A DNA stretch of 51,368 nucleotides from Ignavibacteriales bacterium (GTDB taxonomy: Bacteria > Bacteroidota > Ignavibacteria > UBA10030). A model generated the notes under the pieces. It was not told the origin of the DNA. It did not search any database and saw only the letters and a program-made list of their open reading frames with translations. The DNA lies in NCBI GenBank assembly GCA_026390595.1, contig JAPLFQ010000026.1, forward strand, positions 1-51,368, read 5' to 3'. Made by a program: the position numbers and the translations under genes. This document shows, in pieces, positions 1 to 51,368 of this stretch (positions are counted from its first letter, which is position 1; the number at the start of each line of letters is the position of its first letter).

Positions 1-1356
1 GCAGACGCGCGTCTGGCATATTCGCACGCCCTGGTCGGTGGGCCGACGGAACTGACGCAGGACGCCACAAAAAGAGTCGCGGCCTTCGAAAGCTATTTCC
101 GGTTGCAGACGCAGTATTTCAAACTGGACAGTATTTATTCTATCCTCGATATCGACAGCCTCTGGATCAAGAAGGATACGCTTGAAGGGAGGACAAAACC
201 CGATTCCTCGCTGGGCCAGAGCATGAAAGAGCAGGCTGTCTCATCGACGAGGAAAAGCCGTACCATTGCATCAGTAACAAGGGATTCCACAGCGGCTCCA
301 CAACGGGACTCCGTACTCATTAGCGCTAGGGTGGACTCCGCGATCACCTCGGCCAAAACCGATTCGCTCCGGCCAAAAGGTGACAGCGCCCTTGTCTTCG
401 CGCGAAGAGATACGCTCAACGCCCGCGGTGACACTCTTCACTCCATGGCTATGCGGGATTCGACCCAAACGAAAGCCAAAGATCTCCCAAAGTACTGGCC
501 GAAGCCTAAGAAAGACACACTGATCGCGTCGCTCGGGAAGCTTTCATACCTCACGGGTGAGTTGTTCTATGCAGATTTGGACGTTCCGGACTCTGCGTTC
601 TACTGGCTGAGCAAATCGCTCAAGCTGGGAATCGACAGCATCCAAACGCCCCGGGCCCTGTACGTATTGGCGGAGGTTGCGCGCGCAAATGCTGAAAAGA
701 AATATGGAAACGAAGAAGACCTCTATCTGCTCATCACGGAGAAATATCCGAAATCCACATACGCGGAAGAGTCTCGCATCGCGCTCGGTTTTCGTCCAAC
801 CATGAAGGAAGTGGATCCCGCTGCAGGAGTGTACGCGGTCGCGGAATCGCTCATGTATGCCGGCGAACACAAGAGGGCGCTCGATACTCTGTGGCGGATC
901 GTAGGCGAGTTTGGAGAATCCCCGCTTGTGGCGAAAAGCAGATACACTATGGCTTGGATCTATGAGAATTATCTCGCGCGTCCGGATAGCGCTCTTTCGC
1001 AATACAATACCCTTGCGCAGAAATTCGCTGCCACCAAATATGGCCTGGCCGCACAGAAACGAATTCCTCCCCTTGAAGCGCCAGTGAAGCCTGCCGCCGA
1101 TTCGCTGAAGAAAGCACTCCCGGACAGTGTCAAGTCCGCTGGCAGCGGCGTGCCTGCAAAAGCCCTTCCGGATTCGACGATGAAGGGGACGAAAATGGCG
1201 ATTCCGAAAATCGCGGACGATTCCACGGAGCACCGGAACATCACGCGTCCCCCGATGCCTGATTCATTGCGCATGCGATTCGAACCGGATCTCATGCAAA
1301 AGAAGCCCCCAGTTGAAGTCGACACAGTGAAACGTGAAGGTAAGAAGGAAAAGTAG
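1..1356 (+). CDS. TPR-repeat protein, 5' end outside the window
   Basis: The frame is open from the first base, so the start lies upstream. The visible 451 residues have two parts. The first is a low-complexity stretch in which Asp-Ser or Asp-Thr recurs about every 7-11 residues (for example RDS, VDS, TDS, GDS, RDT). The second is a helical region with tetratricopeptide-like units such as 'PDSAFYWLSKSLKLG', 'KRALDTLWRIVGEFGESPLV' and 'PDSALSQYNTLAQKF'. The tail is again Pro/Asp/Ser/Lys-rich and ends in a Lys/Glu cluster. TPR proteins of this sort in Bacteroidota and relatives are often envelope scaffolds, but nothing here fixes a partner. The stop codon overlaps the GTG start of pyrK by one base (TAGTG), so the two are probably cotranscribed. 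Specific function unknown. Confidence 0.8.
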   Translation, partial: ADARLAYSHALVGGPTELTQDATKRVAAFESYFRLQTQYFKLDSIYSILDIDSLWIKKDTLEGRTKPDSSLGQSMKEQAVSSTRKSRTIASVTRDSTAAPQRDSVLISARVDSAITSAKTDSLRPKGDSALVFARRDTLNARGDTLHSMAMRDSTQTKAKDLPKYWPKPKKDTLIASLGKLSYLTGELFYADLDVPDSAFYWLSKSLKLGIDSIQTPRALYVLAEVARANAEKKYGNEEDLYLLITEKYPKSTYAEESRIALGFRPTMKEVDPAAGVYAVAESLMYAGEHKRALDTLWRIVGEFGESPLVAKSRYTMAWIYENYLARPDSALSQYNTLAQKFAATKYGLAAQKRIPPLEAPVKPAADSLKKALPDSVKSAGSGVPAKALPDSTMKGTKMAIPKIADDSTEHRNITRPPMPDSLRMRFEPDLMQKKPPVEVDTVKREGKKEK

Positions 1357-2144
1357 TGAACGAAGCCCGTACAGCAATTATCCAGTCTTCAGTCGAGGTC
1401 GTCAGCCGCAAAGAGGTTGCCGAGAGCATCTACCGGTTGGCAATGCGATCTCCCGAGATTGTGCGACGATCGGCCCCTGGTCAGTTTGTCAATATCCGAT
1501 GCGGTGAGGGATGTTTGCCGCTCCTTCGGAGACCTTTCAGTATCTCACGCGTCGATGGCGATCTGGTTGAGCTGATGTTCAACGTCATTGGGCACGGAAC
1601 GAAGATGCTTTCATTGAAGCAGCCCGGCGATGTGCTCGATGTCCTCGGGCCGCTCGGGACTCCGTTCGGCACATCGGGGGACTTTGCCAAAGCGATCCTG
1701 GTTGGCGGTGGATTGGGAGTGGCCCCGTTTCCATTTCTCACGGATTTCCTGCTCAAAGAGAAGAAAGAAATCGTCACGCTGATTGGAGCCCGTACCCGCT
1801 CCCAGGTGACTGAACATCATCTCAGAAATATCCGGGTAGCAACGGATGATGGATCTATGGGGCTCAAAGGGAATGTCGTTGACCTCCTGAAGGCCGAATT
1901 GAGAGGTGTGGTTGGAACGAATGTGAAAGTATTCGGTTGTGGTCCCACCGCTATGTTGAAGGCGTTGTCTGCTTACGCGTCCAGCATGGGAATTGAGTGC
2001 GAACTTTCCCTGGAAGGAGATATGGCGTGCGGAATGGGGATTTGTCAGGGATGTCCCGTTGAGCGGACTGACGGCAAGAAGAAGTATGCCCTTGTCTGCA
2101 CAGATGGCCCGACCTTTAAAAGTAAAGATGTCATTCTTCGGTAG
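1356..2144 (+). CDS. pyrK: Dihydroorotate dehydrogenase B, electron transfer subunit PyrK
   Basis: PyrK carries electrons from PyrD's FMN through FAD and a [2Fe-2S] cluster to NAD+ in the fourth step of pyrimidine synthesis. The 262-residue protein has the expected order of ferredoxin-reductase-like parts: an FAD-binding motif RRPFSIS (residues 58-64), an NAD-binding Gly-rich loop GGGLGVAPF (117-125), and four C-terminal cysteines at about 225, 230, 233 and 248 in the PyrK spacing C-x4-C-x2-C-x14-C. It starts with GTG, overlapping the upstream stop by one base, and pyrD follows after 3 bases. The pairing with a class 1B PyrD makes the assignment secure. Confidence 0.95.
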   Translation: MNEARTAIIQSSVEVVSRKEVAESIYRLAMRSPEIVRRSAPGQFVNIRCGEGCLPLLRRPFSISRVDGDLVELMFNVIGHGTKMLSLKQPGDVLDVLGPLGTPFGTSGDFAKAILVGGGLGVAPFPFLTDFLLKEKKEIVTLIGARTRSQVTEHHLRNIRVATDDGSMGLKGNVVDLLKAELRGVVGTNVKVFGCGPTAMLKALSAYASSMGIECELSLEGDMACGMGICQGCPVERTDGKKKYALVCTDGPTFKSKDVILR

Positions 2145-2147
2145 TGT

Positions 2148-3089
2148 ATGAAAGAATCCTTCTCCATACGAGGCGTCGAATTTCGAAACCGGGTGCTGGT
2201 TGCATCGGGCACGTTTGGCTATGGCGACGAGGTCAAACATCTCGTGGACGTAAACGAACTCGGAGGGATCTGCACAAAGTCGTTGTCCTGGAAACCCCGC
2301 GATGGTAATCCGCCGCGTCGCATTGTTGAAACGCCAAGCGGCATGCTAAACTCCATCGGTCTGGCGAATATCGGCGTGCATTCGTTCATTCAGGAGAAGC
2401 TGCCGTATCTCAGGACTCTCAACACAACGATTATTGCCAACATAGCGGCGAGTTCGGTGCAGGAGTATTGCGACGTCTTATCCCTTCTGGAACAGCAGGA
2501 AGGGATCCACGGATACGAGATCAACATTTCGTGCCCCAATGTGAAGGAAGGGGGCCTGAACTTCGGGACCAACTGCGACATGACACGCCAGATCACCGCG
2601 CGGCTCAGGCCCTTGACTCAAAAACCCCTCATTCTGAAACTGACGCCAAACGTCACGCACATATCCGAGTTCGCGAAAGCAGTCGAGGAAGCTGGCGCAG
2701 ATGCGGTTTCGGTCATAAATACGCTTATAGGCATGGCTGTCGACATCCGCGCGCGCAAACCCAAGCTTTCAACTGTGACAGGCGGACTTTCCGGTCCTGC
2801 AATCAAGCCGGTAGCTCTCGCGAAAGTCTATGAAGTGGCTCAGGTGGTGAAGATACCAATCATCGGCATCGGCGGAATTATGACTGCCGAAGATGCTGCC
2901 GAATTCCTGCTCGTCGGCGCGACGGCCGTTCAGGTTGGCACAGCGAACTTTGTCGATCCCTCGACAGGCGTCAAGGTTGCGAAGGGGCTGCGAGCATTTG
3001 CCGAGTCGCAGGGTCTTTCGGATGTGGGACAACTTGTCCGTGCCATGGAGTCAAATGTGCAGTTTTCCGTCATGCAATCCTGGCTTTGA
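2148..3089 (+). CDS. pyrD: Dihydroorotate dehydrogenase, class 1B catalytic subunit
   Basis: Oxidises dihydroorotate to orotate in the cytosol using FMN. The 313 residues form a TIM-barrel protein of normal length. The motif NISCPN places the catalytic base at Cys129; class 1A/1B enzymes use Cys where membrane-bound class 2 enzymes use Ser. Other visible elements are TKS (43-45) near the FMN and the phosphate-binding loop GIGGI followed by GATAVQVGTANF near the C-terminus. The gene lies 3 bases after pyrK, as expected for the NAD-linked class 1B heterotetramer, and its stop overlaps the folC TTG start (TTGA). Confidence 0.96.
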   Translation: MKESFSIRGVEFRNRVLVASGTFGYGDEVKHLVDVNELGGICTKSLSWKPRDGNPPRRIVETPSGMLNSIGLANIGVHSFIQEKLPYLRTLNTTIIANIAASSVQEYCDVLSLLEQQEGIHGYEINISCPNVKEGGLNFGTNCDMTRQITARLRPLTQKPLILKLTPNVTHISEFAKAVEEAGADAVSVINTLIGMAVDIRARKPKLSTVTGGLSGPAIKPVALAKVYEVAQVVKIPIIGIGGIMTAEDAAEFLLVGATAVQVGTANFVDPSTGVKVAKGLRAFAESQGLSDVGQLVRAMESNVQFSVMQSWL

Positions 3090-4201
3090 CCTTTTCCTCA
3101 TTTCCCTTGCTCACATACTCTCAATCCATTCAACTCCTTTTCGGGCTTGAACGGCTCGGAATGAAATTTGGCCTCGAAGGGATCTCCCGGCTCCTCAAGG
3201 AGTTGAAAGATCCGCAGAAGGAATTCCCCTCCGTGCACATCGCCGGTACGAATGGCAAAGGGTCGACTGCGTCGATGCTCGCTGCGATGCTGACAGCGGC
3301 AGGATATAAGACCGGGCTGTATACTTCACCCCACCTCGTCAAGTTCGAGGAGAGGATCCGCATCGACGGAAAAGCGATCCCGCGTGCCTCATTGAGCAGG
3401 CTCACCACGTTTCTGAAGCGGTCGATACTCAGGCACCATCCCACGTTTTTCGAAGCGACAACGGCTATTGCGTTTGCCCACTTTGCCCAGCGGGAGGTCG
3501 ATGTCGCGGTCATCGAAACCGGTCTCGGCGGTCGGCTCGACTCGACGAATGTGTTGCGTCCGGTCTGCTCTGTTATCACGAACATCGGCCTGGAGCACAC
3601 CGAAATACTGGGAGATACTCTGGAGAAGATCGCTCTTGAGAAAGCTGGGATTGTGAAGAAGGACACTCCCTGTGTCACAGGAATTCGTGAGCCGCGGGCT
3701 CTTGCTGTGTTGAAAAGAGCATGCAGACAGAACCACGCTCCATTGTTTCTCGGAACCGGGTACCGCGCCAGGGTGAGAGAGGCTACACTTGAAGGAACTT
3801 TGGTCGATTTCACCTTGGGAAAGAACAAGTATAAGAACCTCCGGGTCTCCCTGCCCGGACAGTACCAGCTGGGGAATCTGGGGGTTGCACTTCGGGCCGT
3901 TCAGGTGCTGAATGATTCGGGTTCATTTCGGATCGATGAGGCAGCACTTCGAAACGGGCTCGCCTCTCGGCTCTCCGATCAGGTCGTGGCAGTAGCTGCT
4001 CATACGCCCAGGTCACGCTCTGCAAGCGATATTGCAGCAGCATTTGAAAGGGAGAAATGCAGAACCCGGGCAGCTCTGAGTGTTGAAGGAGGTATCAGGC
4101 TTGCGATGGAGCTCGCCGGACCGAATGGAACGATTCTCGTCACAGGGTCGCATTTTGTCGTCGGCGAAGCCGTGGCAGCTCTGGGCCTAAAAAGGGCTTG
4201 A
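3086..4201 (+). CDS. folC: Folylpolyglutamate/dihydrofolate synthase FolC with internal C-domain deletion
   Basis: FolC adds glutamate to dihydropteroate or folates with ATP. The N-terminal Mur-ligase-like domain is complete: P-loop AGTNGKGST (residues 53-61), YTSPHLV, the ETGLGGRLDSTN motif and the ITNIGLEHTEILGDT loop. The chain is only 371 residues against about 420-430 for the family. After 'AALRNGLA' (about residue 293) it passes directly to 'LSDQVVAVAAHTPRS', which aligns by eye with a segment normally about 50-55 residues further on. The missing part should hold the conserved DGAHNP motif at the start of the C-domain. The end (VTGSHFVVGEA) is normal and the frame is intact. The TTG start overlaps the pyrD stop by 4 bases and matches the usual N-terminus. 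Family is certain; activity is doubtful. Confidence 0.9.
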   Translation: MTFSSFPLLTYSQSIQLLFGLERLGMKFGLEGISRLLKELKDPQKEFPSVHIAGTNGKGSTASMLAAMLTAAGYKTGLYTSPHLVKFEERIRIDGKAIPRASLSRLTTFLKRSILRHHPTFFEATTAIAFAHFAQREVDVAVIETGLGGRLDSTNVLRPVCSVITNIGLEHTEILGDTLEKIALEKAGIVKKDTPCVTGIREPRALAVLKRACRQNHAPLFLGTGYRARVREATLEGTLVDFTLGKNKYKNLRVSLPGQYQLGNLGVALRAVQVLNDSGSFRIDEAALRNGLASRLSDQVVAVAAHTPRSRSASDIAAAFEREKCRTRAALSVEGGIRLAMELAGPNGTILVTGSHFVVGEAVAALGLKRA

Positions 4202-4226
4202 CAATCAGGGCTCATTGGGGTATATT
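4198..4226 (+). promoter_or_regulatory. Sigma70-type promoter of rho, with palindrome over the -10 box
   Basis: TTGACA (4198-4203) and TATATT (4221-4226) are separated by exactly 17 bases, a near-consensus housekeeping promoter. The -35 box overlaps the folC stop codon. The -10 box is embedded in a perfect inverted repeat GGGGTA-tat-TACCCC (4217-4231). Transcription should start near 4233, leaving a leader of about 180 bases before rho. Confidence 0.75.
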
Positions 4227-4232
4227 ACCCCC

Positions 4233-4411
4233 GTAGTTCTTGAAGTTTCTTCTGTTCGTGTTGTTTGTCATCCAACCAATTCACTTCTCAATCGTCAAAT
4301 CGCTACTCCCAACCTTTGATACTTCAACGTAGGTCATCCTCAGCGCCAACGAGAGGATTTCGTTTTCAGATTTCTCCAACTCCATCTTTCTTCCAATAGG
4401 ATCGTTCTACT
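4233..4411 (+). promoter_or_regulatory. Long C-rich, G-poor leader of rho (possible rut/attenuation region)
   Basis: About 180 bases separate the predicted transcription start from the rho ATG. From 4271 to 4320 there are roughly 18 C against 3 G, with many YC dinucleotides, and I see no stable hairpin. This is the composition of a Rho utilisation site. In E. coli, rho limits its own expression by terminating in its leader; the same is inferred here but not shown. Confidence 0.45.
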
Positions 4412-5665
4412 ATGCCAATGGACATTACCGAACTCAAGTCCAAAAAGATCGCCGAGCTGAATCAGATTGCAAAAGAACTGAATATTTCAGGGTACAGTGA
4501 TCTTCGAAAACAGGAACTCATTTTCAAGATTCTCGAAGCTCAGACAACGAAGGACGGCCTTAGCTTCAGCAAAGGGGTTCTTGAGGTACTGCCGGACGGG
4601 TATGGCTTTCTGCGTTCCGTAAACTACAACTATCTTCCCTCTCCCGACGACATTTACGTTTCTCCCTCTCAGATCAAGAAATTCGGCCTTCGGACGGGAG
4701 ATAGTGTGAGCGGCCAGGTTCGCCCCCCCAAGGAAGGCGAACGGTTCTTCGCACTCCTGCGCGTCGAGGCCGTCAACGACGACCATCCGGACGTAATCAG
4801 GGAACGGACGCTGTTCGACAACCTGACGCCGTTGTACCCCACAAGTCGGCTCAAGCTCGAGACTGCGCCTGGTGAGTATTCGATGAGGATTATGGACCTC
4901 CTCGCCCCCATAGGCAAAGGTCAGCGCGGTATGATCGTTTCTCCGCCAAAAGCAGGCAAGACGGTTATCTTGCAGAAGATCGCAAACAGCATCCTCCGTA
5001 ATCATCCAGAAGTAAAGCTCATCGTATTGTTGATCGACGAACGCCCCGAAGAAGTGACCGATATGGAGCGGACAGTCGGTGCTGAAGTGGTGAGTTCTAC
5101 GTTTGACGAACCACCCGAGAGGCACGTGCAGGTGTCCGACATGGTACTGGAGAAGGCGAAACGCCTTGTGGAAGCGAAAAAGGACGTGGTTATTCTCCTG
5201 GATAGCATTACACGGCTTGCCCGTGCACACAATACCGTTATTCCTCACAGCGGCAAGATCCTCTCCGGCGGTGTGGACGCAAACGCTCTCCACAGGCCGA
5301 AACGCTTCTTCGGAGCAGCACGAAACATCGAAGAAGGAGGGAGCCTTACGATTATTGCAACGGCTCTTGTCGAAACCGGCAGCCGTATGGACGAAGTTAT
5401 CTTCGAAGAATTCAAGGGAACCGGCAACAACGAAATTGTGCTCGACCGCAAGCTGAGCGATCGTCGAGTCTTCCCGGCGATCGACGTCAACCGGTCTGGA
5501 ACACGCAAAGAAGAACTCCTTCAGGATGCGGAGGAACTCGCTCGTGTCTGGATCCTCCGAAAACTGCTGAGCGACCTTACGCCCGTGGAGGCAATGGAAT
5601 TCCTGCTTGAGAAGATGAGGGGAACGAAATCGAACAAAGAATTCCTGAAGTCGATGAATAGCTGA
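4412..5665 (+). CDS. rho: Transcription termination factor Rho
   Basis: Hexameric RNA-dependent ATPase/helicase that ends transcription at unstructured C-rich RNA. The 417 residues have the standard order: N-terminal SAP-like helical domain (1-45, '[18 protein letters not shown]'), cold-shock-like RNA-binding domain (about 50-125, '[15 protein letters not shown]'), then the RecA-type ATPase. Visible are the P-loop SPPKAGKT, Walker [16 protein letters not shown], the Q-loop segment [20 protein letters not shown] and the R-loop segment [20 protein letters not shown]. No large insertion is present. A second ATG two codons downstream is an alternative start. The gene has its own promoter and seems monocistronic. 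Confidence 0.97.
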
Positions 5666-5754
5666 TCCTGTAGTGTGGGGGAGCAGTGGGGAGCGTGGTA
5701 TTGCATGCGGCGTGAATCCTTCCTGATAGTCCAATCATTCGGAAAGAACTGAGT

Positions 5755-6936
5755 ATGGCAAACGATGTCGTCATCGTGGGTGCCTGCAGGACCCCTATTG
5801 GCTCATTCATGGGATCGCTCGCTTCGGTCAGTGCTCCCCGGCTTGGCGCTCTTGTAGTCGAGGAGGCGGTTCGCAGAGCTGGTATCGGGAAGACCGATGT
5901 GCAGGAAGTCATTATGGGAAACGTCCTGGCTGCCGGCATTGGACAGGCCCCCGCCCGTCAGGCCGCGCTGTTCGCGGGTCTCCCGGATTCAGTCGAATGT
6001 CTGACGATCAACAAGATGTGCGGCTCCGGTCTCAAGGCTGTCATGCTCGCAGCCCAGGCCATACAGCTGGGAGATGCGGATTCAATTGTTGCAGGCGGTA
6101 TGGAAAGCATGTCGAACTCGCCATACCTGCTCGAAAAGGCGCGTGATGGATACAAAATGGGCCATGGCAAGATCATCGATTCGATGATCAGGGATGGCCT
6201 GTGGGATGTTTACAACGATTTCCACATGGGGAACGCCGCGGAAATCTGTGCGCGTGAATGTTCCATCCCCAGGGAAGCCCAGGATGAATTCGCCATCCTC
6301 AGCTACAAACGGGCACAAAGTTCCTGGACTGACGGCAGGTTCAAGGAGGAAGTTATCCCCGTGACGCTCAAGAACAAGCAAGGCGACAGTCTCGTTGAAC
6401 AGGACGAGGAGCCTTTCAAAACGGATTTCGAAAAAGTACCGAAGTTAAAACCGGCATTTCAGCAGGATGGGACTGTCACCGCAGCAAATGCGTCGAAAAT
6501 CAACGATGGCGCCGCAGCGTTGTCTGTGATGTCAACGACGAGGGCGGCACATCTCGGCGTGAAACCATTGGCAAGAATTGTTGGCTTTGCATCGTCCGCG
6601 AAAAAACCGGAGTGGTTTACAACAGCACCGGTGGATGTGATTAAGAAGGTACTCACACGATGCGACCTGAAAGTCGAGGACATCGACCTCTTTGAAGTCA
6701 ATGAAGCGTTCTCGGTTGTTTCGCTCGCAGTCCAGAAGATGGTGGGAATCGATATGGAGAAGCTAAACGTCAATGGCGGGGCTGTGGCTTTGGGACATCC
6801 CATCGGCGCAAGCGGCGCACGAATCCTCGTAACGTTGCTCCATGCACTGAAACAACGAAACAAGAGGCGGGGATTGGCGGCAATCTGCATCGGTGGGGGT
6901 GAGGCGAGCGCGGTAGTTGTCGAGCTTCTCAAGTGA
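5755..6936 (+). CDS. Acetyl-CoA C-acetyltransferase (thiolase)
   Basis: Catalyses reversible condensation of two acetyl-CoA, or thiolysis of 3-ketoacyl-CoA. The 393 residues are full length. Catalytic residues are visible: nucleophile Cys89 in NKMCGSG, His348 in GHPIGASGA, and Cys378 in CIGGGEAS. The NEAF motif (FEVNEAFSV) is present. It is the first of three genes forming a short-chain fatty acid pathway (thiolase, 3-hydroxyacyl-CoA dehydrogenase, acyl-CoA dehydrogenase). The sequence resembles biosynthetic-type acetoacetyl-CoA thiolases, but chain-length preference cannot be read from it. 'GGAAAG' upstream of the ATG is a plausible ribosome binding site. Confidence 0.93.
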   Translation: MANDVVIVGACRTPIGSFMGSLASVSAPRLGALVVEEAVRRAGIGKTDVQEVIMGNVLAAGIGQAPARQAALFAGLPDSVECLTINKMCGSGLKAVMLAAQAIQLGDADSIVAGGMESMSNSPYLLEKARDGYKMGHGKIIDSMIRDGLWDVYNDFHMGNAAEICARECSIPREAQDEFAILSYKRAQSSWTDGRFKEEVIPVTLKNKQGDSLVEQDEEPFKTDFEKVPKLKPAFQQDGTVTAANASKINDGAAALSVMSTTRAAHLGVKPLARIVGFASSAKKPEWFTTAPVDVIKKVLTRCDLKVEDIDLFEVNEAFSVVSLAVQKMVGIDMEKLNVNGGAVALGHPIGASGARILVTLLHALKQRNKRRGLAAICIGGGEASAVVVELLK

Positions 6937-6973
6937 AGTGGTGCATTCTTAACGTGAAACGGAATCCAATGCG

Positions 6974-7840
6974 ATGATAACGGAACAGATCAAAGCGGTG
7001 ACAGTTGTCGGAGCTGGTACCATGGGCAATGGCATTGCCCACACATTCGCACAGTTCGGCTATGCGGTGACGCTCCACGATGTCAAACAAGAGTTCATTG
7101 ACCGTGGTCTCCAGACTATTCGAGCGAATCTTGATCGGCAGGTCAAGAAGGGGGCAATCACCGAAGAGAAAAAGGCGGTGACGGTTGGCCGAATCAAGGC
7201 GGAGCTGATCCTCGAAGCAGCGTGCAGCGGGGCCGACATCATTATCGAAGCGGCCACCGAGAACGAGCCGATCAAGAAACAGCTCTTCAGGGATTTCGAC
7301 AGGTTTGCGAAAGTCTCCACAATCCTCGCATCCAATACGTCGTCGATCTCGATCACAGAGTTGGCCGCCGTCACCGCAAGGCCTGCGAAGGTCATCGGGA
7401 TGCACTTCATGAATCCCGTCCCTGTCATGAAACTCGTTGAGGTCATACGCGGACTTGCGACGACAGATGAAACGTACCAGACAGTGAAGTCGCTTTCTGA
7501 ATCGCTCGAGAAGGTGCCTGTTGAGGTGAATGACTATCCGGGATTCGTCTCAAACCGGGTTTTACTGCCGATGCTCAACGAGGCGATGTACTGTGTCATG
7601 GAAGGAGTTGCGACCCCCGAATCGATTGACACGGTCATGAAACTCGGCATGAATCACCCGATGGGTCCGCTGACCCTGGCGGATTTCATCGGCCTGGATG
7701 TCTGTTTGTCGATCATGGAAGTTCTCCACAAGGGACTTGGAGATTCAAAGTACCGCCCGTGCCCACTTCTGAAGAAGATGGTTGCAGCAGGACATCTTGG
7801 ACGGAAAACGGGCCGGGGATTTTACACGTACACAACCTGA
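6974..7840 (+). CDS. 3-hydroxybutyryl-CoA dehydrogenase
   Basis: NAD(P)-dependent interconversion of acetoacetyl-CoA and 3-hydroxybutyryl-CoA. The 288-residue, single-function form has the N-terminal Rossmann loop [12 protein letters not shown] (11-22), the catalytic His144 in [19 protein letters not shown] with Glu156 as partner, and the C-terminal helical domain with '[16 protein letters not shown]' and '[17 protein letters not shown]'. It lies 37 bases after the thiolase and 9 bases before the acyl-CoA dehydrogenase, so the three are probably one operon. The symbol hbd would fit but a role in synthesis or degradation is not decided by the sequence. Confidence 0.94.
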
Positions 7841-7849
7841 CGGAATCTT

Positions 7850-8989
7850 ATGGATTTCCAGTACTCGGATACTCACCTGATGATCAGGGACACGGCGCGG
7901 AAATTTGCGCAGGACAAGCTCGCTCCGACCGTGTTGGAACGCGATGAAAAAGAACTGTTCCCGTATGAGGCCGTGAAGAAGATGGGGGAACTGGGGTTCA
8001 TGGGGATGATGGTGTCGGAAGAATACGGGGGAGCCGGGCTCGATACGATCTCGTATGTGCTCGCCCTCGAAGAAATAGGGAAAGTCGACGCTTCAGCGTG
8101 TGTGATCATGTCGGTCAACAACTCGCTTGTCTGCTGGGGACTGGACATGCATGGTTCGGACGAACAGAAACAAAAATATCTCATCGATCTCGCGTCCGGG
8201 AAGAAACTCGGGGCATTCGCACTTTCTGAACCTGAAGCGGGAAGCGATGCCACGAACCAGCGCACGACGGCCCGGCGGGACGGTGACCATTATGTTCTCA
8301 ATGGAACAAAGAACTTCATTACAAACGGTTCGAACGCAGATGTGGTCATCGTGATCGCAGCGACCGACCGGTCGAAAGGCGCGCGGGGAATAAGTGCATT
8401 CATTGTCGAGAAGGGGATCCCGGGATTCTCGGTGGCGAAAAAGGAAAAAAAGATGGGGATCAGGAGCTCAGATACGGTCTCGCTCGCATTCGAAGAGTGC
8501 CGTGTTCCGGCGGCAAACCGGATAGGGGAAGAGGGATTCGGTATCAAGTTCGCCCTCAAAACGCTGGATGGCGGGCGTATCGGGGTCGCTACCCAGGGTC
8601 TCGCGATAGCCGAAGCCTCGCTTGACGCGTCAATAAAATACAGCAAGGAACGGAAGGCATTTGATAAGCCGATTTCTGAATTGCAGGCGATCCAGTTCAA
8701 GCTCGCAGAGATGGCGACTGACATCGAGGCCTCCCGGTATTTGATTCTTCACGCGGCCGCGCTGAAAGATCGCAAAGAGCCCTTCGCCGCTGAGGCTGCG
8801 ATGGCGAAGCTCTTCGCTTCAAAGACCGCAGTTCATTGCGCGCTCGAAGCTATTCAGATTCATGGGGGATATGGGTACATGCGTGAGTACCACGTGGAGC
8901 GCTTTCTCCGTGATTCGAAAATAACGGAAATCTATGAGGGAACATCGGAGATTCAGAAGATCGTCATCTCGAGGGCGCTCTTGAAGTAG
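7850..8989 (+). CDS. Acyl-CoA dehydrogenase, short-chain (butyryl-CoA dehydrogenase type)
   Basis: FAD enzyme forming or reducing the 2,3 double bond of short acyl-CoAs. The 379 residues carry the family signatures: EEYGGAGLD, GAFALSEPEAGSDA, LNGTKNFITNG, IQIHGGYGYMREYHVERFLRD and the C-terminal YEGTSEIQ, whose first Glu (363) is the usual catalytic base of short-chain enzymes. Last gene of the trio starting at 5755 and followed by a strong terminator. No etfAB or enoyl-CoA hydratase lies beside it, so electron partner and hydratase must be encoded elsewhere. Confidence 0.94.
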   Translation: MDFQYSDTHLMIRDTARKFAQDKLAPTVLERDEKELFPYEAVKKMGELGFMGMMVSEEYGGAGLDTISYVLALEEIGKVDASACVIMSVNNSLVCWGLDMHGSDEQKQKYLIDLASGKKLGAFALSEPEAGSDATNQRTTARRDGDHYVLNGTKNFITNGSNADVVIVIAATDRSKGARGISAFIVEKGIPGFSVAKKEKKMGIRSSDTVSLAFEECRVPAANRIGEEGFGIKFALKTLDGGRIGVATQGLAIAEASLDASIKYSKERKAFDKPISELQAIQFKLAEMATDIEASRYLILHAAALKDRKEPFAAEAAMAKLFASKTAVHCALEAIQIHGGYGYMREYHVERFLRDSKITEIYEGTSEIQKIVISRALLK

Positions 8990-9022
8990 TATTCAGGATC
9001 CGTAGGAACGTAATGCCCATTC

Positions 9023-9051
9023 AAAGGCGACTCGCGGGTCGCCTTTTTTTT
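9023..9051 (+). terminator. Rho-independent terminator after the acyl-CoA dehydrogenase operon
   Basis: A 9-bp stem, AAAGGCGAC (9023-9031) with GTCGCCTTT (9038-9046), has a 6-base loop and runs into eight T (9044-9051). It ends the thiolase operon. Confidence 0.9.
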
Positions 9052-9055
9052 GTTC

Positions 9056-9265
9056 ATGACGGAGCTTCCCGTAGACATTGAGTCCGGAAATCTGCTTCCT
9101 GGAGCGAAAATGGATGATTATCCGAAACCGCCAGTCCTTGTTTTTCCTGCCAAGTTTTGGTACAATGCTCATGATATTCTTGATATAAACTGTATAAGCG
9201 GCGAATTTCCAATCTATGACAGCCGTGTGGCGCTAGAAGTCTTTGCTGTGAAGAAACGCAGTTGA
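9056..9265 (+). CDS. Doubtful short reading frame, 69 residues
   Basis: An ATG frame starts 5 bases after the terminator and ends 31 bases before lemA. The peptide (MTELPVDIESGNLLPGAKM...) has no signal peptide, membrane segment or motif that I recognise, and no good Shine-Dalgarno sequence precedes the ATG. The stretch is somewhat AT-richer than its neighbours, as expected for an intergenic leader. It may simply be the lemA upstream region. Otherwise I see nothing in the interval 9052-9296. Confidence 0.2.
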   Translation: MTELPVDIESGNLLPGAKMDDYPKPPVLVFPAKFWYNAHDILDINCISGEFPIYDSRVALEVFAVKKRS

Positions 9266-9296
9266 AGCACTCATTCATTTATATCGGAGTTTCCCT

Positions 9297-9902
9297 ATGA
9301 ATCGAACGTTGGCGATAGTTCTGGGAGTCGTTGCTTTCGTAGTTCTCATTGTGCTCGGATTTGTTGGCTATGGTATTTCCGTCAACAACAAAATTGTAAG
9401 CGCTGAAGAAGGGGTGAAGGCTGGCTGGAGCCAGGTGGAGAACCAGTATCAGAGGCGGTATGATCTCATTCCGAACCTGATCGAGACGGTAAAAGGATTT
9501 GCCAAACAGGAGAAGGAAGTGCTTGAGAACGTAACGGCCGCCAGATCCCGCGTTGGCCAAATGTCCATTACGCCCGAAGTACTGAACGATCCAAAGGCTT
9601 TTGCGAAATTTCAACAGGCCCAGGATGGTTTGAGTTCGGCGCTGTCACGTCTTCTCGTGGTGACGGAAAACTACCCTACGCTGCGGTCAAACGAGAACTT
9701 CCTTGCGCTGCAGAAGGAGCTTGAAGGGACCGAAAACAGGATCTCGGTGGAACGGCGCAGGTTTAACGAGACGGTACAGGCCTACAACACAATGATTCGC
9801 CGATTCCCTGCTTCTTTCATCGCTTCTATGGGCGGGTTCAAGGAGAAGTCGTATTTCGCGGCAGCAACCGGAGCCGATCAGGCTCCGAAAGTTAAATTCT
9901 GA
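9297..9902 (+). CDS. LemA family membrane protein
   Basis: LemA proteins have an N-terminal membrane anchor and a four-helix extracytoplasmic bundle; their biochemical role is unsettled. Here residues 5-27 form the anchor (VVAFVVLIVLGFVGYGI-like), followed by the family signature 'VKAGWSQVENQYQRRYDLIPNLIETVKG' region (about 41-68) and 'YPTLRSNENFLALQKELEG'. The C-terminus contains the usual 'YNTMIRRFPASFIA' segment. Length 201 is normal. It lies 9 bases before a TPM-domain protein, a pairing very common across bacteria and suggesting a joint envelope role. Confidence 0.93.
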   Translation: MNRTLAIVLGVVAFVVLIVLGFVGYGISVNNKIVSAEEGVKAGWSQVENQYQRRYDLIPNLIETVKGFAKQEKEVLENVTAARSRVGQMSITPEVLNDPKAFAKFQQAQDGLSSALSRLLVVTENYPTLRSNENFLALQKELEGTENRISVERRRFNETVQAYNTMIRRFPASFIASMGGFKEKSYFAAATGADQAPKVKF

Positions 9903-9911
9903 GGAATCCAT

Positions 9912-10676
9912 ATGCGAACCTTTCGGGTTCTGTTGCTGATAATGCTTTCACTCTGTTCGGCGACGCTTCGAGCACAGCCGGAAGTGCCGCAATTGCAGCA
10001 GCGAGTAACCGATTTCACGAACTCGCTCAGCTTCAATCAGTGGCGGGCTCTGGATGCGCGTCTCAAGCAGTTTGAAGATTCCACCTCGACGCAGGTCGCG
10101 ATCCTTCTCATCAATTCCCTCGAGGGCGGGTCGCTTGAAGACTACTCCATGCGGGTATTCGAGAAGAACAAGCTTGGTCAGAAGGGGAAAGACAACGGAA
10201 TCCTCATTCTGATAGCCAAAGCGGACCGGAAGGCGAGGATCGAGGTCGGCTATGGGCTGGAAGGCGTCCTCACTGACGCCGCCACGATGCAGATACGAGA
10301 ACGCGAGATGAACCCGCGCTTCAGAACGGGGGATTTCTACGGAGGCCTGGATGGTGCGGTAACGGCGATCATCTCTGCGACCGCCGGTGAATACAAGGTT
10401 GGGCCGAAAGGCAAGAAGGCTCCTCTGACATCAGTTATACTCGCGATGCTATTCTTCGGCATCATGGGAGCATTCGTGCTGCCGATGTTCTCGTCGCGAA
10501 GGCGCACTGTCATCGGTTCAGGGGGCTCGATGTATCGCTCGGGATGGGGATGGCCCTACATCGGAGGAGGAGGATTTGGCGGGGGATCGTCGGGTGGAGG
10601 TTCCTTTGGCGGCGGTGGCGGGTTCAGTGGTGGAGGAGGAATGGCCGGGGGCGGTGGATCCTCGGGCAGCTGGTAA
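9912..10676 (+). CDS. TPM-domain (YgcG-like) membrane protein with Gly-rich tail
   Basis: 254 residues: a signal peptide (1-22, cleavage near LRAQPEV), a TPM domain (about 30-155, with 'QVAILLINSLEGGSLEDYSMRVF', 'KDNGILILIAKADRKARIEVGYGLEG' and 'FRTGDFYGGLDGAV'), one membrane helix (about 174-195), and a glycine/serine-rich cytoplasmic tail (about 205-254) typical of the family. TPM domains have been linked to photosystem II repair and acid phosphatase activity in plants; bacterial roles are unclear. Cotranscribed with lemA. A second TPM protein lies at 15376, behind the signalling genes. Confidence 0.9.
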   Translation: MRTFRVLLLIMLSLCSATLRAQPEVPQLQQRVTDFTNSLSFNQWRALDARLKQFEDSTSTQVAILLINSLEGGSLEDYSMRVFEKNKLGQKGKDNGILILIAKADRKARIEVGYGLEGVLTDAATMQIREREMNPRFRTGDFYGGLDGAVTAIISATAGEYKVGPKGKKAPLTSVILAMLFFGIMGAFVLPMFSSRRRTVIGSGGSMYRSGWGWPYIGGGGFGGGSSGGGSFGGGGGFSGGGGMAGGGGSSGSW

Positions 10677-10703
10677 CAGTGTGAATGAAAGCGGAGAGAT
10701 GCG

Positions 10704-11747
10704 ATGCTTGTATTGATGAAACAGGGAGTCTCGAACGAAGAGCTCGAGAAAGTGAAGCAGAGGATTGTCTCCCTTGGCTACACTCCCCATGAAATTCCAG
10801 GTGCGCAGCGGGTGGCAATCGGAATTACGGGTAACAAGGGGGGACTTGACCCTGATCTTTTTCGAAGCCTCCCGGGTGTTCAGGATGCCGTTCCTGTTTC
10901 AAAACCGTACAAACTAGTCAGCAGGGAAGTCAAACCCGACGATACGGTAGTCGCCGTGGGTGGAGACCGTATCGGTGGTCGGGAATTGACAATGATTGCC
11001 GGTCCCTGTGCGGTGGAGAGTCGCGGCCAGATTTTTGAAATCGCTGAGATTCTAAGCGGGATGGGGGTCAGGTTTCTGCGCGGCGGTGCCTTCAAACCCA
11101 GGTCATCTCCTTACTCATTCCAGGGACTGAAGAATGAAGGATTGGAACTGCTCCGCGAAGCGGCAGACAAGTGGGGCATGCACGTAGTAACGGAGGTGAA
11201 GGATACGGAGACACTTCCGATGGTTGCACAGTATGCCGACGTTCTTCAGATCGGTGCGCGGAACATGTACAATTTCTCTCTCCTTGAGAAGGTAGGTGAA
11301 TCCGGGAAACCGGTGATCCTTAAGCGGGGTCTTTCCGCGACGATCGAGGAGCTCCTGATGTCGGCAGAGTATATCGCCTCGCGCGGAAACTACAACATCG
11401 TGCTGTGCGAACGAGGGATCCGTACCTTCGAACCGTACACTCGCAACACGCTGGACCTGAACGCGGTGCCTCTTGTGAAGAAACTTTCGCATTTGCCCAT
11501 CATTGTCGATCCGAGTCACGGAACTGGTGCCTGGGACCTTGTGGTCCCGATGGCTCAAGCCGCGATTGTCGCCGGTGCTGACGGCCTCATGATTGAAGTT
11601 CACCAGGATCCCACGGCTGCGTTTTCCGACGGTTTCCAGTCACTCAAACCGGAAAAATTCCGCCATCTCCTTGATCGCATCTCAGAACTTTCCAGGTTCG
11701 TAGGGAGGCGTGCAGTCACTCCGGTGGATCTGATCGAGAGGTCATGA
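10704..11747 (+). CDS. aroF: 3-deoxy-7-phosphoheptulonate (DAHP) synthase
   Basis: First enzyme of the shikimate pathway, joining phosphoenolpyruvate and erythrose 4-phosphate. The 347 residues comprise an N-terminal ferredoxin-like regulatory domain (1-75, beginning [19 protein letters not shown]) and a class I beta-subfamily TIM barrel: [37 protein letters not shown], and the metal-binding end IVDPSHGTG. The N-terminal domain is known in Thermotoga-type enzymes to mediate feedback inhibition by Tyr/Phe. Its stop overlaps the histidine kinase ATG (ATGA). Confidence 0.95.
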
Positions 11748-14233
11748 AGAGCACCTCCGCCACATATCGGGGTTCCAAGGGAAGAGTGAAGAAGCGGGTG
11801 GCGAGCAAGAGCACCACGCCGAGAGATGCGAAAAACCCCTCTCCTGAGCCGCACATTGACGTGTTCAAATCAGCTTTTGGAAAATCCTTTGTTCCTCTTC
11901 TCATTACCGATCGGTTCGGCCGGTGCCTTGAGGCGAATGAAAGCGTAGTCAAGCTCTTGAATCGGCGGCGCAGTGTATTGCAGCGGAAGACGCTTGATGC
12001 GATTTTCACTCTTCGTGGCACCAGCACTGTGGGGGGATTCCGGGCCAGGCTCTCTCATGGAGAAGCCCTTGATGCCGAAGTTGCGTTCGAGCAGAAGGAA
12101 GGCAAACCGCTGAGGCTGCGACTGCATGCGACGATTCTCGACGGAGAGTTGAGGCTTATTGGTCTTGCGCGCATCCATGAGCAAACTTCAAACGAGGGTT
12201 TGGCAGTAAAGGCTCGCGGGACTACGGCTTTGTTGGACGAGTTCTTCTCCGTCCCCTGGGGTGACGAAGACACCGACTACCATTCTCTGTTTCAACATTC
12301 TCCGTACGGAATCGCAATACTGCAGACTGAAAAGCTGGCGGTTGTAAATCCAACATTCTGCAAGCTTCTCGGTTACCGGTCAGGTGAAGAGATTGTGGGG
12401 AAGGAAATCCGGGAATTCCTGGATGACGGTTCGCGCATGTTCTTTTCCTTGCTGCAGCACAGGGTGTTCCGGGGCGAGGCGATTCCCATGCGTTTTGAAA
12501 CCCGCATGCTCAAGCCAGGAGGGGCGACCGTCGACGTGGAGACATCGTTTGCGCTGATTTGGTACAGGGGAGCGCCAGCTCTGAACGTGACGATCGGCGA
12601 CATCACCGACCGGAAAGAACTCGAAAAGCGCCTCACCGACTCCGAAAGCCTTCTACGGAACGTCATCAATTCGATGGTCGACGCCCTGGTGATCACAGAC
12701 CTTCAGGGAAAGGTCCTTGATGTTAATGACGAGTTCCAACGGTTCACGGGGTTCTCGCGGCGTGAGGCCTTTGCCGCAGAGATACCGTATCCATGGGTCC
12801 CTGAGGAGAGCCTTGGGTCATTCATGAGCTGGTTGGAACAATTACGCGAGCACAACGTATTGCGCGATTTCGATATCACGTGGCTGCGGAAAAACGGAGA
12901 ACGCGTGGCGGTGAGCTTGAACACGACCTTGCTGCGCAATGCCACCGGCGATCCGGTTCTGATGGTCAACATCGCGCGCGACATCAGCGAACGTCAGGCC
13001 TCGCGTGAAGAACTGAGCCGGCAGCTCCAGAGACTCCAGGTTTTGTACGATCTTAGCAGCGCTCTCACGGAGACGCTCAACATCCAAGAAATTGCCCGGA
13101 ATACGTACGAGCAAGTAGAGAAGGTCATCCCCGTCGATGGGTTTTCCATTGATCTCTATGATGACGAGCGGCGTGAAATTCGACCTGTCTACGCAGTCGA
13201 CTTGGTCAACGGCAGGCGGGCTGAGATTGCCGTGCCGCACATGACGGAAGCGCTCGACAAGTCACAGTCGAGATTGACTGTCATCTCGACCCGGAAGCCC
13301 CTGTTACAGCTGAGAACGGAACCAGGAGCGAATCAACTCCAGGCAGTGGGGGAATCCACGGCTTCTTCGCTGATGATGGTACCAATGGTCTCAAAGCAGA
13401 CAATTATCGGCGTGCTCTCGGTACATTCCTACACACCGGAGAGCTACTCGCAGGAGCATCTGACCCTGTTGCAGAGTATAGCGCATCTTGCGGGCATTTC
13501 GGTTGAGAAAGCGCAACTGTATCACGAAACGGTCCGGAAATCGCGCGAAATCGAAGCACGCAACAAGGAACTTGATGATTTCACGTACGTGGTCTCGCAC
13601 GATCTGAAAGAGCCGTTGATCAGCGTCGAGGGTTATACGAAGATGATTCATCACGAATACCAGCATCAGCTCGACAAAGGTGGACGCGAATACCTTCAGG
13701 CTGTCATGGATTCGTGCCAGCATATGAAGCGTTTGATCGATGATCTGCTGCTGCTGTCACGGATCAGCAAGCTGACGGAGAAGCGGTCAACGATCGACCT
13801 CGCTCCGCTGATCAACGAAGTGCTTGAGGAACTGCGTTTTTCGATACGCGAACGCAAAGCGGTTATCGTGGTGCAGGAAAAGTTGCCTGCAATCGTGGGG
13901 GTGGACACGCATTTGCGGATTGTATTCCGCAACTTGATTGCCAATGCTCTGAAATTTTGTGACAAACAGATCCCGCGCATTGAGATCGGAGCGCGTTCGA
14001 CGCCGGAAGGCGCAGCGCTGTTTGTCCAGGACAACGGAATTGGCATTGAACCGACCCATTTTGAAAAGATCTTCCTGATCTTCCAGCGTCTCCACAGGAA
14101 GGATGAGTACGAAGGCGTTGGTGCGGGATTGACCATCGTTCGAAAGATCATCGAATCCAGCGGAGGGAAGATCTGGGTGGAATCGACATTGGGGCAGGGT
14201 GCCACGTTTTTCTTCACGATGCCATCAGCCTAG
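11744..14233 (+). CDS. Sensor histidine kinase with PAS and GAF domains
   Basis: 829 residues without an obvious membrane segment, so probably a soluble sensor. By eye: a basic N-terminus (1-35), a degenerate PAS (about 40-145), PAS (178-292, 'YHSLFQHSPYGIAILQ'), PAS with PAC end (298-420, 'GKVLDVNDEFQRFTGFSRREA', then 'ARDISERQ'), GAF (about 435-595), then DHp with H-box VSHDLKEPL (phosphoacceptor His619) and HATPase_c with N-box NLIANALKF, G1 DNGIGI and G2 GVGAGLTIV. The H-box and following 'GYTKMI' are of the kind seen in phytochrome-like kinases, whose partners are often Rcp1-type single-domain regulators like the one just downstream. The GAF segment shows no clear chromophore cysteine. 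Ligand unknown. Confidence 0.93.
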   Translation: MKSTSATYRGSKGRVKKRVASKSTTPRDAKNPSPEPHIDVFKSAFGKSFVPLLITDRFGRCLEANESVVKLLNRRRSVLQRKTLDAIFTLRGTSTVGGFRARLSHGEALDAEVAFEQKEGKPLRLRLHATILDGELRLIGLARIHEQTSNEGLAVKARGTTALLDEFFSVPWGDEDTDYHSLFQHSPYGIAILQTEKLAVVNPTFCKLLGYRSGEEIVGKEIREFLDDGSRMFFSLLQHRVFRGEAIPMRFETRMLKPGGATVDVETSFALIWYRGAPALNVTIGDITDRKELEKRLTDSESLLRNVINSMVDALVITDLQGKVLDVNDEFQRFTGFSRREAFAAEIPYPWVPEESLGSFMSWLEQLREHNVLRDFDITWLRKNGERVAVSLNTTLLRNATGDPVLMVNIARDISERQASREELSRQLQRLQVLYDLSSALTETLNIQEIARNTYEQVEKVIPVDGFSIDLYDDERREIRPVYAVDLVNGRRAEIAVPHMTEALDKSQSRLTVISTRKPLLQLRTEPGANQLQAVGESTASSLMMVPMVSKQTIIGVLSVHSYTPESYSQEHLTLLQSIAHLAGISVEKAQLYHETVRKSREIEARNKELDDFTYVVSHDLKEPLISVEGYTKMIHHEYQHQLDKGGREYLQAVMDSCQHMKRLIDDLLLLSRISKLTEKRSTIDLAPLINEVLEELRFSIRERKAVIVVQEKLPAIVGVDTHLRIVFRNLIANALKFCDKQIPRIEIGARSTPEGAALFVQDNGIGIEPTHFEKIFLIFQRLHRKDEYEGVGAGLTIVRKIIESSGGKIWVESTLGQGATFFFTMPSA

Positions 14234-14247
14234 GGAGAGAAGAAGAG

Positions 14248-14679
14248 TTGACCGCAGCGCCTCTGAAAATTCTGTTGATAGACGATAATCGCGACCATGC
14301 AAAAATTCTCCAATGGGCGTTCAGGAAAAGCGGACGGGCCGACGAGTTCACCTATTTCGAAGATGGCAGGAACGCCCTCGATTACCTGAAGACGCTCACA
14401 GCAGATCAGAAGGCAGTGCCGGATTTCATTTTTCTGGACCTGAATCTTCCGCGCCTCGACGGAAGGGAAGTGCTCAGGCTTCTCAAGGAAGGGGAATCCA
14501 CGAAACCGATACCGGTGATCATCGTCAGCAGTTCGGAACGTGAAGAGGATGTACGGAGGGCATACGAACTTGGCGCAAGCAGCTATGTGTCGAAGACTGC
14601 CATCCTCAACGACATTGACCCGATGCTGAAGACAATCCAGGAATACTGGTCGAAAGCGGCCAGATCACAAACCAAGTAG
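14248..14679 (+). CDS. Single-domain response regulator, Rcp1 type
   Basis: 143-residue receiver without an output domain. Acidic pair Asp12/Asp13, phosphoacceptor Asp64 in FLDLNLPRLDG, the Ser/Thr of VSSSE and Lys of YVSK are all present. The sequence style (ALDYLKTL, PVIIVSSSEREEDVRRAYELGASSYV) matches regulators paired with phytochrome-type kinases. It begins with TTG 14 bases after the kinase stop with AGAGAAGAAGAG upstream, and is almost certainly the partner of His619 kinase. Confidence 0.93.
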   Translation: MTAAPLKILLIDDNRDHAKILQWAFRKSGRADEFTYFEDGRNALDYLKTLTADQKAVPDFIFLDLNLPRLDGREVLRLLKEGESTKPIPVIIVSSSEREEDVRRAYELGASSYVSKTAILNDIDPMLKTIQEYWSKAARSQTK

Positions 14680-14689
14680 TGAGAGCGCC

Positions 14690-15367
14690 ATGGCTGCGAA
14701 AAAGCATATTACCGTACTGCTTGTCGAAGACAATATCGACTTTGCAAAGCTCGTGAAGATTTACCTGAGTCGATTCGAAGATGCTGAAATCGAAGTGCTC
14801 TGGAAAGAGAATGGCCCGGAAGGGATCGAAGAGGCTGTGCGCAATCCCGCGATCGATGTGATCCTGATGGACTATTTCCTTCCCGGGATGAACGGCCTCG
14901 AAATCACGCGAGCCATGCAGGAACGAGAAGTCGATACGCCGGTCGTGTTTCTCACCGTCAACAAGGACATGAATCTCGCCGTGGAAGTCATGAAACTCGG
15001 CGTGCGCGACTACCTGGTGAAAGAAGAAATCAGTACTCCGATTCTGCCGAAGACAATCATGACCGTCGTCGAGAAACGGAAGTTTCAGAAGGAAGTTGCC
15101 GAGCTGGAAATCCGCCAGAAACGGCTCGAAGCGATGCAGGAAATGATCGTGGGAATAGCGGGGGAGATCTCGATTCCTCTTCAGAACATGAAGGGTCTTG
15201 TTGGCGAACTCATCAAGAATGGTAACACCGAGAAGAGAGCGAAATACCTGTCGATCATCCGGGAGAATGTCGAACGGATCGAGTCAAAGATGGAAAAGCT
15301 GATCAATCTGAAAGAAGACAAGACCGTGCAGTACATCAAGGACATCAAGATGATTGACCTATCGTGA
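14690..15367 (+). CDS. Response regulator fused to a DHp-like domain lacking the phosphoacceptor histidine
   Basis: 225 residues. Residues 5-125 are a receiver with acidic residues near 13-14, Asp61 in LMDYFLPGMNG and Lys111 in YLVKEE. A coiled linker (130-150) leads to a two-helix segment (about 150-215) that resembles a histidine kinase dimerisation domain: 'GIAGEISIPLQNMKG' occupies the place of a typical 'GIAHEINNPLQ', with Gly158 in place of the histidine. No ATPase domain follows. It may dimerise with, or act as an adapter or sink for, the upstream kinase. Starts at ATG 10 bases after the previous stop. Confidence 0.85.
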   Translation: MAAKKHITVLLVEDNIDFAKLVKIYLSRFEDAEIEVLWKENGPEGIEEAVRNPAIDVILMDYFLPGMNGLEITRAMQEREVDTPVVFLTVNKDMNLAVEVMKLGVRDYLVKEEISTPILPKTIMTVVEKRKFQKEVAELEIRQKRLEAMQEMIVGIAGEISIPLQNMKGLVGELIKNGNTEKRAKYLSIIRENVERIESKMEKLINLKEDKTVQYIKDIKMIDLS

Positions 15368-15375
15368 GGTGACGT

Positions 15376-15831
15376 GTGGCAAACCTTGTGAAACAATTCC
15401 TTTCTAAGCAAGATCTGGCTGACATCGCCGGCGCGATTGCCGAACAGGAGAAACGGACTGCAGGGGAATTGCGAGTGGCAATCCGGCAGAAGCGATCGAG
15501 GAAAGAAAAGGCGCTGTCGGTGGAACAACTTGCCAGGTTGGAATTTGTCCATCTCGGCATGATGAAAACGGAAGAACGAACCGGCGTTTTGATTTTTATT
15601 CTGCTGGAGGCGCGTGAGTTTTTTATACTCGCCGACGAACATATCAATGAAAAAGTGGGACCGTCTGTCTGGCAGGGAGTGGCTCAGACCATGGCAGCAA
15701 GATTCGCAACGAAGGAATACCGTCAGGGATTGCTTGACGCGGTTCGAGAAGTGACCGATCATCTGGCCTCTCACTTTCCCGCTCGTTCCGGGGACAAAAA
15801 CGAACTACCAAATACTGTCGATATTTCATAA
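15376..15831 (+). CDS. TPM-domain protein, soluble short form
   Basis: 151 residues starting with GTG 8 bases after the regulator. The body resembles TPM domains of the LemA-linked kind: 'LSKQDLADIAGAIAEQEKRTAGELRVAI', 'TGVLIFILLEAREFFILADEHINEKVG' and 'YRQGLLDAVREV'. There is no signal peptide or clear membrane helix. Elsewhere such short TPM genes often sit directly behind lemA and the long TPM gene; here the DAHP synthase and the signalling genes lie between. Function unknown. Confidence 0.8.
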   Translation: MANLVKQFLSKQDLADIAGAIAEQEKRTAGELRVAIRQKRSRKEKALSVEQLARLEFVHLGMMKTEERTGVLIFILLEAREFFILADEHINEKVGPSVWQGVAQTMAARFATKEYRQGLLDAVREVTDHLASHFPARSGDKNELPNTVDIS

Positions 15832-15888
15832 GCCGGAACGGACGGGCACACGTCCTGTTGCACTAATCTCACACCTGCACTTCTCACT

Positions 15889-16764
15889 ATGAAATTCAAA
15901 CTTGCAATAGCCCAGGTCGACGCAGCAGTTGGTAATATTGAGGCCAACCTCAACCGCCATTTGGATGCAGTGGACAGGGCGAAGAAGGAAGGGGCCGACC
16001 TCGTCATATTTCCCGAGTTGAGCCTCACCGGCTACACTCTTCGCGATCTGGCATGGGATGTTGCTTTGGATCCATTTTCAGATCCCCGTCTCTCTCGACT
16101 CAAGGAAGCAAGCAAATCCGTCTCGATCGTCTTTGGAATGGTTGAGAGCGCAGAGAACCATGGAATCTACAACTCCGCAGTGTTTCTCGAAGATGGTTTG
16201 ATACGCCATGTTCACAGGAAGATCTATCCTCCGACATACGGAATGTTCGAAGAAGGGCGCTACTTCAGTCAAGGGAGTGAAGTGGCTGCATTCGATTCGA
16301 AACATGGAAGATTCGGAATGCTTATCTGCGAGGATCTCTGGCATATGTCCCTCCCTTATCTCCTTGCGCTGGATGGAGCTGAGGTTCTGTTCTCGCTGAC
16401 CGCGAGCCCCTCGCGTGTTGCTCCTGGGAGCGCCGAAATGGACGCCGCGCGCGTGAACCACGAACATCATCGTGTGTATGCAAGACTTCTGAGTTCCTAC
16501 GTGGTGTTCGCGAATCGGGTTGGTTATGAAGACGGAGTGAATTTCTGGGGCGGGTCGGTTGTCGTGAACCCCGGCGGCGTAATGATCTCAACAGCCAAGC
16601 TCTTCGAAGAGGATTTCGTGTCGGCTGAAGTCGATTCCCTTGAGGTTCAGAGAGCTCGTCGCTTTTCACGTCATTTTCTCGATGAAGATCCCCGATTGGT
16701 TGAAGAATCCCTCAAGCGTATCCGTGCCGGTGGCGGCATGCGCTCTTCCGAAAAACCCTCCTGA
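15889..16764 (+). CDS. Carbon-nitrogen hydrolase (nitrilase superfamily)
   Basis: 291 residues with the complete Glu-Lys-Cys triad: Glu43 in FPELSLTGY, Lys111 in HRKIYPPTYGMFEE and Cys147 in LICEDLWH. The sequence looks like the glutaminase domain of NAD+ synthetase (NadE), but no synthetase domain follows; it is a stand-alone amidase. It may supply ammonia to a separate NadE or act on another amide. The substrate cannot be read from the sequence. Preceded by a 57-base gap and followed by a weak hairpin. Confidence 0.88.
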   Translation: MKFKLAIAQVDAAVGNIEANLNRHLDAVDRAKKEGADLVIFPELSLTGYTLRDLAWDVALDPFSDPRLSRLKEASKSVSIVFGMVESAENHGIYNSAVFLEDGLIRHVHRKIYPPTYGMFEEGRYFSQGSEVAAFDSKHGRFGMLICEDLWHMSLPYLLALDGAEVLFSLTASPSRVAPGSAEMDAARVNHEHHRVYARLLSSYVVFANRVGYEDGVNFWGGSVVVNPGGVMISTAKLFEEDFVSAEVDSLEVQRARRFSRHFLDEDPRLVEESLKRIRAGGGMRSSEKPS

Positions 16765-16819
16765 GATCATCAGTTTCGTTGTTGAAGCAGCTGCGCTCCG
16801 GCGGAAGTCGCATGTCGGG

Positions 16820-16844
16820 GCCTCCGGTTCAATCGGAAGGCTTT
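16820..16844 (+). terminator. Weak terminator-like hairpin after the amidase gene
   Basis: GCCTCCG (16820-16826) pairs with CGGaAGGC (16834-16841) with one bulged A and a 7-base loop, followed by only three T. It may end the upstream transcript, but the T tract is poor. Confidence 0.3.
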
Positions 16845-16851
16845 AAATCCA

Positions 16852-16880
16852 TTGAATCTGCTTGGTTTTTTTCATAAATT
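16852..16880 (+). promoter_or_regulatory. Possible htpX promoter
   Basis: TTGAAT (16852-16857) and TAAATT (16875-16880) are 17 bases apart, about 45 bases before the htpX start codon. A Shine-Dalgarno sequence AGGAGAG precedes the ATG. The -10 match is only moderate. Confidence 0.35.
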
Positions 16881-16927
16881 ACCTTGGTATTGAGTAACAA
16901 TCACTTTCTCGGCGAGGAGAGATTTAC

Positions 16928-17782
16928 ATGGGTACCGTAAAGACAGTCGGTTTGATGGTGCTGATGATGGCCCTGATGATGCTTGTAGGGCAGTGGCTGG
17001 GGCAGGAACAGGGACTTATTTTCGCGTTCGCAATTTCATTGTTGATGAATTTCGGGATGTATTGGTTCTCGGACAAGATCGTTCTTATGACGTACAGAGC
17101 GAAGGAAGTGAGTGAACAGGAATCTCCGCGGTTGTATGCGACCGTGCGAAAACTCGCGACGCAGGCTCAATTGCCGATGCCGAAGGTATACATTGTACCG
17201 GGAGATTCACCAAACGCCTTTGCCACCGGAAGGAACCCTGAGCACGCGGCGGTAGCGGCAACAGAAGGAATCTTGCGCCTCTTGAGTGAGGACGAGCTCG
17301 AGGGCGTCATAGCCCATGAATTGGCGCACGTAAAACACCGGGATATTCTCACGGGGACGATTGTCGCGGCCATGGCAGGCGCGATCATGTTCATGGCCAG
17401 GATGGCTATGTTCGCATCCATGTTCGGAGGAGGCAGCAGGGATCGGGAAAACTCGAACCCGCTGGGAGAGATCCTTCTCCTCATCCTTGCTCCTATCGCC
17501 GCGATGTTGATACAGTTTGCTGTTTCCCGCTCCAGAGAGTTTGCGGCTGATGAAGGCGGAGCGCGGATTTGTGGTCGGCCTCTGAGTCTCGCGAGTGCGT
17601 TGAAAAGACTCGAGAGCGGGGCTGAGCGCATTCCGATGGAAAACGCGGGAAGGGCGACGGCGCACATGTTCATCGTGAATCCGCTTCGAGGCGGTGGCAT
17701 GATGAAATTGTTCTCTACGCACCCGCCCACCGAGGAGCGTGTCGCTCGCCTGGAACAGCTGGCAATGGGGGGCATCCATTAA
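16928..17782 (+). CDS. htpX: HtpX-type zinc metalloprotease, M48 family
   Basis: Inner-membrane protease that helps degrade misfolded membrane proteins. 284 residues: two N-terminal membrane helices (about 5-22 and 28-46), zinc motif HELAH (130-134), further helices near 150-170 and 187-205, and the third ligand Glu in SRSREFAADEGGA. The end 'FSTHPPTEERVARLEQL' is the usual M48 signature. Length is normal. Strong ribosome binding site AGGAGAG. Well-supported family; stress control cannot be judged from the sequence. Confidence 0.95.
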   Translation: MGTVKTVGLMVLMMALMMLVGQWLGQEQGLIFAFAISLLMNFGMYWFSDKIVLMTYRAKEVSEQESPRLYATVRKLATQAQLPMPKVYIVPGDSPNAFATGRNPEHAAVAATEGILRLLSEDELEGVIAHELAHVKHRDILTGTIVAAMAGAIMFMARMAMFASMFGGGSRDRENSNPLGEILLLILAPIAAMLIQFAVSRSREFAADEGGARICGRPLSLASALKRLESGAERIPMENAGRATAHMFIVNPLRGGGMMKLFSTHPPTEERVARLEQLAMGGIH

Positions 17783-17833
17783 GATCGCGGTTGCGGCCAC
17801 ACTGAAACTACGGGGAATCCGAGTCTGACCTCC

Positions 17834-18439
17834 ATGACCTCTCAGCGAATCCTTCGCGGAGTGCTCGCTCTTGGCCTGGCAACGCTGGTGCAGTTCTTCG
17901 GCGCCGCTGCGCAGGTGAGCGGGCTAAGTGCCGCATTGGTACTCCGTTCTCAGGCGGCGGGTATTGCCGAAGAAAGCTATTCCGCTATGAACCCGTCGCG
18001 CAACACACTTGAAAGCCTGGGAGTTGCTGTTACCGGCGGAACTGCCCGTGCGCTTGTGGAGAACGCTTTTTTGGATCTGTTCGGACGGAAGGGAATCCGC
18101 ATATCGTTGCAGGGTTCCGAGGTGCGGGCAAAGAATCAGCTTCACGTGACTATACTTGATCAGAGCGTGCGCTATGCCGGCTTGGCAGATGGCCAGTACC
18201 GGCGCGAAATCCAGACTGCCATCGAGGCTCGACAAACGTCTAATGACACGGGGTCTGCGCAATACCTCGGGGTCTTCAAGCGACAGGTTGTCGACACGGT
18301 AGCTTTCCGGGAAGACGGAGGGGCGGTTGCTCTGATACAGGATACCGAGCGAACGCTTCTCGACAGGCTTCTTGGCCCCGTTCTCTTGATCGGAGGGGCT
18401 TTCTTGATCGTGTTCTTGTTCTTTACAGTGAGGAACTGA
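17834..18439 (+). CDS. Unknown exported protein with C-terminal membrane anchor
   Basis: 201 residues. An N-terminal signal sequence (about 1-27, ALGLATLVQFFGAAA) is followed by a soluble domain of about 145 residues and a C-terminal hydrophobic helix (about 178-197, LLGPVLLIGGAFLIVFLFF) ending in a short TVRN tail. The protein would sit in the inner membrane by its C-terminus facing the periplasm. I recognise no domain. It lies 2 bases before the CapA-like gene and probably shares its transcript and possibly an envelope role. Confidence 0.8.
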   Translation: MTSQRILRGVLALGLATLVQFFGAAAQVSGLSAALVLRSQAAGIAEESYSAMNPSRNTLESLGVAVTGGTARALVENAFLDLFGRKGIRISLQGSEVRAKNQLHVTILDQSVRYAGLADGQYRREIQTAIEARQTSNDTGSAQYLGVFKRQVVDTVAFREDGGAVALIQDTERTLLDRLLGPVLLIGGAFLIVFLFFTVRN

Positions 18440-18441
18440 AA

Positions 18442-19482
18442 TTGCGCGTGCGTTGCTTGATCGCTGTGCTGGTGCTCCTCTACTGCGAGGTTCTGCTGGC
18501 CCAGCCGGCGCTGAGTGAAAGGCCGGTTTCACTCCTCTTATTCGGTGATGTCAACCTGGGTCGTATGGTGGGCCAGGAATTGCTGAGAGGAGACACGCAG
18601 TACCCGTTTCGGTATGTGAAAGAGACGCTGTCTCGCGGTGATGTCGTGTTTGTTAATCTCGAAAGCCAGCTTTCGGATCAGAACGGCGAGACGCAGCACC
18701 CGAAGTACAATCTCATTTTTACGGGGCCTCCATCAGGTGCGGTCTCCCTTCGAATGGCAGGAGTCTCGGTTGTGTCCACTGCGAACAACCATGCGTTCGA
18801 CTACGGGATGAGGGCCTTGCGTGAGACGATGCTGCATCTTCGCGGTGCCGGCATCGAATGCACCGGGACCTCGTTCGATTCGATGGCGGGCGCAGTCCCC
18901 GCAATTGTGGAGAGAGGCGGTATTCGTATAGGATTCCTCGCGTACGCGGAATTCGTGAATCTCCAGGGGACGTGGGGTGGGCGAATCGCACTGTATGACA
19001 GCGCGCAGTGTCGGAGCGATATTGGGGGATTGCGGCAGAAGGCCGATGTGGTTGTCGTGAGCTATCACGGAGGTGTGGAATACAGCGACAGACCGTCATC
19101 GAAGCTTCGACGAAACCTGCAACTGCTGATCGACGGTGGCGCTGATATCGTCGTGGGACATCATCCCCACTATGTTCAGGGAGTCGAATCGTATCGTGGC
19201 AAGCTCATTTTCTATTCACTGGGTAATTTCGTGTTCTACCAGCCGCAACGGGAGTTAGCCGGGTTTGGGCTGGGAGTTGAAGTGACGATTGCTCGGAATG
19301 CCGGGAAGGCGACTGTTGGACGTGCCCGTCTGCTTGCTCTGCGTGCAGGGTTCCAGCCGTCATTCACTCTGACGGACGCGGAGGATGACTCGTTCTTCAA
19401 GCGGCTACAGAAACTCTCGCCTGCCAGTGTCAGCAGGAGCAATAAAATGTGGTTCGTAAACTTTGAAAACAATCATGACTGA
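18442..19482 (+). CDS. CapA-family (poly-gamma-glutamate synthesis-like) protein
   Basis: 346 residues with a signal peptide (1-20) and the metallophosphoesterase-like CapA fold: FGDVNLGRMVG (about 32-42), VNLESQLSD, STANNHAFDYG, YHGGVEYSD and GHHPHYVQGVE with FYSLGNFVF near the end. CapA/PgsA proteins are associated with poly-gamma-glutamate capsules, but most members outside Bacillus have no proven substrate and no capBC genes are nearby. Starts with TTG 2 bases after the upstream stop. Its 3' end overlaps the BamD-like gene. Confidence 0.88.
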   Translation: MRVRCLIAVLVLLYCEVLLAQPALSERPVSLLLFGDVNLGRMVGQELLRGDTQYPFRYVKETLSRGDVVFVNLESQLSDQNGETQHPKYNLIFTGPPSGAVSLRMAGVSVVSTANNHAFDYGMRALRETMLHLRGAGIECTGTSFDSMAGAVPAIVERGGIRIGFLAYAEFVNLQGTWGGRIALYDSAQCRSDIGGLRQKADVVVVSYHGGVEYSDRPSSKLRRNLQLLIDGGADIVVGHHPHYVQGVESYRGKLIFYSLGNFVFYQPQRELAGFGLGVEVTIARNAGKATVGRARLLALRAGFQPSFTLTDAEDDSFFKRLQKLSPASVSRSNKMWFVNFENNHD

Positions 19483-20299
19483 ACGGAAGACTATGATTCG
19501 CAGTGTCATTCTTACGACGATGGTTGGGTGTGCGCTGGTTCTTGCCGGTTGCGCAGCCACTCATGAAGCTGAGCAGCTCTCGGTTGAAAAACGATTTGAG
19601 CACGCAATGGCTCTGGTCAAGGACGAAAGCTACCTCGATGCATACGAGGAATTCCGAATCGTGACTCTGCAGTACCAGGGCAGTACGTTTGCCGATCAGG
19701 CGCAGTTCTTCATGGCTGAATGCCGGTACCGCCGGGAAGAATATGTGCTCGCAGCGTATGAATATGATGTGCTTGTGCGAACGATGCCCACGAGCAAGTA
19801 CGTCCCGCAGGCTCGCTTTCAACGCGCAATGTGCTACTATCGGTTGTCGCCGGCTTCGTACCTTGATCAGACTTACACGCGGCAGGCGGTGGATGAGTTT
19901 CAGTCCTTTATCGAATATCATCCTACAGACAGTCTCGTGACGCAGGCGGAAGCAAAAATATCGGAGCTGAACATGAAGTCAGCCCGAAAGGAATTCGAAA
20001 ACGGCATAACGTACATCCACATGGAATACTACAAGGCTGCCGTGACGTCGTTCGACCACGTGCTCGAAAAGTACCATGACACGCCGTACGCTGAACAGGC
20101 GCAATACAAGAAGGCCGAGGTCATGCTTATGCGCAACAAAGTCAGCGAGGCCAAGGCAGAGGTCGAGAAATTCCTGCTGAAGTATCCGAACAGCACGTTG
20201 AAGTCTGACGCACTCGATCTCCAGAAACGGATCTTGTCACGGCCTCCGCAAAAGCCCGCTGAGCCGCGCAAGAACCAGCCGGTTTCTTCGGAACGTTGA
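19475..20299 (+). CDS. bamD: BamD-like outer-membrane assembly lipoprotein
   Basis: BamD is a TPR lipoprotein of the BAM complex, which inserts beta-barrels into the outer membrane. The N-terminus carries a lipoprotein signal with lipobox LAGC, then repeats of the YfiO/BamD kind: 'ALVKDESYLDAYEEFRIVTLQYQGSTFADQAQFFMAECRY' region, 'YVPQARFQRAMCYYRLSP', 'YTRQAVDEFQSFIEYHPTDSLV' and 'SEAKAEVEKFLLKYPNSTL'. ATG at 19475 overlaps the capA stop (ATGACTGA); ATG 19493, closely preceded by GGAAGA, is an alternative. The signal works with either start. Strong match of architecture and length (274 residues). Confidence 0.88.
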   Translation: MTERKTMIRSVILTTMVGCALVLAGCAATHEAEQLSVEKRFEHAMALVKDESYLDAYEEFRIVTLQYQGSTFADQAQFFMAECRYRREEYVLAAYEYDVLVRTMPTSKYVPQARFQRAMCYYRLSPASYLDQTYTRQAVDEFQSFIEYHPTDSLVTQAEAKISELNMKSARKEFENGITYIHMEYYKAAVTSFDHVLEKYHDTPYAEQAQYKKAEVMLMRNKVSEAKAEVEKFLLKYPNSTLKSDALDLQKRILSRPPQKPAEPRKNQPVSSER

Positions 20300-20310
20300 G
20301 AGAGGAGCCA

Positions 20311-20790
20311 ATGCCCCACGCCCGGGTTCGCACGGTAAAAGAGTCACAGGTCCAAATGGTGCAGATGGTGCTGCCAACCGACACGAATCGGCTTGGCAAC
20401 CTGTTGGGCGGGCAACTCATGCACTGGATTGATATTGCGGCAGCTATCGCGGCTTCGCGACACACGAATCGTGTCTGTGTCACGGCGTCTGTGGACGAAC
20501 TGAATTTTCACCACCCGATACTTCAGGGAGATGTTGTGACCCTCGAAGCTTCTGTGAACCGAGTTTTCAAAACGTCTCTCGAAATAGGAGTCCACGTTTC
20601 GAAGGAAAACCTTCTGACGGGAGAGCGGCTGTTCACCAACACGGCTTACCTCACGTTCGTGGCCATCGACGAAAACGGCAGGCCGGTGCCCGCCCCGCCC
20701 GTTCGAGCGGTGACGAATGCAGAGAAGCGGAGGTACGCCGATGCTTCGAGAAGGCGGAAACTCAGATTACTCCATCGGAAGCAACGATAG
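20311..20790 (+). CDS. Acyl-CoA thioesterase, hotdog fold (YciA/BACH type)
   Basis: Hydrolyses acyl-CoA to free acid and CoA. 159 residues with one hotdog domain: 'VLPTDTNRLGNLLGGQLMHWIDIAAAIAA' region holds the family's catalytic Asp/Asn area, followed by 'VTASVDELNFHHPILQGDVV' and 'TAYLTFVAIDENGRPVP'. The C-terminus is basic (RRRKLRLLHRKQR). ATG 20311 is chosen because GAGAGGAG lies just upstream; a TTG at 20296 in the same frame is less likely. Chain-length preference not deducible. Confidence 0.92.
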   Translation: MPHARVRTVKESQVQMVQMVLPTDTNRLGNLLGGQLMHWIDIAAAIAASRHTNRVCVTASVDELNFHHPILQGDVVTLEASVNRVFKTSLEIGVHVSKENLLTGERLFTNTAYLTFVAIDENGRPVPAPPVRAVTNAEKRRYADASRRRKLRLLHRKQR

Positions 20791-20810
20791 GACCTAGCCT
20801 TGGTTGTACA

Positions 20811-23075
20811 ATGTTCCGCTCTACGTCGCAGAGGTGTCAGAGACTCGTGAGCAATCATTCAGACTCAAGCCATTATTCTTCCCACGTCGTTGCCGCCACC
20901 CTTGTTTCGTTTTGGCTCACGCTGTATCAGACCAGCGCACAATCGCGGGAGACGGCCTTCGGACAAGTACGTGTTGCCTCTGTTCCGGCGAAGGTCGATC
21001 GCTTCACGCTGAGCCACAAAACAAGCGAACCAGTGGCGTTCTACTGCTGGTCCTTCCATGGTGCGACGATTACATCAGCCTGGATTGATTCAAACGGGAC
21101 GCCTGGCCGCTGGCGAGAGCACTACCTCAAGACGCCTGTCGATGACTTCATGCTGCCGGATTTCCCTTTCGAGCACAAACAGGTCGGCGTGGGTGTGGAT
21201 AACGTCGCCCGTTCGCTTTCGTTCTACACGAACCTGTCCGCCGACACACTCACGGCAGTCTCAATACTCCAACTCCCACTGGCCCCTGACGGCATCGCGT
21301 TCGGAGATCTCAACGGTGACAGGAAGACGGATTTCGTTGCGTACGACAGGGACACGCCGGGTGCAATTCCATTTTTCGGATTCGGCAATGACAAATTCAA
21401 ACAGGGCAAAGCGCTTGCTCCGGACAACGCCATCGGCGGCCTCAAGCTCGTGCACCTGAACAATGACAGCCTTCTCGATATCGTGTTGTACGACTGGGTG
21501 CGGAGCGAACTTCATTTTCTGTACGGTGTCGGACAGGGGAAGTTCCTGGATCAGGCGAGTTATCCGGTGGAAGGCGAAGTCCGTGATTTCGCGGTGAGGC
21601 CTCTCACGCAGAATGGAAACCTGGATATTGTTCTTTCGTGCAGGCGTCCAGCCAAGCTCGAAATCCTTCAGGGGAATGGCCTTGGTGATTTCACAATGAG
21701 CCAGCGTATCAGCCTGGATGTGCCCTTCCTGGCGTTTGCTGTCGATGACGTCAATGGCGACGGATTCAGGGATATCGTTGGAATTGATGGCTCCTCTACA
21801 CTTCACGTGTACCTGAACGCGGGTGATAACACGTTCGATGAACACCTCGATTTCGCCTGCGGCAGGGATGTCACCCAATTTGCACTTTACTCTGCAGGAA
21901 GGCGCGGACTATCGGGCGTTGCGATGCTCGACAGAGGTTCACAGCACGTCGTCACGATTGCCAACGCTCAGCAGGCTGCTCAGATCAGGGATTCGGTTGA
22001 CATCTCCACAGGATCGAAACCGAGGGGCGTTTCTGTGGCAGACATGAACGGCGATGGATTTTCTGACGTCGCAGTCGTAACCGGAGGGAGCAACTCCATC
22101 GCATTCTATTTCAACGGTAGGGGGGGGCTCTATGGACAATTGAGTTACGCCCTCCCGGCAAATGCACACGATGTTGTGTTTCATTCACTTGTTGACTCAA
22201 CCGCCCGTTTGTTGATATCATATCCGAATTCGCGGCAAATGTCTCTCTTCTCCCTGGATGAGAAAGAACGTACATCCACCAACGCAACGATTAGCACAGA
22301 ACGCGCTGTCGAGTTGCTGTATTGGAACGGTCTTCGGAAACCGGTGATTGATTTCTATACCTTCAGTCCTCCCGCAGGGAACATTCCTGCCTCGATGACG
22401 CTCTTCCAGGAAATCGGGTCTCATCAATTCATCGAGCAGAGCTTTCGGTTGCTGCCCACGAGTACCCTGCTGGGAGCAGGCGTGGGGAACATCAACTCCG
22501 ATCAGCGGCCAGACGTTGCGTATGTCTATCGTAACAACGTCACGGGGAAGCATGAACTTGCCGTGTCGCTGGCTGACAGTTTGTTCACGTATAAGCAAAA
22601 GACGTTTTCACTCGAGCTTGCGGACAAGAGCATAGGACGAAGTCACGTTTGGATAATAGATCCGGCCTGGAAGGGTCATCCGGACATCTTTCTCCTCAGC
22701 GTTGGGTCGACGCCTCTGCTTGAGAGGCTTCGCTGGTTGAAAGAAAGCGCATTCGGACGCCCCGATACTCTTGCGAAAGATCTCCGCATCGAAGATGCCG
22801 CTCAGTTGAAGTTCGTGGATGTCGACGGAGATGGAATCATCGACATCGTCGTCAACGATCAGGACAAGGGCGAGATTGGCTGGATGAGGGCCCGTGGACA
22901 ATCGTTCGATCCTTTTCGAAGGCTCTGCTCTGTGCCTGTGAGGAGCCACTTCGCGTTGGGGGATCTCAACGGCGATGGGATCCCAGACCTCGCTTTAACG
23001 TTGTCTGATTTGGGTATGCTCCGTATTTATGACGGCAAAACACTGGTCAGGAAGAGTCTTGAGAAAAGTCGTTAA
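20811..23075 (+). CDS. Exported FG-GAP/VCBS repeat protein
   Basis: 754 residues with an N-terminal hydrophobic export signal (about 25-45, preceded by an unusually long polar start) and at least seven calcium-loop repeats of the form D-x-N-x-D-x-x-x-D: GDLNGDRKTDF (about residue 164), HLNNDSLLDI, DVNGDGFRDI, DMNGDGFSDV, NINSDQRPDV, DVDGDGIIDI and DLNGDGIPDL (about 720). These build integrin-like beta-propellers. The protein is probably secreted or surface bound; I see no sorting domain at its C-terminus. It overlaps or abuts the protease gene downstream, implying joint expression. Binding partner unknown. Confidence 0.88.
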   Translation: MFRSTSQRCQRLVSNHSDSSHYSSHVVAATLVSFWLTLYQTSAQSRETAFGQVRVASVPAKVDRFTLSHKTSEPVAFYCWSFHGATITSAWIDSNGTPGRWREHYLKTPVDDFMLPDFPFEHKQVGVGVDNVARSLSFYTNLSADTLTAVSILQLPLAPDGIAFGDLNGDRKTDFVAYDRDTPGAIPFFGFGNDKFKQGKALAPDNAIGGLKLVHLNNDSLLDIVLYDWVRSELHFLYGVGQGKFLDQASYPVEGEVRDFAVRPLTQNGNLDIVLSCRRPAKLEILQGNGLGDFTMSQRISLDVPFLAFAVDDVNGDGFRDIVGIDGSSTLHVYLNAGDNTFDEHLDFACGRDVTQFALYSAGRRGLSGVAMLDRGSQHVVTIANAQQAAQIRDSVDISTGSKPRGVSVADMNGDGFSDVAVVTGGSNSIAFYFNGRGGLYGQLSYALPANAHDVVFHSLVDSTARLLISYPNSRQMSLFSLDEKERTSTNATISTERAVELLYWNGLRKPVIDFYTFSPPAGNIPASMTLFQEIGSHQFIEQSFRLLPTSTLLGAGVGNINSDQRPDVAYVYRNNVTGKHELAVSLADSLFTYKQKTFSLELADKSIGRSHVWIIDPAWKGHPDIFLLSVGSTPLLERLRWLKESAFGRPDTLAKDLRIEDAAQLKFVDVDGDGIIDIVVNDQDKGEIGWMRARGQSFDPFRRLCSVPVRSHFALGDLNGDGIPDLALTLSDLGMLRIYDGKTLVRKSLEKSR

Positions 23076-24756
23076 TTCCATAGGCGTGGCGCTCCTGTCT
23101 GCTTTCTTCGCGGGGTACCTCCATTCCCAGCAACTCCCGCAATCCGTGCGCTCCGCGAGGAACATCGGAGAGATTCTTGGGATGACCGAGGAAGAAACGG
23201 GAAAATGCGGTACAAGCGCTATTCTCCGTGCTCAGAGCGTCTGGAATCACCTGTCTGTTGAGACAAGGAACAAAGTTCTGCACGTGTCCCAACGGGTGGA
23301 AAGGCAGAAAAGCCGCCTCAGCCCGACTGGAAGATTTCGTATCCACTACGACACGACCGGATTCGACGCACCAGCTCTCATAACGGCTGGAGCGAACGGA
23401 CAACGAGTTCCCGATACTGTCGAGCGATATGTCGACTCTGTGGCATACTATTTCGATTATGCCTGGAAACTGGAAATTGATACCCTTCGATATGCGTCGC
23501 CACCCGGCGATGGAGTGCAAGGAGGAGGTCCGGAGTACGACGTGTATATACAGGATTATGGCTCCGGCACATTCGGGTCAACGGAATGGTCGCAAAGTGA
23601 CATTGTCGAAAATGGTTCGAGGCAGCGATACACAACGTATACGCTGATTGAGAACGACTTCCTTGGATACAGAACTCCCGGCATCGACGGGCTTCGAATC
23701 ACCGCGGCTCACGAGTTCTTTCATGCGATACAAGTGGGAAGCTACGGGATTTGGACGACTGTTCCTGATATGGACAGATGGTTCCTCGAACTTTCTGCGG
23801 TATGGATGGAAAAGGTCTCTTCCCCCGGCGTTCACGATTACTGGTTTGACGCTCCAAACTACTTCCAGAGGTTTAGAGGCGCATTGAATCAATCACTTCC
23901 GCTCAATAGCTCTCTCTATGGCGGCTATGAACGCGCCGTGTGGGCGTTCTTCCTCGAACAGCGGTTTGGCAGGAAAGTCATGAATGATCTCTGGATCGGC
24001 ATCAAATCGGCCCCTCCGATTGCAAGCATGGCGGCCGTGCTGCCGACATACGGCACTTCGCTGGAGTCGGAATTCGCTCTTTTCAGTTCGTGGAATTACT
24101 TCACATCCGACAGGGCGAACACATCCAAGTACTATGTCGAAGGGAACCGGTATCCCAGGGTTACGCCGAATGTCACCACCACCTTCACGGGGCTGACGGC
24201 TTCGATCTCGAGCGCTGCTCCTCCGCTGTCAACGCAGTTTTACGAGATCGTGCTTACGTCCGACACGATTACGGCGATCATCGCCAATGTGGATGTGAAA
24301 GGGGCGCAGGATCTGAACGCCTCGAAATCAAATCTTCAGATTAACCTGAGTGCCACGGACCTGAAACCACCATACCAGAAGGTTGCGAGGGGATTGGGAC
24401 TCACATTTACGGCGGGCGATCCGAAAATGTGGAGAACGCAGTACATGCTCGCCTCGACAAGAGGAAATGCGAATACGGCTCCGGATCCATCCCCGAATCC
24501 CGTGCGGCTGGCTCAGGATTCGAAGCTGGTTCTCCCGGTGCAGGGTGCGACGCAGAATCAGGCAGAGGTCTTTCTGATGAACGGAGCAGTTGAGCTCGTG
24601 TTCACCCGGCAATACGCCGTCAAGCAGCTATTTGGAAACTCCTACATCGAATTGCCGACAGCAGACCTCCGCAGCTCGGTTTCATCAGGCGTGTATTTCG
24701 TTATGGTGAGATGCGGTGATCAGGAATTCAAGTGGAAGGTCGCGATCATACAATGA
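23059..24756 (+). CDS. Secreted HExxH metalloprotease-like protein with a T9SS-like C-terminal domain
   Basis: 565 residues: a signal peptide (1-25, VALLSAFFAGYLHSQ), a catalytic region with HEFFH (218-222) inside 'RITAAHEFFHAIQVG', and a last domain (about 480-565) with the pattern of type IX secretion sorting domains: 'PSPNP' start, 'AEVFLMNGAVELVF', 'SSGVYFVMVRCGDQEFKWKVAI'. The catalytic region looks like the MXAN_6640-type putative metalloproteases. TTG 23059 is favoured as start because AGGAAGAG lies 4 bases upstream; an ATG at 23029 would overlap the previous gene more and spoil the signal. The stop overlaps the ccmA ATG (ATGA). Confidence 0.85.
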   Translation: MRKVVNSIGVALLSAFFAGYLHSQQLPQSVRSARNIGEILGMTEEETGKCGTSAILRAQSVWNHLSVETRNKVLHVSQRVERQKSRLSPTGRFRIHYDTTGFDAPALITAGANGQRVPDTVERYVDSVAYYFDYAWKLEIDTLRYASPPGDGVQGGGPEYDVYIQDYGSGTFGSTEWSQSDIVENGSRQRYTTYTLIENDFLGYRTPGIDGLRITAAHEFFHAIQVGSYGIWTTVPDMDRWFLELSAVWMEKVSSPGVHDYWFDAPNYFQRFRGALNQSLPLNSSLYGGYERAVWAFFLEQRFGRKVMNDLWIGIKSAPPIASMAAVLPTYGTSLESEFALFSSWNYFTSDRANTSKYYVEGNRYPRVTPNVTTTFTGLTASISSAAPPLSTQFYEIVLTSDTITAIIANVDVKGAQDLNASKSNLQINLSATDLKPPYQKVARGLGLTFTAGDPKMWRTQYMLASTRGNANTAPDPSPNPVRLAQDSKLVLPVQGATQNQAEVFLMNGAVELVFTRQYAVKQLFGNSYIELPTADLRSSVSSGVYFVMVRCGDQEFKWKVAIIQ

Positions 24757-25394
24757 GCTCGATGACACTGACGCTGTCGGATGTTTCAAAGGAATTCAAC
24801 CGGCGCTCGATCTTTCGCGATGTCTCCTTCACGTTGGGTAGGAGCGATTCTCTTGCGATCACTGGCCGCAATGGATCGGGGAAATCGACTCTCGTAAAAC
24901 TTCTTTGCGGGCTGCTGTCCCCGACGAAGGGAACGATCGCGTATACGCTGGATGGGAAGTCAATCGAACACGACAATGTAAGAAACCACATCGGGTTGGT
25001 GAGTCCGTATCTGCAGTTGTATGATGAGTTCACCGGGTGGGAAAACCTCGAATTGCTTTCGAAGATACGATCGGACCGTGTTCTGGAAAAGGGAAGAATT
25101 GAAGAAGTGCTGCAGGACGTGGGATTGTGGGAACGGAAGGACGATTTTCTGCGCACCTATTCGTCTGGAATGCGGCAACGACTCAAGTACGCATTTGCCC
25201 TGATCCATAAACCTGACATTCTTGTGTTGGATGAGCCTACATCGAATCTGGATTCGGACGGAATAGAAATGGTCAAGCGAAGGGCAATGGATCAAAAAAA
25301 AGACTCCATCCTCATCGTGGCGACCAATGATGCTGAGGAAGTGACGTGGTGCGAGAAGAGTATTTCTTTGGGAATGAGCAATCCCCGGAGGTGA
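24753..25394 (+). CDS. ccmA: Heme exporter ATP-binding protein CcmA
   Basis: ABC ATPase of the CcmABCD complex that releases heme-loaded CcmE in cytochrome c maturation system I. 213 residues from ATG 24753, which overlaps the protease stop. Walker A GRNGSGKST (38-46), signature YSSGMRQRLKYA, Walker B ILVLDEPTSNLD and a switch-region 'VATNDAEE' (an Asn in place of the usual H-loop His: ATNDAEE). The family normally shows 'ATH'. Gene order ccmA-B-C-D-E-F makes the identity clear. Confidence 0.92.
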   Translation: MSSMTLTLSDVSKEFNRRSIFRDVSFTLGRSDSLAITGRNGSGKSTLVKLLCGLLSPTKGTIAYTLDGKSIEHDNVRNHIGLVSPYLQLYDEFTGWENLELLSKIRSDRVLEKGRIEEVLQDVGLWERKDDFLRTYSSGMRQRLKYAFALIHKPDILVLDEPTSNLDSDGIEMVKRRAMDQKKDSILIVATNDAEEVTWCEKSISLGMSNPRR

Positions 25395-25399
25395 ATCGC

Positions 25400-25428
25400 T
25401 TGCCATTAGCAATGATCTTTCTTATTTT
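25400..25428 (+). promoter_or_regulatory. Possible internal promoter before ccmB
   Basis: In the 40-base ccmA-ccmB gap, TTGCCA (25400-25405) and TATTTT (25423-25428) are 17 bases apart. The start would fall on or near the ccmB ATG, and ccmB has no visible Shine-Dalgarno sequence, so a leaderless transcript is conceivable. Weak evidence. Confidence 0.25.
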
Positions 25429-25434
25429 TGACAA

Positions 25435-26115
25435 ATGGGTATGAGAGCAATATCGAGTACACTGGCCCTGATCAGAAAGGATGTGCATTCTGAGTTACGG
25501 ACGCGTTATGCGCTGAATGCTCTCCTTATGTTTGTGGTGACCGCAGTGTCGACGATAGTTTTCGCACTCCGCTCTGATCAACCGACCTCAAGCGTCCTTT
25601 CGGGACTGTACTGGGTCGTGGTTTTCTTCACCGCGATGTCCGGGCTTTCACGAACGTTCGTCAGCGAGGAAGAGCGAGGGACGACGATGACCCTGCAACT
25701 CGTCGCTACGCCGTCGACTGTCTACTTCGCGAAACTCCTTTTCAACACGGCGCTGACTCTTTCGCTTACGGTTGCGGTCACAATACTCTATATGACCGTA
25801 TTTTCGAACGCTTTCGTGATCAAAACATTGTCGATCTTTGTCGGGACGGTGGTGCTCGGGAGCCTGGGTTTTGCATCCGCATCGACAATTATCGCTGCCA
25901 TCGTCGCAAAGGCGAATACGAGGGGAACGCTGTACCCTGTTTTGTCGTTTCCTATTCTGATTGTACTCCTGATGACTGTCATGGAGGCGACGACGAAATC
26001 CCTCGACGGGCAAGAATTGAGCACTGCACTCGGAGATTTCCAGATCCTTATCGGCTATATCCTGGCGATGACCGGTGGATCGTACCTGCTTTTCGACTAC
26101 GTTTGGAAGGATTGA
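25435..26115 (+). CDS. ccmB: Heme exporter membrane protein CcmB
   Basis: 226-residue integral membrane subunit of the CcmABCD transporter-like complex. Six hydrophobic segments are visible (about 26-44, 50-70, 96-118, 125-152, 157-180, 200-222). The cytoplasmic loop 'RTFVSEEERGTTMTLQLVATPSTVYFAK' is the family's typical contact site for CcmA. No Shine-Dalgarno sequence precedes ATG 25435; ATG 25441 is an alternative two codons downstream. ccmC follows 1 base later. Confidence 0.9.
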   Translation: MGMRAISSTLALIRKDVHSELRTRYALNALLMFVVTAVSTIVFALRSDQPTSSVLSGLYWVVVFFTAMSGLSRTFVSEEERGTTMTLQLVATPSTVYFAKLLFNTALTLSLTVAVTILYMTVFSNAFVIKTLSIFVGTVVLGSLGFASASTIIAAIVAKANTRGTLYPVLSFPILIVLLMTVMEATTKSLDGQELSTALGDFQILIGYILAMTGGSYLLFDYVWKD

Positions 26116-26116
26116 T

Positions 26117-26821
26117 ATGAAATTCGCGAAGTACGGCTCGATATTCCTGATCACGTTCGTCCTGATCGCGGGACTCGCAATTCCGCTCTCGCCGACGCCC
26201 CAGGGATGGCTGGAGTTTCCTCGTATCCCGGGTCTCGAGGAGAAAGCGCGCAACATTCTGTATCACGTTCCGATCGCCTGGACCACGGTGGTTGCCTTCC
26301 TGGTCGGGACGTACTACGGTTTTCGGTATTTGAAAACCAAGAATATGGAATACGACATCATTTCAGTTTCCTCTGCCGGTTTGGGATTCCTATTCTGTTT
26401 TCTCGCGACTGTGACTGGCGCGATCTGGGCCAAATTCAATTGGGGATCGTTCTGGAACTGGGATCCCCGCGAAACGTCAATATTCGTCCTCTTGCTCATC
26501 TATGGAGCATATTTCGCCCTCCGTTCTGCGCTGGAGACTGATGAAAAACGGGCGACGCTGTCGGCTGTCTATTCCATTATCGCAGGTATCACGGTCCCCT
26601 TCTTCATTTTTGTTATGCCTCGGATCATGAGCGGCTTGCACCCTGGCGCAAAGGGTGATCCGGACGGGTCAGGTCCGGTTGTCCAGTTGAAGATGTCGCC
26701 GAATATGCTCGTGATCTTTCTGCTTGGCTTGCTTGGATTTACTCTTTTCTATATCTGGCTTCTCAATGTGCGGGTCAGGATTGCAAAACTGGAACATGAA
26801 CGTTCTTCTCATCAGTCGTGA
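26117..26821 (+). CDS. ccmC: Heme handling protein CcmC
   Basis: Presents heme to CcmE. 234 residues with six membrane helices and the heme-binding tryptophan-rich WWD-like motif 'WGSFWNWDPRETS' (about 110-122) in a periplasmic loop. Histidines flanking it (YHVPIAW near 50 and a later His in 'SGLHPGA') are the expected axial ligands. ATG 26117 follows the ccmB stop by one base. Confidence 0.93.
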   Translation: MKFAKYGSIFLITFVLIAGLAIPLSPTPQGWLEFPRIPGLEEKARNILYHVPIAWTTVVAFLVGTYYGFRYLKTKNMEYDIISVSSAGLGFLFCFLATVTGAIWAKFNWGSFWNWDPRETSIFVLLLIYGAYFALRSALETDEKRATLSAVYSIIAGITVPFFIFVMPRIMSGLHPGAKGDPDGSGPVVQLKMSPNMLVIFLLGLLGFTLFYIWLLNVRVRIAKLEHERSSHQS

Positions 26822-26829
26822 GGATTGCT

Positions 26830-26967
26830 ATGATGGAATTCTTTAGTCAGAACCAACTGTTTATCGTGATGACGATAGTCCTGATCATCTGGGCAGGGAT
26901 CGTCTGGTACCTGATGCGCATAGAAAGTCGCCTCAAGCAACTTGAAGATCATTCGAAGAAGGGTTGA
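26830..26967 (+). CDS. ccmD: Small membrane protein CcmD
   Basis: 45-residue gene in the gap between ccmC and ccmE. One membrane helix (about residues 10-29, LFIVMTIVLIIWAGIVWYL) is followed by a charged tail (RIESRLKQLEDHSKKG), the usual CcmD layout. CcmD is needed in model bacteria to free holo-CcmE from CcmABC. It starts 8 bases after ccmC with AGGATT upstream and ends 4 bases before the ccmE ATG. Sequence conservation of CcmD is low, so the call rests on size, topology and position. Confidence 0.8.
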   Translation: MMEFFSQNQLFIVMTIVLIIWAGIVWYLMRIESRLKQLEDHSKKG

Positions 26968-26971
26968 ACGC

Positions 26972-27361
26972 ATGAAACTGAAAATCATCATTGGTGGTAT
27001 CGTCGTGATCGCCGGGATTATCCTGGGCGCTCTGAATTTCGTGGAGTCGAACGTCGAGTACGCGAATTTTTCCGCGGCGGAGAAAATGAGCAAGAAGGTA
27101 CAGGTAAAAGGGGAGTGGGTGAAAGAGCAGGGAACGAGTTTCGACGCCGACAAAGTGAAGTTCTCCTTTTATATGAAGGATGACGCCAACCGCGTCGCGA
27201 AAGTTGTTCTGGATGGTGCCAAGCCGAACAACTTCGAAATGGCGACAAGCGTTGTGGCAAAAGGGAAGTTCGTGAACGGCGAATTCCATGCGACGGATGT
27301 TCTCACAAAGTGCCCGTCCAAATACGAAGGAACGTCGGAGGCAGTCAAAAAAACTCTCTAA
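26972..27361 (+). CDS. ccmE: Heme chaperone CcmE, CxxxY type
   Basis: Periplasmic heme carrier anchored by an N-terminal helix (residues 4-22). 129 residues with an OB-fold body ('VQVKGEWVKEQG', 'VKFSFYMKDDANRVAKVVLDG', 'VVAKGKFVNGEFHATDVLTKC'). Most bacterial CcmE proteins bind heme covalently through His in HxxxY. Here the motif is CPSKY (about 114-118), the CxxxY variant known from archaea and some deltaproteobacteria. The ATG follows ccmD by 4 bases. Confidence 0.9.
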   Translation: MKLKIIIGGIVVIAGIILGALNFVESNVEYANFSAAEKMSKKVQVKGEWVKEQGTSFDADKVKFSFYMKDDANRVAKVVLDGAKPNNFEMATSVVAKGKFVNGEFHATDVLTKCPSKYEGTSEAVKKTL

Positions 27362-27376
27362 TCAGCGGAGAAGGCT

Positions 27377-29749
27377 ATGCTCGTGTTGGGTGTGATCGCA
27401 GCAAATATTGTTCGTCTTGCTCTCCTGGCCGCGCTTGCCGCGGCCTTTTTTTATTTTCGTAGCGTGCGTAAGGGGTCTCCTGGCCTGCTCCTGTGGGCAC
27501 GGAACTGCTATCACCTTGCCACGCTTTCATTGATCGGTTCGGCATCGATCCTCCTGTATCTGATTATTACACATCAGTTCCAGTATAAATACGTCTGGGA
27601 ATACAGCTCAACGACTCTCCCCCTTCCGTTGCTCATGTCAACGTTCTACGCCGGCCAGGAGGGGAGCTTTGCGCTCTGGGCGTTGTATACCTCGGTGATC
27701 GGGGTTATCCTTATGCTTTATTCGTCTCGTCGAGACTACGAAGGCGAAGTGATGTCCGTCTACTCCCTGATCCTTTCGTTTCTGCTCCTGATGCTCGTCG
27801 TGAAGAACCCGTTCGCTCTCATTTGGGATAGTTTCCCTGCGGATCTCATCAAGTCCGGGCCGATACCTGCGGGACTTGCAAATGTTGTCGTGCTGGACGC
27901 GGCCAAGGGCATTTGGGCGCAGTTTCCGAATGAAGGACGAGGCCTCAACCCGTTGCTTCAAAACTACTGGATGGTGATCCATCCTCAAATCCTGTTCACC
28001 GGTTTCTCCTCGATGGCTGTTCCGTATACACTCGCTGTTGCTGCACTTTGGAAACGTGATTACACTTCGTGGATTCGAATCGCCACCCCGTGGGCGGTCT
28101 TCGGGTCAATGGTGCTTGGGACCGGTATCATTATGGGCGGCTATTGGGCGTATGAGACTCTGGGTTGGGGCGGCTTCTGGGGGTGGGACCCGGTGGAAAA
28201 CTCATCTTTGATCCCGTGGCTCATCTGTCTCGCGTCGATCCACACCGCGTTGAATCAGAGAAAAAGCGGAGCGTTCGTGAAGACGAATTTCGTCTTCAGC
28301 TTGTTGACGTTCCTGATGGCGCTCTACAGCACATTCCTGACGCGCAGCGGCGTTCTCGGCGATACATCGGTGCATTCGTTCGTGGATCCCGGCATGTGGG
28401 TCTATTGGCTGTTGCTGGCGTTCATAGCGGTTTTTACGGCCATCGGCTTCGGATTGTTTTTCAAGCGGATGAGGGAGATGCCCGTAGTACCCATTAAGCA
28501 CTCTTATTTTTCCAGAGAGTTTGCGTTATTCCTTGGGGCGTTCACACTCAGTTTCGTCGCTCTGTTCGTTGCGATCGGTACCTCATCGCCAATCATTACT
28601 TCGATCTTGAAGGGGAAAGCTTCTGCAGTTGAAGTGGGATATTACGTGAAAACGAACCTGCCTCTTGGCATCGTGATCTGTTTCCTTTCGGGTTTGGGGC
28701 AGCTGTTGTGGTGGAAGCATTCCAACACCCGTTCGCTCTTGAAGAGTATGCTGATACCGGGGGCGTTGTCTCTTGGCGTGACGCTTCTTGTCCTCGTGAT
28801 GCTCGGCCCGGAGGACGCCTTGATACTCCTTTTTGCATTCTGCGCGGCGTTCTCGCTGTTCTCCAACATCCAGGTGGGCTATGGTGTGTTCATGGGGAAT
28901 CCGAAGTTCGTGGGGGGCTCCATCGCACACATAGGTATCGCCGTGATGTGCCTTGGATTCATAACGTCCGCGCGATACGATACCAAAGCGACCGTCTCAC
29001 TGGAACGCGGTAAACCAGTTGAGACGTTGGGATATCGCCTGACGTACCTCGGATACAAGGAACTCGATAGCGAGCGGTACGCCTTCAACATCCAGGTGGA
29101 GCAAGGGAACATCAAGAAGATCGTTTCTCCTCTGATGCGCTTCAATACGCAGGAAAACACAACGATACGCAATCCGGATATCATCAACTTCATAAGCAGA
29201 GACTTCTACGTCTCACCGGTCAGCGTCGAAGAAGGCGGGCAGGCTCAGGAGGTCCCTCTGCGGTTGCCGAAGGGCTCACCGCAGCGACTCAAGGATCTCG
29301 AGCTTGAGTTCCAGGGCTTCGAGTTCAAAGACGACCAGCGTGCTGCCATGGCTGAGGGGAAAGAATTCTTCATCAACGCCAAAGTCAGAGTGAGTGACGG
29401 GAAGCAGAAGAAGGACATTCAGCTGAAAATGAAAAGCGGTCCGGCGGGGGCAGAGTTCATTCCAACCCCGTTCGTGTCTTATGAAGGGAAGGCGTATGAG
29501 TTGGCCATCAAGCAGATGATGCCGAGTCAGAGCGAACCGGAGAAGTCAGTCGTGGAAGTCACGGTGCGATTGCCTGTCGATGAGTCTACTCCGAAGAAGG
29601 AAGATACTTTGGTTGTCGAGGCAAGCGTGAAACCGATGATCAATCTTGTGTGGGCCGGGACCATCACGCTCATCATCGGGTTCCTGCTGACGATACTCCG
29701 TCGTGTCGAGGAAGCACGTCGTCAGGGAAATAAATGGGAAGGGGAGTAA
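27377..29749 (+). CDS. ccmF: Cytochrome c heme lyase subunit CcmF
   Basis: Large membrane protein that, with CcmH/I, attaches heme to apocytochrome c. 790 residues with about 14-15 hydrophobic segments, the WWD motif 'WGGFWGWDPVENSSLIPWL' (about 257-275), conserved region 'NPLLQNYWMVIHPQILFTGF' and 'YSTFLTRSGVLGDTSVHSF'. The long periplasmic domain near the C-terminus (about 540-750) is followed by a last membrane helix and a charged tail. ccmG and ccmH do not follow, so thioredoxin-like and apocytochrome-handling parts must lie elsewhere. A shared terminator follows. Confidence 0.95.
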   Translation: MLVLGVIAANIVRLALLAALAAAFFYFRSVRKGSPGLLLWARNCYHLATLSLIGSASILLYLIITHQFQYKYVWEYSSTTLPLPLLMSTFYAGQEGSFALWALYTSVIGVILMLYSSRRDYEGEVMSVYSLILSFLLLMLVVKNPFALIWDSFPADLIKSGPIPAGLANVVVLDAAKGIWAQFPNEGRGLNPLLQNYWMVIHPQILFTGFSSMAVPYTLAVAALWKRDYTSWIRIATPWAVFGSMVLGTGIIMGGYWAYETLGWGGFWGWDPVENSSLIPWLICLASIHTALNQRKSGAFVKTNFVFSLLTFLMALYSTFLTRSGVLGDTSVHSFVDPGMWVYWLLLAFIAVFTAIGFGLFFKRMREMPVVPIKHSYFSREFALFLGAFTLSFVALFVAIGTSSPIITSILKGKASAVEVGYYVKTNLPLGIVICFLSGLGQLLWWKHSNTRSLLKSMLIPGALSLGVTLLVLVMLGPEDALILLFAFCAAFSLFSNIQVGYGVFMGNPKFVGGSIAHIGIAVMCLGFITSARYDTKATVSLERGKPVETLGYRLTYLGYKELDSERYAFNIQVEQGNIKKIVSPLMRFNTQENTTIRNPDIINFISRDFYVSPVSVEEGGQAQEVPLRLPKGSPQRLKDLELEFQGFEFKDDQRAAMAEGKEFFINAKVRVSDGKQKKDIQLKMKSGPAGAEFIPTPFVSYEGKAYELAIKQMMPSQSEPEKSVVEVTVRLPVDESTPKKEDTLVVEASVKPMINLVWAGTITLIIGFLLTILRRVEEARRQGNKWEGE

Positions 29750-29777
29750 CGATCCGGTAACCTGGGACCGAAAATGA

Positions 29778-29816
29778 AAAGTCCCGCGAGGCGCTGCCTG
29801 GCGGGACTTTCTGTTT
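29778..29816. terminator. Bidirectional terminator between ccmF and the copper-efflux operon
   Basis: AAAGTCCCGC (29778-29787) pairs with GCGGGACTTT (29801-29810). An inner AGGC/GCCT pairing (29789-29792 with 29796-29799) extends the stem. T-rich sequence follows on the plus strand (TTTCTGTTTC), and the upstream AAAATGAAAA supplies U-rich RNA on the minus strand. The converging genes end at 29749 and 29842. Confidence 0.8.
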
Positions 29817-29841
29817 CTGTGAGGTGTGCCTGAGGAGAGGG

Positions 29842-30216
29842 CTACTCCTTTGTATCGGTTTTGCAGCAGGCGTCCAGTTTCTCGTATGCGGCAGGATCAC
29901 GCTTGATGTTGTTCGCGTCGTAGCCGGCGTTTGAGATGGCTTTCTCGATCTGTGAAAGCGAGACCTTCGTTGACGCGTACGTCACCGTGGCGGTCTTTTT
30001 CTTGAGATCGATCTTTGTCGATTTGACACCTTCAACTGTTTTCAAAGCCTTCGTAATTGTGCTGACACACATGCCGCAGACAACAGTCGGCACTTTGACG
30101 ATGGCTGTTTCAACCTTTGCTGCAGTTTTTGTCGTTTCAGCCTTCGGTTTTGTCTGGGCCGACAATACTGAGATAGCCAGCACTGCGATGACGATAAACG
30201 AGAAGATCTGTTTCAT
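29842..30216 (-). CDS. Periplasmic heavy-metal-associated (HMA) domain protein
   Basis: 124 residues with a signal peptide (1-20, cleavage near VLSAQ) and one HMA ferredoxin-like domain: VPTVVCGMCVSTITKAL holds the metal-binding pair Cys47-x-x-Cys50, followed by 'VEGVKSTKIDLKKKTATVTY' and 'LSQIEKAISNAGYDAN'. The C-terminal tail adds a Cys-Cys pair (KLDACCKT). It is the last gene of the copper/silver efflux operon, 83 bases after cusA. No CusF is present, so it may be the periplasmic metal carrier for the pump; that is inference. Ribosome binding site AAAGGAG lies upstream. Confidence 0.9.
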   Translation of the reverse strand: MKQIFSFIVIAVLAISVLSAQTKPKAETTKTAAKVETAIVKVPTVVCGMCVSTITKALKTVEGVKSTKIDLKKKTATVTYASTKVSLSQIEKAISNAGYDANNIKRDPAAYEKLDACCKTDTKE

Positions 30217-30299
30217 AGGAGTCTCCTTTGTGATTGTGTATGGTGTGCTACCGTTGATTGTAAAGATACATCAGTACTTTGATTACCGCACCAATCGGG

Positions 30300-33200
30300 T
30301 CAATCTTTCATCCAGCCCGACATATGGGAACGTTTGAGAGTCCCTTTTTTCAATGACCGCTCCTTCATGTATGTGAATAGTATGGGAGTTACGACCAGGA
30401 CGTGTATGGTGGACGTGACCAGTCCCCCTATCATTGGGGCTGCGAGCGGCTGCATGACATCTGCTCCGACGCCTGTGCTCCACATGATGGGAACAAGGCC
30501 TATCATTGCCGTGGCCACTGTCATCACTTTCGGTCGAAGGCGAAGCACCGATCCTTCAACGGTTGCCTCAGTAATGTCCTGATTTGTTATAGTCCCGCGA
30601 CGACCTAACTCGTGGTCCCGGACTCGCCTGTCGAGGGCCTCGTGGAGATACACGACCATCACCACGCCTGTCTCGACAGCAAGTCCGTACAAGGCGATAA
30701 ACCCCACCCAGACAGCCACGGAGAGATTGTACCCCAGGATGTAAACGAGATATACTCCTCCGATGAGCGCGAATGGAACGGAGAGCATCACAACTAGCGC
30801 TTCCAGAAAATCCTTCGTTACAAAATACAGCATCACGTAGATGATCAGGAACACGAGTGGCATCAGGATAGTCAGCCGCTCCTTTGCCCGTATCTGGTTC
30901 TCCCACTGCCCGCTCCATTGGACTGTGTATCCCGCCGGTAAGACGAGTTGCTTGTCGAGTACTCCCTTTGCCTCATTCACGAAACTTCCCATATCTCTTC
31001 CACGGACGTTGAGGAAGACGATAGATCGTAGTTGTGCGTCCTCGCTGGATATCATGGGGGGACCGGGCGCAACAGAGATCGAGGCGAGCTGGCTGAGAGG
31101 CACGTAGCTGCCTTTGAACAGCGATCCCGACGATTGGTCCGGCGCTTTCGATCGAGGGGCCGGGACCGTTGCTGACATACTAGAACCGGACATTGATCCC
31201 CCTCCTGAAGAAGCTGAAGAGGAGGTCGTCATCTTCGTCGATCCTGACGGACTCATCGTGTTCGTCGGGACGAGCAGACCTCGAAGCGCCTCCAGATTGT
31301 TGCGGAAGTCTTGTTGGTACCGCACACGGATCGGAAAACGTTGCCGCCCCTCGATCACTGTTCCGATGTTTTCTCCGCCGATAGCCGTTTCAATGACGTC
31401 CTGCACATCGCCGATGTTTATCCCATAACGCGCAACGGCGGCACGGTCGATGTCGATATCGACAAACAATCCTCCCTGTGTTCGTTCGGCATAGAGATCT
31501 GCTGCGCCGGGGACCTGCCGAAGAATCTGTTCGGCGTGAATGGCGAGCTGTTCGAGGGTGTCAAGGTCTCTTCCGAAAATCTTCACGCCCAGATCGGTGC
31601 GAACGCCCGTCGAGAGCATGTTGATCCGGTTGATGATGGGTTGAGTCCAGCCGTTTCGGACTCCCGGAATCTGCAGCTTGGCATCAAGCTCGGCGATGAT
31701 GTCGTTGGTCGTGAGACCTGGGCGCCAGTGCGACTTTGGCTTCAGGAGGATAATACTTTCAATCATGCTTACGGGGGCAGGGTCGGTGGAGGTTTCCGCT
31801 TTACCTGCCTTCCCAAGAACGAGCTCGACTTCGGGGACGGACTTGATGATCTGATCCTGCGTTTGCATGATGCGATTCACCTCCGTGATCGATGCGGAGG
31901 GGAGTGTTACCGGCATGAAGAGCAGGCTTCCTTCGTCGAGCGGGGGCATGAATTCTGACCCCATTCTGATGAGCATCGGTACGGCAATGACGAGTGCGAG
32001 GATGTTCAGACCGATCGTTGTCTTCCGCCACCGAAGCACCCAGTGGATGATCGGCGCATAGAGGTTGTTGAGAACCCTGGTAACCGGATTCCTGTTCTCT
32101 GTTCTGAACTTGCCCCGTGTCAACATCGTCATGAGCATTGGAACAAGTGTTATCGCGATGATGGCTGAGCCTGCGAGCACGAATGTTTTCGTGAAGGCGA
32201 GCGGGCGGAAAAGCTTGCCTTCCTGTCCCTCAAGAAGAAAGACCGGCAGGAACGAGACGACCATGATTGCCACGGAATAGAAAATAGCCGGTGCGACTTG
32301 CTTTGCAGAAAGGATGGAAATCTCCACATAGTCTTTCGTTTCCAAAGTCCCTTTCTCTTCCTGCGCACGGGCGACGTTTCGATAGGCGTTCTCAACGAGA
32401 ACGATGGAGGAGTCCACAATGACCCCTATGGCGATCGCAATCCCTCCGAGCGACATGATATTGGACGTGACTCCGAACAGTTTCATGAATATGAAGGCGA
32501 TCAGAACTGCGATCGGTATTTCGATGATGACCCGAAGGACACTCCGGACATGAAGAAGGAAGATGAGGACGATCAGGGTCACAATCAGCGCTTCCTCGAC
32601 AAGCGCTTTCTTCAAGGTGCCAATTGCAGCGGTGATGAGGTCGCTTCGATCATACGCCGTTTTGATCTCGACCCCCCTGGGCAGGCCCGGAGTGATCTCT
32701 GTGATCCGTCGTTTCACTCTGTCGATGACATCCTTGGCGTTTTCGCCGTACCGCATCACCACAATGCCGCCGACAGCTTGTCCCTCGCCGTTCTTCTCAA
32801 GCGAACCGCGCCGCAAGTCCGGACCGAGCTCCACCGTTGCAATATTTCTAATGTAAACGGGGATTCCGTTCGTGCCGGTTGATACAACGGCATTCTCTAC
32901 ATCATGCACGGATCGAATGTATCCCTGGCCACGAACGAAATACTCGGCGTCGGACATTTCGATGATCTTGCCGCCGACATCGTTGTTCGAGCGCATGACA
33001 GCGTTTTTGATGTCACCCAGCGAAACGCCGTATGACTTCATCTTTTGAGGATTGATGTTCACCTGATACTGTCTGACGAATCCTCCCACGGAGGCGACCT
33101 CTGCCACACCCGGGACGCCCTGCAGGTTCAGCTTGATGTACCAGTCCTGAATCGCGCGCAAAGCTCCGAGATCGTATTTCCCCTCCACGGTGTACCAGTA

Positions 33201-33617
33201 CACATGCCCGACACCTGTGCCGTCCGGGCCAAGTTCCATTTTTGCGCCAGCGGGAAGTGCAGATTGAACGGTCGAGAGTTTCTCGAGAACCCGGCTGCGC
33301 GCCCAATAGAGGTCTGTCGACTCGTCGAAGATAATGTAGACGAATGACATCCCAAACATTGATTGAGCTCGAATGGCATGGACTTTTGGCACACCCTGCA
33401 ACGCTGTGACCAGCGGAAAGGTGACCTGATCCTCTATGATCTGCGGGGAACGTCCCATCCATTCGGTGAAAACAATCACCTGGTTCTCAGACAGATCCGG
33501 GATCGCATCTGTCGGCGTATGGATGACCGCCCAGATGCCCCAGCCAGCGATGAAGAGGTATACCAGGATCACGATGAATTTGTTCCTGGAACAGTAATCG
33601 ATGATGTGTTCTATCAT
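30300..33617 (-). CDS. cusA: Copper/silver efflux RND pump CusA
   Basis: Inner-membrane, proton-driven pump of the CusCBA complex exporting Cu(I)/Ag(I). 1105 residues with 12 membrane helices in RND order. The three methionines that bind Cu/Ag in E. coli CusA are matched by eye in LLFMPVTLPS, APVSMIESI and RINMLSTGV. A stretch of about 50 residues rich in Ser, Gly and Met (coded by about 31115-31270) interrupts the periplasmic domain before GSYVPLSQLA and is absent from typical CusA. ATG 33617 is taken rather than TTG 33623. The upstream cusB ends about 55 bases later on the map and partly shares the spacer. Confidence 0.95.
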   Translation of the reverse strand: MIEHIIDYCSRNKFIVILVYLFIAGWGIWAVIHTPTDAIPDLSENQVIVFTEWMGRSPQIIEDQVTFPLVTALQGVPKVHAIRAQSMFGMSFVYIIFDESTDLYWARSRVLEKLSTVQSALPAGAKMELGPDGTGVGHVYWYTVEGKYDLGALRAIQDWYIKLNLQGVPGVAEVASVGGFVRQYQVNINPQKMKSYGVSLGDIKNAVMRSNNDVGGKIIEMSDAEYFVRGQGYIRSVHDVENAVVSTGTNGIPVYIRNIATVELGPDLRRGSLEKNGEGQAVGGIVVMRYGENAKDVIDRVKRRITEITPGLPRGVEIKTAYDRSDLITAAIGTLKKALVEEALIVTLIVLIFLLHVRSVLRVIIEIPIAVLIAFIFMKLFGVTSNIMSLGGIAIAIGVIVDSSIVLVENAYRNVARAQEEKGTLETKDYVEISILSAKQVAPAIFYSVAIMVVSFLPVFLLEGQEGKLFRPLAFTKTFVLAGSAIIAITLVPMLMTMLTRGKFRTENRNPVTRVLNNLYAPIIHWVLRWRKTTIGLNILALVIAVPMLIRMGSEFMPPLDEGSLLFMPVTLPSASITEVNRIMQTQDQIIKSVPEVELVLGKAGKAETSTDPAPVSMIESIILLKPKSHWRPGLTTNDIIAELDAKLQIPGVRNGWTQPIINRINMLSTGVRTDLGVKIFGRDLDTLEQLAIHAEQILRQVPGAADLYAERTQGGLFVDIDIDRAAVARYGINIGDVQDVIETAIGGENIGTVIEGRQRFPIRVRYQQDFRNNLEALRGLLVPTNTMSPSGSTKMTTSSSASSGGGSMSGSSMSATVPAPRSKAPDQSSGSLFKGSYVPLSQLASISVAPGPPMISSEDAQLRSIVFLNVRGRDMGSFVNEAKGVLDKQLVLPAGYTVQWSGQWENQIRAKERLTILMPLVFLIIYVMLYFVTKDFLEALVVMLSVPFALIGGVYLVYILGYNLSVAVWVGFIALYGLAVETGVVMVVYLHEALDRRVRDHELGRRGTITNQDITEATVEGSVLRLRPKVMTVATAMIGLVPIMWSTGVGADVMQPLAAPMIGGLVTSTIHVLVVTPILFTYMKERSLKKGTLKRSHMSGWMKD

Positions 33618-33671
33618 AGCCAACCTGAATTCTGTGTCGAAAAACGAATTGAGCCTGCCGGGCCCTCGGTG

Positions 33672-34925
33672 CTATTTCTTGTGTTCTCCCGTCGCTGCAA
33701 CCTGGAGTTGGCTTTCCGAATCAATAAGGAATCCACCTGAGACCGCAACTGCCTCTCCCTCGTTCAATCCATCAAGCACCTGGTAGAAATCGCCGGCTCT
33801 GTGTCCCAGTTTGACAGCCCGCGCTTCAAAGTGATTCGCTTCTCCTTCTACCCACACCACACTGTTTCTTCCCGTAGTGATGACCGCCGACGCCGGAACG
33901 ACGATTGCCTTTGCAAGAGAAATGTGAAGAACAGCCTGAGCGAACATCTCTGGTTTCAGCTTGTAGCCAGCGTTGTTCAACGACGCCCTCACGCGGACTG
34001 TTCTGGTGGAGGGTTCAACAACTGCTCCAATGAAAGACACGGTTCCTCGAAACTCTTCTGACGGATAAGCATCGATGGTCGCCGTGACGATCTGGCCGAG
34101 TTTAACCGCCGCAAGTTCGGATTCATAAACCTCCATCTGGAGCCAGACGGTGCGGAGGTCCGACACGTCAAAGAGAGGGTCGCCCGGAGCAATGTATTGC
34201 TGGAGGTCGACATTCTTTCTGATCACCGTCCCGGAAACGGGTGAGTGAACAGTGACGAGCGTTTTGACGATTGAGGTCCTGGCGAGTTCGTCGATCTGCG
34301 TATCTGTGAATCCCCAGTATTGGAGCTTCGATCTGGAATTCTCGGTGAGGAGTGGAGCTCTGCGTTCTGAATGGTCAAGTACTTCCGTTTCCCGAGTCGA
34401 TGTTCCAAGCGTAACCAGAAACTCACGCTGAGCCGCAATGGCCTCGGGGCTGTAGATGTCGGCGACCGGATCGCCGCGTCTGACTTGCTGTCCGGTGTAC
34501 GAGATAGAGAGTTTCTCGATCCGGCCTCCAAACCGCGCTGTGATTTGCTGCGTGTTTGGCTCGGCATTATAGATCTTTCCCGCGAGGATGAGCTCCCTCG
34601 TGAGGGATCTCGATTCCGTTTGGAATGTCGCGACGTTCGCGAGAACCTGTCGTGCGGTCGTGAGGTGCACGGATCCTGACTGATTTCCAGATTCGGCTGA
34701 TGTTTCAATCTCGGAGACCTTCACCAGCGTCATATGACAGACAGGGCACACTCCTGCTTTGTCGCTCCTCACCGACGGATGCATTGGGCAGGTATAGTAA
34801 TCAGATGCGGCCTGGCGATGCGCTTCATTGTTCGCGGAGTCGCGGCCTTCATTCTTTGACCCGCAGCCCGAAAACGGCAGCCCGAACGCGGTGAGGATAA
34901 TGAACAACGAAATGAAATATCTCAT
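33672..34925 (-). CDS. cusB: Copper/silver efflux periplasmic adaptor CusB
   Basis: Membrane-fusion protein joining CusA and CusC. 417 residues: a lipoprotein signal with lipobox FSGC (18-21), a heavy-metal-binding YHS-like domain with YTCPMHPSV and CPVCHM (about 43-68), then barrel-sandwich, alpha-hairpin and beta-barrel parts ('LSISYTGQQVRRGDPVADIYSPE', 'VHSPVSGTVIRKNVDLQQYIAPGDPLFDV', 'VRASLNNAGYKLKPEMFA'). The metal-binding domain at the N-terminus may receive copper directly. The start overlaps the cusC stop by 4 bases (ATGA). Confidence 0.95.
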   Translation of the reverse strand: MRYFISLFIILTAFGLPFSGCGSKNEGRDSANNEAHRQAASDYYTCPMHPSVRSDKAGVCPVCHMTLVKVSEIETSAESGNQSGSVHLTTARQVLANVATFQTESRSLTRELILAGKIYNAEPNTQQITARFGGRIEKLSISYTGQQVRRGDPVADIYSPEAIAAQREFLVTLGTSTRETEVLDHSERRAPLLTENSRSKLQYWGFTDTQIDELARTSIVKTLVTVHSPVSGTVIRKNVDLQQYIAPGDPLFDVSDLRTVWLQMEVYESELAAVKLGQIVTATIDAYPSEEFRGTVSFIGAVVEPSTRTVRVRASLNNAGYKLKPEMFAQAVLHISLAKAIVVPASAVITTGRNSVVWVEGEANHFEARAVKLGHRAGDFYQVLDGLNEGEAVAVSGGFLIDSESQLQVAATGEHKK

Positions 34926-36223
34926 TGATGATGGTCCTTTCCAAAGGAAGCAACGAATTGAATGTCGGTCACCCCAACGGACCGTTCTAGCGATGCAAGC
35001 GTTTCCTGATAGCTCATTTGTGCCATTGCGTAATCGAGTTGCATTTCGTTGAACATGCGGTATCCGTCGAGAACCATCATGTAAGACGTTGTTCCGGTCT
35101 CGTATTCACTCAGAAGAAGCTGGATGGATTGGCGCAACTGAGGCAGTATGGTATTCCGGATTGTGAGGAACTGCGTCTCCAGGGATTGCAGCGATGCGTA
35201 GCCTGAACGGATTTGCAGCTCCACATTGTTTTGTGAAGCCGTGTACATTGACGAGATCATCAGGTGTTCTGCCTCTGCTTCCTGAACTCTCGAAGTCGCC
35301 TTCGCAATTGACCAGGGAGCGAAGGGAAGGGTGATCCCGGCGGACACGCTCCACCGGTTCTCCATCATGACTGGCATGCGGACGTATTCGACCGAGAACT
35401 TGAAATCGGGGAGGTATTCCTTCTTCATCAAGCTGATCGTCAGAGATTTTTCCAGGACGTTGAGCGAATCGTGCATCAGCATTGGCCTGTTGCGGTGTGC
35501 GTACGCCAGCAGGGCGTCGATTGTTGGAAGAGGAACCGGTCCGCGGGCTACATCAATCTGACCGATTGGTGCCGTTGACTTGCGATTGAGGAGCGCCCGC
35601 AGGGTGCTCTCACTGCTAGTGATTTGTTCACGAATCTTTGCTTCGTTCATCGAAATCCTGGCAAGCTCGATGTTGGTCTTCAGGACCTCCTGCTGTGACG
35701 CTTTGCCCACGGTATAGGCGGTCTCAGCGGACCGCAGGATTTTCGTCAGGATATCCCTGTTCGATGTATTGAGGGTCAGCGATTCACGGGCGAACCAGAG
35801 CATCGCAAGAGAGGTTTTCAACTGAGCCACGATCGCAAGCACGGTCTCCATGTGCTCATGCTGAGCATGTTCCGTGAGGAGTTCAGCGATAGAGCGCTGT
35901 GTGGAGAGCTTGGCCGGGAATGTGACGACCTGCATGAGCTCGATATTGGCGAATGTGGCCTTGTTGAAGTCGGTACCCGGGATTTCCATGAGCTTGAAAT
36001 TCAGTTCGGGATCCATGAGAGCGCCTGCTTGTGGAACGCGCGCACGCGCCGCCTCCATTTTATGCATCTCGACAGCGATCTCCGGGTTTCGTGAAAGCGC
36101 TTCTGTGATGAGTTCTTGAATGTTCTCTGCCTTTGCGTCGACGGACAAAGGATGCACGCTTTGTGCCATCGCAGTCTGTAGGAAGAGAACAGCCAGCAGA
36201 AGCATCGCGTTGGCGTACTTCAT
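34922..36223 (-). CDS. cusC: Outer-membrane efflux channel CusC (TolC family)
   Basis: 433 residues with a signal peptide (1-20) and two outer membrane efflux protein (OEP) repeats of long helices, e.g. 'NIQELITEALSRNPEIAVEMHKMEAARARVPQAGALMDPEL' region and 'NNVELQIRSGYASLQSLETQFLTIRNTILPQLRQSIQLLLSEYETG' region, the latter the classic second-repeat signature. It forms the trimeric outer-membrane tunnel for CusBA. Cleavage by signal peptidase I is likely, as no lipobox Cys is present, unlike E. coli CusC. Overlaps cusB by 4 bases; 83 bases after the small Cys-rich gene. Confidence 0.93.
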   Translation of the reverse strand: MKYANAMLLLAVLFLQTAMAQSVHPLSVDAKAENIQELITEALSRNPEIAVEMHKMEAARARVPQAGALMDPELNFKLMEIPGTDFNKATFANIELMQVVTFPAKLSTQRSIAELLTEHAQHEHMETVLAIVAQLKTSLAMLWFARESLTLNTSNRDILTKILRSAETAYTVGKASQQEVLKTNIELARISMNEAKIREQITSSESTLRALLNRKSTAPIGQIDVARGPVPLPTIDALLAYAHRNRPMLMHDSLNVLEKSLTISLMKKEYLPDFKFSVEYVRMPVMMENRWSVSAGITLPFAPWSIAKATSRVQEAEAEHLMISSMYTASQNNVELQIRSGYASLQSLETQFLTIRNTILPQLRQSIQLLLSEYETGTTSYMMVLDGYRMFNEMQLDYAMAQMSYQETLASLERSVGVTDIQFVASFGKDHHQ

Positions 36224-36306
36224 TGTTGCTCCTTGGTTTAGATGTGGCTATGTATCGAGACTGAGGAAATGGCCTCTGAGGGCAATGCAGGGAAGAACGA
36301 AGAATG

Positions 36307-36699
36307 CTAAATGAGTAAAGCGGAAGAAAGGAGATAAATTGGGTTGGGCGAAACCGGTGGTCCCGTGTCGGATGCATAGTGAAACTGCTCTGGATGCGCG
36401 GGATCCGCTATGGGCATTGTCATTGCTGACAGAACGAGAACAACTTCGGCTGCGGGGACTTGATATTTCGCAGAGCCAAGAAAAGGCATTGTGTTGCGCT
36501 CCGCCACGACCACATGGCTGCAGCAGTTCGCGCCCTCAAAAGAGATCGAAAGTCCTTCGCTGGGCGCACTGTTACAGTCGCAGACCTGGCCATCGCTCAT
36601 CATCGGGCAAACGAACATGACGATCGGGAGCCCTACGTTGAACAACGTGAATAGACCTGCGAGCGCGTATGCAACTACTATGGTAGTCCGGGATTTCAT
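36307..36699 (-). CDS. Small Cys/Met-rich membrane-anchored protein heading the copper-efflux operon
   Basis: 130 residues: one N-terminal hydrophobic segment (8-30), then cysteines at 31, 40, 42, 59 and 60 (VCPMM, VCDC, NCC), many Met, and a C-terminal 'GPP' followed by a short hydrophobic end. The hydrophobic segment acts either as signal or anchor, placing the Cys-rich part in the periplasm. The CC and PP pattern recalls small proteins (HYC_CC_PP type) near copper genes in Bacteroidota, but the HYC motif is missing, so I leave it unnamed. Position directly before cusCBA suggests metal binding or sensing. Confidence 0.75.
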   Translation of the reverse strand: MKSRTTIVVAYALAGLFTLFNVGLPIVMFVCPMMSDGQVCDCNSAPSEGLSISFEGANCCSHVVVAERNTMPFLGSAKYQVPAAEVVLVLSAMTMPIADPAHPEQFHYASDTGPPVSPNPIYLLSSALLI

Positions 36700-36771
36700 T
36701 TGCTGAGATACGATGAATGCTTCTAATTCTATAGATTCAAGGTACTGAACAGAGGACTCAGACGCAAGGTG

Positions 36772-37728
36772 TCAGTCAACACGCTCCACATCGTCCAGCT
36801 TGCGCAGATCTACCCGGATATTTCCTTCGGAGGGGAGATACATGTCAGCGAACTTCGCGCCCCAAACAACTTCCCTGTATTTGTATGACGATCTCACGTG
36901 CACCGACTGGGATGATGTCTCATCGATGCCAGACAAGAGTATGATGAATTCCGCGTCTGACGCGGCGAGTTGACTCTGCGCAACGTCGGACAACGGGCTT
37001 TCATCGTTGATAGGATGAACGACCACCCAGTGGAGCGGAAAGAGCTTTACGCTGCTCCTCTCGAGCTTGAGCTCGTGAAACTTGCGCGACAGTTTGCCAG
37101 CGTGTTCTTCCATGCGGCTGAGTACGACCGTGGCATGGACCTCGACAAGCTGTGTGTTCCGGGCATTCACGATTCTGAACTCAAATGCGGTCAAGTCTTT
37201 GTAGGGTGCAATCACTGCCCGTTCGCTGAATACGATTTCAGCGTTCGGGCGGGAGAATCTGGCAAAAGCAAGCCCGGTCGCGAGCGCGAAACCAAGTCCT
37301 CCGACGAGGGCCTGTATCGTGACAAGGAAATTCGCAGCGAAGCCGGAGGGACTCAGCCCGCCGTAGCCGATCGTGGCGAGAGTCTGTACGCTGAAGAAGA
37401 ACGATTCGAGGAAACGATCACCGATTGATACTGCCTGTGATCCTGCAAGCGCCCCCGGACCGCATAAAAAATAGCCGAACGCAAAAATGAGGTTTGTGGT
37501 GAAATAGAACGCTATGAGCAGGAGAAAGAACGTCCCCCACGTCATTCGAAGGAGTGCATGATAAACGCTCAGGGAGCGGAAGAAAGAGAAACCTGTCCGG
37601 GAGACATTGAAGGATCCATCACGATTGACGAAACGTTCGTGGCTCTGCTGGAGGACCTTTGACCCGAATCCAAGATCGCGGTTGTCCTCGTCCAGTCTTT
37701 GTGTGGTCTGTGATCGTCGACGAATCAT
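36772..37728 (-). CDS. Inward-rectifier potassium channel, KirBac type
   Basis: 318 residues: cytoplasmic start, first membrane helix (about 62-86), pore helix and selectivity filter TIGYG (119-123) in 'SVQTLATIGYGGLSPSG', second helix (about 130-156), then the Kir C-terminal immunoglobulin-like domain ('FSRPNAEIVFSERAVIAPYKDLTAFEFRIVNARNTQLVEV' region, 'HWVVVHPINDESPL'). All features of KirBac tetramers are present. It lies 33 bases after bshB1 and 72 bases before the Cys-rich gene on the same strand, so it could share a transcript with either. Confidence 0.93.
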   Translation of the reverse strand: MIRRRSQTTQRLDEDNRDLGFGSKVLQQSHERFVNRDGSFNVSRTGFSFFRSLSVYHALLRMTWGTFFLLLIAFYFTTNLIFAFGYFLCGPGALAGSQAVSIGDRFLESFFFSVQTLATIGYGGLSPSGFAANFLVTIQALVGGLGFALATGLAFARFSRPNAEIVFSERAVIAPYKDLTAFEFRIVNARNTQLVEVHATVVLSRMEEHAGKLSRKFHELKLERSSVKLFPLHWVVVHPINDESPLSDVAQSQLAASDAEFIILLSGIDETSSQSVHVRSSYKYREVVWGAKFADMYLPSEGNIRVDLRKLDDVERVD

Positions 37729-37761
37729 GGGTTTGAGTGCACAGCCGTTTGGTGCGCTTGC

Positions 37762-38490
37762 TTAGCGCTTGTGGATGATGAGGTCGAACACGTCCTTGAC
37801 ACCAAGAGAATAGTGGGTCAGAAAAGGCTCACCGTACTTCACCCCGATGCGCTGGCCATAGTACTTTGCGCGGGTTTCAATGGTTTCCAGAAATTCAGGG
37901 CTGCTCAGTTTTGTTTCGGGATCGCTGCTCCTGGGATTGAAGAACTGCGATGTGTGCGCCCTGACAGCTTTCATCTTCGTTTCGTACGAACCGGTAATGT
38001 CGACGATGAACGAGGATTCGAATTCGTGCCACTGCATGAATTCAAAATAATGATGCGGACGATGCGGGAGCTGCCTGGCGCCCCCCTGAGAAGTCTTCAG
38101 CTTCTGAAGCCCGGAGTAGTACCATGCTTGTTTGGCAAGATGGTGTGTGCTCACATGATCCGGATGCCGTTCAACAAAGTGAGGGATAATGAGAATGGCT
38201 GGTTTGAGCTCCCGGATGAGGACTATGAGCTTCTGCACGTTTGACTTGTTGACTTCAACATTGCCGTCGGGAATGCGCAGATTGCGCCTTGTGCTTACGC
38301 CGAGGATGTGTGCAGCGTCCTGTGCTTCTTTGGCGCGGATCTCTTTCGTGCCGCGGGTTCCCAGCTCCCCTTGAGTAACGTCTGCGAGGGCGACTCCGTA
38401 GCCTTGCTTGACGAGTTTGGCGATCGTACCGCCGCAGGACAATTCGATATCATCCGGGTGGGCTCCGATGGCGAGGACGTCTGTTTTCAT
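37762..38490 (-). CDS. bshB1: Bacillithiol biosynthesis deacetylase BshB1
   Basis: Zinc hydrolase removing the acetyl group from GlcNAc-malate in bacillithiol synthesis. 242 residues of the LmbE/PIG-L fold: AHPDD (10-14) with 'IELSCGGTIAKLV', 'LGTRGTKEIRAKEAQDAA' and the second metal site 'PHFVERHPDHVSTH'. The BshB1 subgroup is indicated by 'PDGNVEVNKSN' and 'YKAVRAHTSQF'-like C-terminal sequence (KAVRAHTSQFFNP). ATG 38490 has a strong AAAGGAG upstream; longer frames extending to 38706 lack support. It has its own promoter. Confidence 0.93.
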   Translation of the reverse strand: MKTDVLAIGAHPDDIELSCGGTIAKLVKQGYGVALADVTQGELGTRGTKEIRAKEAQDAAHILGVSTRRNLRIPDGNVEVNKSNVQKLIVLIRELKPAILIIPHFVERHPDHVSTHHLAKQAWYYSGLQKLKTSQGGARQLPHRPHHYFEFMQWHEFESSFIVDITGSYETKMKAVRAHTSQFFNPRSSDPETKLSSPEFLETIETRAKYYGQRIGVKYGEPFLTHYSLGVKDVFDLIIHKR

Positions 38491-38517
38491 GATTCTCCTT
38501 TGTGGCAATGATTCGAA

Positions 38518-38546
38518 AATATACCTATAGCCCGCTTGAAAGACAA
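38518..38546 (-). promoter_or_regulatory. Sigma70-type promoter of bshB1
   Basis: On the minus strand TTGTCT (38546-38541) and TATATT (38523-38518) are 17 bases apart. Transcription would begin near 38511, about 20 bases before the bshB1 ATG with its AAAGGAG site. The good spacing and -10 match make this convincing. Confidence 0.65.
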
Positions 38547-38713
38547 GGAGGGCAGCCGGGATTTGACCGCGCTCGTACTCTAAGGTCAAACAACCGAAGT
38601 CCCAAAGAAGTGCCGCCTGAGTAATGAAGTCGATGTGGATTCCAGTTCCAGTTGGCTGGCGATCCCGAAGGGCCGGAAGGAACATTCTTCGTGCTCTCCA
38701 TCGCAATGTTTCT

Positions 38714-38719
38714 TATATT
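38714..38719 (+). promoter_or_regulatory. Possible -10 box for the xseA operon
   Basis: TATATT (38714-38719) lies 8 bases before the AAGGAGGT site; no convincing -35 box is found 16-18 bases upstream. Transcripts would start near 38726, nearly at the Shine-Dalgarno sequence. Apart from this and the bshB1 promoter, I see nothing in 38491-38736. Confidence 0.3.
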
Positions 38720-38736
38720 CAAAAAGAAGGAGGTCT

Positions 38737-38754
38737 ATGAGTCTCCCCACATGA
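38737..38754 (+). CDS. Five-codon leader reading frame upstream of xseA
   Basis: A consensus Shine-Dalgarno sequence AAGGAGGT (38727-38734) directly precedes an ATG (38737) that opens a frame encoding MSLPT and stops at TGA 38752-38754. That stop overlaps the xseA ATG at 38751 as ATGA. The Shine-Dalgarno is 16 bases from the xseA ATG, too far for direct use. xseA may therefore be translated by coupling to this minimal frame. Whether it is expressed is unknown. Confidence 0.4.
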   Translation: MSLPT

Positions 38755-39938
38755 CAATAGAAAAACAGGTCATATCTGTCACAGATATCACGCGTCAGAT
38801 CAAGTTCTCGCTCGAACAGCGGTTCACGAGGGTCTGGATCCAGGGAGAGATATCGAATTTCAAACGGCATACTTCTGGACATCTCTACTTCACCCTGAAA
38901 GACGAAGGAGCGCAGATCTCCGCCACGATGTGGCGCAGCAGGGCTTCCGGGCTCCTTTTCACGCCTGAAGATGGCATGAAGGTCATTGCCCGCGGCGGGG
39001 TCACCGTCTACCCACCGCGCGGGAGTTACCAGATTGACGTAGATCAGATTACGCCCGTCGGCGTTGGCGAACTGCAGATTGCCTTCGAGCGGCTGAAACA
39101 GAAACTGGCAGCGGAAGGGCTGTTCTCTGAGGAAAGAAAGCGCCCGCTTCCTCTCTTCCCTGAAAGAATTGGAATCATTACTTCTGAAACCGGTGCTGCC
39201 TTGCAGGACATGCGGACAGTGCTCGGCCGGCGGTTCCCGGCTGTTGAAGTGGTGCTCTTGTCAGTTCGTGTCCAGGGTGCTGGCGCATCGGACGAAATTG
39301 CGCAGGCGCTCCGGGAAATGAACCAGTACGGAAACGTGGATGTGATCATCATCGGGCGGGGAGGTGGGTCACTGGAAGATCTCTGGGCATTCAACGAGGA
39401 GATTGTCGCCAGAGCAATCGCGTCGTCGAAGATCCCGGTTGTGAGTGCAGTGGGGCACGAAATCGATTTCACAATCGCCGATTTTGTAGCCGACCTTCGC
39501 GCACCGACTCCATCCGCTGCAGCGGAGCTCGTTGTGCCGGACCGGCTGGAGCTTCTTGAAGTTATTCGCAACAATGAGTATACTATGAGGCAATCGCTGC
39601 TCCAGATGATTGCAGCCAACCGCGAACGGATTGGCGGCCTCGTTTCAAGCTATGCATTCAACAGGCCGAGAGACCTTATTCGCGAATTTGTTCAGCGGAT
39701 TGATGAACTTTCCCGGTCGATGAGCGTCAACCTCGCTCATCGATACGAACGGGCCGCCCAGGATGTCGATTCGCTGTCGAAAAGACTCGTTGGTGTCGGT
39801 CCCTCCAATATCCTGAAACGCGGGTATGCAATTGTGCGGAAAGGGAAGGATGTGGTGACGCGTTCCGGTGAACTGCGGCCCCATGACGAAGCTGTGATAG
39901 AGTTCCACGACGGTAAAGTCGCTACGAAGGTGCAATGA
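38751..39938 (+). CDS. xseA: Exodeoxyribonuclease VII large subunit
   Basis: Processive single-strand nuclease subunit acting in repair. 395 residues from ATG 38751: an N-terminal OB-fold (about 5-100, 'SVTDITRQIKFSLEQRFTRVWIQGEISNF', 'HLYFTLKDEGAQISATMW'), the catalytic domain ('RIGIITSETGAALQDM', 'VDVIIIGRGGGSLEDLWAFNEE', 'PVVSAVGHEIDFTIADFVADLRAPTPSAAAEL') and a coiled-coil C-terminal part. The start is chosen by the usual family N-terminus; earlier in-frame ATGs would add an unlikely extension. xseB follows with a 4-base overlap. Confidence 0.95.
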   Translation: MTIEKQVISVTDITRQIKFSLEQRFTRVWIQGEISNFKRHTSGHLYFTLKDEGAQISATMWRSRASGLLFTPEDGMKVIARGGVTVYPPRGSYQIDVDQITPVGVGELQIAFERLKQKLAAEGLFSEERKRPLPLFPERIGIITSETGAALQDMRTVLGRRFPAVEVVLLSVRVQGAGASDEIAQALREMNQYGNVDVIIIGRGGGSLEDLWAFNEEIVARAIASSKIPVVSAVGHEIDFTIADFVADLRAPTPSAAAELVVPDRLELLEVIRNNEYTMRQSLLQMIAANRERIGGLVSSYAFNRPRDLIREFVQRIDELSRSMSVNLAHRYERAAQDVDSLSKRLVGVGPSNILKRGYAIVRKGKDVVTRSGELRPHDEAVIEFHDGKVATKVQ

Positions 39939-40177
39939 TGGGAACGAAGAAAACGCCGAAGGGATCGTTTGAACATTCGCTCAAGCGGCTGGAAGAAATC
40001 ATCGACTCGCTCGAACAGGGAAAGGTGACGCTGGACGAGGCGGTAGGGCTCTATGAAGAAGGAATTGCGCTTTCGAAAGAATGCGCTGAGAAACTCAAAG
40101 TGACCGAGCTGAAAATCAGGAAACTGGCGAAGTCGGTCGACGGAGAATTTGAAGTCACAGATTTGGATCAGGAATGA
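39935..40177 (+). CDS. xseB: Exodeoxyribonuclease VII small subunit
   Basis: 80-residue helical partner of XseA. The signature 'SFEHSLKRLEEIIDSLEQGKVTLDEAVGLYEEGIAL' region (about 9-44) is the normal XseB core. Start and stop overlap xseA and dxs by 4 bases each (ATGA), so the three are translationally coupled. This xseA-xseB-dxs order is common among bacteria. Confidence 0.95.
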   Translation: MMGTKKTPKGSFEHSLKRLEEIIDSLEQGKVTLDEAVGLYEEGIALSKECAEKLKVTELKIRKLAKSVDGEFEVTDLDQE

Positions 40178-42123
40178 GCGATTCACAACAGCACTACGAG
40201 TTTTTGAGCAAGATCAATCTCCCGGAAGACCTCCGCAAGCTTGAGGTGAAGGACCTTCCGAAGGTTTGCGCTGAGGTGCGGGAGTTCCTCATCGACTCCG
40301 TATCGAAATCGGGTGGTCACTTCGGAGCCGGCCTCGGCACAGTTGAACTTACCGTGGCGTTGCATTACGCATTTCACACGCCGAAGGACAAGCTCATCTG
40401 GGATACCGGACATCAGGCGTATCCGCATAAGATACTGACGGGGCGAAAGGATCGGATGGAGACGATCCGGCAGCTGGGCGGATTGAGCGGTTTCCTCAAG
40501 CGGAATGAAAGCGAGTATGACGTTTTCGGAGCCGGGCACGCCAGTACGTCGATATCGGCGGCGCTCGGGATCGCGACCGCGAGGGACTTTGACGGGGAGA
40601 ACTTCAAGGTTGTCGCGATCGCTGGTGATGGATCGCTGACAGGCGGGATGGCGTATGAGGCAATGAATAACGCGGGCCTCTTGAAGAGAGATATGATCGT
40701 CATTTTGAACGATAATGAAATGGTCTCGCTCTCCTCTGTCCGCCCGACCCTTTGGTCCCTGCACAATTACTTCTCAGAAGCGCTGACGCACCCGTCATAC
40801 AACAAGTTCAAGACGAATGTGTGGGAGTTGACAGGCAAGCTGGATACGTTTGGAGACCGCCTCCGGTCGGTTGCTCAAAAGGTCGAGCGCGGTGTGAAAG
40901 CGGTTGTGACACCGGGAATGATGTTTGAAGCCCTCGGGTTTCGCTATTTCGGTCCGTTCAATGGGCACAATGTCTACAAGCTCGTAGAGATCTTCAAACA
41001 TGTTCAGGATCTGAAAGGTCCCATCCTGATTCACGTACGGACGATGAAAGGGAAGGGATACGCTCCCGCCGAGAAAGAAGCGACGCGCTTGCACGGTGTG
41101 ACGCCGTTCGACAAAATCACGGGAATTTCGCCAAAGAAACCGCATGAATTGCCAGCGTATACCAAAGTCTTCGGAGAGGCATTGGTTGAAGTGTGCAGGC
41201 TGAATCCAAAAGTTGTCGGCATCACCGCTGCGATGCCGGACGGGACCGGTCTTACCCTGCTTCACACCGAATTGCCCGAGCGGTTCTTTGACGTCGGGAT
41301 CGCGGAACAGCACGCAGTGACATTCGCTGCCGGATTGGCCACAGAGGGCTACATTCCGGTGACGGCAATATACTCGACGTTTCTCCAGCGCGCATTTGAT
41401 CAGGTTGTCCATGACTGCGCCATCCAGAAATTGCATGTAGTGTTCGTGCTCGACCGGGGCGGACTCGTAGGAGCTGACGGTCCAACCCATCACGGCGCAC
41501 TTGACCTTTCGTACCTCCGTTGTGTGCAGGGGATGGTTGTCATGGCGCCAAAAGACGAACAAGAACTTCGCGATATGTTGTTTACAGCTGTCGAATACAA
41601 GGATGGGCCTATAGCTCTCCGTTATCCCCGCGGCAATTCCCTTGGCGTGTCTTTGAGGAAAGGGTTTCAAAAGCTGGAAATCGGTAAGAGCGAGACAGTT
41701 CGGATCGGGAAGCACGTTGCGCTGCTGGCTATAGGCAACATGGTGCCATCCTCGCTGGAGGCGGCCGAGTTGCTTGCGGCTGAAGGTATCGAAGCTGAAG
41801 TGGTAAATATGCGGTTTGTGAAACCCCTTGATGATGAGGCCGTCCGATCGGTTGCGCAACGGATTGGCTCCGTTGTCACTGTGGAGGACAACGTGACTGA
41901 CGGCGGGTTTGGTTCAGCAGTGCTCGAATCGTTGAGCAGGCAGGGGCTGACAGGTGTGGCCGTGAAGCTTCACGGACTGCCGAACGATTTCGTGGAACAA
42001 GGAACACCGGGCGAGCTCTACCGAATGTCGAATCTCGATGGGCCGGGAATCGCGCGGGTGGTTCGCGAGTTTCTTTTCTCCCGCAAGAATGCGGGAGCAC
42101 CTCAAGCGGCAGGATCCAGATAA
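40174..42123 (+). CDS. dxs: 1-deoxy-D-xylulose-5-phosphate synthase
   Basis: First enzyme of the MEP isoprenoid pathway; condenses pyruvate and glyceraldehyde 3-phosphate with thiamine diphosphate. 649 residues with the TPP motif GDGSLTGGMAYEAMNNAG (151-168), 'GGHFGAGLGTVELTVALHY' near the N-terminus, 'DTGHQAYPHKILTGR', the central 'DVGIAEQHAVTFAAGLA' with the catalytic Glu and 'GADGPTHHGALDLSYLR'. Domain order and length are normal. An oxidoreductase gene follows after 15 bases. Confidence 0.97.
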   Translation: MSDSQQHYEFLSKINLPEDLRKLEVKDLPKVCAEVREFLIDSVSKSGGHFGAGLGTVELTVALHYAFHTPKDKLIWDTGHQAYPHKILTGRKDRMETIRQLGGLSGFLKRNESEYDVFGAGHASTSISAALGIATARDFDGENFKVVAIAGDGSLTGGMAYEAMNNAGLLKRDMIVILNDNEMVSLSSVRPTLWSLHNYFSEALTHPSYNKFKTNVWELTGKLDTFGDRLRSVAQKVERGVKAVVTPGMMFEALGFRYFGPFNGHNVYKLVEIFKHVQDLKGPILIHVRTMKGKGYAPAEKEATRLHGVTPFDKITGISPKKPHELPAYTKVFGEALVEVCRLNPKVVGITAAMPDGTGLTLLHTELPERFFDVGIAEQHAVTFAAGLATEGYIPVTAIYSTFLQRAFDQVVHDCAIQKLHVVFVLDRGGLVGADGPTHHGALDLSYLRCVQGMVVMAPKDEQELRDMLFTAVEYKDGPIALRYPRGNSLGVSLRKGFQKLEIGKSETVRIGKHVALLAIGNMVPSSLEAAELLAAEGIEAEVVNMRFVKPLDDEAVRSVAQRIGSVVTVEDNVTDGGFGSAVLESLSRQGLTGVAVKLHGLPNDFVEQGTPGELYRMSNLDGPGIARVVREFLFSRKNAGAPQAAGSR

Positions 42124-42138
42124 GAAACGGAAGACGCT

Positions 42139-43152
42139 ATGCAGAAAGTGCGGATTGCAGTTGTCGGGATGGGAACGATCGGTCAGACTGTTCATCTCCC
42201 CATTCTCGCGAAGATACCGGAAGTCGAGATTGTCGCGGTCTGTGACCTGGAGGCATCCAAGGCTGAATTCGTTTCAAGAAAATACGAGATCCCCAGATAC
42301 TACACGGACCTCGAGGAGATGCTGAAGACTGAAGAGGATCTTGACGGGGTCGACATTTGCACATCGACGTTCTCTCATCTTGATGCTGCTGTTGCGTCGC
42401 TCGAGGCAAAGAGGCATGTCCTGGTCGAAAAGCCACTTGCGAGAACTCTCGACGAGGCTGTGAAGATCGTGAATGCCGCAAAGAAGAATCAGCGGAAGTT
42501 GATGGTCGGCATGAACAATCGATTCCGGCCGGATGCGATGATCCTCAAAAGCATGATCCAGGGGGGAGAATTGGGCAAGATCTTCTACGCGAAGGCCGGA
42601 TGGCTGCGCAAGTTGAAGACGACGAGCCCCTGGCTTACGAAGAAGGAGAAGTCCGGCGGGGGAGTGGTGCTTGATCTGGGTATCGTGATGTTCGACCTTG
42701 CGTTCTGGCTTATGGGTTTGCCGGAGGCAAAAGAAGTCATCGCGTCAAATTACTCCCACAACACCAAGGGTGTGGAAGACTCATCGGTTGTCTTCATAAA
42801 AATGAAGAATGGTTCGACGCTTACTATTGAATCGAGCTGGTCGTTCGAGTCGGAATCAGATTTCTTCTATTGCGATTGCTTCGGGATGGACGGGGGAGGG
42901 TCCCTGAATCCCTTCCGTATCATGAAGCGGATGCATGGAAACCTAGTTAATGTCACGCCCGCGTCGCATGAAACACCGCAGACGTTGTACTGGAAATCGT
43001 ATGACAATGAGTTGCGGCATTGGGTAGGTTCGCTACGGGGTCTGCATCCGGTGCTCTCAACCGGAGATGAAGCGCTCCACCGGATGAGAATTGTGGACGC
43101 GATCTATCAATCTGCGAAAAAAGGGAAGAGCGTCGTCGTGAAAGCGTCGTAG
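42139..43152 (+). CDS. Gfo/Idh/MocA family oxidoreductase
   Basis: 337-residue NAD(P)-dependent dehydrogenase of sugar or sugar-like substrates. The N-terminal Rossmann domain has VVGMGTIGQTVH (about 8-19) and the EKPLA motif (family EKP lysine) near residue 98-102. The C-terminal domain contains 'SGGGVVLDLGIVMFDLAFWLMG', which aligns with the usual G-x-x-x-D-x-G-x-H segment; the His is replaced (LGIVMFD). The usual catalytic-site Asp is retained. Substrate unknown. Probably the last gene of the xseA operon. Confidence 0.88.
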   Translation: MQKVRIAVVGMGTIGQTVHLPILAKIPEVEIVAVCDLEASKAEFVSRKYEIPRYYTDLEEMLKTEEDLDGVDICTSTFSHLDAAVASLEAKRHVLVEKPLARTLDEAVKIVNAAKKNQRKLMVGMNNRFRPDAMILKSMIQGGELGKIFYAKAGWLRKLKTTSPWLTKKEKSGGGVVLDLGIVMFDLAFWLMGLPEAKEVIASNYSHNTKGVEDSSVVFIKMKNGSTLTIESSWSFESESDFFYCDCFGMDGGGSLNPFRIMKRMHGNLVNVTPASHETPQTLYWKSYDNELRHWVGSLRGLHPVLSTGDEALHRMRIVDAIYQSAKKGKSVVVKAS

Positions 43153-43229
43153 ATAAGGTCCCTGCGCGTCCAGTTCTCTGCCGTGCGCGGCGCTGTATTG
43201 TCTTCCGAGAACTTCCATTCAATCCCGCC

Positions 43230-44033
43230 ATGTCAAGAACTCAGCCTCTGGTTGCGCTCCTCACAGATTTTGGGTTGTCTGATCACTACGTCGCGTCGAT
43301 GAAGGGAGTTTTGCACTCGATCTCTCCGTCGTTGCATGTAGTGGATATCAGTCATGAGGTCGAGGCGCACAACCCAGCCCGTGCGGCGTACGCGATATGG
43401 GCTTCGTATCGTTCTTTCCCGAAACGCACGGTTTTTGCATGTGTGGTGGATCCTGGTGTTGGCACGTCGAGGGAGATAGTGATAGCCCAAACCAGTCAGC
43501 ACGTCTTTGTCGCGCCTCAGAATGGCATCCTTGATCTAGTACTATGGTCAGAGAAGGTAAATACAGTCACCGTCGTCCAGTTCGAGAGCAAGAGGGTTCG
43601 CACTATGCTCCCGCCCCTGGTTTCGAATTCTTTTCATGGACGTGACGTCTTCGCGCCGCTCGCTGCACACCTTGCAATGGGGATAGCGCCACGCTATCTC
43701 GGGACGAAACGGCTCGTAGATTGGGTGCAAGCTCCGTTTGTCGACGAATCGCATCCCTCTGTCAAAGCGAGTATACTTAGTATCGATCGATTCGGGAACA
43801 TCATCACAAATGTCGCTTGCGTTCGGTTTCAGCGGCCCCCTGGCTTGATAGGCATCAAGCTCGGATCAAAGAGGATCGCCAGGTGGATAGAGAACTATGA
43901 TTCAGCGCCTCCTGATGTTTCGTGTCTCATCGCAGGGAGCAGCGGACTTGTGGAAATTGTCATGAAAAGACGGAATGCGGCTGCGGCACTTGAAGCGAAT
44001 CAACTTGATTCACTAGAGATCATCAGGCAATGA
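43230..44033 (+). CDS. SAM hydroxide adenosyltransferase (DUF62 / SAM hydrolase)
   Basis: 267 residues of the family related to fluorinase and chlorinase. Conserved blocks: LLTDFGLSDHYVASMKG (10-26) with the Asp, FACVVDPGVGTSR with the Arg, and SNSFHGRDVFAPLAAHLA with the His, giving the Asp-Arg-His set typical of the hydrolases that cleave S-adenosylmethionine with water to adenosine and methionine. 'SIDRFGNIITN' lies in the C-terminal domain. The chlorinase/fluorinase-specific loops are not apparent. Physiological role of the family is unsettled. Confidence 0.92.
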   Translation: MSRTQPLVALLTDFGLSDHYVASMKGVLHSISPSLHVVDISHEVEAHNPARAAYAIWASYRSFPKRTVFACVVDPGVGTSREIVIAQTSQHVFVAPQNGILDLVLWSEKVNTVTVVQFESKRVRTMLPPLVSNSFHGRDVFAPLAAHLAMGIAPRYLGTKRLVDWVQAPFVDESHPSVKASILSIDRFGNIITNVACVRFQRPPGLIGIKLGSKRIARWIENYDSAPPDVSCLIAGSSGLVEIVMKRRNAAAALEANQLDSLEIIRQ

Positions 44034-44049
44034 ACTGGGAATCTCGAAG

Positions 44050-44937
44050 ATGAGTCGAACAATAATTCTGATTCTTATGACACTTGTCCCAACTGTTGTT
44101 TCAAGTCAGAATCTCGAGAATCTCCGGACTGACATTCGCCAGATGCTCAGTTCAGCTGAGGGGACATTTGCTGTCGCGTTCAAAACGTTGGATGGCAGCG
44201 CCGATGTCATGATCAATGAGAGGGCGATGTTCCATGCAGCGAGCACGATGAAAACCCCTGTGATGATCGAGGTCTTCCATCAGGCGGAGGAGGGGCGCTT
44301 CAGACTCGATGACAGCCTGACCATACGAAATGAGTTCAAGAGTATTGTCGATGGTTCTCCGTACCAGCTTGATCTTGGAGATGACAGCGACGAATCGATG
44401 TACAAACGCATCGGGGGCAAAGTCTCCATCCGCGAACTCGTCTGTCAGATGATTACCGTGAGCAGCAACCTCGCGACAAATATCTTGATTCAGCTCGTTG
44501 ACGCAAGGAACGTCACTGCCACGATGCGGAAACTCGGGGCACCTGATATCGAGGTGTTGCGTGGTGTGGAAGATTCGAAGGCATTCGAGAAGGGGTTGAA
44601 CAACCGTACGTCCGCTCATGATCTTGCGCTTGTTTTTCGCGCTCTTGCAGTTGGGAAGGCGGGTAACCAATCGTCCTCCCGAGAAATGACCGACATTCTT
44701 CTTGCCCAGAAGTTCCGGGATATCATTCCGGCTTTGCTCCCACCCGATGTCAAGGTTGCTCACAAGACAGGCAGCATCAACGGCGTTGAACACGATTCGG
44801 GCATCGTGATTCTCCCTGATGGCCGAAGGTATATCCTCGTCGTTCTATCCAAAGATCTGAAAGACGCAGCCAAGGGGAAAGCGGTTCTTGCAGCGGTTTC
44901 AAGACGTATCTTTGATTTCATGATGGAAGCGAGGTAG
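44050..44937 (+). CDS. Class A beta-lactamase-like serine hydrolase
   Basis: 295 residues with a signal peptide (1-19) and a full set of class A active-site motifs: Ser65-Thr-Met-Lys68 (AASTMKTP), SSN in 'TVSSNLATN' for the SDN loop, an omega-loop Glu in FEKGLNN fitting E-x-x-L-N, and HKTGS. The Ser for Asp change in SDN is seen in several class A-related enzymes. It may hydrolyse beta-lactams or act on peptidoglycan; the sequence alone cannot tell. It is 16 bases after the SAM hydrolase and no regulator (AmpR/BlaI) is nearby. Confidence 0.88.
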   Translation: MSRTIILILMTLVPTVVSSQNLENLRTDIRQMLSSAEGTFAVAFKTLDGSADVMINERAMFHAASTMKTPVMIEVFHQAEEGRFRLDDSLTIRNEFKSIVDGSPYQLDLGDDSDESMYKRIGGKVSIRELVCQMITVSSNLATNILIQLVDARNVTATMRKLGAPDIEVLRGVEDSKAFEKGLNNRTSAHDLALVFRALAVGKAGNQSSSREMTDILLAQKFRDIIPALLPPDVKVAHKTGSINGVEHDSGIVILPDGRRYILVVLSKDLKDAAKGKAVLAAVSRRIFDFMMEAR

Positions 44938-45044
44938 ATCTGTTATACGTCGACATGCTGCTGCGCTGTTGGCGGAACAAGATGAGGACTGATGCATCGC
45001 GGAAGAACGCAGGGCGTGCGTTGAGGCAAGAGAGAAGGTAGTGT

Positions 45045-45803
45045 ATGGGGCGGAGGATCATTTACAGAATAGAAGACAACAGCTCGAATCGATTCTCGGA
45101 GGAGGAGTGGGATGAAGTCGAGCGTCTGCAACATTGGTACAATTCCGAATTTGCCTGGAGCACGGGCCGCCTTGCGTTCAAGCCTTATGTGGTGTTCCCG
45201 AATACGGAGGATTTCGAAAACCTCGACACGCCAGTCTGGGAGGTAATCTCCAAGAGACATCAAGTGCTTCGGGATGCCGGGCTCGGCGAGCGCGCCATTA
45301 TCGCTCAGATGGAGAAGGACAAGCTCCTGGTCGTCAAATGGGGAGGCTATTACGATAACTGCCTCGCTAGCGGGTTCACGAGGGTTGCTGACAATGAGTG
45401 GAACGCGTATCTGACATGTGATTTCCTGCTTAAGGCGTCAACCCTTCTTCCCAGCGTGACGATCAGTGTCAAGGACGAGGGAAAGTTCATCAAGACCGGG
45501 TGCGTACAACTGCACAATGCGTCTGCAATCCTTCCGCATGATGTGATCGCAGACGATGGCGAGGCTGAAGAACTGTTCCGGATGCAAAAGGTGTTTGCTG
45601 TCGTCGACGAGGGCAAGTACAATCGCCATCCGTCATTCCGGAACATTATTCCGGAATTCAACAAACTGAAGGCAAGCGAACGCAAAAAGCTTGTTCGTAA
45701 TTGGAATTGGCTCGGATATGAAGGAAACTTCGATGCTGGCGGAGACGACGAGAAAGGCTTCGACCTGAATTCAAAGGTCAGATCGTTCGGTTCAGGGGAG
45801 TAA
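45045..45803 (+). CDS. Hypothetical protein, 252 residues
   Basis: A soluble, acidic protein with no signal peptide or membrane helix. It begins MGRRIIYRIEDNSS and has a Trp/Tyr-rich middle ('LLVVKWGGYYDNCLASGF', 'VRNWNWLGYEGNFDAGGDD'). I recognise no catalytic motif. Four cysteines or fewer and no metal-binding pattern stand out. AGAAGG upstream of ATG supports translation. It stands alone between the beta-lactamase and secG. Codon usage is similar to its neighbours, so it is probably a real gene. Function unknown. Confidence 0.75.
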   Translation: MGRRIIYRIEDNSSNRFSEEEWDEVERLQHWYNSEFAWSTGRLAFKPYVVFPNTEDFENLDTPVWEVISKRHQVLRDAGLGERAIIAQMEKDKLLVVKWGGYYDNCLASGFTRVADNEWNAYLTCDFLLKASTLLPSVTISVKDEGKFIKTGCVQLHNASAILPHDVIADDGEAEELFRMQKVFAVVDEGKYNRHPSFRNIIPEFNKLKASERKKLVRNWNWLGYEGNFDAGGDDEKGFDLNSKVRSFGSGE

Positions 45804-45823
45804 AAGGCCGTGCAGGAATTGCC

Positions 45824-45852
45824 TTGCATTTCTCCCCTCTGCAGAGTATATT
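45824..45852 (+). promoter_or_regulatory. Sigma70-type promoter of secG
   Basis: TTGCAT (45824-45829) and TATATT (45847-45852) are separated by 17 bases. The predicted transcription start (about 45859) coincides with the first base of the hairpin at 45860. Confidence 0.65.
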
Positions 45853-45859
45853 AATTTCG

Positions 45860-45883
45860 AACCCCAAAGTAGTTGGGGTTTTT
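45860..45883 (+). terminator. Hairpin with T tract at the 5' end of the secG transcript
   Basis: AACCCCAA (45860-45867) and TTGGGGTT (45873-45880) form an 8-bp stem with a 5-base loop, followed by TTT. It looks like a small intrinsic terminator for the upstream gene, but sits immediately downstream of the secG promoter, so it could also act as an attenuator or a 5'-protective hairpin. Confidence 0.6.
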
Positions 45884-45904
45884 ATATGTCATAGAGGAAG
45901 ACCT

Positions 45905-46264
45905 ATGTATACGTTCTTCATATCAGTCGAAATTCTGATCAGTATCTTCTTGATGGTTGCGGTATTGATGCAAGCGAGCAAGGGGGGAGGGCTCGCCGGG
46001 ACTCTCGGTTCGAGCAATCTTGGGACGGTCTTTGGCGTGCGCAGGACATCTGATTTCTTGACCAGGACAACCACAATCCTGGCAACGCTGTTCATGGTGC
46101 TTGCGTTGTTCATCAATCTCGTAGTGTTGCCCCGGACAGAGAGAGCCTCGGAGAGCGTCATCCAATCTGGGCCTCAGCCAGCAGCATTGCCGCCGGCAGA
46201 GCAGCCGATCCAACAACCGGCCCAGCATCAGCCGGCTCCGCAGCAAACTCCTGCGAAGAAGTAG
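45905..46264 (+). CDS. secG: Protein translocase subunit SecG
   Basis: Small membrane part of the SecYEG channel. 119 residues from ATG 45905 with AGAGGAAG upstream: two membrane helices (about 3-22 and 53-74), joined by the family signature 'VLMQASKGGGLAGTLGSSNLGTVFGVRRTSDFLTRTT' region, and a Pro/Gln-rich soluble tail (PAALPPAEQPIQQPAQ...) that varies between species. Identity is clear from the signature and length. Confidence 0.94.
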   Translation: MYTFFISVEILISIFLMVAVLMQASKGGGLAGTLGSSNLGTVFGVRRTSDFLTRTTTILATLFMVLALFINLVVLPRTERASESVIQSGPQPAALPPAEQPIQQPAQHQPAPQQTPAKK

Positions 46265-46326
46265 TTTTTGGTTGTCTCAGCGGTTACCTTGTTCGCCCAG
46301 AATGCTGGGGCAGCAGGAATGTAGTC

Positions 46327-46399
46327 GCACCCATGGCTCAATTGGTAGAGCAACTGACTCTTAATCAGTGGGTTCCAGGTTCGAGTCCTGGTGGGTGCA
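46327..46399 (+). tRNA. tRNA-Lys (anticodon CTT)
   Basis: 73 bases fold as a tRNA: acceptor GCACCCA/TGGGTGC, D-arm with TAGAGC, anticodon arm CTGA-CTCTTAA-TCAG giving anticodon CTT, and T-arm CCAGG-TTCGAGT-CCTGG. Discriminator base A46399. The 3' CCA is not encoded. Confidence 0.95.
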
Positions 46400-46410
46400 C
46401 AGCAACGAGA

Positions 46411-46438
46411 GGGGTCCGCCAGAAGCGGACCCCGATGT
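46411..46438 (+). terminator. Terminator hairpin after tRNA-Lys
   Basis: GGGGTCCGC (46411-46419) pairs with GCGGACCCC (46425-46433) across a 5-base loop. The following bases GATGTGTTTC are only moderately T-rich. It probably ends the secG/tRNA-Lys transcript. Confidence 0.6.
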
Positions 46439-46636
46439 GTTTCTGGGTATCGTCGAAGATCGGCTCATCCGATTTGCCCTGACGTTTTCCGATGCTTCGT
46501 GATCGGAGGACTCGCTCTTTGTCGTTGTTTAGAGCGGAGTTGCCGCGGCGTCAAAGGCCAGCGGCCTCAGTTTTGTATTTCGCGAGTTTTATTTGTACTT
46601 TTACACCAGTGAAGTGCTCTGGCACTGAATCCAGGT

Positions 46637-46710
46637 TTGCCGAAGTGGCGGTATTGCCTGCCCGCTTTACGAGCGCACGATACGCAGGCGTTGTAAACTA
46701 GACTCAAAGC
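46637..46710 (+). pseudogene. Decayed tRNA-Leu-like fragment interrupted by an inverted repeat
   Basis: Twenty bases at 46637-46656 match 46815-46834 (TTG plus the first 18 bases of tRNA-Leu less one mismatch: ...GGCGGtATTG against ...GGCGGaATTG). About 34 bases later comes CTAGACTCAAAG (46698-46709), similar to the anticodon arm CTGGACTCAAAA of the real gene. Between them lies an inverted repeat GCCTGC...GCAGGC (46656-46689). No T-arm or 3' acceptor follows. The rest of 46439-46816 holds no gene that I can support; a short hairpin AGGCC-agc-GGCCT sits at 46555-46567. Confidence 0.5.
46656..46689 (+). repeat. 34-base inverted repeat inside the tRNA-Leu-like fragment
   Basis: GCCTGC (46656-46661) and GCAGGC (46684-46689) are complementary, with an inner CGCT/AGCG pairing (46663-46666 with 46672-46675). 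It occupies the place where tRNA-Leu continues from the D-loop to the anticodon arm. Confidence 0.45.
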
Positions 46711-46816
46711 ATCGAGAAGGGCTGCTTCGAGAAAGGTATCTCAAGAGTGGTCCAGGTCCTGCGTTTCTTAGAAGCGCAATCCCGACGGTGCCCTGATCCT
46801 GAACGAATAGTCACTT

Positions 46817-46902
46817 GCCGAAGTGGCGGAATTGGTAGACGCGCTGGACTCAAAATCCAGTTTGGCTCACACCAAGTGGGGGTTCGAGTCCCCCCTTCGG
46901 CA
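46817..46902 (+). tRNA. tRNA-Leu (anticodon CAA)
   Basis: 86 bases with the long variable arm of class II tRNAs. Acceptor GCCGAAG/CTTCGGC, anticodon arm CTGGA-CTCAAAA-TCCAG giving CAA, variable arm around TTGGCTCACACCAA, T-arm GGGGG-TTCGAGT-CCCCC. Discriminator A46902; CCA is not encoded. Confidence 0.95.
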
Positions 46903-46933
46903 CGAATCTTCTATGGAGGATGTTGATGCGCTA

Positions 46934-46972
46934 AGGATACGATTGTTCCACACTCGACATTTGTAGTATCCT
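46934..46972 (+). promoter_or_regulatory. Inverted repeat immediately upstream of the large envelope gene
   Basis: AGGATAC (46934-46940) and GTATCCT (46966-46972) are complementary, 25 bases apart, and end 9 bases before the TTG start at 46982. They could be an operator or a leader hairpin. TTGTTC (46943-46948) and TAGTAT (46964-46969) inside it form only a weak promoter with a 15-base spacer. Confidence 0.35.
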
Positions 46973-46981
46973 AAAACATCC

Positions 46982-49900
46982 TTGCTTCGAAAACTCGCCA
47001 TAGCGCTTCTTACGCTGGTACCCTTCATTCTCCAGGCCCAGGACGACTCGAGCCGATCTCCGGCTGGTCTCCATCATCTCGCTATTTTTCCGTTAACATC
47101 GACTGACTCATCATTCTCCTTGCCACACACGTTCGTGGTTCAGGGAAGTGAAAGAGTCGTTCTCGATTCACTGCGTGTCTTGCGTCGCGGTCTTGACTAT
47201 GACATCGAGTATTTCCGCGGGATAATCACATTTCGCCGTGAGTGCTTGGAAGCCCTGTTCGCAGACTCGTCGATTCATGCCATAAGCGTTCTATACGAGA
47301 TCCCTCCATTTTCCCTCCGGCGGCAATACTCGCACCGGACTCTCACATCACGTCGCGACTCCGTAGATGGTACAAGCCGAAAGGTGGAATCATCATTGAC
47401 CAGGTTTTCGATGGATGACGTCTTCGGTACGGGGTTACAGAAAAGCGGCTCCATATTTCGAGGACTTACGGTCGGATCGAACAGGGACCTGTCGCTTAAT
47501 TCGGGATTTCGCATGCAGCTTGCCGGGAAACTATCGTCAGATCTTGACATTGTCGCTGCCTTGACGGATGAAAATGTCCCCATACAGCCTGAAGGGACAA
47601 CCCAGACACTTCAGGAATTGGATAAAGTATTCATTCAGCTGAAAAGCCCCCGGTACGGAGCTACGCTGGGTGATTTTACGTACGCCATTCGTGTGGAAGA
47701 TGGCGGAGAGTTCGGGCGACTTTCGAGAAAACTGCAAGGAGCAAACGGCACCGCTTCGTTGCGTGACGTGTTCGGTCAGGGGAGCGCACTCACAATCGGC
47801 ATAACGGGAGGCACGACCCGCGGTAAATATACGAGTAACCAGTTCCAGGGTATTGAAGGCACCCAGGGGCCATATCTTCTGACGGCACTGGATGCTGGCA
47901 TCAGACCAATTGTGATTGCTGGGACAGAGAAGGTGTTCATTGATGGTCAACCGATGACTCGCGGAGAGACGAACGACTATACTATTGACTATAGCACTGG
48001 TGAACTCTTCTTTTCAGCCAGGCGGCTTATTACGAATGCGTCTCGCATCACCGTCGACTTCGAATACACCGATCGCCAATTCACACGCAACCTGGTTGGA
48101 GTTTCTGCTGAGGCGACCGCTCTGGAGAATCGACTCCGGATGTTCACGTCAGTCACGCAGGAGGCAGACGATCCTGCTTCGCCGATCGATCTGGCGCTTA
48201 ACGATAGTTTGAGGTCTGTGATCGCTGCAAGCGGCACTGACCGGTACAAAGCCAGTGTGAGCGGATTGAACTACGCTGGTCGCGATTCGCTCACGCTGAA
48301 AGGCCAGGGGCAATATGCGCTCATGGACACTCTCCTCAACGGGAAGCGACGCTCGTTTCTCGTCTATGCGCCGGGAGATGCGAGAGCATACTATACGGCG
48401 ACGTTTGCGCAACTCCCTGACATGCCGCCCGATTCGCTGGGTTACAATAGATCCAGCAGGGGAGGGTACGTCCTCGCCGGCTTGGGGAAGGGAAATTATC
48501 TTCCTGTCCAATTCCTGCCAATTCCGGAACTGCACAGGGTCCTCAATGGGCGGTTGAGCTTCGCGCCACGATCTGATCTCACGCTCAGTGCCGACTACGC
48601 GCTCAGTTCCTTTGACCGGAACAGATTGTCAGCTTTGAGTGCTGTAACCAACCAGGGCGGCGCATACAAAATCAGGGCAGAATATCGCCCAAAAGAACTT
48701 CAGATCGGTGCGTTGAAACTCGGTGACCTTGGAATCAGCTTGTCTGAGAGATTTGTGGATCACCGTTTTGTCTCCCTTGACCGTTCCAACGAAATCGAAT
48801 TCAACCGGAACTGGAACATCGTCGGGCTTGCCGGTGGAGATGAGGACATTCAACAGGCTGAGGTGACATACAATCCCACGCGCAATATTGAATTCAGCGC
48901 TGGATACGGTTTGCTCGATCGACAGGGGAGCTTCCGTTCAACGCGGGTGACGACAAACATTGCAGTCACAGACTCCTCCTTGCCTTCGATGAGGTATGGA
49001 TCCGAGCTCATTCGCAGCAGAGATCTCGTCACACTGGTGGAGTCGGATTGGATACGCCACAACGGAACGATTGCTGCGACGATTTGGAACATGGAACCCT
49101 CAATGAGAATTGAAACTGAGGAAAAGCGGGATCGATTCGGTGGGATGGATTCTCTTCAGCGGGGCAGCTTTCGATTCATCGAAATCGCTCCTGGAATTAC
49201 GTTGTTCGATCTGGAGCCCCTTCGTGCAACGGCGGAGATTCAGATGAGGAGGGAGGATAGCACTTCTGCGGGAACGTTCACGAGAGCGTTCAACGCATTG
49301 ACACAGCTGTATGATGTCCGGTTGAGGGAGTGGAAGTCCCTCTCATCGTCGATCTCGCTGGCATTGCGGCGCACCGACTTATCGGAGGAATTCGCCGCCC
49401 GCGGCGGGATCGCGGCGAACACAATGCTCGTGCGTTCTCAACTCCGGTATTCTCCCTGGCAACGGGCTGTTGACGCTGACGTGTTGTACGAGTTCGCGCG
49501 CGAGAGATCTGCGTCGATGAGGCGCGTGTTCGTCAGAGTCCCAAGAGGGACAGGCAACTACACCTACAAGGGGGACGTAAATCAAAACGGGATCGCAGAC
49601 GAGAGCGAGTTCGAACTAGCCAGGTTCGACGGGGAATTCGTGGCAATCTACGTCCCGGGCGATCGATTTGTGCCCGTTGTAGATTTGAGGACCGGCGTGC
49701 GTTTGCGATTTACACCTTCCAAGTTGTTTCCACAGCGCCATAGTATCCTTGAGAAGGTTCTCGCCTCGCTCTCCACGGAGACAGTTGCGCGAGTGGAAGA
49801 AAAAAGCACCGAACCGGATGCGTCTCAGATCTACTCCCTCCGCCTCTCAAGATTTCTGAGTGATAGCACAACGATTGCTGGGACGAATCTCTTCACGCAG

Positions 49901-50536
49901 GATGTCTATCTTTTCGAATCCGACCCGACCTTTTCATTGCGTCTTCGTTTCAATCAACGGGAAAGCCTGCTACGGCTCGTAGGTTCAGTCGAGAAGACCT
50001 ACATGGGTGAACGGAGCGCTCGCCTCAGGACTCAGCTTCTGAAAGAAATTGGCAACCAAACAGAATTCAGCAGCAAAGTAGATCAAATGAATTCGTCAAT
50101 CGATTCTCCGCGTGAACGCGATTTGCAGTCTACAGCATTGAAGACGGAGTTTTCGTATCGTCCCTATCCGGAATGGGAAATTGCGTTTGGGTTTGGCGCG
50201 TCGCAAATCGTCAATCGTTTTCTAGGCGCTAACACGACGGCCAATCTGAACAATCAGTTCATTCATCTCACGTATGCGATTCTTTCTCTTGGCCAATTGC
50301 GCGGAGAGTTGGACCGGGAAGATGTCCAAGTTGATACCCCCGTCCATGGAGTTTCACAGGAGTACCCGTACGAGTTCACGAATGGTGAATCCATCGGGAA
50401 GACTCTCCTCTGGCGGCTTGCTTTTGACTACAGGATTAGCCAATATATTCAGATGACCGTGAACTATGACGGGCGTTCAGAGGGGGGGCGTGGATCAGTA
50501 CACAATGCTCGGGCGGGGGTTCGGGCCTTTTTCTGA
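46982..50536 (+). CDS. Very large outer-membrane beta-barrel-like protein
   Basis: 1184 residues with a signal peptide (1-20, LAIALLTLVPFILQAQ) and, from about residue 370, alternating polar/hydrophobic strands with aromatic belts and a final 'VNYDGRSEGG...ARAGVRAFF' ending in Phe, as in outer-membrane barrels. Two related segments occur: 'FVVQGSERVVLDSLRVLRRG' (about 50-70) and 'VIAGTEKVFIDGQPMTRG' (about 310-330), each followed by Asp-Tyr-x-Ile-x-Tyr and a strand reading ITF or LFF. An EF-hand-like loop DVNQNGIADESEF lies near 865-877. TTG is the only start in this frame and has no ribosome binding site. Function unknown. Confidence 0.8.
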   Translation: MLRKLAIALLTLVPFILQAQDDSSRSPAGLHHLAIFPLTSTDSSFSLPHTFVVQGSERVVLDSLRVLRRGLDYDIEYFRGIITFRRECLEALFADSSIHAISVLYEIPPFSLRRQYSHRTLTSRRDSVDGTSRKVESSLTRFSMDDVFGTGLQKSGSIFRGLTVGSNRDLSLNSGFRMQLAGKLSSDLDIVAALTDENVPIQPEGTTQTLQELDKVFIQLKSPRYGATLGDFTYAIRVEDGGEFGRLSRKLQGANGTASLRDVFGQGSALTIGITGGTTRGKYTSNQFQGIEGTQGPYLLTALDAGIRPIVIAGTEKVFIDGQPMTRGETNDYTIDYSTGELFFSARRLITNASRITVDFEYTDRQFTRNLVGVSAEATALENRLRMFTSVTQEADDPASPIDLALNDSLRSVIAASGTDRYKASVSGLNYAGRDSLTLKGQGQYALMDTLLNGKRRSFLVYAPGDARAYYTATFAQLPDMPPDSLGYNRSSRGGYVLAGLGKGNYLPVQFLPIPELHRVLNGRLSFAPRSDLTLSADYALSSFDRNRLSALSAVTNQGGAYKIRAEYRPKELQIGALKLGDLGISLSERFVDHRFVSLDRSNEIEFNRNWNIVGLAGGDEDIQQAEVTYNPTRNIEFSAGYGLLDRQGSFRSTRVTTNIAVTDSSLPSMRYGSELIRSRDLVTLVESDWIRHNGTIAATIWNMEPSMRIETEEKRDRFGGMDSLQRGSFRFIEIAPGITLFDLEPLRATAEIQMRREDSTSAGTFTRAFNALTQLYDVRLREWKSLSSSISLALRRTDLSEEFAARGGIAANTMLVRSQLRYSPWQRAVDADVLYEFARERSASMRRVFVRVPRGTGNYTYKGDVNQNGIADESEFELARFDGEFVAIYVPGDRFVPVVDLRTGVRLRFTPSKLFPQRHSILEKVLASLSTETVARVEEKSTEPDASQIYSLRLSRFLSDSTTIAGTNLFTQDVYLFESDPTFSLRLRFNQRESLLRLVGSVEKTYMGERSARLRTQLLKEIGNQTEFSSKVDQMNSSIDSPRERDLQSTALKTEFSYRPYPEWEIAFGFGASQIVNRFLGANTTANLNNQFIHLTYAILSLGQLRGELDREDVQVDTPVHGVSQEYPYEFTNGESIGKTLLWRLAFDYRISQYIQMTVNYDGRSEGGRGSVHNARAGVRAFF

Positions 50537-50673
50537 CAACTCTGCTTCTGATTGCTTTTTCCCTGCGATCGAGAGTGTTCACATCACCCGGTGGATGCCT
50601 GATAATTATCCATTGACTCATTCAAACAGGAGTGAGGTTCCAGGGATCTTCTCCAACGAGCATCTCCCGTTTC

Positions 50674-50702
50674 TTGCCTTTCGTCTTCGAATTAGCTATA
50701 CT
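50674..50702 (+). promoter_or_regulatory. Sigma70-type promoter of the helicase gene
   Basis: TTGCCT (50674-50679) and TATACT (50697-50702) are 17 bases apart, 39 bases before the helicase ATG. The rest of 50537-50741 shows no gene and no clear terminator. Confidence 0.65.
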
Positions 50703-50741
50703 CAGAGCGTTTTTTGCCCCACGTACAGACTATCAGGTGAC

Positions 50742-51368
50742 ATGTCCTTTCTGAAAGATCTCAACCCGGTTCAGCAAGAAGCAGTCAAAGCGCTGAATGG
50801 CCCGGTTATGATTATTGCCGGAGCGGGAAGCGGGAAAACGCGCGTCCTTACCTATCGGGTCGCCTACCTCATCAGCTGCGGGGTTCCGCCATATCAGATC
50901 CTCGCGCTGACATTCACGAACAAAGCCGCGAAAGAGATGAAGGAGCGTATCGTGAGGCTTGTAGGCGACAAAGCCTCGGAGGTCTGGATGGGCACATTCC
51001 ATTCGATGTTCGCCCGCATACTCCGCAAAGAGGCACCGCTGCTGGGTTATGACAGGGCGTTCACAATCTATGATTCTGATGATTCACAGAGTGCCATACG
51101 ACGCTGTATGGAGAGGGTAAACGTATCGACCCAGCAGATCACGGCCCAAACCGTTGCCTCCCGGATCAGTGCCGCGAAGAATCAGCTCATCCCTCCTGCA
51201 GAATACGCTCAGCTCGCCTCCGATTTCCTCGATGAAAAGATCGGGTCGATCTATGGTGAGTATGTAAAGCTTCTCCATCGCAGCAACGCAATGGATTTTG
51301 ATGATCTCCTGATCAAGCCGATAGAGTTGTTTCAGAAACATCCCGACGTGCTTGAGAAGTACCATCAT
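50742..51368 (+). CDS. UvrD/PcrA-type DNA helicase, 3' end outside the window
   Basis: Superfamily 1 3'-5' helicase of repair and replication restart. The first 209 residues show the Q motif (LNPVQQEAVKA), Walker A IIAGAGSGKTRVLTYR (about 24-39), motif Ia 'LALTFTNKAAKEMKERI', motif Ib/Ic 'VWMGTFHSMFARILR' and the beginning of motif II region ('NAMDFDDLL'). AGGTGA precedes ATG 50742. The frame is still open at the window's last base. PcrA/UvrD cannot be told apart from this part. Confidence 0.93.
   Translation, partial: MSFLKDLNPVQQEAVKALNGPVMIIAGAGSGKTRVLTYRVAYLISCGVPPYQILALTFTNKAAKEMKERIVRLVGDKASEVWMGTFHSMFARILRKEAPLLGYDRAFTIYDSDDSQSAIRRCMERVNVSTQQITAQTVASRISAAKNQLIPPAEYAQLASDFLDEKIGSIYGEYVKLLHRSNAMDFDDLLIKPIELFQKHPDVLEKYHH

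Follow-up and report, generated by a model that had tools for sequence, protein, structure and literature searches.

The window (the whole stretch of DNA analysed, 51,368 nucleotides of contig JAPLFQ010000026.1 from an Ignavibacteriales bacterium) contains a cus cluster with a small cysteine-rich protein at its head. The open reading frame of this protein, hereafter the leader, occupies positions 36307..36699 of the minus strand, begins with ATG and ends with TAG (read from 36699 to 36307), and encodes 130 amino acids. The first-pass annotation had placed a gene on this interval with no strand given, and relatives in 15 genomes of the family confirm it as real. Its N-terminus is hydrophobic, with helix predicted at residues 2–21 and 23–30, in line with the anchor suggested earlier. 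All five cysteines described there are present, namely C31 in VCPMM (codon 36607..36609, minus strand, position counted from the frame), C40 and C42 in VCDC, and C59-C60 in NCC (36520..36525, minus strand), the last two being the 72nd and 71st residues back from the C-terminus. The methionines number seven, counted by eye. The protein further carries an AERNT-PF motif, a PP pair at residues 114–115 that starts 17 residues before the C-terminal end, and a hydrophobic C-terminus (YLLSSALLI-stop).

Database scans of the leader returned two Pfam matches at chance level, far under their cut-offs, no NCBIfam family at E<=10 and no match in a PDB profile search. CXXC and RAPP are both absent, as is any known pausing motif, and no Pfam match to DUF2946 (PF11162) was obtained. 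A structure model computed from 8 input sequences was poor (mean pLDDT 47.7, pTM 0.22), with pLDDT near 70 or above in about the first 20 residues only, and left the protein largely without predicted structure. Like CusF, the leader is a small protein of cus loci; unlike CusF, it has no Pfam CusF match and its poor model contains no beta-barrel.

Downstream of the leader and on the same minus strand lie cusC (34922..36223, an outer membrane efflux protein with Pfam domain PF02321), cusB (33672..34925, HlyD_D23 with the heavy metal binding domain HMBD), cusA (30300..33623, ACR_tran, HME-RND) and, as the last gene of the cluster, an HMA-domain protein (29842..30216). The leader and cusC are separated by a gap of 83 nt (36224..36306, minus strand) with an AAGGAG Shine-Dalgarno sequence and a weak hairpin, which begins about 30 nt past the leader stop (-4.7 kcal, p 0.26). 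Upstream, at 72 nt and on the same strand, a gene for a Kir-type (inward-rectifier K) channel was observed (36772-37728). Both here and in two congeners, the channel gene sits between a PIG-L gene and the leader, a place where it was not detected in the other family loci; in most other readable family loci, the nearest upstream gene among those searched for is PIG-L itself. A sigma-70 promoter scan at the window locus found nothing. The leader had been called the first gene of the cus operon; this stands for the cus cluster, whereas the transcript may begin farther upstream, given the Kir gene so close on the same strand.

Relatives of the leader and the HYC_CC_PP family

Among 32 searched genomes of the window's family, 21 gave some match at E<=0.1 and 15 were found to hold a clear relative after reading of the frames. 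One of these genes is split across two contigs, and the 14 full sequences were aligned (set A1). Matches in L020, L021 and L023–L025 (E 0.03–0.09) were read as spurious. In the alignment, C31, C40, C59 and C60 are invariant (14/14), C42 is not conserved, the AERNT-PF motif is near-invariant, and every member ends in LLI, FLI or FLL; PP is missing from the last 25 residues in 3 of the 14. Cysteine conservation, on which the first-pass annotation had staked its proposal, was thus found for four of the five residues. In all 13 readable family loci the leader is followed immediately by cusC in the same orientation; two more loci end at contig edges. These loci mostly share one common neighbourhood and are therefore not independent. 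A more distant type (A2), which hhalign links to A1 at E 1.4e-9, precedes cusA in four genomes of the family (L016–L019).

Across the phylum, 395 genomes were searched with the A1 profile, and 22 gave a match at E<=0.01. From the 17 matched genomes outside the family, 15 loci were taken; G077 and G419, whose 41-aa frames contain a stop, were omitted. Of these 15 loci, found by profile alone, 14 have a same-strand CusA gene downstream and the remaining one an HMA gene. We also inspected fifteen cusA-like regions. Five of them (L115, L116, L117, L120 and L121) hold a divergent protein ahead of cusC or cusA with, by eye, the same cysteine and C-terminal pattern, three carry a second type of leader (see below), and the other regions are too short or repeat known loci. 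At G022:C189 there is no separate leader ahead of the cus genes.

The HYC_CC_PP family (NF047658) takes its name from its motifs alone. The leader is a remote homologue of this family. Neither the window protein nor any A1 member matches the NF047658 model; the homology is read from profiles and intermediate sequences. Eleven aligned order- and class-level relatives (A7) connect with A1 at E 1.4e-23 in hhalign and with HYC_CC_PP (A6) at 1.1e-17, while A1 and A6 compared directly give 1.7e-9. Moreover, of 9 order- and class-level relatives, 4 score above the 28-bit cut-off of NF047658 (L069, for example, at 40.7 bits), and one A2 member matches HYC_CC_PP weakly (E 0.0067). Other weak NCBIfam and Pfam matches to single members were judged to be chance. 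The first-pass annotation had seen a faint likeness to these proteins, and on the strength of the profile comparison this likeness amounts to remote homology. C31 and CC are present in the window protein, as is PP at 114–115, together with a similar C-terminus and the same kinds of locus; it differs from the family in scoring under the model cut-off and in lacking the H-Y of HYC. NF047658 itself matches 34 of 118 searched genomes of the phylum at E<=0.001, and 22 aligned members have a mean column identity of 27%.

For HYC_CC_PP, 40 of 42 rows were used, with 2 weak rows omitted. CusA or HMA genes were found downstream on the same strand, at most 2.5 kb away, in 36 of these 40 loci (18 CusA, 18 HMA). 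By tblastn, 18 CusA and 17 HMA genes were detected; Pfam read the remaining five loci as one HMA, two TonB receptors, one cytochrome c with porin, and one with nothing. TonB receptor domains occur in the gene next to the leader at L135, L142, L160, L169 and L173, and a plug domain at L158. Metal loci prevail among the homologues in each group (13/13 in the family, 14/15 further out, 36/40 in HYC_CC_PP), the opposite of what the first-pass annotation had named as a refutation.

The distance from the conserved cysteine to the stop is nearly fixed. It was 68–74 residues in 66 of 75 proteins when the last CC was taken as the reference and, for the A2 types, a lone Cys chosen post hoc; the 'last CC' rule by itself gives 57 of 74. 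By group, 14/14 of A1, 11/11 of A7, 10/10 of the A2 type and 31/40 of HYC_CC_PP fall in this range, the full span in HYC_CC_PP being 67–80. About 65–70 residues of a nascent chain span the distance from the peptidyl transferase centre to the far side of the translocon, and the cysteine site would therefore just emerge as the last codon is reached. A folded domain could instead account for the near-fixed length, the structure model being poor.

Two further observations concern other loci. At L116 (G027:C79), a 20-residue match to the usual cusA end (7629-7688) lies beside a cusCBA of a different type (604-6805) encoded on the opposite strand, as though one cus cluster had taken the place of another. 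The window's own genome also encodes an unrelated small cysteine-rich frame that ends in RPPIAA, upstream of another HME-RND pump (G000:C24:29954-30298; L125:5955-6302, plus strand). Matches to this second leader type were identified in 10 of the 32 family genomes, the window's own included, at 11 places (relatives L175–L185). In 9 of the 11, frames ending in the searched pattern have CxCxC or CxC 45–49 residues from the end, and in 6 an HME-RND pump follows on the same strand. A masking test (see below) at L125 gave ddG -1.6 (p 0.95) and is an unfair one, because the start chosen opens only a 41-aa ORF; two other loci of this type were skipped.

RNA between the leader end and the next start site

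Of 13 family loci, 12 have a gap of 66–86 nt between leader and cusC. With all groups taken together, a hairpin starting some 20–30 nt after the stop reached p<=0.05 in 14 of 31 loci, with shuffles as the only null. In the masking tests, a model ribosome was parked at the leader end, covering the RNA to +12 nt from the first stop base, and the gain in accessibility of the next gene's site was compared with shuffles (40 or 60, which sets a floor for a single p-value of about 0.024 or 0.016). Long or uncertain gaps were omitted, leaving 29 (Shine-Dalgarno) and 28 (start site) of 34 loci and removing 7 of 40 HYC_CC_PP loci; L036 and L079 are absent from all three tests, and the downstream start codon was picked by hand where several were possible. 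Control pairs were mechanically called tandem ORFs (>=120 aa, gap 50–150 nt) from the same loci, some of which are perhaps not genes. Those from family loci served for the Shine-Dalgarno site, and start-site controls came from HYC_CC_PP loci.

With the Shine-Dalgarno sequence as the target, 15 of 29 leaders reached p<=0.05 against none of 51 control pairs, among which the 26 pairs with a site of -4 kcal or better also gave none. For the start site, the non-HYC_CC_PP leaders gave 11 of 28 at p<=0.05 (mean gain 3.8 kcal/mol) and the HYC_CC_PP leaders 24 of 33 (4.8 kcal/mol). The controls from HYC_CC_PP loci gave 3 of 53 (mean gain 0.07), and 3 of these 53 gained at least 3 kcal. When the worst p in each HYC_CC_PP genus was taken, 16 of 24 genera stayed at p<=0.05 (genus labels copied by hand). 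The gain depended on how far the ribosome reached. In the first set, it averaged 0.1 kcal with the edge at -9, 1.5 kcal at -3 and 3.8 kcal at +12; the corresponding HYC_CC_PP means were 0.8, 1.3 and 4.8 kcal. Most of it was achieved once the edge stood between +9 and +12, counted from the first stop base, and the curve was approximately flat beyond. The family loci alone (n=12) were weakly positive (Stouffer 0.002 and 0.005, mean gain 1.6 kcal at +12), and L028, L030 and L039 displayed little or no masking effect.

Duplexes between the leader end and the next start region were also compared with windows from the same locus. Here 10 of 34 loci reached p<=0.05, with a combined p of 4e-10 to 4e-9 across loci that are not all independent; at L041 the mean of the null makes no sense, probably because some windows contained masked bases. 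In a 'swap' duplex test, the permutations that did as well numbered 0 of 20000 for all 34 loci, 0 for the order/class set and 182 for A2, and the test was weak for the family set (1721/20000) and for four 51%-type loci (3357/20000). We do not rely on this test because base composition between genomes can drive its result. In an alignment of six A2-type gaps, 11 of 35 predicted pairs had changed on both sides, the covariation term was small (-0.69), and many predicted pairs were broken in one or two sequences. The family gaps could not be aligned by MAFFT.

At the window locus, the leader-end codons are pyrimidine-rich (36310-36339, minus strand), and among them lies CTCCTT, the complement of the cusC AAGGAG. 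These two sequences are paired in the minimum-energy fold, but the accessibility tests give little gain: 0.8 kcal (p 0.20) for the Shine-Dalgarno site and 1.0 kcal (p 0.17) for the start site. This gain was unstable with the stretch folded (-1.2 to +1.1 kcal), longer stretches disclosed no switch, and the duplex did not surpass random windows (p 0.65). Masking RNA is thus shown for many relatives and falls short of significance at the window locus.

Comparison with published copper leaders and a proposed role

Two published systems resemble this arrangement. CutF of Rhodobacter capsulatus is a copper leader whose gap structure masks the next Shine-Dalgarno sequence (Ozturk et al. 2023, PMC9973294), and that paper lists many CutF-like proteins of Bacteroidota with cus genes among their neighbours. 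Its filter asked for fewer than 150 aa, a same-strand downstream gene within 1000 nt, PP in the last 15 residues and a putative N-terminal signal peptide. The window protein falls within the size and distance limits (130 aa, 83 nt) and has no PP in the last 15 residues, a feature that 17 of 51 proteins counted do possess. As described there, CutF likewise is a small cysteine protein with a hydrophobic N-terminus and a conserved C-terminus, made directly before a copper gene, and its masking gap structure has a counterpart here in the relatives, not significant in the window. It differs in having CxxxC in place of CPMM...C...CC; the window protein ends in the hydrophobic LLI with PP farther in (absent in some relatives), and no common family model was found. 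The name HYC_CC_PP was not found in the literature searched, and some of its members may already stand in the published CutF-like list (PMC9973294).

CruR of Bordetella pertussis (DUF2946, PF11162; PMC9426467) is reported to be poorly structured, to have 45 residues between CXXC and RAPP, a conserved distance that matters for regulation, and to act through Rho in reducing the expression of a TonB receptor. The leader shares with it the position at the head of a copper-linked operon, the near-fixed distance from the cysteine motif to the end and a poorly structured protein, and some HYC_CC_PP leaders also precede TonB-dependent receptor genes. CruR differs in its CXXC and RAPP, both missing from the window protein, whose cysteines lie about 71 residues from the end, and CruR lowers its target, whereas copper should raise a cus pump. 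The second leader type is closer to CruR than the window protein is.

On balance, the window protein probably serves the cusCBA-HMA cluster as a copper leader acting in cis. In kind it would stand with CutF and CruR, although it comes from a different protein family. This reading draws computationally on the family, the conservation of the cysteines and the C-terminus, the position, the spacing and the masking RNA of many relatives. Copper as the ligand, the pausing and the export are inferred from the CutF (PMC9973294) and CruR (PMC9426467) models together with the conserved cysteines; the sign of regulation and the use of the same output step in the window genome are likewise inferred. In the proposed mechanism, the nascent chain would be targeted by its N-terminal helix and threaded into the periplasm during synthesis. 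With the ribosome at the last codons, some 71 residues would separate NCC from the peptidyl transferase centre, and NCC would be newly outside, along with C31 and C40. Copper bound by the emerged cysteines might hold or fold the chain, and the ribosome would then slow on the conserved hydrophobic C-terminus (LLI-stop). The waiting ribosome would cover the last codons and about 9–12 nt further, bases that in many relatives are predicted to pair with the Shine-Dalgarno or start region of the next gene, so that the start site would be freed and the pump made.

The first-pass annotation had left open a copper sensor, a chaperone or a sink. Its sensor option, acting in cis, is favoured because of the fixed place ahead of the cluster, the near-fixed distance from cysteine to stop, the conserved C-terminus and the openable RNA of many relatives. 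The main rival is a membrane-anchored periplasmic chaperone or sink that would feed CusB/CusA as a functional stand-in for CusF. The exported-looking N-terminus, the invariant cysteines, the CPMM motif and the constant company of cus genes all suit this rival, which we nevertheless regard as unlikely: in the loci examined, the gene lies ahead of the metal genes and never among them, members of the wider family stand before HMA and TonB receptor genes as well, no folded domain is predicted (from 8 sequences only), and a chaperone would not be expected to keep a near-fixed cysteine-to-stop distance and conserved last residues, nor would it explain the masking RNA of the relatives. The TonB receptor genes would also count against the leader reading, since opposite copper responses are expected for pumps and for receptors and the same family precedes both.

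A plain translational coupler, in which translation of the small frame opens the next start site with no sensing of metal, agrees with the RNA tests, as these show only the release of the start by a ribosome at the leader end. The invariant cysteines, their near-fixed distance to the stop and the link with copper-type genes are all unexplained by such a coupler, and we judge it improbable. Least probable of all, in our view, is a small membrane subunit or protein-level regulator of the CusA pump: a single N-terminal helix and co-occurrence with CusA/CusC would fit, whereas the HYC_CC_PP relatives also precede HMA or TonB receptor genes with CusA undetected in the stretch fetched, and the RNA element would be needless. 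Under the cis-acting leader reading, the earlier description of an undescribed component of a known system is only partly right, since CutF and CruR already represent this kind.

More tentatively, and with less than even confidence, the whole HYC_CC_PP superfamily, the Ignavibacteria branch included, may consist of periplasmic copper-reading ruler leaders, in which a cysteine 71 +/- 3 residues from the stop would emerge at the last codon and a ribosome held on the hydrophobic LLI-stop, rather than on proline or RAPP, would open the next gene. RAPP/RGPP leaders of copper genes have been described in various lineages, and that report places Bacteroidota among the exceptions (PMC12992588); the family of the window protein and HYC_CC_PP could fill this gap. 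If the leader reading is true, NF047658, a family known only by its letters, would gain a function, and translational copper sensing would reach cus pumps by way of leaders whose end is not RAPP and not strictly based on proline.
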